A DNA stretch of 40,055 bases from a virus: positions 1 through 40,055 of the IMG/VR virus record IMGVR_UViG_3300005613_000162, one strand, 5' to 3'. Position numbers and translations under genes: made by a program. Positions within the stretch are counted from its first letter, which is position 1, and every line of letters begins with the position of its first letter. This document shows, piece by piece, positions 1-40,055 of the stretch. Under the pieces are notes generated by a model. It saw only the letters and a program-made list of their open reading frames with translations, searched no databases and was not told the DNA's origin.

Positions 1-10
1 TATGGTTGGT

Positions 11-39
11 TTAGTAATTTCATATTGTGAATTTACTAA
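11..39. repeat. Dispersed 29-bp palindrome, copy 1
   Basis: Arms TTAGTAATTTC and GAATTTACTAA around a 7-nt centre, with one mismatch between arms. The right arm, read on the minus strand, supplies the TAG stop (36-38) of the neighbouring gene, followed at once by TAA. It belongs to a family of eight copies in the window. Confidence 0.85.
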
Positions 40-809
40 TCCGTTGAGATAACCTTAACCTTGCAAATCTTACCCTCAATCGTAATTCTAATCTCCTTCC
101 CAATTAAACATCTCTTCGCCTCCTCAGGTGTGGCTAGTCTTACATCATCTCTTATGCAATTTGTAAAAGGACGACTCTCATCGCAGTAGAAAAATGTGTT
201 CCCGCTTATTCTATGTATCCTAAACAAATCACCAACTCTTGTCCTACCGCCGTAAATCCTCCAGTAATCTGTGTTCAACGCAACTACCACATCCCCAACT
301 TCGATATTTTTTCTCTTCTTAACATCAGAATGGTCAAGTAGGTGGTGCATAGCATTTTTCTGGGCATTCAGTAAGGAACAACTATCAGAAAATCTAAAGA
401 CCTTTTTGTTTTCGTCGTTTCTCTGAGGTCTCATTATTATGTAACCATACTGGACTTCCTTGTTTTTATAACAAACATCAAAATCCATAGTCATATCATA
501 ATGTGTTCCTATTGCTTTAAAAATACCATCAATCTCTTCCATATCTGTGTGTTCATTAACGGCGTCTATCCTTTTACTTATGCTATCATACAAATCCGCC
601 GGTCTAAAATCCTCCTCATTGCATAGATATGCATATCGTTCTCTACCCTCAGGCATCCAATCTTCACGACTCAAAAAGAGTTTAGCTGGTGTATCTAAAA
701 TTATCCCAAACCTATAACCCCCAAGTCGATTAGTTTTATATATAGTGCCAATTTTTCCTTTCTCTGGATTATGGGTAATCTCTACCCTATCACCTTTCTT
801 ATACTTCAT
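36..809 (-). CDS. Hypothetical early protein with KOW/SH3-like N-terminus, 257 aa
   Basis: Not recognised as a named family. The first 30 residues (KYKKGDRVEITHNPEKGKIG, then GTIYK) look like a KOW/SH3-type small barrel, which is common in phage and ribosome-associated proteins. A second similar patch lies near residue 168 (IEVGDVVVALNTDYWRIYGG). The start at 809 is supported by AAAAGGAGG upstream. The TAG stop lies inside a dispersed 29-bp palindrome. It is the last visible gene of the leftward run from the promoter at 2214-2242. The function is unknown; a nucleic-acid-associated role is only an inference from the barrel-like segments. Confidence 0.75.
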   Translation of the reverse strand: MKYKKGDRVEITHNPEKGKIGTIYKTNRLGGYRFGIILDTPAKLFLSREDWMPEGRERYAYLCNEEDFRPADLYDSISKRIDAVNEHTDMEEIDGIFKAIGTHYDMTMDFDVCYKNKEVQYGYIIMRPQRNDENKKVFRFSDSCSLLNAQKNAMHHLLDHSDVKKRKNIEVGDVVVALNTDYWRIYGGRTRVGDLFRIHRISGNTFFYCDESRPFTNCIRDDVRLATPEEAKRCLIGKEIRITIEGKICKVKVISTD

Positions 810-845
810 TTTTTACCTCCTTTTACATTTTATTTATATTCACAT

Positions 846-1229
846 CTATACTCTCTCAATTATAGGTCCTCTCTTCTTACTCCCCCCACTAACTCTCTTA
901 CTCCGTGATTTAGCCCTCGCCCGTTTAGTAGTGCCCATCCTCTCCCTACGAAGTTGTTCTATCTTATCTCTCACCGTTTGTTCATCATCCTTGTCAAAAT
1001 CAATCTTCGGCATTGTATCACCTCCCTTAACATAATATCTACATCTCTTTATTTTCAATGGGTATAATAGGTTGTGAGTTAGGCGATACATACTTTCCTT
1101 ACACCCAACTATCCAACTGTTTCCCGCCTCTCTCCACCTCAACACTCCCTTGGTGAATACGAAATGTTTGCAATTATGACACTTATACCCTCTACACTCT
1201 CCTTCTCGTTCACGACGAGTTACCCGCAT
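846..1229 (-). CDS. Cys-rich early protein, 127 aa, with a strong internal start
   Basis: The N-terminal part carries CHNC (about residues 17-20), a later GC and KRC, suggesting a small zinc-binding fold. The C-terminal 55 residues are very basic (KRARAKSRSKR). The start at 1229 has AAAGGAA upstream. A second in-frame ATG at 1013 (protein beginning MPKIDF) is preceded by a nearly ideal GGGAGGTGAT, which is itself translated as the linker KGGDT. The frame may therefore give both a 127-aa and a 55-aa product (846-1013), or two genes may have fused by loss of a stop codon. The function is unknown. Confidence 0.65.
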   Translation of the reverse strand: MRVTRREREGECRGYKCHNCKHFVFTKGVLRWREAGNSWIVGCKESMYRLTHNLLYPLKIKRCRYYVKGGDTMPKIDFDKDDEQTVRDKIEQLRRERMGTTKRARAKSRSKRVSGGSKKRGPIIERV

Positions 1230-1230
1230 A

Positions 1231-1395
1231 TTAAAATTCCTTTAATATAAATGTATTTGATACATCTTTAACATCTACCAAATCCACATCAAAATCACTG
1301 TTCTTCAATATCAGCCAATAACTCCACTTCCCCTTACCTTCCAATAATGCTAAGAAAAAGTCTCTCTTATTATTCTTGACAATCTTGGCAATCAT
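1231..1395 (-). CDS. Small hypothetical protein, 54 aa
   Basis: The reading frame begins MIAKIVKNNKRDFFLALLEG and ends FILKEF. It has a good ribosome site (GGAGGG, 6 nt before ATG) and lies tightly between its neighbours: its ATG follows the stop of the upstream gene within a few bases, and the next gene starts right after its TAA. No family was recognised. Position and packing argue that it is real despite its size. Confidence 0.65.
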   Translation of the reverse strand: MIAKIVKNNKRDFFLALLEGKGKWSYWLILKNSDFDVDLVDVKDVSNTFILKEF

Positions 1396-1396
1396 A

Positions 1397-1549
1397 TCAA
1401 TCCCTCCACATATTAACAGCTAATATTATATCATTATTACAAGCCTTTCTCAACTCATCAACCAATAAGAGTGCTTCCTCCAAGTTTGCCGCTTTGTAGT
1501 TTGCGTTTACCACTTTTGCTTTACTAAAAAATTTAACCCTAATATGCAT
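1397..1549 (-). CDS. Small hypothetical protein, 50 aa
   Basis: The frame begins MHIRVKFFSKAKVVNANYKA and continues with a helix-like EEALLLVDELRKAC. The ribosome site AAGGGGTGG lies just upstream of the ATG. It ends ...MWRD and its last codons contain the ribosome site of the following gene, so the two are translationally coupled. No family was recognised. Confidence 0.6.
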   Translation of the reverse strand: MHIRVKFFSKAKVVNANYKAANLEEALLLVDELRKACNNDIILAVNMWRD

Positions 1550-1619
1550 TGCCACCACCCCTTATTATCTCTTATTATTTGTTAAATTGTGATTCTTATT
1601 ATTTGTTAGTGTTATTGGT

Positions 1620-1648
1620 TTAGTAAATTCAATTTATGAAGTTACTAA
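1620..1648. repeat. Dispersed 29-bp palindrome, copy 2
   Basis: Arms TTAGTAAATTC and GAAGTTACTAA around AATTTAT. The right arm, read on the minus strand, supplies the TAG stop (1645-1647) of the zinc-ribbon gene next to it, followed by TAA. Confidence 0.85.
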
Positions 1649-1863
1649 TTAAATGAAGGTCCTATTATTGTCAATTCAATAGCTAAATTATCCAGAAATT
1701 CCAATCCCATCTCTTCTCTCACCTTATATAATGGTTTTATATCATCTCTCACCGATGCCTTTGTCCAACATCTTGGACACATGCATTCTAATTGTTCATC
1801 TATATCTTGAATAAACCCACTTCCACATTGTCTACATTTTCTTGTTAGAATTGTTTGTTTCAT
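1645..1863 (-). CDS. Small zinc-ribbon protein, 72 aa
   Basis: Two CxxC pairs (CRQC near residues 10-13 and CPRC near residues 30-33) make a typical zinc ribbon. A short helical tail containing LYKVREEMGLEFLDNL follows. Such proteins usually bind nucleic acid or act as adaptors, but no specific partner can be read here. AGAAAGGAAA lies upstream of the start. The stop codon is provided by the adjacent 29-bp palindrome. Confidence 0.7.
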   Translation of the reverse strand: MKQTILTRKCRQCGSGFIQDIDEQLECMCPRCWTKASVRDDIKPLYKVREEMGLEFLDNLAIELTIIGPSFN

Positions 1864-1899
1864 TTATTTCATTTCCTTTCTGTTTAGATTTTTGAATAT

Positions 1900-2073
1900 C
1901 TACTTTACACTAATTTGACTTAATGATGCAGATTTAAAATTAGTAAGATAAAACTCTTCGCTCCCCTCCATCTTTTCAACATCGTGGGGATTTCTTGTAT
2001 TACGAAGTTCATTAAGTCTGCTATCTACAAAATACTCCTTATTACCAATCTTTACAATAGGTAAAGACCTCAT
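1900..2073 (-). CDS. Small hypothetical protein, 57 aa
   Basis: The frame begins MRSLPIVKIGNKEYFVDSRL and contains NELRNTRNPHDVEKMEG. A near-perfect ribosome site, GGGAGGTGAGAG, precedes the ATG. It overlaps the 3' end of the upstream 46-aa gene, so the pair is probably translationally coupled. The KIGNKEYFVD opening is a pattern often seen in small phage proteins with a short beta hairpin; I assign no function. Confidence 0.7.
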   Translation of the reverse strand: MRSLPIVKIGNKEYFVDSRLNELRNTRNPHDVEKMEGSEEFYLTNFKSASLSQISVK

Positions 2074-2182
2074 CTCTCACCTCCCTTTCACTTAGATTTA
2101 CAAAACTTGTTTTGATAGTTGTTTGAATAGATTTATCGGTGGGTTTTTTATAATTATAATGTTTGAATTTATAACTTTGCAT
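2042..2182 (-). CDS. First gene of the leftward operon, 46 aa
   Basis: Begins MQSYKFKHYNYKKPTDKSIQ and ends CKDW. AAAAGGA lies 6-7 nt before the ATG, and the gene starts about 30 bp downstream of the -10 of the leftward promoter. Its first codons carry a TTATAATTATAA palindrome that recurs in the control region, so the gene start may double as an operator. No family was recognised. Confidence 0.55.
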   Translation of the reverse strand: MQSYKFKHYNYKKPTDKSIQTTIKTSFVNLSEREVRDEVFTYCKDW

Positions 2183-2213
2183 ATAAATCCTTTTAGTTAT
2201 TGAAGTTATGTCA

Positions 2214-2242
2214 AGTATATCATATAAAAATGGGCTTGTCAA
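2214..2242 (-). promoter_or_regulatory. Leftward sigma70-type early promoter
   Basis: On the minus strand there is TTGACA (2237-2242), a 17-bp spacer, then TATACT (2214-2219): a perfect -35, optimal spacing and a 5/6 -10. It would drive the small-gene run 2182 to 36. Confidence 0.85.
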
Positions 2243-2330
2243 GTTTTATTTTTTGATGTAAGCCGTTGTTATTATTACATTTATGAATTTTAGGAAAAAT
2301 AGTTCGTGAGTAAAAATTCTTGTTTTTTGT

Positions 2331-2416
2331 GGGTAATATATTGTGTAGGGGATATATTGTTTTTAAGGGTAATATATTGTTATAATTATACCTTTAGGTA
2401 TAGGGTAATATATTGT
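2331..2416 (+). repeat. Iterons GGGTAATATATTGT between divergent promoters
   Basis: Perfect 14-bp copies lie at 2331-2344, 2367-2380 and 2403-2416, exactly 36 bp apart. A variant copy, GGGGATATATTGT, is at 2348-2360. Between the last two copies is an inverted repeat, TATACCT-TT-AGGTATA (2387-2402). The block lies between the leftward promoter (2214-2242) and the rightward one (2456-2484), the place for repressor or initiator binding. Confidence 0.8.
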
Positions 2417-2455
2417 TATTGTCGGGTAGTAAAATCAAATAGTTAAAAATATAAC

Positions 2456-2484
2456 TTGACAAGTAACGTTCCATAGTGTATAAT
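2456..2484 (+). promoter_or_regulatory. Rightward consensus sigma70-type promoter
   Basis: TTGACA (2456-2461), a 17-bp spacer, TATAAT (2479-2484): a full consensus match. It serves the single gene at 2533-2790, which is closed by a strong terminator. Confidence 0.9.
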
Positions 2485-2532
2485 GGTTATGTTATTAGGA
2501 AACACAAACTAAAAAGAAAGGAGGTGAAATAA

Positions 2533-2790
2533 ATGTATAAAGGTAAAATAAGCGCCACGATACCTGACGCACCAGAAGGAAAGCAAGTGGTAAGCAAGGT
2601 TGTTGAGGTTGCTGAAAACTTTGCTGACGCGGTTAAGCTGTTTGGAAGTGAACAGAAGGTTATTGATTTACTCAATCAAAAGTATAAGATTGATGTGCAG
2701 AATGCCTTAAGACGTGAAGGGCGTGTAAGTCTTGGTTTGGTTGAAAAGAAAAATGGTTCAGCAAAGGGCAAGGGTATAGCAAGAGCATAA
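2533..2790 (+). CDS. Single-gene early transcript, 85-aa hypothetical protein
   Basis: Begins MYKGKISATIPDAPEGKQVV. The middle is helical (SKVVEVAENFADAVKLFGSE, then KVIDLLNQKYKIDVQNALRR) and the tail is basic (KKNGSAKGKGIAR). AAAGGAGGTGA lies before the ATG. It is the only gene between a perfect promoter and an intrinsic terminator, next to iterons and the presumed origin. Size, helices and basic tail suggest a small DNA-binding or regulatory protein made in large amounts, but no known family was recognised and that role is inferred. Confidence 0.8.
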   Translation: MYKGKISATIPDAPEGKQVVSKVVEVAENFADAVKLFGSEQKVIDLLNQKYKIDVQNALRREGRVSLGLVEKKNGSAKGKGIARA

Positions 2791-2810
2791 CCATTAGGTT
2801 ACGTTAAGAG

Positions 2811-2860
2811 AAACCCCTAAAATAAAGTTATACAGAGAGATAACATTTTAGGGGTTTTTT
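2811..2860 (+). terminator. Intrinsic terminator after the 85-aa gene
   Basis: A 13-bp perfect stem AAACCCCTAAAAT (2811-2823) pairs with ATTTTAGGGGTTT (2845-2857) across a 21-nt loop and runs into a T tract (2855-2860). It separates the single-gene unit from the origin-like region. Confidence 0.9.
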
Positions 2861-2911
2861 GTTATCTATTTGGATAGGTAAACTGGTATGTTACACCCGA
2901 AGGGTGTGGGT

Positions 2912-2942
2912 TTAGTAAGTTCACATTTTTGGGGGGTAGTAA
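2912..2942. repeat. Degenerate copy of the dispersed palindrome
   Basis: The left arm TTAGTAAGTTC is good. The right side is reduced to GTAGTAA after a run of G. Unlike the other copies it is not close to a stop codon (nearest upstream stop is at 2790). It may be a decayed copy. Confidence 0.45.
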
Positions 2943-3040
2943 TATCTTGCTAATTTGGGGATTTTGTTGTTGCCGTTATGGATATTTTTGAGGTGTGTTT
3001 TTGTTGTAAGTTGTTTGTTTGTAATGGTTTAGGTTAAAAA

Positions 3041-3306
3041 GTTATGGGGTTATGGAAGTTATGGAGTAGGGTTGGCGCGAAAGGTAAAAGTGTTGTAAGT
3101 ATATATATAATATATAGATATATAAAATATATATAAATATAAATACCTACCTTTCCCGTTTTTTGACACCCCTCCATAATTCCATAATTCCATAACATTG
3201 TCGGTAAACCGATGGGATATATAGGGTTATATCAATTTCGGCGTCCATAACTGCCAAAAAAGTCCATAACTTTGGATGTAAACTGATAAAACATATAGGG
3301 TTATGG
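3041..3306. other. Candidate replication origin: TTATGG/CCATAA iterons with an AT core
   Basis: Nine copies of one hexamer occur in 265 bp. TTATGG is at 3042, 3050, 3059 and 3301; its complement CCATAA is at 3174, 3182, 3190, 3245 and 3264. The first three and the next three form an inverted pair, each with 8-9 bp spacing, around a tract of almost pure A/T (about 3099-3146). No gene occupies 2861-3783. Phased iterons beside a melting-prone tract in a control region are classic origin architecture. The assignment is inferred; the window holds no recognised initiator. Confidence 0.55.
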
Positions 3307-3326
3307 CATATTTAACTTCTCCGGTT

Positions 3327-3369
3327 TCATAAGTTCAAATGTTATAATTATAATATATGAAGTTATGAA
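3327..3369. repeat. Long palindrome with TTATAATTATAA core, copy a
   Basis: Arms TTCATAAGTTCA (3327-3338) and TGAAGTTATGAA (3358-3369) match with one mismatch and flank a core TTATAATTATAA (3342-3353). The arms share the TAARTTCA element with the dispersed 29-bp palindrome, suggesting the same or a related binding protein. Confidence 0.7.
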
Positions 3370-3505
3370 TTACTTGCCGGTATGCTTTATGGTTGAAGGT
3401 GTGCTGTTAAATATGGCATTTAACCTACCCCACCCGTCCCCCAATGGCTTTTTAATATACACAATACCCTCTAACATAACCAGAACCTAAAATGAGTTTT
3501 GAAAT

Positions 3506-3543
3506 ATAACTTCATATATTATAATTATAAAACTTGAATTTAT
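3506..3543. repeat. Long palindrome with TTATAATTATAA core, copy b
   Basis: Arms ATAACTTCA (3506-3514) and TGAATTTAT (3535-3543) surround the core at 3519-3530. It ends 29 bp upstream of the late promoter's -35. Confidence 0.65.
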
Positions 3544-3571
3544 GAAATTCCACAGATTTCATATTTTTAAC

Positions 3572-3600
3572 TTGACAAACACCTTTTTATAATGTATAAT
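3572..3600 (+). promoter_or_regulatory. Late rightward consensus promoter
   Basis: TTGACA (3572-3577), a 17-bp spacer, TATAAT (3595-3600). The -10 lies in a near copy of the palindrome core (GTATAATTATAA, 3594-3605). Full palindromes lie on both sides (3506-3543 and 3630-3667). It is placed to transcribe the terminase and structural genes through a leader of about 175 nt. Confidence 0.88.
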
Positions 3601-3629
3601 TATAACGTATTAGGGAAGTAAATTATATC

Positions 3630-3667
3630 ATAAATTCAAATGTTATAATTATAATTATTGATTTTAT
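3630..3667. repeat. Long palindrome with TTATAATTATAA core, copy c
   Basis: Arms ATAAATTCAA (3630-3639) and TTGATTTTAT (3658-3667) surround the core at 3643-3654. It lies just after the expected transcription start of the late promoter, an operator position. Confidence 0.65.
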
Positions 3668-3679
3668 AAATAACTAACT

Positions 3680-3745
3680 CTGGCAAGAAGAGTAGTGCAC
3701 TACTATCTGCAATAGTTGGATGTGCTACTCTTTTATTTTTGCCAG
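3680..3745 (+). promoter_or_regulatory. Terminator-like leader hairpin before the terminase genes
   Basis: A long bulged stem: AAGAGTAG (3688-3695) pairs with CTACTCTT (3725-3732), then CAC (3698-3700) with GTG (3722-3724), then ACTAT (3702-3706) with ATAGT (3712-3716). It is followed by TTTTATTTTT (3731-3740), the shape of an intrinsic terminator. A further pairing, CTGGCAA (3680-3686) with TTGCCAG (3739-3745), would enclose the U-rich run and could compete with termination. It lies between the late promoter and the first late gene, so attenuation or antitermination is plausible. Confidence 0.55.
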
Positions 3746-3783
3746 TTTCCTTCACCATTATGGTGGAGATGAGAGGTGTTGTT

Positions 3784-4284
3784 ATGGCTGTAGAAGAACA
3801 TTCGGAATGTACTAAGGGACAGTATCCTGATAAACTAACCAGTCGACATAGGGCGTTGATGAGATTGCAGGTCGCTGGTCTCCCATTGAAAGATGCAGCT
3901 AGGGATGCTGGATACACCCTCGCAAGGGCAAGTCTCATCGTGGGAAGCCCCTTGTATAAATTTGAGAAGAGTAAGATGGAAGAGGAACTTAGGAAGAGGT
4001 TTATAGATGCCGAGGGGAGTAAGATAACTGTTGACGCGGTTAGGAAGAGATTTAAGGATGAGGCTCTCAATTCCATTGATAAACTTGTCAAACTACGGGA
4101 TGGGGCACAGTCTGAAAGGGTGCAACAGATTAGTGCTATGGATATTTTAGATAGGTCGGGATATAAAGAACCTGAAAAGTTGGAAGTAGATGCAATCGTG
4201 GAAGTTGGAGAAGGATTAGCTAATGCCCTTAAGGAAGCGGTTGTTGCTATAAGGAGTAAGAATGGCTCAGCTGTTGAGAAATGA
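3784..4284 (+). CDS. terS: Probable terminase small subunit, 166 aa
   Basis: Small terminase subunits recognise phage DNA and load the packaging motor. Support is position directly before the large subunit, size, and an N-terminal helix-turn-helix-like segment (about residues 22-45: ALMRLQVAGLPLKDAARDAG, then YTLARAS), followed by helical, charged sequence. The ATG at 3784 is preferred because AGAGGTG lies before it; a longer frame from TTG at 3739 would begin inside the leader hairpin. It overlaps the large subunit by 23 bp. Confidence 0.7.
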   Translation: MAVEEHSECTKGQYPDKLTSRHRALMRLQVAGLPLKDAARDAGYTLARASLIVGSPLYKFEKSKMEEELRKRFIDAEGSKITVDAVRKRFKDEALNSIDKLVKLRDGAQSERVQQISAMDILDRSGYKEPEKLEVDAIVEVGEGLANALKEAVVAIRSKNGSAVEK

Positions 4285-5758
4285 AATAAATGTTGTTAGG
4301 GATTTCAGTATGGAAAACTTTTGGTTTTTCGTTCAATCATTGTTAGACCCGAAGTTTTACGATGCCATATTTCATAGGGGATTGTGTAATTTTTTTCAGA
4401 CATCTAAAAAAGACAAGTTAATTGTTTTGCCTAGAACATTTCTAAAGACCACAATAACATCCTTATACGCATTGTGGAGAACTACAAAAGACCCATCATT
4501 ACGGGTTTTAATAACATCCAACACATCTCCCAACGCTGAGAAAACAGTAAGGTCTATTAGGTCTATTGTGGAAAATAATAAGTTATATCAACTATTGTAT
4601 CCCGATAGAATACCTCACTTTAGTAGAGTTAGGTGGAGTGATAGATGTGCCTGTCTTCAACGGCCTGAAGATTTTCCTGAGGGGACATTTGAGGCTGTTG
4701 GTGTTGGGGCTAATATTATCAGGCGACATTATAATATGATAATTGAGGATGATACCGTTGCACCTAAGAAAGATGAGTTAACTGGGGAGGAAGCCATGCC
4801 GAGTAGAGACGACATAGAAAAGGCAGTAGGTTTTCATAAACTGACAATTCCCCTCTTGATTAACTTTGAGGAAGATGAGAGGATTGTGGTAGGAACGAGA
4901 TGGGCTAGTTATGACCTCATCAATCACGTTATGACTAATGAAAAATTTGACAACTTTAATCAACCCGCTATAAATAAGGAAGGCAAACCTCTCTACAAAC
5001 GTTTTTCCCTTGACACACTTGATAGTATTAGGATGGGTATGGGCACACATATGTTCCACTCTTTATATCTCAACCAACCACTCGCCAAGGAGTTTATGAG
5101 TTTCAATCCCGATTGGATAAGATATTTTACCGACTTACCAGAGGGAGAAGAGGGTGCTGGAACGATTAGTATTGACCCCGCCGATCCACCTACGGGGAAG
5201 AAGACCCAAAATAGTTGTGCCATTGTGGGGGCATTTCACACGAAGAGTGGGATGTATGTAGAAAGGTATAAGAAGGGTCATTATACGGAACAGCAAATAA
5301 TTAAAGAAGCGTTTGCGATGGCGGATTTGCTTGGTTATATTAAAATAAGAATTGAGGTGGATAGATATGCCAACTTACAATATGCAATGAAGGATGAGAT
5401 GGAGAGGTTGGGGAAGCATTATATTATTGATGCTGTCAAGACGAGAGGTAGAAAGAAGGAAGCGAGGATTATGGGATTAGCTCCTCTGTTTGAAGCGGGA
5501 GTTGTGTGGATTAAGAGAGGGATGAGGGAGCTAGAACAAGAGTTGTTTGAATTTCCCTACGGGGCAACGGATGATTTAATAGACGCATTAGCTTGGCAAT
5601 TACCATCCCACAGGACGATTAGATATATTAAAAAAGCTAAACCTAAAATGAAGAAGAGGTATAATGAGTTTAGTTTCGATCAGATTATGAGGAGCACGAA
5701 CCCTAGGAAGATGCGGTATCCTTTTCAAAAACAGTTGGGATTGAGTGTAATGCATTAG
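4262..5758 (+). CDS. terL: Terminase large subunit, 498 aa
   Basis: ATP-driven DNA packaging motor with a headful or site-specific nuclease. A Walker A-like segment, LPRTFLKTTI (about 56-65), lacks the usual glycine-rich loop, as in several phage terminases. Walker B is MIIEDD (about 159-164). The RNase H-like nuclease domain has SIDPAD (303-308), IEVDR (364-368) and a final acidic DDLIDA (437-442). The length is normal for the family. AAGGAG lies 5-6 nt before the ATG at 4262. The TAG stop and the following TAA come from the dispersed 29-bp palindrome at 5755-5783. Confidence 0.93.
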   Translation: MAQLLRNEINVVRDFSMENFWFFVQSLLDPKFYDAIFHRGLCNFFQTSKKDKLIVLPRTFLKTTITSLYALWRTTKDPSLRVLITSNTSPNAEKTVRSIRSIVENNKLYQLLYPDRIPHFSRVRWSDRCACLQRPEDFPEGTFEAVGVGANIIRRHYNMIIEDDTVAPKKDELTGEEAMPSRDDIEKAVGFHKLTIPLLINFEEDERIVVGTRWASYDLINHVMTNEKFDNFNQPAINKEGKPLYKRFSLDTLDSIRMGMGTHMFHSLYLNQPLAKEFMSFNPDWIRYFTDLPEGEEGAGTISIDPADPPTGKKTQNSCAIVGAFHTKSGMYVERYKKGHYTEQQIIKEAFAMADLLGYIKIRIEVDRYANLQYAMKDEMERLGKHYIIDAVKTRGRKKEARIMGLAPLFEAGVVWIKRGMRELEQELFEFPYGATDDLIDALAWQLPSHRTIRYIKKAKPKMKKRYNEFSFDQIMRSTNPRKMRYPFQKQLGLSVMH

Positions 5759-5783
5759 TAAATTCAAATTTTGAATTTACTAA
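5755..5783. repeat. Dispersed 29-bp palindrome, copy 3
   Basis: Arms TTAGTAAATTC and GAATTTACTAA are perfect and the centre AAATTTT extends the pairing. The TAG at 5756-5758 is the stop of the large terminase gene, followed in frame by TAA. Confidence 0.9.
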
Positions 5784-5811
5784 AATACCACCTTGGTGGT
5801 TGGAGGTTGTA

Positions 5812-6165
5812 ATGAGTAGATATCTTGGGAAGTATGATATTAGTAGGAATATCGATGTAGATGAGAGTGGAGATAGTCAAGTTGCTCACAAGTGTCAGTT
5901 GTTTGGATATATTATATCTAATACTGGGACGGGTCAACAGGCTCTTTATTTAAAACTATACAATAAGGCTACTGCTCCCACTGTTGGAACAGACACCCCC
6001 GTTATTACAATATGTGTGGCTAGTGGGGATGTGATTTTTGGGGAGTTTAAGGGTGGTATTGATTTTAGTTTAGGTATTGGGGTTGGGTGCACAACGGGTG
6101 TGGCGGATAATAACACTGGTGCACCTGGGGCTAATGAAATGATAGTTAACCTATTGTATAAATAA
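5812..6165 (+). CDS. Small beta-rich virion-type protein, 117 aa
   Basis: Begins MSRYLGKYDISRNIDVDESG. The body is Gly/Thr/Val-rich and predicted beta (LFGYIISNTGTGQQALYLKL), resembling small decoration or fibre-base proteins; the exact family is not recognised. GGAGG lies 5 nt before the ATG at 5812. Just upstream is a short perfect hairpin ACCACC-TT-GGTGGT that ends next to the ribosome site and could affect initiation. It is the first of four genes between the terminase and the fibre-like protein. Confidence 0.7.
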   Translation: MSRYLGKYDISRNIDVDESGDSQVAHKCQLFGYIISNTGTGQQALYLKLYNKATAPTVGTDTPVITICVASGDVIFGEFKGGIDFSLGIGVGCTTGVADNNTGAPGANEMIVNLLYK

Positions 6166-6177
6166 GGGGGGTAGGGC

Positions 6178-6546
6178 ATGGCACTAAATAAGAGAGTTAA
6201 GATTGGAGGCTCATATTTCAAGGGGTATAAATTAACAGTGGCTGCTGCAGTCGGGGATTATATTCAAAAGATAGAGTATACAAGGCCGATGTCGGTAAGT
6301 GCAATATCTCTAACACCTACTGTGTTTGGGGATGGTGATTATGTCAAGATACAGAGGATGGATGAGAATGATGTTGAGAAGGATGTATTAGCTGAGACGG
6401 TGTATATGTTAGGGGCTAAGGTGAGTGTTATTTTGGAATTGAGTGCTATTGAACCCTTTGAGATAGGGGAGCAGTTGTGGGTAACTTACACAAGCGCGGC
6501 TGGTTTAGCACTAACAGAACATATCCTTGTGGATTATGTGAGGTGA
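6178..6546 (+). CDS. Small beta-rich virion-type protein, 122 aa
   Basis: Begins MALNKRVKIGGSYFKGYKLT and contains alternating hydrophobic strands such as YVKIQRMDE and VSVILELSAIEPFEIGEQLW. GGGGGG precedes the ATG. No family was recognised. The beta-rich character and its place beside the 117-aa protein suggest that both belong to a surface structure (decoration or fibre attachment). Confidence 0.7.
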   Translation: MALNKRVKIGGSYFKGYKLTVAAAVGDYIQKIEYTRPMSVSAISLTPTVFGDGDYVKIQRMDENDVEKDVLAETVYMLGAKVSVILELSAIEPFEIGEQLWVTYTSAAGLALTEHILVDYVR

Positions 6547-6551
6547 GATGA

Positions 6552-7118
6552 ATGAAGATAAAGAGTGGCGAACCAACTGAACTAGGCAAAGAAGAGAAGA
6601 TTGTAAAACTCAACGCACCCTTAACTATTGAAGATGTGAGGGTTGTTAAGAAAGAGATGATTGTGGATTGGCCCAAACTTAATATAGTCCCTACTACAAA
6701 GTATGTTGTTAAAGAGGAGGCTACTAAAAAATATGTATCAAAAGAAGAGCCGACTACAAAGTATGTTACGAAGGAAGTCGATACGACAAAGTATAATGTT
6801 AGGGAAGAAACTACAACCAAATACATACCGAAGGATGAAGAAACTATTAAATATACCATTAAGAAAGTTCCTACGGAGAAGTTTATACCTGTTGAAAAGG
6901 AAGTAGATTTAATTACATATAAAGATTTAGGGGCTATAAAGGAACTGTTAAAGATTTTACCAGAATTGATGAAACATCTAAAAACTCTCAAGGAATATAA
7001 ATTGGTAACTGAAGAGATTAAGGTTCCAGATGTTAAATACATACCTACGGAAGTGCCGAGAGTTGTGTTTAAGGACATACCCAAGGAGAGATGTGCCGTT
7101 TGTGGAAGAGTTGTTTAA
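6552..7118 (+). CDS. Decapeptide-repeat protein, 188 aa
   Basis: Residues 48-111 hold seven repeats in exact 10-residue register, consensus TTKYxxKEEx (TTKY at 48, 68, 78 and 88; variants TKKY at 58, TIKY at 98 and TEKF at 108). A ninth-turn-like KYIPTE lies near residue 165. A helical stretch (KELLKILPELMKHLKTLKEY) follows, and the C-terminus has a CxxC pair (181-184). The alternating charged/beta pattern suggests an extended rod or sheet. The function is unknown; linking or anchoring the following 972-residue fibre-like protein is an inference from adjacency. Confidence 0.8.
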   Translation: MKIKSGEPTELGKEEKIVKLNAPLTIEDVRVVKKEMIVDWPKLNIVPTTKYVVKEEATKKYVSKEEPTTKYVTKEVDTTKYNVREETTTKYIPKDEETIKYTIKKVPTEKFIPVEKEVDLITYKDLGAIKELLKILPELMKHLKTLKEYKLVTEEIKVPDVKYIPTEVPRVVFKDIPKERCAVCGRVV

Positions 7119-7133
7119 TAAAAGGTGTAGATT

Positions 7134-10052
7134 ATGGGGATAAAAATAGAAGACCCGGGATATGAGAGGATTACACTTCACCAGTTGAGTGATGTAACTA
7201 TCACTGCACCAGCTGATGGTGAGGTATTATCCTATGATCTAGTTAGTGGGGAATGGATAAATCAAACATATAGTGAGGCTGGGTTTGATGGTGTTTATCT
7301 TAGATTAGACGGCACTAATTCCATGACAGGGGATTTGGGAATAGGGATTACTGCCACTGAAAAACTCCACATAGCCAATACCGCTTCTACTGATGACTGT
7401 AAGGTTTTATTGGACACTTACTCTACTGGGCAGACTGACTATTCAAGATTAACGTTTAGAAAGTCCGACCACAATACCATAGGCACTCTTGCCCAAACTG
7501 ATGATAGCGATTATTTGGGCATGATTAGTTGGAAAGGTGTAGATAACACCACCGCTTGGGATGAAGGTGCACATATATACGCAATACAGCGTGGTGCGGC
7601 AGGAGCGTATATCCCTGCCAGTATCCACATGGAAACCTATTCCAATGCGGCGATTAATAGCAATCAATTAGTCTTATATCAAGATGGTAATGTAGGTATA
7701 GATATAGCTGTTCCTTTGGCGCAACTCCATGTGGTTAAAGCAGATACTCAACTCATCCTTGCATATGATACGACTAATAAAGTATCCTTTAAGACTGAGT
7801 CTGATGGTGATCTTACCCTTGATAGTAATAAAGCCAGTTATGATATTGACTTAACAGACGCTAATATAATCACTACAGGCAATATAGACCTCAACCCAGC
7901 CGTAGCGAGCGGTTTACCCAATGGAATTATAGATATTACCAATAGCACAGCGATAGGTGCGAATACCCACTGGACAGGTCTTAGAATAAGCGGGGAGAAT
8001 CTTGACCCCTCTGGAACTGACACAAGAATAAGAGGGATTGCTCTTAACTTTGAAGATACGGTGGTTGGTGATGCCGCTTATGAAATGGATTTAGATGCCC
8101 TTCGGATAGTATTACCTGCTACATCCACTCAAGACGCTATTAGGATTAAGGGTGGAAAAGTAAGATACCTATTTACCCCTACTACCAATGCTCTTGCACA
8201 TCATACCGCTTTTGATGTGGTTGTAGATGCTTCTGGGCAGGATGCCTCAAGCGAAACTCATGCGTTGGATGTTGCCCTTGCTAATGGTTTATCGGGGACG
8301 GTAGCCGCAGTAGGCACTCATACAGGTATAGACCCAATACACCAGCACATTGGAACGTTTACCGCTATTACCCTTGATGCCTTATACATAGAAGGAACAG
8401 GATATGCTTCATTTACAGATGAGAATATATGGGCTAATGATGATGACGCTCTTTGTGTAGGCTATGATACAGTATGGGATGAATTGGAGCTTACCTTTGA
8501 TACTGCTGCCACTAAGGATTGTTTCCTTACTTTCTGGTATTGGAAAGACCTCCCGACAGACGCTTGGGTGCAATTCTATCCTGAGGATGATACTGATGGA
8601 GGTAGACAGAATGGAACTATCAGGTGGGATGGCTCAGACCTTACTGACTGGCTGGATGCAGACCCCACAGGGCAAGGTGATGGTTATTGGATTAAGATAA
8701 GACGGAATAGGGTGTCAGACCCTGGCACAGTTAACCTTGCAAGTCATAAATATTTAGTAGCTACAGCTTATTATTGGGATAAGACTGGCAATATAAATGT
8801 CAACACTATTACTGCCGCGGGTGATGTCAAGATAAATTCAGGTTTACTCCACATAGAAAAGGACCAAGATGCCCTTACTGAAATACGTATAGACAATGAT
8901 ACCGCAGGTGATAATTATACTATGGGGTATACCATGTATGATGGGGCTGACAAGAAAGCCTCGTTAGAGAGGGATAATAATTTAGGATATCTTGTCCTTA
9001 ATAATACTGGTGGTTTGTTACAGTTAAAGACTACAACCTCGGGTGATATTCTCTTCTCCCCTGCGGGCCTTGCCTATATCGGTGACAATAAGAAGTTTGC
9101 CTTTGGTGGTGCTGCTGATACTGATTCTTATATCATGTGGGATAATGCCAATTCAGAACTTGATATATATTCCTCTGGTGATGTAGCTGTAACCGCTGCT
9201 AACCTTACCCTCTCTGGCGACCTTGCTGTTAATGGTGGAAGTATTACTACTACAGGAGATTTAACGTTAGACCCTGGTGGAAACAGTGTTTTAGCAGGAA
9301 CCACATTATTGTTTTCTACTGTTACTGCAAGAATAGGTGCTAATGAAGGAACAAACGATAATTTAATTTTAACTGCTAAAGGTACAGGAACGTTATATTT
9401 ACAACATGACGATGGAACTGGGGGTGTCAACTTTGGGAATGGTGCGCTGGGCGTAGTGGCAAGCATGAGTAATACTGGAGCTTTATCTCTCAACAGTAAT
9501 TTAACAATTAACAATGCATCTTATGCTCGGCTTTATTCTTCAGATGAAGCTGAATATGGTCAGTTACAAATGGGCGACCAAGATTTTACTATTTCAACTG
9601 GGGGGACGAATGATAGAAATATACTTTTAAACCCTGCTACAATGGTTAAGGTGAGTGGTGGTCTTAACTTAGCAGATAACATACAACTTATGTTTGGAAC
9701 CGATGAAGCGGCGGATAGCTATATCACTTTTGATACAACTGACCTTGAACTACTATCCTCAGCAGCAATAAAATTAACTACCACAACGGGTGTAACAACG
9801 AATGGGAATATTATCGCAGATGGCTATATTACCTGTGGTGTTGGAGACTCTACCTTTTCAGTTGCAGACCATGGAGCTAAAACCTGTATAATTCTTGAGC
9901 AGGAAGATGTGAGTGAAGGGTGTATAGATTTTGTAAGCACTGGGGCTATTGATAGGGGAGCGGTGGCGACATCAACAAGTAACTCAGCAGCGAGTGTGAG
10001 AGTGGAGTTAAATGGGACTAAATACATAGTTCCATTATTTACAGATGCATAA
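7134..10052 (+). CDS. Large fibre-like or head-fibre protein, 972 aa
   Basis: A long beta-rich protein of repeated Gly/Asn/Thr/Asp patches typical of trimeric phage fibres. A recurring module appears at about 665-700 (DSYIMWDNANSELDIYSSGD, then VAVTAANLTL) and 850-895 (DSYITFDTTDLELLSSAAIK). The C-terminal 75 residues (after CGVGDSTFSVADHG) look like a capping domain found at the end of many fibre-like proteins. A middle segment (about 420-545) resembles a beta-sandwich insertion. It lies between terminase and portal rather than with the tail genes, so it may be a head fibre. AAGGTG lies upstream of the ATG. Confidence 0.8.
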   Translation: MGIKIEDPGYERITLHQLSDVTITAPADGEVLSYDLVSGEWINQTYSEAGFDGVYLRLDGTNSMTGDLGIGITATEKLHIANTASTDDCKVLLDTYSTGQTDYSRLTFRKSDHNTIGTLAQTDDSDYLGMISWKGVDNTTAWDEGAHIYAIQRGAAGAYIPASIHMETYSNAAINSNQLVLYQDGNVGIDIAVPLAQLHVVKADTQLILAYDTTNKVSFKTESDGDLTLDSNKASYDIDLTDANIITTGNIDLNPAVASGLPNGIIDITNSTAIGANTHWTGLRISGENLDPSGTDTRIRGIALNFEDTVVGDAAYEMDLDALRIVLPATSTQDAIRIKGGKVRYLFTPTTNALAHHTAFDVVVDASGQDASSETHALDVALANGLSGTVAAVGTHTGIDPIHQHIGTFTAITLDALYIEGTGYASFTDENIWANDDDALCVGYDTVWDELELTFDTAATKDCFLTFWYWKDLPTDAWVQFYPEDDTDGGRQNGTIRWDGSDLTDWLDADPTGQGDGYWIKIRRNRVSDPGTVNLASHKYLVATAYYWDKTGNINVNTITAAGDVKINSGLLHIEKDQDALTEIRIDNDTAGDNYTMGYTMYDGADKKASLERDNNLGYLVLNNTGGLLQLKTTTSGDILFSPAGLAYIGDNKKFAFGGAADTDSYIMWDNANSELDIYSSGDVAVTAANLTLSGDLAVNGGSITTTGDLTLDPGGNSVLAGTTLLFSTVTARIGANEGTNDNLILTAKGTGTLYLQHDDGTGGVNFGNGALGVVASMSNTGALSLNSNLTINNASYARLYSSDEAEYGQLQMGDQDFTISTGGTNDRNILLNPATMVKVSGGLNLADNIQLMFGTDEAADSYITFDTTDLELLSSAAIKLTTTTGVTTNGNIIADGYITCGVGDSTFSVADHGAKTCIILEQEDVSEGCIDFVSTGAIDRGAVATSTSNSAASVRVELNGTKYIVPLFTDA

Positions 10053-10065
10053 AAAAGGAGGGAGT

Positions 10066-10416
10066 ATGAAGAAGATTGATTTGAATATTACATTACCAGA
10101 AGGGGTGAATAAAGGGGAGCAGAATATATCTGGTATTGAGCTTGCCAAGAATTGGATAGGCTCAGCATTACAGAGGGCAATCAATAAACCAGATGCAAAG
10201 ACCAATAGACCTACTGTTAATGTTGGTATGGAAGTGCAGAGGAAGTATTTCAGGGTTATGGATACCCTTGATAAGGCTGTTGATGGAATTGCGGAGATTG
10301 AAGATGGTGACTATGATTTCCTTAAGAGGAAGTTTAGCCAGGCACAATTCCCCGTTCAAGGTGGAGTTAATGAAATTTTGGTTGCGATTGAGGAAAGGAT
10401 AAACAAAGCTGAGTGA
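10066..10416 (+). CDS. Hypothetical protein, 116 aa
   Basis: Begins MKKIDLNITLPEGVNKGEQN, with a predicted helical body ending FLKRKFSQAQFPVQGGVNEI and an acidic-basic tail. The ATG at 10066 is chosen because GGAGG lies just before it; an ATG at 10045 lies inside the preceding gene. The size and fold could suit a small virion or regulatory protein, but no family was recognised. Confidence 0.7.
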   Translation: MKKIDLNITLPEGVNKGEQNISGIELAKNWIGSALQRAINKPDAKTNRPTVNVGMEVQRKYFRVMDTLDKAVDGIAEIEDGDYDFLKRKFSQAQFPVQGGVNEILVAIEERINKAE

Positions 10417-10424
10417 GGTGAGAT

Positions 10425-10637
10425 ATGTATAGGAAAGTAGTTGTTAGTGATGTGGAAGGAAACAAGATTAAATTAGAAGTATTTCCAGAGGATAACAACA
10501 TGTTAAAAACGGTTAAATGTGAAATAAATATGCCACTAAATTTAAGAGCATGTTTAGATAACATAATCAAGGAGTGTAATGTGTTTATGAATGCCAACAC
10601 AATCAATAAGATTGAGGTTGAGGAGGTGGAAGAGTAA
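10425..10637 (+). CDS. Hypothetical protein, 70 aa
   Basis: Begins MYRKVVVSDVEGNKIKLEVF and ends with an acidic VEEVEE. GAGGTGAG lies before the ATG. Its 3' end contains the ribosome site of the next gene (AGGAGGTGG), so the two are coupled. No family was recognised. Confidence 0.65.
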   Translation: MYRKVVVSDVEGNKIKLEVFPEDNNMLKTVKCEINMPLNLRACLDNIIKECNVFMNANTINKIEVEEVEE

Positions 10638-10638
10638 G

Positions 10639-10791
10639 ATGGATGGATTAGGACAAGGGGGTAAGCCGAGATTTGGCAAACCTAGAACGGACGCGGAGAG
10701 GAGAAGGTTGCACAAGAAGAAGTATGGAACATCTAAGCTGCCAAAGAGGGGAACTGGATATTTAGCTCAAGCAGCACTCTTAGCTAAATAA
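10639..10791 (+). CDS. Small basic protein, 50 aa
   Basis: Begins MDGLGQGGKPRFGKPRTDAE and continues with RRRLHKKKYG. It is very basic and Gly-rich. Similar short proteins with the RRRLHKKKYG-type core occur near portal genes in phages, usually without a known role. The ATG at 10639 follows AGGAGGTGG, which lies in the end of the upstream gene. Confidence 0.65.
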   Translation: MDGLGQGGKPRFGKPRTDAERRRLHKKKYGTSKLPKRGTGYLAQAALLAK

Positions 10792-10800
10792 GGGGTTGAT

Positions 10801-11034
10801 ATGTCTGAAGAGATTAGGAGTTTTTATAAGAAGGCTGGTTTAGCTGCCCCTGATGGTAAGGGAATTCATACGGAGAGGTTTCATAAGACAGCTATTGGTA
10901 TTAAGAAGAAGAACCCAAGTTATCCCATGTCGAGATGTTATAAAATAGCAATGGGCACCGTTGGGAGAGATAAAGCGGTTTATAAGTCTCATAGACGGGA
11001 AGGTTATTTGGCAGAGGCTTCTAAAACTGTATAG
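10801..11034 (+). CDS. Small basic phage protein, 77 aa
   Basis: Contains PDGKGIHTERFHKTAIGIKK and later YPMSRCYKIAMG and DKAVYKSHRR. It is Lys/Arg/His-rich, suggesting nucleic-acid contact or a packaging accessory role. It directly follows the 50-aa basic protein. The stop TAG (11032-11034) lies one base before a 29-bp palindrome. Confidence 0.7.
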   Translation: MSEEIRSFYKKAGLAAPDGKGIHTERFHKTAIGIKKKNPSYPMSRCYKIAMGTVGRDKAVYKSHRREGYLAEASKTV

Positions 11035-11035
11035 G

Positions 11036-11064
11036 TTAGTAAATTCAAATTTTGAATTTACTAA
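11036..11064. repeat. Dispersed 29-bp palindrome, copy 4
   Basis: Identical to copy 3: arms TTAGTAAATTC and GAATTTACTAA with centre AAATTTT. It starts 1 nt after the TAG of the 77-aa gene and ends 7 nt before the ATG of the next small gene. Confidence 0.9.
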
Positions 11065-11071
11065 ATAGGAT

Positions 11072-11245
11072 ATGTTTGAGAAAGAGATAAAGAAGTTTTT
11101 ATTGGATACTAAAAATACTTGCCATTACAAACAGGCATTTATTCCAAAAGGTTGGACATGTGTTCATATTGACACGGCGTCTAAAGATTTGAATGAGATA
11201 CTCAACATGAAATATAGGAAGGTAAATAAAAATGGCAAAGCATGA
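11072..11245 (+). CDS. Small hypothetical protein upstream of portal, 57 aa
   Basis: Begins MFEKEIKKFLLDTKNTCHYK and continues QAFIPKGWTCVHIDTASKDL. It fills the gap between the palindrome and the portal start and overlaps the portal ATG by 14 bp. The ribosome site is weak (AGGA very close to the ATG). The patterned sequence and exact fit to the gap support it moderately. Confidence 0.5.
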   Translation: MFEKEIKKFLLDTKNTCHYKQAFIPKGWTCVHIDTASKDLNEILNMKYRKVNKNGKA

Positions 11246-12977
11246 CATTGATAAGTGGAGAGATAGGATAGATGCGGGAATAAGATATAAGGAAAAGTTC
11301 GGGAACTCCAAGAATTGGAGCACCTATAAGGACTATTATAGAGGTAAATTTCCTGGCTATACCTCCTCCCTAGACAGTGGTGGGGTGTTACCCTTCAATT
11401 TAGTGTATGCTATGAAGAGCACCTTAATACCTAATGTGTATTTTAGAAATCCATATATGACAGTTAGTCCTAGATATAAACCAAATATGGAGATACATGC
11501 CAAGGTTGTTGAGGCGGTTGATAATTGGCTAATTCAGGAACTTGCTATTAAGAAGGCTATGAAACATTCGGCTGGTAGTGCTTATTTTACTAATAAGGGG
11601 TTTATTAAGGTGGGTTATGATAGTGAGTTTGGATTTGCTCCCAATAAAGTTCAATCAGACCTCGGATTTAATGATACAACATTTACATCTTTTAGTAAGA
11701 AAGGGGAGCAAATTGAATATAACACCAACATCAAACCCGGTATGCCTTGGGCTATATCTGTTCCGTCAGAAAACATCATAGTGCCTTTCGGTTTGTATGA
11801 CTTTGATGACTGCCCTTGGATTGATCATGTTGTGATTAGACCACTTGAGGATGTAAAGGCAGATACCAAATACACCAACACCAAAGATTTGTCAGGAACC
11901 CATATTGAAACTCTCAAGAAAGACCCACTTAAGGCGCAGTTTTATAGTGAATTGGAGAAGGATGCAGAGTATGTTGAGTTGCATGAGATAAGGGATTTGA
12001 GGAGTGGGCAGATTATGGTAATGGTTATGGGTCATCCTAAGTGGTTGAGGGGACCGGAAAAGGATGTGTTGCAGTTGGAGGGTTTACCCTTTGTGGATGT
12101 TGGGTTTAATGATGACACCGAAATATTCTGGGGGCCGAGTGATGTTCAGATAATGGAACCACAGGTTCTTGAAATGAATGAGGCGAGAACCCAGGCCATG
12201 TTACATAGGAGAGTTGCATTACTTAAGTTTATGTATGAAGATGGGAGTATAGAACCCGCTGAGTTGGATAAGATGCTTAGTGAGAATGTGGGACCGGCTG
12301 TCAAAACCAAGGGTAAGCCGGGTGAGGTAATATCAATTCTCCAACCTAAGATACCCCTAGATTTAGTGAGTTGGACAGACCTCATCAGGAGTGATGTTAG
12401 AGAGTTGTTGGGGCAGGGTAGACATCAAATGGGGGAAACATCTAGGAGTGCGAGAACCACGGCAACGGAGGCTAGTATAGTTCAGATGGCACACGACTTG
12501 AGGATGGATGAGAGAAGAGATATGTTGGCTGACAGTCTTGTTAAGGTAATGAGGAAGCTTAATCAAATTGTATTCAAATTCTGGAGTGCTAAACGGGTTG
12601 TGCAGGTTGTTGGGTATGATGGAGCGAGGTATTGGATTGAATATACCAATGAGGGTATCAGAGGGGAGTATAATTTGACAGTTGATGTGGAGAGTATGAC
12701 CCCAACTACTAAGGCTCTTAAGAGACGGGATTTGGTGCAGCTAATTCAAGCCCTAGGTAAAAATCCTCGGGTTAATATAGATTATTTGTTGAAAGCCCTT
12801 TTGAGGGAATTTCCTTATATTGATGCTATGAAAGTATTACCAGAGGCTCCCGAAACAATGGGTGGTAAACCTATGAGTGTTGACCAGTTTGCTGGACAAC
12901 AACAGAAATTACTAGCCAGTCCTGAAATGCTTGGTGCGAGAACGAGGAAAAATGCTAGTATGGTTGGAGGGGCATAA
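11232..12977 (+). CDS. Portal protein, 581 aa
   Basis: Forms the dodecameric ring at one capsid vertex through which DNA enters and leaves. Recognised by length, position between terminase and scaffold/capsid, and typical portal features: an N-terminal region with YKDYYRGKFPGYTSS, the segment FWGPSDVQIMEPQVLEMNEA (start of the long stem helices) followed by RTQAMLHRR, and a helical region around TSRSARTTATEASIVQMAHD. The C-terminal part has AGQQQKLLASPEMLG. AGGAAGG precedes the ATG. The stop overlaps the next start. Confidence 0.85.
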   Translation: MAKHDIDKWRDRIDAGIRYKEKFGNSKNWSTYKDYYRGKFPGYTSSLDSGGVLPFNLVYAMKSTLIPNVYFRNPYMTVSPRYKPNMEIHAKVVEAVDNWLIQELAIKKAMKHSAGSAYFTNKGFIKVGYDSEFGFAPNKVQSDLGFNDTTFTSFSKKGEQIEYNTNIKPGMPWAISVPSENIIVPFGLYDFDDCPWIDHVVIRPLEDVKADTKYTNTKDLSGTHIETLKKDPLKAQFYSELEKDAEYVELHEIRDLRSGQIMVMVMGHPKWLRGPEKDVLQLEGLPFVDVGFNDDTEIFWGPSDVQIMEPQVLEMNEARTQAMLHRRVALLKFMYEDGSIEPAELDKMLSENVGPAVKTKGKPGEVISILQPKIPLDLVSWTDLIRSDVRELLGQGRHQMGETSRSARTTATEASIVQMAHDLRMDERRDMLADSLVKVMRKLNQIVFKFWSAKRVVQVVGYDGARYWIEYTNEGIRGEYNLTVDVESMTPTTKALKRRDLVQLIQALGKNPRVNIDYLLKALLREFPYIDAMKVLPEAPETMGGKPMSVDQFAGQQQKLLASPEMLGARTRKNASMVGGA

Positions 12978-13243
12978 TGAGTAAGATGTTTAGGAGAGAT
13001 TGGGCGAGTAGGTTGAAAGGGAAGAGAGTTGCGATTATCTGCCCAAAACACGGATTTTTCGCTTTACCTGAATGTCCTAAATGTGCAGAGGAGGAAAGTA
13101 AAGCTGTTGCAGGACCTGCAATGCATGTTTGGAAGGCTAGGTATTTCAGGGATTTAGATGTTAAACCTATTTATGTGGAGAGCAAGAGACAGTTGAGGAA
13201 AGAATGTAGGAAACGAAATCTTAAGGCGGCATGCCTTATGTAA
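12977..13243 (+). CDS. Small Cys-rich protein next to portal, 88 aa
   Basis: A CPKHGFFALPECPKC patch (about residues 22-36) gives a knuckle of three Cys plus His, a likely zinc site, followed by a basic helix with RQLRKECRKRN. GGAGGGG precedes the ATG, which overlaps the portal stop (TAATG). The role is unknown; adjacency suggests assembly or a virion-associated protein. Confidence 0.65.
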   Translation: MSKMFRRDWASRLKGKRVAIICPKHGFFALPECPKCAEEESKAVAGPAMHVWKARYFRDLDVKPIYVESKRQLRKECRKRNLKAACLM

Positions 13244-13261
13244 AGGAGGTGAATTGATGTA

Positions 13262-13573
13262 ATGCCTAGTGCGCAGAAAGGAATAGAGAGAGTAGAGTCT
13301 GCAAAGACAATCGAAAAACCTATTACAAAAGATGTTAAGGAGAAGGTTGTCTCGACCAAGGTAGGTGAGGTAGGTGAGGTAAATAAGGTAGAAGAGGTTG
13401 CGAAGGTATTAGACACCAAACCTATTGCGACAGTCTATGTTAAGGTTTGGAAGGATAAGCCTGTTGAGGTAAAGTTTGAGGGTAAGGTTGCTGGAGTTCA
13501 CATACCCAGAATTAAACGGAAGTTAACGAGAGCCTATCTCGATAGGAAGAGAGAGATTAGGAGAGGCAAATAA
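13262..13573 (+). CDS. Hypothetical Lys/Val/Glu-rich protein, 103 aa
   Basis: Begins MPSAQKGIERVESAKTIEKP and carries a short internal repeat (VGEVGEVNKVEEVAKV), coded by near-identical GGTGAGGTA units. The C-terminus is basic (KRKLTRAYLDRKREIRRGK). The ideal ribosome site GGAGGTG points first to an ATG-TAA minimal frame at 13257-13262; the true ATG at 13262 overlaps that stop. The role is unknown. Its place just before the scaffold suggests head assembly. Confidence 0.6.
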   Translation: MPSAQKGIERVESAKTIEKPITKDVKEKVVSTKVGEVGEVNKVEEVAKVLDTKPIATVYVKVWKDKPVEVKFEGKVAGVHIPRIKRKLTRAYLDRKREIRRGK

Positions 13574-13588
13574 AATAGGAGGATGGCA

Positions 13589-14368
13589 ATGGATTTACAT
13601 TACAAATATTCATCACTTTTTCAAACCTATACCCCAATGTGGTTTGCTAAAGAAGGCGATGGTGATGGCAATGGTGGTAGTGGTGATGGTGATGGAGACG
13701 GCAAAGAGGGAAACGCTGGCAAGCTAGCGGAAGATTTAGCAGTAAGCAAAAGCCAAATAGATTCTTTAAATACGCAGTTGAAAGATGCGCAAGAGAAGCT
13801 GCAGGCTGCTGACAGTGCTCTTCTCAGTTCAGACTACCTTGAATTTCTTGACAAGAAGGAAGCTGGTGGAGATAAAGGTGACGATAAGGGAGACAAGGGT
13901 GATAAGGGTGATGATAAGGTGGATTTTGAAGAGATGTCAAAGGCGGAGATAGTTAAGTTTCTTGGAGATAAGAGTGCTAAGGAGTTGAAGGCAATTAAGG
14001 ATGCCAGTGAGAAGAGTATTAAGGAACTTACTGATAGGGTGTCATTTTCGTTTGCCCAACTCGATATTATGATGGCCCGTAAGGCACACCCAGAATATGA
14101 CTGGGATGCTAATAAGAAAGCTTTCTTTGATAAGGCCAAGGAAAACCCAAAGTGGGATGCTGAACACGTTATTAGGGATATTCAGCGCGACCTGAGGGAT
14201 GAGGCTGAAAAGAAAGCGAAAGAGGTCAAAAATAAGGAAGAGAAGGATAGGAAGGCACTCACCGAGAAGGGAGGTAGTCTGTCTCCCGATACTACGCAGC
14301 ACAAACAGTTGAGTAAGGAAGAAGCAGCGGACATAGCTTACAGAGAGTCGTTTGGTACTAAAGAATAG
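13589..14368 (+). CDS. Scaffold protein, 259 aa
   Basis: An internal scaffold guides coat assembly and then leaves the head. The evidence is its position directly before the major capsid gene and its composition: a flexible Gly/Asp segment (about 23-45), a coiled coil (about 48-80, LAVSKSQIDSLNTQLKDAQE), a second Gly/Asp/Lys linker (DKGDDKGDKGD), and a charged helical C-terminus. The ATG at 13589 is preferred to 13583 because it gives proper spacing from AGGAGG. Confidence 0.8.
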   Translation: MDLHYKYSSLFQTYTPMWFAKEGDGDGNGGSGDGDGDGKEGNAGKLAEDLAVSKSQIDSLNTQLKDAQEKLQAADSALLSSDYLEFLDKKEAGGDKGDDKGDKGDKGDDKVDFEEMSKAEIVKFLGDKSAKELKAIKDASEKSIKELTDRVSFSFAQLDIMMARKAHPEYDWDANKKAFFDKAKENPKWDAEHVIRDIQRDLRDEAEKKAKEVKNKEEKDRKALTEKGGSLSPDTTQHKQLSKEEAADIAYRESFGTKE

Positions 14369-14379
14369 AGGTGAATTAA

Positions 14380-14907
14380 ATGGCAGCTCCGACTTATACG
14401 GAAACCCTAAATGCTATGTATGCAACTACATGGCAGTTGAGGCTTGCCAAGATTATAGATAACATCTATACCGCTACTCCCTTCTTCTATCTTATGAAGA
14501 AAAAAGGTAGAATGGATACACAATCAGGTGGTAGGTGGATTGAGCATGTTCTTAACTACGGGAAGAATGAAACAACCAAATTCATCGGGAAAGGTGAGTC
14601 TGTATCACTGGAAGCTACAGATACCATCACCACAACCCACTGGGATTGGAAGTATCTAACTGGTCACATTATTAGGTATTTTGCTGATTTCCAGAAGAAC
14701 AGAGGTAAGGCAGCGTTAATTAAGAAGGTTAATGCAGATATTGACAACCTTCAAAATAGCTTAATTGACGCGACTGAAACAGCCCTGTTTGGTGATGGAA
14801 CTGGTGATGATAACAAGGCGTTTGATGGATTGGACAACATTGTGGCTGAAGCACCCGCAACGGGAACGGTAGCTAATCTAAATAGGGCTACATATTCTTG
14901 GTGGCGT
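14380..14907 (+). CDS. Major capsid protein, exon 1 (residues 1-176)
   Basis: The coat protein gene is split by a group I intron. Exon 1 begins MAAPTYTETLNAMYATTWQL and ends at CGT (Arg176) in ...YSWWR. The conserved opening (a long helix, then GGRWIEHVLNYGKNETTKF) matches coat proteins that begin with TETLNA and are probably of HK97 fold; that fold is inferred. The splice point is fixed by P1: GGCGT (14903-14907) pairs with GCGCC (14917-14921), placing a U-G wobble at the junction. Without splicing, the frame runs on to a stop at 14988. The spliced protein is 328 aa. Confidence 0.9.
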
Positions 14908-15519
14908 AAACTTGTTGCGCCCCTAAAATCATCACTTATAAGGGGAAACCTGAGATGGCAATCCCTTGCAAGCAGTGGAGTAATTTAATGAAGCAGCAAA
15001 AGTGTTTTTTATACGCATATGCAGCTGGTTTGGTTGACGGAGAAGGATGCATTATGATAGTAAAATGTAAGTCTTGTCTATCTAGACCAAAACCGTGTAA
15101 TTACTTCTACTCTAAATTAGTTGTTGGAATGTTAGACAGAGAAGGTATTGACGTTCTACAGGGCTTGTTTGGGGGTAGAATAAATAGTTATATGTGGGGA
15201 GAGAAGATGGGTTACTATTGGGTTATTCAGGCTAATAAAGCATTAGAACCCCTCAAGAAACTCTACCCATTTTTGCGTGTAAAAAAGGCGCAAGCTGAAG
15301 TCGCTATAGCTCTTCAAACTCGTGTTAGTAACCATTTCTCTCGCAGAACAATTACTCCTGAGGAGTTGAAAGTGAGAGAACATTATTTCAATAAAATAAA
15401 AGAGCTACGCAAATCTACTCCACGTGCAGCAGTAGAGACTAAGCGTGATGACTTCTCTCTCAGAAGAGAAGAAGCGATAGTCCAACTCTATGAGAAACCA
15501 ATCATAGAAAGAGTTAACG
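14908..15519 (+). mobile_element. Group I intron (612 nt) in the major capsid gene
   Basis: Self-splicing intron; all key helices can be read. P1: GGCGT/GCGCC with terminal U-G. P10: CTTGTT (14911-14916) with AACAAG (15520-15525), 6 bp, which fixes the 3' site after G15519. P3: TCATCAC (14929-14935) with GTGATGA (15445-15451). P4: AAGGG (14940-14944) with CCCTT (14963-14967), with GGCAATCCC as in phage td-type introns. P7: GACTA (15437-15441) with TAGTC (15478-15482). P8: CTTCTCT (15452-15458) with AGAGAAG (15465-15471). P9: AACTCT (15484-15489) with AGAGTT (15510-15515). The splice phase is 0 on both sides. The P4-P5 sequence style suggests subgroup IA, an inference. Confidence 0.93.
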
Positions 15520-15530
15520 AACAAGTATAA
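14988..15530 (+). CDS. Intron-encoded LAGLIDADG-type homing endonuclease, 180 aa
   Basis: Homing endonucleases cut intronless copies of the host gene so that the intron is copied in. A single LAGLIDADG motif, YAAGLVDGEGC (about residues 11-21), implies a homodimer. The ATG at 14988 follows GTGGAG; an in-frame ATG at 14955 lies inside the P4-P5 core and is less likely. The C-terminal third (AAVETKRDDFSLRREEAIVQ and beyond) is encoded by P7, P3, P8 and P9 of the ribozyme. The stop TAA (15528-15530) lies 11 nt into exon 2, so ribozyme, protein and capsid sequences are interlocked. Confidence 0.88.
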   Translation: MKQQKCFLYAYAAGLVDGEGCIMIVKCKSCLSRPKPCNYFYSKLVVGMLDREGIDVLQGLFGGRINSYMWGEKMGYYWVIQANKALEPLKKLYPFLRVKKAQAEVAIALQTRVSNHFSRRTITPEELKVREHYFNKIKELRKSTPRAAVETKRDDFSLRREEAIVQLYEKPIIERVNEQV

Positions 15531-15978
15531 AGACATGAGTGGTGAAGCAGCGTCTGTATACCTTACCAAGCGTATGAGAACTATGTTCAATGATTGCGGC
15601 GCCGGTGGTGAAGGTATTAGTAGATTTCCAGATATTATCATATGTGCTCAAGATACATATGAGTTGTATGATGAGGAGTGTTTGGAAATTGGTAGAATTC
15701 TTATGGGTGATAAGAAGATGGCTGACCTTGGATTTGGTGATTTAGCCTATAAGGGGAGACCAATGACTTGGTCACCTAGCTGTAAAGATGAGTCAATGTA
15801 TTTCCTAAATACGGCATTTTTGAAGTGGATGGTTGACCCTATTGAAAACTTCACCCTAGGTAGCTGGTTGCCAATTATTGACCAACCTAGAGATGTTGTA
15901 GCCCACACGATGACAGTTGGTAACTTAGTAACTAGTAATTGTAAGAGACAGGGTGTTATTTTCAACATCGCTGAATAG
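15520..15978 (+). CDS. Major capsid protein, exon 2 (residues 177-328)
   Basis: Continues the coat protein in phase from AAC (Asn177): NKYKDMSGEAASVYLTKRMR. It contains the P-domain/A-domain type sequence PDIIICAQDTYELYDEECLE and ends GVIFNIAE. The exon start is fixed by P10 pairing and by the intron's terminal G at 15519. An ATG at 15535 has no ribosome site, so separate translation of this half is unlikely. The 3' side is followed by a 10-bp stem-loop before the next gene. Confidence 0.9.
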   Translation, partial: NKYKDMSGEAASVYLTKRMRTMFNDCGAGGEGISRFPDIIICAQDTYELYDEECLEIGRILMGDKKMADLGFGDLAYKGRPMTWSPSCKDESMYFLNTAFLKWMVDPIENFTLGSWLPIIDQPRDVVAHTMTVGNLVTSNCKRQGVIFNIAE

Positions 15979-15987
15979 CAATAACCT

Positions 15988-16026
15988 AACCTAACTAGGC
16001 TTAACATTTGGATAGGTAGTTAGGTT
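15988..16026 (+). terminator. Stem-loop after the capsid gene, partial terminator or processing site
   Basis: Perfect 10-bp stem AACCTAACTA (15988-15997) with TAGTTAGGTT (16017-16026) and a 19-nt loop. No T tract follows, so mRNA processing or 3'-end protection of the highly expressed coat mRNA is at least as likely as termination. Confidence 0.5.
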
Positions 16027-16067
16027 ACTTATCCACTCTCCCTGAGGGGAGTAAAGGAGGAACTAGA

Positions 16068-16877
16068 ATGAGTAGACAAGTAGGTATGGACAGAGGAGTA
16101 ACAATTCCTAATCAAGGTATTCATGAGGTTAGCACTACACAAAAACATAGATTAGGGACGAGGTTGGTTAGAGGTGATAGGGTTTATAAATATGCACGTG
16201 CTGGAGGCACTTTGGTTGTGCATAGACTTTGTGCATATTACGATTATGGAGTGAGTGGTTGGGCAGTAGTTCCAACAGCAACACCTGCTGGACAGAATCA
16301 GATATATGCAACAATTGGTGCAGCTGAGGGTGTGGCTAGTGATGGTGCCGTTGCAGCTCATGAATTAGAAGGTGCTTGGGTTGTTGTGTTTAGATTGAAT
16401 GCTGGTGCACACAACACGGATTATACATTCCAAATTCTTGACAACACTGCTGTTGCAGCTGGTGGTGGTAATACATTACTAACCTTGGATGCAGAGCTTC
16501 CATATGCATGTTCGACTGATGCATACACTGAAATCACTGGCAACATATACAGTGATGTTAGGATGATAACAACTGGTGCTAGAATGTTTGTTGGACAGCC
16601 TATGATTGATGCGGATGCTGGTGAGTATCTGTGGCTATTGACTTGGGGACCAACTTGGATAAATACTGAAACTGGTGCCGGTGGTGATGTGTTTGGTGAT
16701 GGTAACGGTGAACAGCAAGCTGTTGCTGAGAATAATGGTAGTGTAATAATGCACGCTGCTGAGGATACAACTGCTGATGCCAATTTTAAACAGCACGTTG
16801 GGTGTGTTATTACTAGAGTTGCAGGTGGCGCTGAAACACAAGGCACCCCTTTGTTGTTTCTTCAAATCAGCTGTTAA
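16068..16877 (+). CDS. Probable capsid-associated (decoration or fibre-like) protein, 269 aa
   Basis: Follows the coat gene and has its own strong ribosome site (AAAGGAGG). The sequence is Ala/Gly/Thr-rich and beta (GGGNTLLTLDAELPYACST), without signal peptide or coiled coil. It contains YLWLLTWGPTWINTETGAGG and ends LLFLQISC. Genes in this position often encode decoration proteins; no family was recognised, so this is inferred from position and composition. Confidence 0.65.
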   Translation: MSRQVGMDRGVTIPNQGIHEVSTTQKHRLGTRLVRGDRVYKYARAGGTLVVHRLCAYYDYGVSGWAVVPTATPAGQNQIYATIGAAEGVASDGAVAAHELEGAWVVVFRLNAGAHNTDYTFQILDNTAVAAGGGNTLLTLDAELPYACSTDAYTEITGNIYSDVRMITTGARMFVGQPMIDADAGEYLWLLTWGPTWINTETGAGGDVFGDGNGEQQAVAENNGSVIMHAAEDTTADANFKQHVGCVITRVAGGAETQGTPLLFLQISC

Positions 16878-16895
16878 GCAAGGGAGGTAAATAGG

Positions 16896-16991
16896 ATGGA
16901 AGACAATAAGGTGTTAACTAAAGAGGAATACCTCGAGGAGTGCAAGGCAATCAGGGAAAAAGAAGCATCTAAGGAAGAGAATACAGATTAG
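16896..16991 (+). CDS. Microprotein, 31 aa
   Basis: A short, highly charged helical peptide beginning MEDNKVLTKEEYLEECKAIR. GGGAGGTAAATAGG lies before the ATG, strong for such a small frame. It lies between the 269-aa gene and a structured intergenic element. The function is unknown. Confidence 0.55.
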   Translation: MEDNKVLTKEEYLEECKAIREKEASKEENTD

Positions 16992-17016
16992 TTAGTTGCT
17001 CCGCAGCCCTGACAAA

Positions 17017-17084
17017 GCACACCTGCCAATCATGACATTATGAGTGGAGAGGTTGGTGGGTGTGCTGCCCCACACTTTGTGTGG
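17017..17084 (+). promoter_or_regulatory. Two stem-loops covering the 5' side of the next gene
   Basis: A 13-bp stem, GCACACCTGCCAA (17017-17029) with TTGGTGGGTGTGC (17053-17065; two G-U pairs), is followed by a 6-bp hairpin CCACAC-TTT-GTGTGG (17070-17084) ending just before the AAGGAGG ribosome site of the 70-aa gene. There is no T tract. It is likely a translational control or mRNA processing element. Confidence 0.5.
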
Positions 17085-17097
17085 AAGGAGGATTAAA

Positions 17098-17310
17098 ATG
17101 AGCTTGAAAGATAGTGTAATTGATGCTGCATTTGGGGGTAATAGAGACCCATTTAGGAAGATAGTTAAGTATGATGGAACACCCGATAATAACCTAGAAA
17201 TTACAGCTACATCCCCTTATGGTAAAGGCACCCTTTGTTTTGATTATACAAATAGTCAAGTTTACTATAAGACGGATACAGATAGTACTGATTGGACGTT
17301 AATTGATTAA
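17098..17310 (+). CDS. Hypothetical protein, 70 aa
   Basis: Begins MSLKDSVIDAAFGGNRDPFR and then has a beta segment with YTNSQVYYKTDTDSTDWTLI, a pattern found in short modules of phage fibre or virion proteins. GGAAGGAGG lies before the ATG at 17098. The role is unknown. Confidence 0.65.
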   Translation: MSLKDSVIDAAFGGNRDPFRKIVKYDGTPDNNLEITATSPYGKGTLCFDYTNSQVYYKTDTDSTDWTLID

Positions 17311-17320
17311 CCTAAAAGTG

Positions 17321-17734
17321 ATGAGAGATATAATAGCAATTCTAATTGTTATTTCAATCTTGTTTATAATTAGGTTATGTGAAAGGGAGAATTGTATTAT
17401 GGCAGATGAGTGGACTGGTGTTTCTAGCTATTATACAGATGAGAGTGTAGACCCAAGGTGGGGAGGTGTTACGAAGAGTGGTGAGAAGTTTGATGAAACC
17501 AAACCCACCTGTGCTGTTCTACCAAGTCAATGGAAAAAACTTAAGGGTAGAAAGTTGAGGGTTACCAGTGTGGATACAGGTAAGTCTGTTGTGGTTAAGG
17601 TTAATGACACTGGCGGTTTTGAGAAGTATGGGAGGAGCATTGACCTGTCTAAGTCTGCCTTTGAAACAATAGCACCACTCAACAAGGGTTTAACTAACGT
17701 GAAAATTGAGGTGGTTGAAGATGGCGATGAATAG
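17321..17734 (+). CDS. RlpA-like double-psi beta-barrel protein with N-terminal membrane segment, 137 aa
   Basis: RlpA-type barrels bind peptidoglycan, and some are lytic transglycosylases. The match is SGEKFDE (with the Glu), then VVVKVNDTGGFEKYGRSIDL (Asp in VND and Asp in IDLS), following the family order. The first residues (RDIIAILIVISILFIIRL) form a membrane or signal-anchor helix. A second in-frame ATG at 17399 with AAGGGAG upstream would give a soluble form without the helix, so two products are possible. No other murein-degrading gene was seen, so this is the best endolysin candidate. It overlaps the adaptor gene by 14 bp. Confidence 0.7.
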   Translation: MRDIIAILIVISILFIIRLCERENCIMADEWTGVSSYYTDESVDPRWGGVTKSGEKFDETKPTCAVLPSQWKKLKGRKLRVTSVDTGKSVVVKVNDTGGFEKYGRSIDLSKSAFETIAPLNKGLTNVKIEVVEDGDE

Positions 17735-18410
17735 AGAACAGTTAAGGAGTGAGGTAAGGGAAAACATTAAGAGGACAGCAACGGCCTTTGCTGACACGAG
17801 AATAGACACCCATCTGGATTGGGCACAAGAGAGGATAGCCGACCTTCACACGTTTGAGGAGATGAGAGTATCTGATACCTTTAGCACCACAGATAGTGTG
17901 AAGAACTATTCCTTTCCTGAGAGGATGAAGGATATATTTTCCATGGCATTACAAGATGGGGGTTCATCCAGAAAGCTGTCCTATGTGCCGGCGAGGGAAT
18001 TCGATCTTAAGGTTCCAAGAACTCAAACATATAGCACCGGCATACCTAGTTGTTATGTAGACTATGGAACATCATTTGATTTATTCAAAACTCCCGATGA
18101 TATTTATGTAGTAAACAGGCGCTTCTCCCAATATCCAAGGTCGTTAAGCACAGATACGATGGTGAGTGATTTGGTTAGGAAAGATAAGATTATTGTTGCT
18201 GGAGCAACGTCGTTTGGTTTCTGGGCGCTTAGAGAAGTTGAGGATGCCGAATATTGGGACAGTATTATCTTTGCTAAATTGATGATGGAGGCAGTAGCCA
18301 CAGATCATAGTGCAGTGGATTGGACACCTATCGCTAGAGGGTTTAGAGCTAGAGGTAGAGGGTTTGGTGGGGAGTTTTGGAAATCTCCATTTGTAAGACG
18401 CTGGGATTAG
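17721..18410 (+). CDS. Head-tail adaptor-like protein, 229 aa
   Basis: Podovirus adaptors sit under the portal and begin the tail. This protein has the usual N-terminal helical part (REQLRSEVRENIKRTATAFA, then THLDWAQERIADLHTFEEMR), a YSFPERMKDI segment and a beta middle, as in many phage adaptor proteins. The ATG at 17721 follows GAGGTGG. The TAG stop is inside the 29-bp palindrome at 18407-18435. The assignment rests on pattern and position after the capsid genes. Confidence 0.65.
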   Translation: MAMNREQLRSEVRENIKRTATAFADTRIDTHLDWAQERIADLHTFEEMRVSDTFSTTDSVKNYSFPERMKDIFSMALQDGGSSRKLSYVPAREFDLKVPRTQTYSTGIPSCYVDYGTSFDLFKTPDDIYVVNRRFSQYPRSLSTDTMVSDLVRKDKIIVAGATSFGFWALREVEDAEYWDSIIFAKLMMEAVATDHSAVDWTPIARGFRARGRGFGGEFWKSPFVRRWD

Positions 18411-18435
18411 TAATTTCATATTTTGAATTTACTAA
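18407..18435. repeat. Dispersed 29-bp palindrome, copy 5
   Basis: Arms TTAGTAATTTC and GAATTTACTAA with centre ATATTTT. TAG at 18408-18410 is the stop of the adaptor-like gene, followed in frame by TAA. AAGGAGG of the next gene follows shortly after. Confidence 0.85.
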
Positions 18436-18456
18436 CCAATTAAGGAGGTGAATAGG

Positions 18457-18546
18457 ATGTTTAGGGATATTGTTATGATAGTTATAGGTGCTGCATTGGT
18501 TGCTGGAACAATATATGGTCTATGGAGGTTAAAAAAGAGACAATGA
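18457..18546 (+). CDS. Single-span membrane microprotein, 29 aa
   Basis: Begins MFRDIVMIVIGAALVAGTIY and ends GLWRLKKRQ: one transmembrane helix with a positive tail. Its strong ribosome site, AAGGAGGTGAATAGG, and coupling (ATGA) to the lipoprotein gene argue that it is expressed. It could be a pinholin-like or accessory lysis peptide; that is inference from size, topology and neighbours. Confidence 0.6.
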   Translation: MFRDIVMIVIGAALVAGTIYGLWRLKKRQ

Positions 18547-19040
18547 AAAGAGCTATATTTGCGTTGGTTATGTGTGTAACGTTGATGGGTTGTGGAGGTA
18601 TATCATTTCCTAAAATAACTACACCAAAGCCACCTAAGACAATATATGGGTGGAATGAGACTCAAAGGGAGACACCGAGAGCTTTGGTTGGTTCCGATGG
18701 AAAGGTATATGTGTTGACTGAGAGGGAGAAGACTGTTGAAGTTAATTTGGACACCACTCCAACCAAACTAACGTTTATGGAGAGGTTAGGGAACTGGATA
18801 TCGGGTTTGGGTATTTTAGCTATGCTGGGATTGATTGCTGGATTGGTTTTGGCACCTGGTGCAACCATTGGGGTGTTGTTGAAGTTGTTTATGAAGTGGA
18901 AGAAGGCGATGAGAGAGACTGTTATAGCTATTAAGGATAGTGGTGCAGTGGCTAATGAAAATGGATTGTCTGATATGCTTAAGGCTAAACAGAGTGTGGA
19001 AACCAAGAAGTTGGTAAATGACATAAAACTTAAAACTTAA
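18543..19040 (+). CDS. Phage lipoprotein with internal membrane helix, 165 aa
   Basis: The signal peptide MKRAIFALVMCVTLMGCGG carries a lipobox (LMGC), so the mature protein would start at Cys and be lipid-anchored. A hydrophobic region follows at about 87-115 (LGILAMLGLIAGLVLAPGAT), then a charged helical tail. The ATG at 18543 overlaps the stop of the 29-aa gene; an upstream ATG at 18522 would spoil the signal peptide. With membrane proteins on both sides it may be part of a lysis group (spanin-like or regulatory), but no family was recognised. Confidence 0.65.
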   Translation: MKRAIFALVMCVTLMGCGGISFPKITTPKPPKTIYGWNETQRETPRALVGSDGKVYVLTEREKTVEVNLDTTPTKLTFMERLGNWISGLGILAMLGLIAGLVLAPGATIGVLLKLFMKWKKAMRETVIAIKDSGAVANENGLSDMLKAKQSVETKKLVNDIKLKT

Positions 19041-19067
19041 AATCTAATACATAAATTGGAGAATGAT

Positions 19068-19247
19068 ATGAATTCCTTGTCACAAAAAGTAGGTGGATTT
19101 GGGCAGTGGCTATCTTTGATTGCTGTAGTTATTGGAATAGCTATTGAAATACATTACAAAGCCCACATTGGTTTCGTAGTTGTAACCTCTGGGAGTCTTG
19201 GGTTTGCCGTTTTTACTAAGATTAAGTATTATAGCAGAGGGAGGTGA
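19068..19247 (+). CDS. Two-span membrane protein, holin candidate, 59 aa
   Basis: Two hydrophobic helices (about 13-30, WLSLIAVVIGIAIEI; about 34-52, IGFVVVTSGSLGFAVF) are separated by a short turn, with a positive C-terminus (KYYSRGR). This is the size and topology of a class II holin. TTGGAG lies before the ATG at 19068. It lies beside the lipoprotein and close to the RlpA-like gene. No family match can be claimed. Confidence 0.55.
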   Translation: MNSLSQKVGGFGQWLSLIAVVIGIAIEIHYKAHIGFVVVTSGSLGFAVFTKIKYYSRGR

Positions 19248-19252
19248 GATAA

Positions 19253-19951
19253 ATGGCATTTGATAAAACTTGGGATGAAGCGGCACCTGGTGGCACTGAC
19301 AATGTGAGTAGCGGGGATGATGAGATTAGAGATACGAGGTATGGGATTAGAGAGAGGTTAGCCGTTGACCATAATGCATATGCAACTGAAGCTGGGGAGT
19401 CTAATCTATATACTCATAAGAAGATTAGTTTAACAAAACTGGCGGCCGATCCTGGTGCATCAGCTACCCTTGGTTTTTTGTATGTTAAGGATATAGGTGC
19501 AGGGGTTTATGAATTGTTTTATGAGGATGCCGCGGGTAATGTTCTTCAAATGACGGATGCGGGTAGCTTAGTTGGAACCACTGCATTTAGGACTGGTGAT
19601 TGGATAGTTAGTGAAACCACGGCGGCGAGAGCTGGATGGACTGATGTGTCAGCCACATATGAAGATAAGTTTATTAGAATAAGTAGTGGCACACCTCTAG
19701 ATACAGGTGGGGCTAATACCCACACCCACGCCGCTGGGTCATATAGTGCTGGTGCCCACACCCACACAATGACGGTCAGCACTGTATCAGCTACAATTAC
19801 GGCTGGGGAAGGTGATGCTAATCAGGCAACTCCAGGTCATACCCATACTGTTACAGCAGGAGCTGGTGGAGGTGGTGCGATTAGTGGAACTAGTGCATCA
19901 GCCAACAATATACCAGCTTATGTTCAAATAAGAATTTGGAGGCATAATTAA
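19253..19951 (+). CDS. Tail fibre-type protein with His-rich tip, 232 aa
   Basis: The N-terminal part (DKTWDEAAPGGTDNVSSGDD, then EIRDTRYGIRERLAVDHN) resembles fibre-base proteins. The C-terminal half carries repeated HTH motifs (NTHTHAAGSYSAGAHTHTMT and GHTHTV) like the metal-binding collar of receptor-binding tips, and ends PAYVQIRIWRHN as collar-type tips do. It probably works with the second collar protein at 22239. AGGGAGGTGAG lies before the ATG. Confidence 0.75.
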   Translation: MAFDKTWDEAAPGGTDNVSSGDDEIRDTRYGIRERLAVDHNAYATEAGESNLYTHKKISLTKLAADPGASATLGFLYVKDIGAGVYELFYEDAAGNVLQMTDAGSLVGTTAFRTGDWIVSETTAARAGWTDVSATYEDKFIRISSGTPLDTGGANTHTHAAGSYSAGAHTHTMTVSTVSATITAGEGDANQATPGHTHTVTAGAGGGGAISGTSASANNIPAYVQIRIWRHN

Positions 19952-19952
19952 G

Positions 19953-20228
19953 ATGACAAAGGACATAGATATATCTAAACCCACTACTCCCGGCATTGGT
20001 CAGGGGGGAGTGGTTATGTGTGACACTCTTCGAGGTCCTTGTTTGAAGAGTGGATGTGAGAAGTGGACGGAATTGTATTATGAAGGTAAGCCTGTGGGAA
20101 GATGTGCGTATGCATGGATACCTAAGCTTTTGATAGAATTGAGAGAGTCTGTTGATAAGTTGACGGAGGCGATAAAGAATTATGGCAAACCTGAGAGTGG
20201 GAAGCAAAGCACCGAAAAAGAAGGTTGA
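19953..20228 (+). CDS. Small Cys-containing protein, 91 aa
   Basis: Contains four cysteines (MCDTLRGPCLKSGCEKW, then GRCAYAW), likely a metal or disulphide knot, and a C-terminal helix (LLIELRESVDKLTEAIKNYG). It overlaps the start of the next gene by 47 bp. The family and role are unknown. Its position between two tail genes suggests a tail or assembly protein. Confidence 0.6.
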   Translation: MTKDIDISKPTTPGIGQGGVVMCDTLRGPCLKSGCEKWTELYYEGKPVGRCAYAWIPKLLIELRESVDKLTEAIKNYGKPESGKQSTEKEG

Positions 20229-22227
20229 GTATCACTCCATTTACGCTCCAATTGATGGACTGCACTATTCTACATCAACACCAAGCACGATGATTGGAGA
20301 GAAAGAAACCCCAAATTGTAGTGAAGTTGTATTGGATAAGGGTATTGTATCAAAACAAACAGGAACTATCACATTTGGTGAAACTGGAGATACACCCTTG
20401 AATGGAAGTGTAATGCACATTGACCAATTTTACGATACCCAGGGTAATGAGAGACTCATTTCCCACACGATAAATGATGTATATTACTACGATACCACCA
20501 AAACCCATTTCTTCAACCTCACTCAAGGGACGGTAGTTGAGGATTGTGAAGATGCGTGGGAGGATAATGCTAATGTAACTGCTACGGCGGATACAACATA
20601 TTTCTGGAGAGGAAGCAAGTCAGCTAAGGCAGCCATAACCAGCACCTTTACAACTGGTGTTGCTATGTATGAAAATTTTGGTGCTATTGATTTATCGGCA
20701 TCTACCTATCTCCACTTCTATATAAGGAGTAGTATAGATACAATAGCTACCGACCTTGACATTAGAATTAGCGAACAAAATGCTGGTGGAACTGGGGCGA
20801 GTTATGAAGATGTATCGGTTCCAGCCCTGACGGCAAATACTTGGCAGGAGTGTAGTGTGGTGTTTAGTGGAGCAGCAGCTACACGTAATGCCGTCCTTAG
20901 CGTATCTCTCGTTGTGGCTAATGACCTTGATGATGATTATGATGTTTATTTAGATGATATTAGAGGGGTTGTTAAATTAACTGGTGATGAGGATAATCAA
21001 TTCTGTTCTGAGATTGCGGTAGGTGGGGGAGAGGAGTTGTATGTATTTAATAATTATGTAGACCTAATTCAGAAGTGGAATATGGGTGACGCAACAACAT
21101 CAGACCTTGATGGTTGTGATGGTGATGGTGCAGACCCCTTGGTTAAGACTAAGAAGATGATTGTATATGGGGAGAGGTTGTGTTGCTATCACGTATCTGT
21201 TGATGGAACAGCACATCCCCAGATGGTTAAGTGGCCTGTTCCTGGCGATTGTGAAGATTGGACTGGTGCGGGGAGTGGGTATAATAATTTGATTGGTGTG
21301 TTTGGGGTTGACTTTATACAAACTGCGGAAAAAATAGGAAACTACGTTGCGATATATGGGGAGAGAACCATTGCTCTCCAAGAGTATAGGGGGACTAGCG
21401 CTACCACCCCATATTCATTTATTACCAGGGTTAGTGGTATTGGATTAGCAGCACCAAAAGCTATAGTTAATTTGGGGGAGGAACACATCTTTCTCGGTTG
21501 GGATAATGTGTATAGTTACAAAGGTGGGAGAGAGGTAGAACCTGTGGGTAATAAGATACAACAAGAACTCCTTACAATTCTAAATCCAGAGTATATACAC
21601 AGATCATTTATGGTGTTTCTTGAAGAGAAGAGTGAGATTAGACTTTACATTCCTACTATTGGAAACACAACTCCAGATACATACTTCTCTCTAAACATTA
21701 AAACTAATGGGTGGAGTAGGGGGCTTAGATCATATACAGGATTTGGGTATTATGCAAAACAATCAGCTCTCACCTGGGCAACTATGGCAACCACATGGGC
21801 GACTGAAACTATGAGGTGGGATGATAGAACACGTCTAACCCTCGCCCCACTAAATCTTTATGGTAATGGTAGCGGTAAGATATATCAAGACGACGACTCC
21901 CTATACACTATTGATGGAAGTGATGTAGATGCATGGTGGGACAGTAAAGATTTTGTAGTATCTGAGAGATATGTTAAGGAAACTACCAATTGGATGGGGA
22001 TGTTGTTTGAGGGGAGAGGTAGTAGTGTTGACATCTATACAAGCACAGATTTTGGAGAGACTTATAAATTTATAGAAACAGTAACTCTATCAAGTAAGTG
22101 GAGTGGTTATGAGGTGGACTTTGAGGAATGGTCTCCTCAATGCCGGGTTAGGTTCAGAAATAACGGTAGTGGTTATTTTCAGTTTAGACAGTTTGAGATG
22201 AAATTTGTGAGAGGTTCTGATAGGTAG
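20182..22227 (+). CDS. Tail-nozzle or tail-tube type structural protein, 681 aa
   Basis: A long beta-rich protein with repeated blades (FCSEIAVGGGEELYVFNNYV; KIGNYVAIYGERTIALQEYR; HIFLGWDNVYSYKGGREVEP), typical of propeller-like tail hub or nozzle proteins in podoviruses. Residues about 115-265 look like an inserted jelly-roll of carbohydrate-binding type (EDCEDAWEDNANVTATADTT to YDVYLDDIR). The C-terminal part has a beta sandwich (SSVDIYTSTDFGETYKFIET). It is followed by the collar-domain protein, consistent with the tail tip. Confidence 0.75.
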   Translation: MANLRVGSKAPKKKVEYHSIYAPIDGLHYSTSTPSTMIGEKETPNCSEVVLDKGIVSKQTGTITFGETGDTPLNGSVMHIDQFYDTQGNERLISHTINDVYYYDTTKTHFFNLTQGTVVEDCEDAWEDNANVTATADTTYFWRGSKSAKAAITSTFTTGVAMYENFGAIDLSASTYLHFYIRSSIDTIATDLDIRISEQNAGGTGASYEDVSVPALTANTWQECSVVFSGAAATRNAVLSVSLVVANDLDDDYDVYLDDIRGVVKLTGDEDNQFCSEIAVGGGEELYVFNNYVDLIQKWNMGDATTSDLDGCDGDGADPLVKTKKMIVYGERLCCYHVSVDGTAHPQMVKWPVPGDCEDWTGAGSGYNNLIGVFGVDFIQTAEKIGNYVAIYGERTIALQEYRGTSATTPYSFITRVSGIGLAAPKAIVNLGEEHIFLGWDNVYSYKGGREVEPVGNKIQQELLTILNPEYIHRSFMVFLEEKSEIRLYIPTIGNTTPDTYFSLNIKTNGWSRGLRSYTGFGYYAKQSALTWATMATTWATETMRWDDRTRLTLAPLNLYGNGSGKIYQDDDSLYTIDGSDVDAWWDSKDFVVSERYVKETTNWMGMLFEGRGSSVDIYTSTDFGETYKFIETVTLSSKWSGYEVDFEEWSPQCRVRFRNNGSGYFQFRQFEMKFVRGSDR

Positions 22228-22238
22228 GGAGGTATGTT

Positions 22239-22931
22239 ATGGGAGTTGAGTTGGAAGGTGGTCTTGAAATAAAGTTACCACCAGACCTTAAGTTTGATGA
22301 GCCAAATGATAATGAAAAGAGGGTGGAGGATTATTTAAGGAGATTGGCAAGGGCACTTGAGGATTATAGTAGGGGTGCTTATGGTGATGTAGAAGGGATG
22401 GATAGCACCGTTATTAGAACCGATAACACAACTGCCTTCACTCCCGATGCTGACTACGAACCTGCTACTAAGAAGTATACCGATGATTTGGTTGCCGCAA
22501 CAATACCTACTGGTGTTATTATATTGTGGTCTGGGGCTATTGTAGATATTCCAGATGGTTGGCATCTTTGTGATGGAACAGATGGAACAATAGATTTGCA
22601 GGACAAGTTTGTAGTAGGGGCTGGCAACACTTATGCTGTGGCAGCAACTGGTGGTTCTACGAGTCATGGTCACGCAGATACCCTTGCTTGTGCAAGCCAT
22701 ACTCATCCTGCTGGAACTTTAGTGCATGCACATACCCACTCATTACCAACAGCTTATTGGCACACTGCAGGTTCTAATCAATGGGCAACCATTGCTACAG
22801 TTACTGGAGCTGCATCATCCTCTGCGGTTACTGGCAACACTGGTGCTACGGCTCCAGCATTAACTGGAAGTGTGACCGATGCAACAACATTACCACCATA
22901 TTACGCATTGGCATTTATTCAGAAGGTATAA
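22239..22931 (+). CDS. Tail collar-domain protein, 230 aa
   Basis: Contains the phage tail-collar signature: IPTGVIILWSGAIVDIPDGW HLCDGTDGT, then LQDKFVVGAG, followed by Gly/His-rich loops (GHADTLACASHTHPAGTLVH and AHTHSLP) and the usual end PPYYALAFIQKV. Such domains form the trimeric receptor-binding tip or its collar. Residues 1-50 are a linker with a helix (EKRVEDYLRRLARALEDYSR) for attachment. AGGGAGG lies before the ATG. Confidence 0.85.
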   Translation: MGVELEGGLEIKLPPDLKFDEPNDNEKRVEDYLRRLARALEDYSRGAYGDVEGMDSTVIRTDNTTAFTPDADYEPATKKYTDDLVAATIPTGVIILWSGAIVDIPDGWHLCDGTDGTIDLQDKFVVGAGNTYAVAATGGSTSHGHADTLACASHTHPAGTLVHAHTHSLPTAYWHTAGSNQWATIATVTGAASSSAVTGNTGATAPALTGSVTDATTLPPYYALAFIQKV

Positions 22932-22951
22932 GATAGGAGGTGTAACAACAT

Positions 22952-23776
22952 ATGAATATTGGTGAGTTTTTTGGAGGGAAAGAAGCCGAATTAAAAACAC
23001 TAGAAACCCTAGACCCACAACAAAGGGCATTGTTTGATAAGTTTGGTTCTTATCTAACCAGTAGTGTAGGAGAGGGAGCAACACCTTGGACGGGTGCGTT
23101 TGGGGTAGACCCATCTAAATATGAGGAGATGGGGTTGGGACAGCTTGGTAAGTATGTAGGTGGGGAACCTTCGGAACTGCAAAAGTTTGGGGTGGGGCAG
23201 TTTACAGAAGCCCTTAAGGGATTATCACCTGAGTATATGGAAGACATATATAGAACATCATACCTCCCCAGGCAGGAGAGGTTGTTTAAGGAAGAAACCA
23301 TTCCAGCCATAAGAGAGAGTTTCATCGGTCCCGGAACATTTTACAGTGGTGGTGGAGCTTATGGTGGTAGGACTGGCGCTGAAGCTAAGGCAGCGGAAAC
23401 ATTTGGGGAATTTACAGCCGGCCAACTAGCTGACCTCATATTTAAGGGACAAGAATATGGGAGAGAGTCGTTGGATATGTTACCAGGCATGGTTAGCATG
23501 GTGGAGGAAGACCCACTAAGGAGAGCTACCGCGGGGTTAACCCTTGGGAGTTTGCCTAGAGTGTTGGAACAGCAGGAATTGCAGGCTAGAATGAATGAAT
23601 TTATGAGAACCCAACCTGAATATAGTCCAATGTTACAATATCTACAACCTTATTTAGGAACTCAAACTATGGCGAGTTATATGCAGCCTGGATATGAGAG
23701 TCCATTTTTGTCGTTGTTAGGAACGGGTTTAAAAGCTGCTGGGACGTATGCTGGTATGAAGGGAGGTGAAGGGTAA
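22952..23776 (+). CDS. Candidate ejected (internal virion) protein, 274 aa
   Basis: First of three consecutive genes of internal-virion style. The sequence is helical, Glu/Gln/Leu-rich, with a Gly-rich middle (GPGTFYSGGGAYGGRTGAEA) and no signal peptide, features shared by small ejection proteins of podoviruses. It overlaps the next gene (TAATGG). Function is inferred from position after the tail genes and before the two other candidates. Confidence 0.6.
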   Translation: MNIGEFFGGKEAELKTLETLDPQQRALFDKFGSYLTSSVGEGATPWTGAFGVDPSKYEEMGLGQLGKYVGGEPSELQKFGVGQFTEALKGLSPEYMEDIYRTSYLPRQERLFKEETIPAIRESFIGPGTFYSGGGAYGGRTGAEAKAAETFGEFTAGQLADLIFKGQEYGRESLDMLPGMVSMVEEDPLRRATAGLTLGSLPRVLEQQELQARMNEFMRTQPEYSPMLQYLQPYLGTQTMASYMQPGYESPFLSLLGTGLKAAGTYAGMKGGEG

Positions 23777-24510
23777 TGGCTGGAATACAACATTTAGGAA
23801 CGATGCCGAGGACACCCCACTGGTCTCAAACTTTGAGTAGAGGTATTGAGGGAGGTGTTGGTTCGTATCTAGGTGGTCAACAACTGGCTGAAGCATCTAA
23901 GAGGGAAGATGAAGTGTTAAACCTTAAGAGACAAGATGTAGAGACGAAGAGAAGTCAGGTAGCTTTAGCAGAGAGAGAATTAGATTTTCAAGAGGATAAG
24001 TTAGATGCCGAAGTTAAGAGAAGAGAGAGGGATACATTTATTAGTGCATTTCAAACAGCTGTTAGTGCAGGAGATAGAGACGCAGCAAAGCAGATAGCTG
24101 GGACTATTAAGGAGAAGTATGGTATTGATTGGACAGACTTATCTGAAATGCCCTCTGGAACACAAAAGGAACGGGCAGAGGAAGCTATAAGTAAAGGACA
24201 AACATTACCAGGTATGAGTATGGCACAGACTGAAAAGGCGGCTGGGGTGTTGATATCACCTAAGGAGCCGACAAAGATAACTGCAAAAGATTTATCAACA
24301 CTAGCAGCAGCCAGTATTGCTAGTCAACCTAGGAGTTGGATGGGACGTATGGTTGATAGATTACCTGGACAAACTCAGTATGAAAGAGCTAAAGGAGAGG
24401 TTGGTGCAATACCTAAAGATGTATTAAAGATGTATAGGGCACAATTCGGTGCTGTAAATAATGAAGACCCTTATAATGTGTTTGGACCTGGTGGGTCATT
24501 GATGGAGTGA
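23776..24510 (+). CDS. Candidate ejected protein with coiled coil, 244 aa
   Basis: Residues about 38-90 form a charged coiled coil (KREDEVLNLKRQDVETKRSQ and VALAERELDFQEDKLDAEVK). The rest is helical and Ala/Glu-rich. GGAGGTGAAGGG precedes the ATG. Second of the internal-virion trio. Family match not certain. Confidence 0.6.
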   Translation: MAGIQHLGTMPRTPHWSQTLSRGIEGGVGSYLGGQQLAEASKREDEVLNLKRQDVETKRSQVALAERELDFQEDKLDAEVKRRERDTFISAFQTAVSAGDRDAAKQIAGTIKEKYGIDWTDLSEMPSGTQKERAEEAISKGQTLPGMSMAQTEKAAGVLISPKEPTKITAKDLSTLAAASIASQPRSWMGRMVDRLPGQTQYERAKGEVGAIPKDVLKMYRAQFGAVNNEDPYNVFGPGGSLME

Positions 24511-24514
24511 TAAT

Positions 24515-27500
24515 ATGGACCTTAAGGATTTTAGAACTAAATATCCACAATACAATAAGGTGAGTGATGCCACCCTTATATCTAGGGTTAATGCTAGACA
24601 CCCTGGAACTATAACGGTGGAAAATCACCCCACCCTTTCAGAATGGAAACCAACTGCTAAACATGTAGGGAAATATGACCCGAGAAGAATGTTGCCCCGT
24701 TATGCACATCTCCCCATAGACCCATCCAAAAAGGAGAAGACACCATCAGATATAGCGAGGGATGGAGCTGATGTGTTTTTCAGGTTTCAGATGCCGGAAA
24801 GTGAGGCGAGGGAACGGGTTAGTTTGGCTATTAAGACACCCAAGATACTCAACGTGATAAGGGATGAATACCCTGAGTATGATAGTGTGGACGATTTTAC
24901 CCTTATGGAAAAGGTGGCTGACAAACATCCAGAATATAGTTGTTATCTGACGGAGATGAGAAGTAGAAGGAAAGACCTTTATAAAAAAATAGATAAGATA
25001 GAATTTAAAAAGAGCTTGGGTGCGTCTCTAGACATGGATGAGGCATACATAAATAGCATTGTGTTGCCTGAGGATAAAGGAAGGGTAGTTCAACAAGGTT
25101 TGTTGGGGTTTTATGACACCGCATCATTTGGTCTTAATGATTACGTATTAAATAGGATAGGTTATGAAGCACCCCAACCTGAGACAGGTATGGAAGCCGT
25201 ATCCAAGGGTGTTGGTTCTCTTGCTGGTTATATTGTTGGCCCACTTGAAGTTGGGTCTAAGGTGGTTAGTTCCATTCCCGGGTTGGCTAAGGTGTTCGAA
25301 CCTATCAAAGCATCATCCAAAATGCAAATGGCTCTAAAACCATTACTCCAAAGCGGTTTGAGTTTGGGTGCGGCGGCGGCTACCCTCGTACCTAAGGATG
25401 CTTATGAAAAAGGTATCATCCAACCTGGGCAGAGAGTTAAAGCATTTGGCGGTGGATTTATATTTGGTGCACCACTAGGCGCCCTTGGGTTTATTCCCAG
25501 TAGAACTGCGAGGATGATTAGCACCAGTTTGTTTATGGGTGTTCCATCTACCCTGAGGGAGGATAGTCTTGAGGAGCAGGTATTTAACTATGGGTTTGGT
25601 GCGTATATGGGGATACATGGGTTTAGAGAGAAGTTGAAGAGAGATACAGAGTTGTTGAGAATTGTGGAACATGGTTGGGATACTAAGAAGGGGCAAGACC
25701 AACTGTTTAAGGATGTTGATTTGTTGCTGGATGAGTTTGAGGGAATGGCGAGGAGTGAAGGTAAGGTATATAAGAATGTGCTAGATGTTGGGAGAGGTAG
25801 ATATGTTCCAGCATATAAAAATTGGAGGAGCCAGACCCTGAAGAGAGTTAAAGTTAGAATGAAACAGTTAAAAACAAGTAAGGGATTTCAGCTGAGGAAT
25901 GATAAGATTAGTCAGATATTTGAAAATCTTAAGGATAAACCCTTATCTAAATTGACCGATACACAACTCTTTAATCTTAATGAACACATAAAACCCCAAA
26001 ACACCCCTGACGCACCCCTAGATATATTTCTATCTAGACCTCCAGCTAAGCCAGGCATAAAAGGTAAGCATCTGACCCCCTTTCATTGGTTAGCTAGACT
26101 TGGATATTCCAGTTTAGAACATCTAGGTTTTGGTGGATTGATGGAGAAGGGAATGACGGGTGAGGTGTTTAGGAGTGATGTTAAGGCGAGTAAGATGTTA
26201 TTGTTACACAGACAACTAACTAATAGGTGGAAGGCTATTGTTGGAACAAATCCCGAAACCGCCCGTAGAATATTTTTAGATAGGGATGGTAAACTCAATC
26301 TTAAACAATTGACTAAAAATCACCCGAAGTATAGTAAAGAATATAAGACGGCCAAACAGATAGAGAGGTATTGGAATGTTTGGCTGGACCTTCAAAACAG
26401 GCATAGGACCAAGTTTGGATTGAAATCTATCAAACCTCTCAAGGGTGCGTATGCAACCCATACGTTTGATGCAATCAAGGTCGAGGCTCAAAATAAGAAA
26501 TACCCCTATCCAGACTTTCTTCAGGATATTATGGAATACACTATTCCTAAAAAGGCTAGACAACCCCACCTGGAAAAGAGGAGAGGTGCGAGGGGATACA
26601 AGGAAAACATATGGGCGGCTCTCGACGTGTATAGTTTTTGGGGCACTAACTATGTAACTGATGATGGGTTGAGGCAGGCTAGTAGAGTTAGGGATTTTAT
26701 TGGGAGAGAGTTGAGGATAAATGAGAAGAGAGGTAAGGAGAGCCCAATACATCTCTTGGGTATTAAGAAGAGTTTAGAGGGGTGGATAGATAGGTATGCA
26801 GGTAGACCTGGAAAGATAGATACATTTATTAAGGATAGTGTAAGGAGCCTACCCGAGTCTCTCCGTCCTTATGCAATGAACTTGGAAAAACTCTCTGGTA
26901 TATGGAGGAGTATATTATACACGGGTGCTATGGGATGGAGACCTAAACTTGCCCTTAGGAACCTTGGACAACATAGTTTGATTATAAGTGTGGTTGGACC
27001 AAAATACACTTGGAGAGCTATTAAGAATAGAAAGAGACCTGAGGTGCGGAGACTGTGGAAAGAGAGTCAAGTGCTGGCGACGAGGGAGTTGGGATTTGCT
27101 CCCGAGGTTCCCTACAGTGCTGGAGTGTCGGGATTGGAGAGAGTTAGGAGAAGTGCCTTTTGGATGTTTAGAACGGCTGATAGAATAAACGTTCAGGATG
27201 CGTTTCTGGCTGGTTATTATGAGGCGAGGGGTAGGGGACTACCCAACAAGAAAGCTATAGTTAGGGGAGATGAAGTTGCGGCAATTACCCAATATATGTA
27301 TACTAAAGGTAATAGGGGACCGATAAGTAATTTGTGGGGCTTGTCATCCAGCGCAGGTAAAGTAGCTAGCATGTTTACGACTTGGCCGATAAACAAGATT
27401 GAGTTTGACCTTATGATTTGCAAGCCTGAGAATAGGAAGATGTTAGTCAGATATCTAACCCTGGTTGGTTTGATGGGTTTGACTGGTTTAGCGAGCAATA

Positions 27501-27709
27501 GTAAGATTAAAACTACGGCATATACTGGTTGGGGAGCCGAAGTGGGGCTGGCAAGGAAATTGATGGATGGGTTGATTGATTGGAAGTTTGTGTTGAAACC
27601 TAAACTTTTACTGGGCAAAGATGTGAAGAAAGGGGTAGATGACGATAACCTTTGGAATATTATACTATATGATACTAACAAAAACACGCCATTATGGGAG
27701 AGATTTTAA
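24515..27709 (+). CDS. Large candidate ejected protein, 1064 aa
   Basis: The size and place fit the biggest ejection protein of podoviruses, which enters the host envelope with the DNA. The N-terminus carries two copies of a short motif: YPQYNKVSDATLISRVNARHP at about residues 10-30 and YPEYDSVDDFTLMEKVADKHP at about 115-140. A Gly/Ala/Val-rich, membrane-compatible region lies at about 230-310. No lysozyme or transglycosylase motif was found. Its last codons hold the ribosome site of the ATP-grasp gene, and the two genes overlap by one base. Confidence 0.65.
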   Translation: MDLKDFRTKYPQYNKVSDATLISRVNARHPGTITVENHPTLSEWKPTAKHVGKYDPRRMLPRYAHLPIDPSKKEKTPSDIARDGADVFFRFQMPESEARERVSLAIKTPKILNVIRDEYPEYDSVDDFTLMEKVADKHPEYSCYLTEMRSRRKDLYKKIDKIEFKKSLGASLDMDEAYINSIVLPEDKGRVVQQGLLGFYDTASFGLNDYVLNRIGYEAPQPETGMEAVSKGVGSLAGYIVGPLEVGSKVVSSIPGLAKVFEPIKASSKMQMALKPLLQSGLSLGAAAATLVPKDAYEKGIIQPGQRVKAFGGGFIFGAPLGALGFIPSRTARMISTSLFMGVPSTLREDSLEEQVFNYGFGAYMGIHGFREKLKRDTELLRIVEHGWDTKKGQDQLFKDVDLLLDEFEGMARSEGKVYKNVLDVGRGRYVPAYKNWRSQTLKRVKVRMKQLKTSKGFQLRNDKISQIFENLKDKPLSKLTDTQLFNLNEHIKPQNTPDAPLDIFLSRPPAKPGIKGKHLTPFHWLARLGYSSLEHLGFGGLMEKGMTGEVFRSDVKASKMLLLHRQLTNRWKAIVGTNPETARRIFLDRDGKLNLKQLTKNHPKYSKEYKTAKQIERYWNVWLDLQNRHRTKFGLKSIKPLKGAYATHTFDAIKVEAQNKKYPYPDFLQDIMEYTIPKKARQPHLEKRRGARGYKENIWAALDVYSFWGTNYVTDDGLRQASRVRDFIGRELRINEKRGKESPIHLLGIKKSLEGWIDRYAGRPGKIDTFIKDSVRSLPESLRPYAMNLEKLSGIWRSILYTGAMGWRPKLALRNLGQHSLIISVVGPKYTWRAIKNRKRPEVRRLWKESQVLATRELGFAPEVPYSAGVSGLERVRRSAFWMFRTADRINVQDAFLAGYYEARGRGLPNKKAIVRGDEVAAITQYMYTKGNRGPISNLWGLSSSAGKVASMFTTWPINKIEFDLMICKPENRKMLVRYLTLVGLMGLTGLASNSKIKTTAYTGWGAEVGLARKLMDGLIDWKFVLKPKLLLGKDVKKGVDDDNLWNIILYDTNKNTPLWERF

Positions 27710-28998
27710 TGAATGCATTATTTATATCTAAGGATGGAGATAGTCTTAGTATTGCGAGGAGAGTTGAGAGAGAGGGGCATGTGGCCAAGATGTATATCCA
27801 CGACAAAAAGGCGAGGAATGTAGGTAATGGTCTTATTAGTAAGATAGATGTGTCCTTGATGGATGAGAAAGGAAAACCTAATAAAACTAATATATCTAAT
27901 ATTGTTAGAAAGGTGGAACCTGATGTTGTGGTGTTTGATATGGTTAAGCTTGGGGACACCGCTGACTACTTCAAATCTCTAGGTTTGGCGGTGTTTGGTG
28001 GGTGTAAGTGGGCTGATCACGCTGAGCTTAATAGGGAATATGGTTCTAAACTTATGACTGCGGCCGGAATAGGTATACCTAAAACTAAAATGTTCAAATC
28101 AGGCCAAACTGAAGATGCAATTAAGTTTGTTAGAAAATCTAAAGAAACATACGTATATAAACCTTCAGGTAATATTGAGGTAGCTCATACCTATGTGAGT
28201 CAAGGACCAGAAGATCTCATCGCGGTGTTGGACATGTGGAAGGATGACAAGGCCGACTTTGAATTGCAGGAATACATATCTGGTGTTGAAGTAAGTTGTG
28301 AGATGTGGTGGAACGGCTTTACATCTCACCTATTGAATTGGACTATGGAAGAGAAGAAGTTAATGAATGACGGCATAGGTCCAGCTACAGGGTGTATGGG
28401 AAACGTAGTGGCTAGATGTAATAGAACATCTAGATTGTTTAAGGAAGGCGTTAAAAAGATGGAACGTCTCCTGAAAAAGACCACCTATCGTGGACCAATA
28501 GATCTCAATAGTATTGTAACAAAGGATAAGTTGTATGGGCTGGAATTTACGGTCCGAATGGGTTATGATGCCGTTCAAGCCCTATTGGAATTATACAAAT
28601 CTTCCATATCTAGACTGTTGTTTGATGTAGCTAGTGGCAACAAACCTAGGGAAGATTTTTATCAAGGATTATCTATCTCTGTTCGCCTATCTCTCCCTCC
28701 ATACCCATCTGATACCAAGACCCCCATTGATAAGTTCCCCATTATTGGGGTTAATGATAAGATGAGGAAACACATTTGGCTTGGTGATGTAATGGCGGGG
28801 GATAAACATTATCAGTGTAGTGGGTATGATGGGATGCTTGGATGTGTTACAGCCCGTGGTAGCAATGTTAGGGAGTGTCGGCGTCGTGTATATAGAACTA
28901 TAGACAGTCTAGTTATACCTAATGTTCAATATAGGACAGACATAGGAAAGCGTGTTGGAGAAGATTTTAATAAACTAAAAAAATGGGGATGGCTATAG
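27709..28998 (+). CDS. PurD-like ATP-grasp ligase, 429 aa
   Basis: ATP-grasp enzymes join a carboxylate to an amine through an acyl-phosphate. The match is to glycinamide-ribonucleotide synthetase (PurD): VYKPSG (about 149-154) in the ATP-binding position, LQEYISGVEVSCE (about 186-198), KLMNDGIGPATGCMGN (about 217-232) against the GPNTGGMG signature, and YGLEFTVRMGYDAVQ (about 276-290) against EFNxRFGDPExQ. The metal-binding Glu is kept, but Asn is Thr and GDPE is GYDA, so the substrate may not be that of PurD. The N-terminal domain (ALFISKDGDSLSIARRVERE) fits the pre-ATP-grasp fold. The ATG at 27709 follows GGGAGAG. Confidence 0.8.
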   Translation: MNALFISKDGDSLSIARRVEREGHVAKMYIHDKKARNVGNGLISKIDVSLMDEKGKPNKTNISNIVRKVEPDVVVFDMVKLGDTADYFKSLGLAVFGGCKWADHAELNREYGSKLMTAAGIGIPKTKMFKSGQTEDAIKFVRKSKETYVYKPSGNIEVAHTYVSQGPEDLIAVLDMWKDDKADFELQEYISGVEVSCEMWWNGFTSHLLNWTMEEKKLMNDGIGPATGCMGNVVARCNRTSRLFKEGVKKMERLLKKTTYRGPIDLNSIVTKDKLYGLEFTVRMGYDAVQALLELYKSSISRLLFDVASGNKPREDFYQGLSISVRLSLPPYPSDTKTPIDKFPIIGVNDKMRKHIWLGDVMAGDKHYQCSGYDGMLGCVTARGSNVRECRRRVYRTIDSLVIPNVQYRTDIGKRVGEDFNKLKKWGWL

Positions 28999-29012
28999 TT
29001 CTACCATTCCCA
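28977..29012 (-). terminator. Intrinsic terminator of the leftward replication operon
   Basis: On the minus strand, TGGGAATGG (29012-29004) pairs with CCATCCCCA (28992-28984) across an 11-nt loop, followed by seven T (28983-28977). It lies over the last codons of both the ATP-grasp gene and the convergent small gene, so one element ends the leftward transcript within a coding end. Confidence 0.8.
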
Positions 29013-29196
29013 AGTGTGGAGTTCTATAATTAGTTTTCTTAATATCCTTTCCTTCTGTGAAGAGAGCAAAACCCATATCTGTCTCAACCACACAAACATC
29101 ATCAATCTTATTATACTGAAGAAATGGTTCTAAATATCTCCTCAACTCATGTAAATCCATTCCTTTAGTCAATTGATACTTAAATTTTTGTGGCAT
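28993..29196 (-). CDS. Small hypothetical protein, 67 aa
   Basis: Begins MPQKFKYQLTKGMDLHELRR and ends TPHLGMVEL. The ATG at 29196 has GGGAGTGG upstream. A longer frame to 29301 would translate the 29-bp palindrome (as LVNSKFEVTK) and overlap the helicase gene, so the short start is preferred, though not certain. No family was recognised. Confidence 0.6.
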   Translation of the reverse strand: MPQKFKYQLTKGMDLHELRRYLEPFLQYNKIDDVCVVETDMGFALFTEGKDIKKTNYRTPHLGMVEL

Positions 29197-29227
29197 ATAT
29201 TTCCACTCCCAAACCCGCTTTGTAATT

Positions 29228-29256
29228 TTAGTAACTTCAAATTTTGAATTTACTAA
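29228..29256. repeat. Dispersed 29-bp palindrome, copy 6
   Basis: Arms TTAGTAACTTC and GAATTTACTAA with centre AAATTTT. On the minus strand it starts 16 nt after the stop of the helicase gene (29273). In this copy one frame is open through the element. Confidence 0.85.
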
Positions 29257-29272
29257 TTCAAACTCCACAAGT

Positions 29273-30424
29273 CTATAGTGTCTTATAGTATTTTTTACCA
29301 TTCTTAATAGTCTCCTTTATTACCTCACTACTCAACAATCCCTCAATTACCTCATTTATTTTCTTACTATTCATACAATATGACAAACTTCTTAACAACT
29401 CACTATACCCAACTTCATCCCTTCGGGATATCACCCTAAGAACCTTATCTGTATCTCTCCCTTCACTGGTAACCTCAATAAGTTTAATGGTCTGGGGCAA
29501 CTTCTTCTCATTAACATTTAGGGAGTGTAGAGACTTGGCTAAGTCTTCTGCCTCCACGATAAGTCTATCGCCCCTACACGCACATCTCAACATACCCAAC
29601 TTTAGAAGGGTATCGTGTTTCCTCCCATAATATCCGTTGAGAGCTTTTTCCTTATACATCTCAGGTTTGAATACATCAACATACCAATCTTCAAACCAGT
29701 CCATTGCATCTCTACTCAACTTAAACTCCCCTCTCAACTTACCTATCTCCCCAAGGTCGCTAACCAACTTCTTCCTCATCTCCCTCATCTCATCTGTTAT
29801 AATAGGAAAGGCAACCAATCTGTCTGGTCTGTCTTGATATACAAATATAACCCTGCTGGTAAATCCACCACCAACACTATGTTCCGGCATCCCACCCTTT
29901 AACCAATCTGGAGTGGTAGCACCAAGTATATTACAACAACAATTATACACCTCTTCCTTACCCCTAACAATCGTATGATAATCTAATATATCCTCACAAT
30001 CATACAACTTAGTTAGTAGTTGTATTAAACCCGCATCTCTCGCACTAGCCGATAAAAATACACTAAGTTCGGAACTGATGAGGTAACCCGAGCTGATCTT
30101 GACTTTCTTATACCTCTCTCCAAGCATATTGATGAGAGCCTCAGGTGTTATTTTTTGGGAAATAATAGTTTTATTAGGTAGAGCGTCCTTAAATATCTTG
30201 TGTCCTATATTTACCGCGGTGGTCTTCCTAACCCGAGCTGAAGCCCCAACGAGGACAATATAGAGATTAGGGTAGAGTTTATAGTAGCCCCTATTTATAA
30301 ATGAATTTCTATCCAAAGCGGCAGCTACCATACTATAACCTACCCACAAATGAAACATACTAGGACTTTCTTGACCTGAATTATAGTCTACATATTCCTT
30401 CAACCAATCGTTACATTTTCTCAC
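29273..30424 (-). CDS. DUF3987-like helicase/primase-associated ATPase, 383 aa
   Basis: A replication ATPase. The Walker A-like loop is GASARVRKTTA (about residues 59-69), with Arg in place of the usual Gly before Lys-Thr-Thr, as in DUF3987-type phage proteins. The N-terminal part is WLKEYVDYNSGQESPSMFHL, followed by an AAA-like core with SSELSVFLSASARDAGLIQL. The C-terminus looks like a winged helix (YSELLRSLSYCMNSKKINEV). GTG start at 30424 after GGAGGAGG, overlapping the upstream stop (TAGTG). It is inferred to unwind DNA for the polymerase encoded upstream. Confidence 0.7.
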   Translation of the reverse strand: MRKCNDWLKEYVDYNSGQESPSMFHLWVGYSMVAAALDRNSFINRGYYKLYPNLYIVLVGASARVRKTTAVNIGHKIFKDALPNKTIISQKITPEALINMLGERYKKVKISSGYLISSELSVFLSASARDAGLIQLLTKLYDCEDILDYHTIVRGKEEVYNCCCNILGATTPDWLKGGMPEHSVGGGFTSRVIFVYQDRPDRLVAFPIITDEMREMRKKLVSDLGEIGKLRGEFKLSRDAMDWFEDWYVDVFKPEMYKEKALNGYYGRKHDTLLKLGMLRCACRGDRLIVEAEDLAKSLHSLNVNEKKLPQTIKLIEVTSEGRDTDKVLRVISRRDEVGYSELLRSLSYCMNSKKINEVIEGLLSSEVIKETIKNGKKYYKTL

Positions 30425-30585
30425 TAATCCTCCTCCAAAAACATTTCAACAGCAACATCAGCGAGGTTCTTATTCAACTCTACAAAATTTCCTTTTCTAT
30501 TTCTGTATCCAGAAGTAAATGCTAACTCACCCAGGGTGGTGTCATTCTCTCTAAGTATCTCATTTATCTTCTCTCTATTAGTCAT
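30424..30585 (-). CDS. Small hypothetical protein, 53 aa
   Basis: Begins MTNREKINEILRENDTTLGE and continues LAFTSGYRNRKGNFVELNKN. It could be a short helix-turn-helix-like or helical regulator. GAAGGAGGTAAC precedes the ATG, and both ends overlap its neighbours (ATGA with the polymerase gene, TAGTG with the helicase gene), showing tight coupling in the operon. Confidence 0.65.
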   Translation of the reverse strand: MTNREKINEILRENDTTLGELAFTSGYRNRKGNFVELNKNLADVAVEMFLEED

Positions 30586-32909
30586 GTTACCTCCTTCATT
30601 TCATCCCAGTTCTTTCCTATTTTAATCTTGATAGGAATAACCAACTCTCCTCTCCCAATTTTAATAGAAATGTCAAACGCTCCCCTAATAATTTTACATA
30701 CTGTATCGACATCATCTGGTTTGCATTGCACTATAAACTCATCATGAACCTGGAGTATCAGTTGGGCATCCATTTCCTTATCCCATATATCCCACTTGGT
30801 ATACAACATAGCTAGATTTAATACGTCAGCTACAGTTGATTGAGGTTTGTATGCATATGCTTCCCTCAACAATTGAGGTCCCCACCTGTCAAAGAACTGT
30901 CTCTTCCTACCCATGGGGGTGACTAAAATTCTACTCTTCCTGAGCTTAGCCTCAATCCCCATCTGCCACTTTCTAATGTTGGGGAAGGTATCGAAATATC
31001 TCACTATCAAATCCTTCGCATCTCTATATTCAACTTTAGAATACACACTAAAGGTTCTCGGCCCCATTCCATAGTTAAGGGCATGGGTCATTCTCTTAGC
31101 TGTAGTCCTCTCCTCCTCTCCCACCTTACTAATGTCTTTATTAAAAATCCATCCAGCAACTTCCCTAAATACATCTCCCTCAGATTTAAATGCTTCAATT
31201 AACTTGTCCTCTCCCGCAAGATATGCTACTACTCTCGCCTCAGCCTGGCTAAGGTCGACGGATATAAACATCTTACCCTCATCAGGAATAAACATCCTTC
31301 TACAATCACCCTTTGGGATATTTTGAAGGTTCGTTCCACTATCTAATACAATACTCTTACTGCTGGATAATCTACCTGTTTCAGGTCCAGATACTATATC
31401 GTCCTTTTCTATTCTCCCTCCAATATTGTAACTGGTATGCATCCTACCCTTCAATAGGGGAACTGTTAGGTAGTTGGATATAAGCTTCTGCTTCTTCTTG
31501 TATTCCAATATGCTGTCAAACAACAGTCTATGTTGGGGGAATGCCGCACTCAACTCATTGATGGCATCCTCATCAGCACTCTCCTTCTTGGTCTTCCTAT
31601 TTATTTTAATGGGGAGTTGCATCTTTCTATAAAACAGTTCCTTCAGTTGGGCAGGGGAATTGATGTTAAGGTGTGGCAGTTCAGTTTCCTTTCTAATAAA
31701 ATCTTCCAAGGAAGCAACTCTCTCCTCTTCCATTCGTAGTGCCTCCCTCATCACTCCCTCATCAATCTTCACTCCCCTCAACTGCATATCTAGTAAAACA
31801 GGAATTAAAGGGTGGACTAGTTTGTGATAAAAATCCCATACCCCAAACTCCCTCATATCCCCCTCAATCTTCTCTCCTACCTCAAAACAAATACATGCAT
31901 CGAGGGCATTATACTGCCAAAAACTAATAGCCCCACCCCTTATCATATCTTTATAGTAGGGTTGCTTGGTGAAGATAGAACAGAGTATATCCAATCCCTT
32001 CTTCAATTCTGGATAGAGGGTGTGTTGGGCGCACATGGTATCAAGAACTAGGTTGTTAACATTTATACCGTTGTGGTGAGACAGGAACCCTACATCAAAT
32101 TGTGCATTCTGGGCTACCTTCTCAACATCACTCTCCAACAAATTCTTAATTTTCTTAAGCACATATATCTCTTCATCCAAACTAAAATAAGGCTCACCTT
32201 TCTCATTCTCAAAGGGAATACATATAGCCCAATTGGGATTGTCGCTGAAGGCGATTGATAACATATTCTTATGCCCCTCTTCTCTCTGCGTTTCAATATC
32301 AAACGCAACTCTCTTGACCTTCATTAACCTCTCTAACTCCCTATAAACTATTTCAAAAGTGGGGGCGACAACCAATTCCCTCTTGGGGATGTCTAGCTCC
32401 CTACTCTCACTCTCCAACTTAACTCTCTTAAGGTCGAATAAGGCTAGTGGGGAATAGTCCCACATCCTCATAATTGCCGCGGGATGGATGGTGGGAATGA
32501 CTTTGCAATTATACTCGTCCGACCAATAAATAGACCCCCTAATCTTGGTTATTTTACTCCTCCCACACAACACAACTGATGCCGCAGCACCCAAAGCACA
32601 TATAACATTGGGTTTTACTTGTTTGATATCCTTATCTAGTTGGGTCATCCCCTTAACTAAATGTGCTTCTCCCTCGGGGTTGTTTCTGTCTAAGAACCAC
32701 CCAAAGTTATTTCCTGGCGGTCTGACGAGGGCTAGATTTCCTATCCTACATTTAGCCCTATGGATACCCGCACTCATCAGAAGGGCATTCAGTATCCTAC
32801 CCGCCCCTCCACAAAATGGCTCACCTTTGTCAACCTCCTGCTCACCCGGTGCTTCACCCACTAAATAAATTTTAGCATCTGTTGGACCTACATATTGAAC
32901 TTCTATCAT
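30582..32909 (-). CDS. Uracil-DNA-glycosylase/3'-5' exonuclease/DNA polymerase I fusion, 775 aa
   Basis: Family A DNA polymerase with an unusual N-terminal domain. Residues about 1-165 resemble UDG family 4/5: GEAPGEQEVDKGEPFCGGAG (18-37), NLALVRPPGNN (58-68) and IPTIHPAAIMR (138-148). The Cys residues of the iron-sulfur cluster seem to be missing. Exonuclease: DIE (204-206), NAQFD (268-272), NALD (334-337). Polymerase: motif A VDLSQAEARV (551-560), motif B with KRMTHALNYG (605-614), motif C VHDEF (721-725). All three are intact, so both activities are expected. GGGAGGAG lies before the start, which overlaps the membrane-protein stop. Confidence 0.9.
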   Translation of the reverse strand: MIEVQYVGPTDAKIYLVGEAPGEQEVDKGEPFCGGAGRILNALLMSAGIHRAKCRIGNLALVRPPGNNFGWFLDRNNPEGEAHLVKGMTQLDKDIKQVKPNVICALGAAASVVLCGRSKITKIRGSIYWSDEYNCKVIPTIHPAAIMRMWDYSPLALFDLKRVKLESESRELDIPKRELVVAPTFEIVYRELERLMKVKRVAFDIETQREEGHKNMLSIAFSDNPNWAICIPFENEKGEPYFSLDEEIYVLKKIKNLLESDVEKVAQNAQFDVGFLSHHNGINVNNLVLDTMCAQHTLYPELKKGLDILCSIFTKQPYYKDMIRGGAISFWQYNALDACICFEVGEKIEGDMREFGVWDFYHKLVHPLIPVLLDMQLRGVKIDEGVMREALRMEEERVASLEDFIRKETELPHLNINSPAQLKELFYRKMQLPIKINRKTKKESADEDAINELSAAFPQHRLLFDSILEYKKKQKLISNYLTVPLLKGRMHTSYNIGGRIEKDDIVSGPETGRLSSSKSIVLDSGTNLQNIPKGDCRRMFIPDEGKMFISVDLSQAEARVVAYLAGEDKLIEAFKSEGDVFREVAGWIFNKDISKVGEEERTTAKRMTHALNYGMGPRTFSVYSKVEYRDAKDLIVRYFDTFPNIRKWQMGIEAKLRKSRILVTPMGRKRQFFDRWGPQLLREAYAYKPQSTVADVLNLAMLYTKWDIWDKEMDAQLILQVHDEFIVQCKPDDVDTVCKIIRGAFDISIKIGRGELVIPIKIKIGKNWDEMKEVT

Positions 32910-33052
32910 AGTCTCCTCCCCACGCTTCTAAATATCAGCCAATCTACGAACCTTACTAACATAACCCAGACGAATATCCAAAACAAGAATAGCATGGTTA
33001 GGATTGAAAGGGGAACTTCCCACAAATCTCTAAGTTTTAGCTTTGATTTCAT
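32906..33052 (-). CDS. Single-span membrane protein, 48 aa
   Basis: Begins MKSKLKLRDLWEVPLSILTM; a hydrophobic helix follows (LFLFWIFVWVMLV) with basic flanks. AGGAG lies before the ATG at 33052. It overlaps both neighbouring genes in the replication operon. The role is unknown; it may be a superinfection or membrane-anchoring factor, inferred from topology only. Confidence 0.55.
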   Translation of the reverse strand: MKSKLKLRDLWEVPLSILTMLFLFWIFVWVMLVRFVDWLIFRSVGRRL

Positions 33053-33377
33053 TTTGTTTTCTCCTAAACATCTCTTCGTCAACAGCTTCAATTAGACTGG
33101 TTAATGCACATCCACTAAGTTTGGTTGCTTCCCAAAACTCATCATGGAATTTCCTTCCATCACTCTTCACTGCCATCCAGTTGTCGGAGACGGTTTCCAT
33201 AATCCTTCTTGCCCTCAACAACTCCTCATTACTTATAATGCTGAGAATAAATTGTATCTCTTTCCCCCAAACCATGTGGAGTTTGTATTCCCCTTCTTTC
33301 CTAAACTCCTCAAACTCGTCAATCTTATCTGGATGTCTAATATCTCCAGGCTCATTGTCAATCCTCTCTATTCCCAT
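33030..33377 (-). CDS. Hypothetical early protein, 115 aa
   Basis: Begins MGIERIDNEPGDIRHPDKID. The sequence is charged and helical (EEFRKEGEYKLHMVWGKEIQ). The ATG at 33377 overlaps the methyltransferase stop (TGATG). No family was recognised. It lies between methyltransferase and polymerase and is most likely part of DNA metabolism. Confidence 0.6.
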   Translation of the reverse strand: MGIERIDNEPGDIRHPDKIDEFEEFRKEGEYKLHMVWGKEIQFILSIISNEELLRARRIMETVSDNWMAVKSDGRKFHDEFWEATKLSGCALTSLIEAVDEEMFRRKQNEIKAKT

Positions 33378-34636
33378 CACTCATTTCCTTTCATCACATC
33401 TCTCACATATACAAGTGCCTTATTGTAATGGTCCTTACCCATCTCACATCCCCAACATCTCCTCCCAGTTTCTAAGGCAGACACGAGGACCTCACCACTC
33501 CCCGCATATGGGTCAATGACCATCTCACCAGGTAATGATGATTGTTCAATAAGTTTCCTAACAAAGGAACCCGGCATCTGGGCGGGGTGATGCTTTTTCT
33601 GGGGTGGAACTCTAGGTATGGTGAACACATTACTCTGCCCACTTTTAGCTAACTCTCTCCTCCCCTTCATACCAAAAAATCCCACGATATATGCATTAGA
33701 ATAACTAAAGGGACTTCCCCCAATTCCACCACTCACCTTATTCCAGACAATAGGAACGGGGTTGACATTGAACCCAACCTCTTCTAACATCTCTCTAACC
33801 TTGAAATAATGTTGAATGCCGAAAAATACATAGATATGCCTGTCATTCTTCAACACCCTATAACTCTCCTTGATAACTTTTTCAAGGTCATCCATCACAT
33901 CATACTTATCATCCTTATAAATCCCGTCTTTCCCTCCCCACGCTTCACTCATCTTGCCATCATCAAGACCTATAGCAAATGGTGGGTCGGTAAATAGGAG
34001 GTCAGCAAAGCCGTCCTTCAATTTCTTCATTTCCTTGGCACTATTACCAAGCACCAAACACTTATCAACATCAACATCCTTAACAATTCTAGCCAGGTGA
34101 CCAGTTAACGCTCTCTCCTTCAGTCTAAGATACCTTTTCCAAGCAGTGGATTTATTCTTCTCCTTAGATAATTCAGGAAACTCTTCAATAGCCTTAGCCA
34201 GTTTAATATCTTGACTAGTGGTTCCAGTGCTTTCTCCAAGAGACTTGGCAGTGTCATCCAATGACCAACCACCACCATGACCCTTAACCGATGAACCGTA
34301 TAACTTCCTCTTAATAGTATCGACTTCCTTCTTAGCCTTCACCTCTTCCTGCCAGTTAAAATCTTTCCTCTTTATATTCTCCTCAATTTCTATTTCCCTC
34401 TTTGTAAGCTCATCTACATCTTCAAAAGGTCTAACCTCAATCTCTTCCAAACCCAATACCACATGGGCTTTAAGTCTCCTCTCTCCCGCTACAAGTTTCA
34501 TATCCTTATCCACTAAAATAGGATGAAATAGACCATATCTCTGAATACTCACCGCTAACTCTTCTATATCCCCATAGTCATCTCTCACCCTGTTACCTAC
34601 CTTAATATCCTCAATCTTAACTTTTGTTTTTGCCAT
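33377..34636 (-). CDS. ParB-like domain fused to DNA adenine/cytosine-N4 methyltransferase, 419 aa
   Basis: N-terminal ParB/Spo0J-type domain (about residues 1-150): DIEELAVSIQRYGLFHPILV, LVAGERRLKAH, and an HTH-like region near 125-150 (WSLDDTAKSLGESTGTTSQD). C-terminal methyltransferase: catalytic DPPF (217-220) precedes the SAM-binding DPYAGSGEV (375-383), the beta-class order. The base methylated cannot be read, although DPPF is usual for N6-adenine or N4-cytosine. The start at 34636 is 11 nt after GGAGG; a nearer ATG gives an 8-codon overlapping frame. The gene may protect phage DNA or mark replicating DNA. Confidence 0.85.
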   Translation of the reverse strand: MAKTKVKIEDIKVGNRVRDDYGDIEELAVSIQRYGLFHPILVDKDMKLVAGERRLKAHVVLGLEEIEVRPFEDVDELTKREIEIEENIKRKDFNWQEEVKAKKEVDTIKRKLYGSSVKGHGGGWSLDDTAKSLGESTGTTSQDIKLAKAIEEFPELSKEKNKSTAWKRYLRLKERALTGHLARIVKDVDVDKCLVLGNSAKEMKKLKDGFADLLFTDPPFAIGLDDGKMSEAWGGKDGIYKDDKYDVMDDLEKVIKESYRVLKNDRHIYVFFGIQHYFKVREMLEEVGFNVNPVPIVWNKVSGGIGGSPFSYSNAYIVGFFGMKGRRELAKSGQSNVFTIPRVPPQKKHHPAQMPGSFVRKLIEQSSLPGEMVIDPYAGSGEVLVSALETGRRCWGCEMGKDHYNKALVYVRDVMKGNE

Positions 34637-34680
34637 TATTCATACTGCCTCCTTTCTTATCTAAACTGGTGGCTAGTTGG

Positions 34681-34948
34681 CAGTTTGGCAACTGCAGCAA
34701 TTGGTAAACTAACTGGATTGCTGATTTGAACAGCGTATCCATCTTCTCAAACCAGAGAATTAGCCCTTGTTACCAGCAAGATTGCTTGACCCGCCTTGAA
34801 CATTGGTCACAACCAGCCAGTTGTGGGAGAGTGCAAGACCTATCCCCTCAACCAAGATTGAAGGTATTTGGTCTAGATTTAGTCAATTTGCCGTGACCCA
34901 CCAAACAAATGGTGGGTTTCACAACCTCTTCTATTTAAGCACTCTCCC
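34681..34948 (-). ncRNA. Structured gene-free leader before the ParB-methyltransferase gene
   Basis: No credible gene lies in 34637-34960. Nested inverted repeats fill it: GCACTCTCCC (34939-34948) with GGGAGAGTGC (34825-34834) enclosing a hairpin ACCCACC/GGTGGGT (34896-34902 and 34911-34917); then CACAAC/GTTGTG (34808-34813 and 34820-34825), CAGCAAT/ATTGCTG (34695-34701 and 34717-34723), and CAGTT/AACTG (34681-34694). Several independent stems in 270 nt point to a structured RNA, regulatory leader or ncRNA. It is not a family I recognise. Confidence 0.5.
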
Positions 34949-34960
34949 AACCATTTTGGT

Positions 34961-34989
34961 TTAGTAAGTTCAAAATTTGAATTTACTAA
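34961..34989. repeat. Dispersed 29-bp palindrome, copy 7
   Basis: Arms TTAGTAAGTTC and GAATTTACTAA with centre AAAATTT. On the minus strand it begins 5 nt after the stop of the DUF669-like gene (34995). Confidence 0.88.
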
Positions 34990-34994
34990 CCAGC

Positions 34995-35372
34995 TCAGCT
35001 CTTCGTTGCAGGATAAAATCCATCAATCCTATTGTAGATTTTACCATCATACTCCTTGTGTCCAACCTGAACATCCAATGCCTTACCCAGAACATCTTCC
35101 GTGCTAAACCCGTCCTTGGTAAATGGCACACCAGCAGCAGCCAGCATAGATTTCAGGTTCCACAGTGCCTGTGGCTTTAGGGAACAGCTCCACCACAGAT
35201 GTTTCTTGGCATGTTTCGGCCCCGTGATTACACCCTCACACGCAATCTTCTCACCTGTTTTGTCAACTGTAGCTTCCTTATTGCATGCGTGCATCTGAAC
35301 GGTATATCTTCCATCTTCTACAGGCTCTCTACCTGTTTCAACCTTGTCAAAATCAGGTATATCGATTCTCAT
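34995..35372 (-). CDS. DUF669-like ssDNA-binding type protein, 125 aa
   Basis: DUF669 proteins occur in phage recombination modules and resemble single-strand-binding folds. The match is VEDGRYTVQMHACNKEA at the start, a middle WNLKSMLAAAGVPFTKDGFS, and a final LDVQVGHKEYDGKIYNRIDG, the usual order. AAAAGGAGGTGAAATAAA lies before the ATG. It is next to a Sak4-like ATPase, which fits single-strand annealing or recombination. Confidence is moderate because the match is by pattern only. Confidence 0.65.
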   Translation of the reverse strand: MRIDIPDFDKVETGREPVEDGRYTVQMHACNKEATVDKTGEKIACEGVITGPKHAKKHLWWSCSLKPQALWNLKSMLAAAGVPFTKDGFSTEDVLGKALDVQVGHKEYDGKIYNRIDGFYPATKS

Positions 35373-35549
35373 TTTATTTCACCTCCTTTTAAGTGGATTT
35401 AACATTTGTTTGTAATGAACTCCCAGTAAATGTCATGAGAGGAAAATCACTTGTATCCTTTACATATATTGTGTTTTCAGACGGCAAATCAAATGTATAC
35501 TCACTGGTTTTACCTGCTTCCTCTTCCACACCAGTATATGAAGAGTTTG

Positions 35550-35750
35550 TTAAAAAGGGCGGACGAGGACATTTATTCTATCTAGGTCGTATGAAGCAAG
35601 AATTTCAGCCGCTTTGATAGTAACCTTCGTGGCTGCTGCTTGCTCACCTTTAGCCACTACAATCTCTGGTTGTAGGACTAACTCCTCAGGTTTCTGCTCC
35701 TCATCTTTCTTATTTTTAGGTATATATGTTGCCGCTACCCAGTATAACAC
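35550..35750 (-). CDS. Small early protein, 66 aa, with possible -1 frameshift extension to 35389
   Basis: GTG start at 35750 after GGGAGGTGAAATAG. The protein begins MLYWVAATYIPKNKKDEEQK and ends LDRINVLVRPF, resembling common small phage proteins that end in VRPF. The last codons are CGC CCT TTT TAA: the heptamer C-CCT-TTT (35553-35559) is a -1 slippery site directly before the stop. The -1 frame stays open for another 54 codons (TNSSYTGVEEEAGKTSEYTF to NVKST, ending 35389), giving a 120-aa form. The downstream frame has no ribosome site of its own. Frameshifting is predicted, not shown. Confidence 0.65.
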   Translation of the reverse strand: MLYWVAATYIPKNKKDEEQKPEELVLQPEIVVAKGEQAAATKVTIKAAEILASYDLDRINVLVRPF

Positions 35751-35755
35751 CTATT

Positions 35756-36448
35756 TCACCTCCCTTTTATTTTATTCATTATAAGACTGTAAGGGTCATC
35801 AGGTTTCCCATCCTTGCTCCAATCCATTACTGTATCAAGAACCCCCAGTCTACTCTTCGCACTATACTTCACATCTGCCCTCGTTAACATCTGATAAACA
35901 GCCTTCCCCTTAGTATCTCTACTAACCTGCATTCTATAAACCTCATCAAACCAAAGGGGTATCTGTCCAGGTAATTTCTTTCCCACAATCAAGGGTTGGA
36001 TTAGCACTTCACTCGTGATGTCATCCTGGATTAGCTGTTCATGTGCCGTAACTACAACATTAGGTGCCATTCTAGTTACCCTACTAAATGTGTTTTGGAG
36101 TTTGTTGATTAGCATTCCCCAATCATGTAGGGTTGGCATCTTCCTCTTACTAACATACAACACCTCTTCCATCATCAGTTCCTGCATTATGGTAACACTG
36201 TCAAACACGAGGGTGTCATAAGGACAACTAGTTTCAAGTTCCTGTAGCTTCATCTCTGCCTTGCCCCAATCCTTGTATGTATCATACTCAACATCCTTCC
36301 CCCTTTGACTCAACATTCCATTGTCAAAGTCAAACACATAAGCCTTAGGAAAACTGCAGGCAAATGTTGTCTTTCCCGTCCCTGACTTTCCATAACACAA
36401 CACCTTTAATTTAATGCTGTCTGTTTTGATATCCTTCGCATTTACCAC
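35756..36448 (-). CDS. Sak4-like RecA-fold ATPase, 230 aa
   Basis: A phage recombinase-associated ATPase (Sak4/AAA_24 type) acting in single-strand annealing. Walker A GKSGTGKT is at 20-27; Walker B (LVFDS, about 80-84) follows YDT. A further patch, VVVTAHEQLI, fits the sensor strand. The C-terminal part binds by family likeness. GTG start at 36448 after AGAGGAGGTGATAGA. Next to a DUF669-like protein and with a PD-(D/E)XK nuclease upstream, it forms the usual phage recombination set. Confidence 0.85.
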   Translation of the reverse strand: MVNAKDIKTDSIKLKVLCYGKSGTGKTTFACSFPKAYVFDFDNGMLSQRGKDVEYDTYKDWGKAEMKLQELETSCPYDTLVFDSVTIMQELMMEEVLYVSKRKMPTLHDWGMLINKLQNTFSRVTRMAPNVVVTAHEQLIQDDITSEVLIQPLIVGKKLPGQIPLWFDEVYRMQVSRDTKGKAVYQMLTRADVKYSAKSRLGVLDTVMDWSKDGKPDDPYSLIMNKIKGR

Positions 36449-36461
36449 TCTATCACCTCCT

Positions 36462-36536
36462 CTAATCTAAAATAAATCGTTCATCTAACATCTCTTCCAA
36501 TACATCTTCCAAATCTTCCCACTCTTCCGTATCCAT
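36462..36536 (-). CDS. Acidic microprotein, 24 aa
   Basis: Frame MDTEEWEDLEDVLEEMLDER followed by FILD: strongly acidic and helical. GGGGAT lies upstream of the ATG. Its end is close to the ribosome site of the Sak4-like gene. It could be a DNA-mimic-like peptide or a coupling frame; evidence is weak. Confidence 0.4.
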   Translation of the reverse strand: MDTEEWEDLEDVLEEMLDERFILD

Positions 36537-36547
36537 CTTACTATCCC

Positions 36548-36751
36548 CTATGCTCCATTTTTCATTCTCATCTCAATTATCTCTCTCCCCGCACTGGCTA
36601 TATTCAACCCACAACCCCCACAATACAAAGCCGTAACGGGATTTGTTGCACTACAATCAGGACATTCAAATTTTGAATAGATTGTTTTAGTTCCGCAGTG
36701 GGTGCAGAATGCCCCTTCCTTTCCTGTTTCATTACACTTTTTGCAATACAT
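36548..36751 (-). CDS. Double zinc-ribbon protein, 67 aa
   Basis: Four CxxC pairs: CKKC (3-6), CTHC (16-19), CPDC (30-33), CGGC (44-47), making two zinc ribbons. The tail is ASAGREIIEMRMKNGA. Such proteins usually bind nucleic acids or act as adaptors. GGAGGTGATATAG lies before the ATG. The core contains ATTCAAATTTTGAAT by chance of coding (residues YSKFE), which also occurs in the dispersed palindromes. Confidence 0.75.
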   Translation of the reverse strand: MYCKKCNETGKEGAFCTHCGTKTIYSKFECPDCSATNPVTALYCGGCGLNIASAGREIIEMRMKNGA

Positions 36752-36773
36752 CTATATCACCTCCTCCCACAGT

Positions 36774-36914
36774 TTATTTCATCATTAGCACACCAACACT
36801 CAACACTATTGCACCAAAGAAATACAATGCCCTGCCAATATCTCTCTGCCACAGATATGATATACATATAATGACATACTCCACAATTAGTATCTTTAGT
36901 AATGTGTCACCCAT
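36774..36914 (-). CDS. Two-span membrane protein, 46 aa
   Basis: Begins MGDTLLKILIVEYVIICISY and continues LWQRDIGRALYFFGAIVLSV: two hydrophobic helices. The ATG overlaps the upstream stop (TAATG), so it is coupled. No clear family; a role at the membrane is the only inference. Confidence 0.5.
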   Translation of the reverse strand: MGDTLLKILIVEYVIICISYLWQRDIGRALYFFGAIVLSVGVLMMK

Positions 36915-37195
36915 TATTCATTCAATCCCTCGACTATTGCTTTTGCTAAATCATCTTTATGAATAGATAAAAAAGCAAATGACCTTTTTAGCCCCAATTC
37001 TTTTATTCCATTGGCATAAATTTCTATTGTCTTTTCTACCCTCTCTACCTCATACCTACGCCTGACTTTGAGGATGGCGTCTGTTACTTGGTCAACAGTT
37101 TCAAAAGAAATAGGTTTATCAAGTTTTTGTCCTTGATAGTGTCCTTCATAGTATAAATTCTTTAATTTCTTTCTAATCTCATCTCTCTCGGTCAT
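36914..37195 (-). CDS. Hypothetical early protein, 93 aa
   Basis: Begins MTERDEIRKKLKNLYYEGHY and contains LKVRRRYEVERVEKTIEIYA. It is helical and charged. The ATG at 37195 follows AAAGGAA; the frame is also open upstream to 37246 without a ribosome site. It overlaps the upstream gene by 17 bp. Role unknown. Confidence 0.65.
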   Translation of the reverse strand: MTERDEIRKKLKNLYYEGHYQGQKLDKPISFETVDQVTDAILKVRRRYEVERVEKTIEIYANGIKELGLKRSFAFLSIHKDDLAKAIVEGLNE

Positions 37196-37379
37196 TTTCT
37201 TGTTCCTTTTGTTCAAATCTAAATAATTGATAAGGTAATTTTGCAATAATCATATCTGTTCTATTTATAATGGTTTCTACTGTTTTATCTCTCTCGGTTT
37301 TATTGGTCTTATTTGCCTTTAAGATTTTATAGTTAGGTTCTTCTCTAAAACATTCATCAAATTTTTGTTGTTCACTCAT
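37179..37379 (-). CDS. Hypothetical early protein, 66 aa
   Basis: Begins MSEQQKFDECFREEPNYKIL and ends FEQKEQENDRER. It is highly charged. AAGGGGAC lies before the ATG, which overlaps the upstream stop (ATGA). The Lys/Glu/Asn-rich composition differs from the late genes and may indicate recent acquisition. Confidence 0.65.
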   Translation of the reverse strand: MSEQQKFDECFREEPNYKILKANKTNKTERDKTVETIINRTDMIIAKLPYQLFRFEQKEQENDRER

Positions 37380-37696
37380 AATGTCCCCTTAAAAACTAAT
37401 TTTCTCATATCTTCAAGATGATATTTTGTGGATTTTAATTCACCTTTTAATTCTTTTTCAACTTCTGGTTCATACCCCGCTTGAGCCAAAGCAGTCGCAA
37501 GGTTCTTCATAAAATTAGTTACTTTACCAAAATGACGTCCAATCTTAATAGAGGGTTGGGTTTCGAGATATTCATCAAATTTTTTAAAAACTAATTTCAT
37601 TGGTTGTGCTATAAATCTTTGCCCTCTCTCATCTTCTTCAATAATATAAATATTGGTTACATCTGCAAAAGCGTCTTCTTTAATATGAACTTTCAT
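37376..37696 (-). CDS. Hypothetical early protein, 106 aa
   Basis: Begins MKVHIKEDAFADVTNIYIIE. The middle (KIGRHFGKVTNFMKNLATAL) is helical. GAGGAGGCATT precedes the ATG at 37696. A nine-residue frame just upstream (37693-37722) ends at its start. No family was recognised. Confidence 0.65.
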   Translation of the reverse strand: MKVHIKEDAFADVTNIYIIEEDERGQRFIAQPMKLVFKKFDEYLETQPSIKIGRHFGKVTNFMKNLATALAQAGYEPEVEKELKGELKSTKYHLEDMRKLVFKGTL

Positions 37697-37722
37697 AATG
37701 CCTCCTCGATTTTATTGGTCAT
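37693..37722 (-). CDS. Possible 9-aa leader frame
   Basis: MTNKIEEAL with its own strong ribosome site (AAAGGAGCG) and a stop overlapping the next ATG (ATGA). It may couple translation of the 106-aa gene, or be the remnant of a lost gene. Not certain to be biologically used. Confidence 0.35.
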   Translation of the reverse strand: MTNKIEEAL

Positions 37723-37738
37723 TTTTCGCTCCTTTCTT

Positions 37739-37891
37739 TTAATCTCTTACTTTACCACTAAATAATATCCAATAAAGAAAAATAACTATTACAAGACTTA
37801 TGAAAAATGCCCACCATTTTTCTGTTCCAGCCCAATATCCTGCCCACAGAAAACCAAAACCATAAAATATAACTACTGTCCAAATTTTCAC
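37739..37891 (-). CDS. Two-span membrane protein, 50 aa
   Basis: GTG start after GAAGGAGGTATT; begins VKIWTVVIFYGFGFLWAGYW (initiator Met in the protein). A second helix follows (FFISLVIVIFLYWILF) with a basic end. Very aromatic. Possible membrane or exclusion protein, inferred from topology. Confidence 0.55.
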   Translation of the reverse strand: MKIWTVVIFYGFGFLWAGYWAGTEKWWAFFISLVIVIFLYWILFSGKVRD

Positions 37892-37913
37892 AATACCTCC
37901 TTCAATACTTGTT

Positions 37914-38201
37914 TTAGTTAGGTGAAAATAATATTTTTAATAATGTTTTTACATCTACAAGGGCATGCATTTTGCCTGCTCTTACAAGGTCAGGTTTATC
38001 ACATAAATCAGATAAAGTTCTTGGGGCATATTGTCTTTTTAATTCATTAATCTCCCTCTCAATAGCGGTGCGGATTTTCTTTGTTATTCTTTCGGCGTTT
38101 TTAAAGATAGTAAAATCACTAATACTCTCGTGTATAGTTGGATAATAACATTTGTGCATTTCCTCTATTAAAATCTCTCTTATGGTTTTTGGCTTTTTCA
38201 T
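37914..38201 (-). CDS. Hypothetical early protein, 95 aa
   Basis: Begins MKKPKTIREILIEEMHKCYY; helical and basic, with REINELKRQYAPRTLSDLCD. Start ATG at 38201 overlaps the stop of the broken upstream gene. AAGGGTAAG lies before the ATG. Function unknown. Confidence 0.65.
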   Translation of the reverse strand: MKKPKTIREILIEEMHKCYYPTIHESISDFTIFKNAERITKKIRTAIEREINELKRQYAPRTLSDLCDKPDLVRAGKMHALVDVKTLLKILFSPN

Positions 38202-38393
38202 ATTCTTACCCTTGCTATAGTTTCCAAGTGCTTAATAAATTTTTTCAACTTATTTCTACCTATAGAGCGTCCTAATATTTCATCGGAGATATAATTATGG
38301 GGGGCTTATTTCCAATCTATTATTTTCATAGATTATGCAATTACTTGTATATCCCTCACTTGAAATAGAATATTTAACGCTTATCTTCTTCAT
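38198..38393 (-). pseudogene. Small gene broken by a +1 frameshift in a C6 (G6) run
   Basis: The frame starts well (MKKISVKYSISSEGYTSNCI, with AAAGGAGTGAAGG upstream) and stops after 32 codons at 38295. Removing one base of the CCCCCC run (G at 38299-38304 on the plus strand) restores an open frame (HNYISDEILGRSIGRNKLKK) to a TGA at 38198-38200, overlapping the next ATG. The total length is 3n+1, exactly one extra base. A sequencing or assembly error, true decay, or slippage/phase variation can each explain it. Confidence 0.65.
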
Positions 38394-38396
38394 CCT

Positions 38397-38840
38397 TCAC
38401 TCCTTTGGTTGGGGATTAACATTATATTCTACCCACCCTTTCAACACATTAAATATTCCTTCATAATCTCCGATATTAAACTTCTGAGGTAATCGTTCTT
38501 CGTCCACAGCCAATTGCGACCAATGTGAATTACCATAAGCATAAGGGAAAATCCAATGTTCTCTTGCCTCATCATAACCTTCTTTAAAATCTTTTTCACA
38601 CTTAAACCATAATTGAATAGGTCCATATTCTCCATCCCATTCTGCTGCAACTCCGTTTTTTACATAAGCAAAAGTAATACAGGGTTTAACTCTATCTTCC
38701 CATCCCGAGTATTCTTCAGTATTTTCCCGATGTCCTAAATACCATTTCTCTCCTTTTAGCGATTTTTTCTTTAATTGCCCTGAAACACAAATAAAACAAT
38801 TTTTTAAACCTTTAAATGGTATTACAGCTACTCTCTTCAT
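38397..38840 (-). CDS. Hypothetical early protein, 147 aa
   Basis: Begins MKRVAVIPFKGLKNCFICVS. Tryptophan-rich (WYLGHRENTEEYSGWEDRVK and AREHWIFPYAYGNSHWSQLA), probably an alpha/beta domain. AGGAGTGAG precedes the ATG. Its immediate upstream neighbour is the tRNA-like element. No family was recognised. Confidence 0.65.
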   Translation of the reverse strand: MKRVAVIPFKGLKNCFICVSGQLKKKSLKGEKWYLGHRENTEEYSGWEDRVKPCITFAYVKNGVAAEWDGEYGPIQLWFKCEKDFKEGYDEAREHWIFPYAYGNSHWSQLAVDEERLPQKFNIGDYEGIFNVLKGWVEYNVNPQPKE

Positions 38841-38860
38841 CTTCTCACTCCTTTATTAAG

Positions 38861-38983
38861 GATTAGCTGGCAGGATTTTCACCTGCACGATGAGCTATAT
38901 CGGCAGCCTTCTAAGGCTGGAGTTCAACCAGCGCCTCGTGCTCGTCTTACTTTGGAGTGCGTCTAATTCCGCCACAGCTAATC
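38861..38983 (-). tRNA. Degenerate tRNA-Leu-like element
   Basis: On the minus strand a 10-bp terminal stem GGATTAGCTG/CAGCTAATCC (plus strand 38861-38870) closes the element. A class II tRNA opening follows (TGTGGCGGAATT then AGACGC, as in tRNA-Leu), and a T stem GCAGG/CCTGC is present. A 5-bp anticodon-type stem CAGCC/GGCTG has loop TTAGAA (Leu UAG-like), and CGAT/ATCG can form the variable arm. Faults: about 38 extra nt between D arm and anticodon arm, no GG in the D loop, T loop TGAAAAT, no CCA, a 6-nt anticodon loop, total about 119 nt. It is probably not a working tRNA; the family tie is an inference. Confidence 0.4.
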
Positions 38984-39000
38984 CCCCTACCAACATCATT

Positions 39001-39816
39001 TTACTCCTTCACCTCTGGTTCAACTTCCCTATACTTAAAATTACAAGGCAATGGATTGTGTCCATACAAACATAGGGGTTTATAGATACACTCCCCATAC
39101 ATTGAACATTGTTTAGTATTGTATATCCACCTGTTTTTTAATAATGCCCTTTCTACATCTTCCACAATTTTCTGGTAGTTAATGGGAAAGGCATTCATCT
39201 CCCTCTCGGTTCTCTCACTCTTATCTCTCTCAAATCCCTGCTTGGTTTTAGCTACCTGTATACCATCTATAATACACCCAGCACAACTCCCCACCAACTC
39301 TCTAGTGGCGTAACAATACCCATCAATTTGAAGGTTGGGTCGAAATTGTTTAAAAAACGACAATCCCATAGATTTTGTTGTTTTGTAATCCCAACTATAC
39401 ACCAAATCATCAAGGTCGACAATCTTGTCAATCCTTCCCGCAAACACACTCCCTCCAGGCATATCTAAATGAAACTCAACCTCAAGGTTCCTGACATTAT
39501 ACTCATCATTTTTCCACCTCTCCACATATTCCTCAAATATTAACTTTCCCCTCTCCTTAGTTCTCGTTTCATCTGCAATGAATTTGGGTAGTTGGTCAAA
39601 ACATTTCAACCCTTTTTCAACATCTTTATCCTTGTTTAAGTAATACAATGCCTCGTGCATTATAGTTCCAAATACGAGAGGTGGTCTAGGCTCTACTGGT
39701 TCAATACCCAATACCCACTCGTAATAACATTTCATTTGGCATTGTAGGAAGGAGCCGAGAAAGGTAGAGTCGTATATTCTATTCTCAAGGTCCATTACGT
39801 GCTTGTGTTTCTTCAT
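39001..39816 (-). CDS. PD-(D/E)XK nuclease, RecB/Cas4-like, 271 aa
   Basis: A phage exonuclease of the RecB nuclease family. Signs: FGTIMHEALYY (about 49-59; conserved His), GRIDKIVDLDDLVYSWDYKT (about 128-147; catalytic Asp, then D-x-K), QIDGYCYA (about 163-170; Gln-motif helix) and a C-terminal Cys group (CSMYGECIYKPLC). With an N-terminal Cys (FLQCQMKC) this could hold an iron-sulfur cluster as in Cas4/AddB. It likely resects DNA for the Sak4/DUF669 recombination genes. GGAGGAGAAG lies before the ATG. Confidence 0.85.
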   Translation of the reverse strand: MKKHKHVMDLENRIYDSTFLGSFLQCQMKCYYEWVLGIEPVEPRPPLVFGTIMHEALYYLNKDKDVEKGLKCFDQLPKFIADETRTKERGKLIFEEYVERWKNDEYNVRNLEVEFHLDMPGGSVFAGRIDKIVDLDDLVYSWDYKTTKSMGLSFFKQFRPNLQIDGYCYATRELVGSCAGCIIDGIQVAKTKQGFERDKSERTEREMNAFPINYQKIVEDVERALLKNRWIYNTKQCSMYGECIYKPLCLYGHNPLPCNFKYREVEPEVKE

Positions 39817-39962
39817 TACTTCTCCTCCATCTCATACTTAACACATCTCACCTTAATAACATCGAAATACACGCCTAAAATCGTATTCAACAGCCTCTCC
39901 ACATCTCCGTCATTGTAAGGTATGTTTTTCAAGGTGACGGTTGCTATATGATACTTATCCAT
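39816..39962 (-). CDS. Small hypothetical protein, 48 aa
   Basis: Begins MDKYHIATVTLKNIPYNDGD and ends YEMEEK. GAAAGGAGCGGAGAG precedes the ATG. Its stop overlaps the nuclease start (TAATG), so the two are coupled. Fits a short alpha/beta fold; no family recognised. Confidence 0.65.
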   Translation of the reverse strand: MDKYHIATVTLKNIPYNDGDVERLLNTILGVYFDVIKVRCVKYEMEEK

Positions 39963-40055
39963 TACTCTCCGCTCCTTTCACGTCATCATAGGTTATATCA
40001 ACCATTAAAGTTTGGGGTGCCTTACCATCAAAAGCACTCTTCTGAATATACAAAT
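39955..40055 (-). CDS. C-terminal end of a gene cut by the window edge
   Basis: The last 32 codons are visible (LYIQKSAFDGKAPQTLMVDI to ESNG). The 5' end lies outside the window. It overlaps the 48-aa gene by 8 bp and contains that gene's ribosome site. No family can be read from so short a piece. Confidence 0.55.
   Translation of the reverse strand, partial: LYIQKSAFDGKAPQTLMVDITYDDVKGAESNG

Follow-up and report, generated by a model that had tools for sequence, protein, structure and literature searches.

Group I introns of the T4 type lie mainly in nucleotide-metabolism genes and carry GIY-YIG or HNH endonucleases. Capsid genes can also be hosts: the major capsid gene of mycobacteriophage LittleE has empty-site relatives and contains a group I-type intron, which carries an I-CreI-like LAGLIDADG gene and was proven to splice by RT-PCR and N-terminal protein sequencing (PMC3706429). 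The same paper refers to lactococcal phage Tuc2009 as another carrier of a capsid intron (PMC3706429). In the Delta and Zeta crAss-like phages, core genes, that for the major capsid protein (MCP) among them, contain group I introns, one MCP gene being in five fragments; introns riddle many genes in these phages, and a capsid-specific lineage was not described there (PMC7886860). The intron analyzed here is a further case of these already known capsid-gene group I introns. The preliminary description of the locus had presented a group I intron in a capsid gene as noteworthy; that identification holds, although such a host gene is not unprecedented. What appears to be new is its subfamily, whose LAGLIDADG-bearing members recur in MCP genes of varied capsid families; a capsid-specific intron lineage was not found in the literature searched, which lacked most subscription journals.

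The window, meaning the whole stretch of DNA analyzed, is a virus record of 40,055 bases; in its head-gene block, PHROG search found, among others, genes for the large terminase subunit (4262-5758) and the portal protein (11232-12977). The MCP gene is divided into exon 1 (14380-14907, residues 1-176) and exon 2 (15520-15978, residues 177-328 plus stop) by a 612-nt group I intron at 14908-15519, between codons 176 and 177; these and all window features described below are on the plus strand. Exon joining, empty-site alignment, helices, and a covariance model delimit the intron, with the boundaries originally proposed. The exons join in phase, with the junction sequence GGTGGCGT|AACAAGTAT, to give the predicted 328-aa coat protein, which has no internal stops and is a 'major head protein' by its match to phrog_9953 (E 9e-46). 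Intronless MCP relatives in IMG/VR (L132, 72% identity; L001, 67-68%; L002, 64%; L133, 62%) align with the joined exons gap-free over the WWR|NKYKD junction, WWRN being unbroken in the aligned ones, and the exons are thus continuous in the empty allele, as is expected for a group I intron. If left unspliced, the exon 1 frame runs into the intron and stops at 14986-14988, giving a 202-aa product. An intein was rejected because the insertion is out of frame with the host protein. In none of 80 further relatives listed does an insertion divide the capsid match, and the intron, used as a DNA query, matched none of the named phages searched. We are highly confident that the MCP gene is interrupted at codon 176/177 by a mobile, self-splicing group I intron whose P6 loop holds a LAGLIDADG homing endonuclease gene (HEG), and which belongs to a compact, Rfam-missed subfamily with HEG-bearing members found almost exclusively in MCP genes, that is, a capsid-gene homing lineage.

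The RNA contains every helix listed in the preliminary description (P1 with its U-G pair, P3, P4, P7, P8, P9, and P10), as judged by sequence reading and shuffle tests. In P1, the exon strand GGCGU (14903-14907), ending in the 5′ splice-site U, U14907, pairs with the guide strand GCGCC (14917-14921), in which G14917 forms the U.G pair. The neighboring guide strand ACUUGUU (14910-14916) forms a 7-bp P10 with AACAAGU of exon 2 (15520-15526), and the P1 plus P10 arrangement was matched in 1 of 100,000 shuffles of the intron 5′ end. P3 (UCAUCAC, 14929-14935; GUGAUGA, 15445-15451) was assigned by pairing, profile, and covariation, whereas P4 (AAGGGG, 14940-14945; UCCCUU, 14962-14967) and the P8 hairpin (15452-15471) were assigned by pairing, fold, and covariance model, and the P5 mini-hairpin CC-UGAGAU-GG (14949-14958) by fold and covariance model. 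The P6/P6a 5′ strand UUGC-AA-GCA (14966-14974; fold and covariance model) pairs with UGCAGCAG (15425-15432; pairing and covariance model), and P6b joins GUGGAGUA (14975-14982), which holds the GGAG Shine-Dalgarno sequence (14977-14980) of the endonuclease open reading frame (ORF), to UACUCCAC (15416-15423), within that ORF. P7 pairs GACUA (15437-15441; pairing, profile, and covariance model) with UAGUC (15478-15482), the guanosine site, preceded by J8/7 AAGCGA. The P9 hairpin (15484-15515; pairing and fold) is followed by the terminal guanosine at 15519, placed by exon joining. U14907.G14917 in P1, G15519 at the 3′ end, a P3-P8 core with P7, and P10 are together the features of a group I intron; the core order P3-P4-P5-P6-P7-P8-P9, the P1 U.G pair, and P10 are shared with T4 td, nrdB, and nrdD and with other IA introns (RF00028).

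With the ORF loop trimmed, P1, P3, P4, P5, P6, P8, and P9 appear unprompted in the minimum-energy fold, P7 being missing because it forms a pseudoknot with P3, and the trimmed core is more stable than expected (z = -3.5; 0 of 200 shuffles equally stable). A 3′-half profile, built on the P7/J7-3 and J8/7-P7′ blocks of 26 short group I introns from other viral contigs and scoring P3 by pairing alone, gave 48.8 for the intron against a maximum of 15.4 over 1000 dinucleotide shuffles; no other place in the window scored. It is very unlikely that the element descends from a group I intron but has lost splicing, in a phage with a truncated coat protein or in a defective genome record. Splicing is read here from sequence and the exon 1 read-through would be a 202-aa protein, which such decay would accommodate; however, all catalytic helices are intact, including P7, the P1 U.G pair, and P10, both exons are open and conserved up to their ends relative to the intronless relatives, the endonuclease ORF is open, and the neighboring terminase and portal head genes are present.

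The bulk of the intron is a 180-aa ORF in the P6 loop (14988-15530), missing from the text of the preliminary description, that encodes a single-motif LAGLIDADG homing endonuclease (motif YAAGLVDGEG). Its ATG (14988) lies 7 nt past the GGAG, it has no in-frame stops within the intron, and its TAA (15528-15530) is inside exon 2; residues from about 143 onward (the last ∼35 codons) are encoded by P6′, P7, P3′, P8, and P9. A13, G14, D17, G18, E19, and G20 are invariant across 34 endonuclease relatives, so that each chain has one LAGLIDADG motif with its catalytic acidic residue. PF00961 scored the product at 14.9 bits, below the curated cut-off of 23.1, but matched 29 of the 34 relatives at E<=0.01, and an alignment profile of the 34 relatives matched I-MsoI and I-CreI (1e-27 to 1e-12). 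An AlphaFold model (pLDDT 87; 56-58 in the core-encoded tail) had I-CvuI, I-CreI, and I-MsoI as its top Foldseek neighbors (prob 1.00), and model and neighbors together show the alpha-beta-beta-alpha-beta-beta-alpha LAGLIDADG fold. The PHROG label 'HNH endonuclease' (phrog_5046) for this ORF was therefore set aside, as the profile, PF00961, and Foldseek show LAGLIDADG. P0002 alone found nothing in IMG/VR, whereas the alignment-based search did give relatives. The window endonuclease resembles I-CreI, I-MsoI, and I-CvuI, which are encoded by organellar rRNA introns, in length and single-motif fold, but it is only ∼20% identical to them, resides in a phage capsid gene rather than an rRNA gene, and differs from them in that the ribozyme core encodes its C-terminal tail.

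Free-standing LAGLIDADG genes also occur right beside MCP genes, upstream or downstream, at L133:1797-2486 and L134:3525-3953, where the MCPs are 62% and 35% identical to that of the window, and a free-standing endonuclease relative adjoins the MCP gene in Stenotrophomonas phage StenR_269. These MCP-adjacent nucleases may be sources of the intronic ones. They also lend some plausibility to a plain HEG insertion, in which a free-standing nuclease gene would disrupt the MCP gene and two capsid fragments would be translated separately, with splicing absent. Such an insertion predicts neither the rejoining of the exons at the exact residue where the intronless relatives go on nor a group I core, complete and with both P1 and P10, around the ORF; both are found, and we regard this explanation as extremely improbable. 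As a separate observation, the MCP frame of L134 is broken near its end (3340-3400) at a short tandem duplication, either a natural frameshift or an assembly error.

For the group I intron with its P6-loop endonuclease, we infer splicing, cleavage, and regulation from the sequence. The intron would fold within the mRNA, an external guanosine would attack after U14907, and exon 1 would then attack after G15519, leaving an intact coat-protein mRNA. Unspliced RNA would instead be translated from GGAG/ATG (14977-14990) into an I-CreI-like homodimeric nuclease, which is predicted to cleave intronless MCP genes in co-infecting phages, with repair of the cut gene copying the intron in (homing); a LAGLIDADG HEG would thus explain the presence of the intron at this site. 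Because P6b pairs the Shine-Dalgarno sequence and ribosomes translating the ORF cross P7-P9, a single transcript is expected either to splice or to yield nuclease. Splicing and endonuclease translation should be mutually exclusive since the ORF crosses P7-P9 and stops in exon 2. The nuclease is probably made solely from unspliced RNA, because the excised intron would contain no ORF stop, the Shine-Dalgarno sequence is in a P6b strand, and ribosomes would unfold the core.

The covariance-model evidence for group I identity, anticipated in the preliminary description, came out divided. Rfam RF00028 had no match at E<=10 to the window, to the 3′ half, or in a genome-scale search, although it does detect several short comparator introns as well as T4 nrdD, whereas a subfamily model matched both core halves. 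The long HEG insert was rejected as the cause of this silence: HEG-less relative L299 gave no match to RF00028 in E-value mode, and none of the signature introns at 12 HEG-less loci matched. Because a HEG-less member is unmatched too, the silence is attributable to the subfamily itself. RF00028 also misses L389, L390, L304, and other tested signature introns besides L299, and is therefore likely to undercount phage group I introns.

Subfamily members were collected by scanning IMG/VR with the pattern GAGACTAAGN{20,50}GCGATAGTCC, which corresponds to the P7 5′/J7-3 and J8/7-P7′ elements of the window and was derived from two introns, those of the window and L212, both in MCP genes; it matched at least 119 stretches. 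Among the matches listed, the P3 5′ strand could be placed in the same context at 112 of 122 places. RNAalifold on 22 HEG-less members recovered P3, P4, P5, P6, and P8, and 21 of the 23 pairs showed compensatory changes. The subfamily covariance model (R1) was built from these 22 other introns. R1 matched the window at 15357-15491 (36.3 bits, E 6e-8) and at 14942-15002 (20 bits, E 0.0013), the next best match having E 6.6; the two matches are the core halves, with the ORF insert between them. The 3′-half match is partly circular because the scan pattern chose the training set, but the 5′-half match is not. In the 17 HEG-bearing members listed, where P3 was located by sequence motif alone, P3 paired at 6-7 of 7 positions in all 17, with 97.5% of cells paired and 43 double changes, a level reached in 0 of 500 shuffles, while slid versions gave 44-59%. 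A motif hunt for the intron core at 80 endonuclease loci was confident only for L212 and L213.

R1 also sets the locus apart from the T4 and LittleE introns. It matches T4 nrdD weakly (19 bits), and T4 nrdD is detected by RF00028 whereas the subfamily of the window is not. The LittleE intron resembles that of the window in being a group I-type intron in a major capsid gene with an I-CreI-like ORF and empty-site relatives, but its capsid family is HK97-like and differs from that of the window. LittleE is considered a separate case because its endonuclease, 27% identical, is on the opposite strand, downstream of the core, and R1 had no match to its intron at E<=0.1.

Capsid genes predominate among the relatives of the endonuclease as well. 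Its nearest relatives by protein, L212, L213 (the same as L340), L214, and L216, all split or abut head-protein genes, assigned to phrog_9953, 1328, 9953, and 1357, respectively. At L212:2090-4551, two introns of this type interrupt a distant MCP gene (phrog_9953), and in each of them a separate LAGLIDADG ORF extends into P7. With 3′ exons picked by a mechanical rule, 15 of the 17 non-redundant LAGLIDADG-bearing introns among the matches listed had an MCP 3′ exon, spanning five capsid families: phrog_9953 (window, L212, L313, and more weakly L344 and L371), phrog_267 (L392, L394, L404, L357, L365, and L372), phrog_1357 (L396, and L347 by similarity to L396), phrog_1328 (L340), and phrog_334 (L355). 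Pfam capsid families were found for several of these exons. The exceptions were L300, with no match, and L319 (QueC); at L319:8380-9277 the LAGLIDADG-bearing intron lies in a queuosine-synthesis (QueC-like) gene. Nearly all family members are uncultivated.

For comparison, another phage group I type, defined by the pattern AACGACTATCCN{60,90}GATATAGTCT, was in MCP genes in 3 of 84 cases, scored by similarity to an MCP set and for most members with a search less sensitive than PHROG; its targets were ribonucleotide reductase, DNA polymerase, terminase, and portal genes. The difference between LAGLIDADG-bearing and control introns gave a Fisher value of 3e-13 among the matches listed, the 17 not being independent. 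They represent 13 endonuclease lineages at <40% identity, 11 of which are in MCP genes among the matches listed.

The capsid bias may nonetheless be overstated, because it comes from the matches listed in one scan, with a pattern taken from two MCP introns. At the extreme, the intron would be real and the capsid enrichment of its family an ascertainment artifact, the MCP-derived pattern recovering close kin, and five of the 17 do belong to a single endonuclease cluster within one capsid family. We consider this rather unlikely: the pattern contains RNA only, yet reached 13 divergent endonuclease lineages and five capsid families; MCP genes are also split or adjoined by the nearest endonuclease relatives, which were identified independently of the RNA pattern; and subfamily members without LAGLIDADG are less MCP-biased, at 16 of 45 among the matches listed. 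On balance, we slightly favor a broader reading in which a distinct compact phage group I lineage, invisible to the general Rfam model, has LAGLIDADG enzymes that home specifically into MCP genes. It would have entered five or more capsid families, using several insertion sites and sometimes occurring twice per gene, with free-standing MCP-adjacent kin as possible sources and with nuclease synthesis and splicing competing on the same transcript.

The MCP gene is a target common to nearly all tailed phages, and the lineage is a test case for homing endonucleases that choose a gene rather than a site. It is likewise a test case for intron endonucleases as weapons between co-infecting phages, a role proposed for phage PhiPA3 (PMC11620839). 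Few phage genes are expressed as heavily as those for capsids, and introns that prefer them would therefore need very efficient splicing. Annotation pipelines report broken capsid genes at such introns, and RF00028 raises no flag.

Several further group I introns were encountered. A first P4-P6 motif scan returned numerous introns of tRNA genes, which served only as comparators for the core, and HEG-less short group I introns with a similar core were found in or beside tRNA genes at L029, L064, L109, L117, L021, L052, and other loci. The subfamily signature was present at 18 loci in bacterial and archaeal genomes, some tRNA-intron-like and two of them capsid fragments, with no LAGLIDADG at any of the 18. 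In the MCP region of L313, a second, RF00028-positive group I intron (7908-8169) lies ∼0.6 kb upstream of the LAGLIDADG-bearing intron, and L355 and L371 have two R1 matches each.
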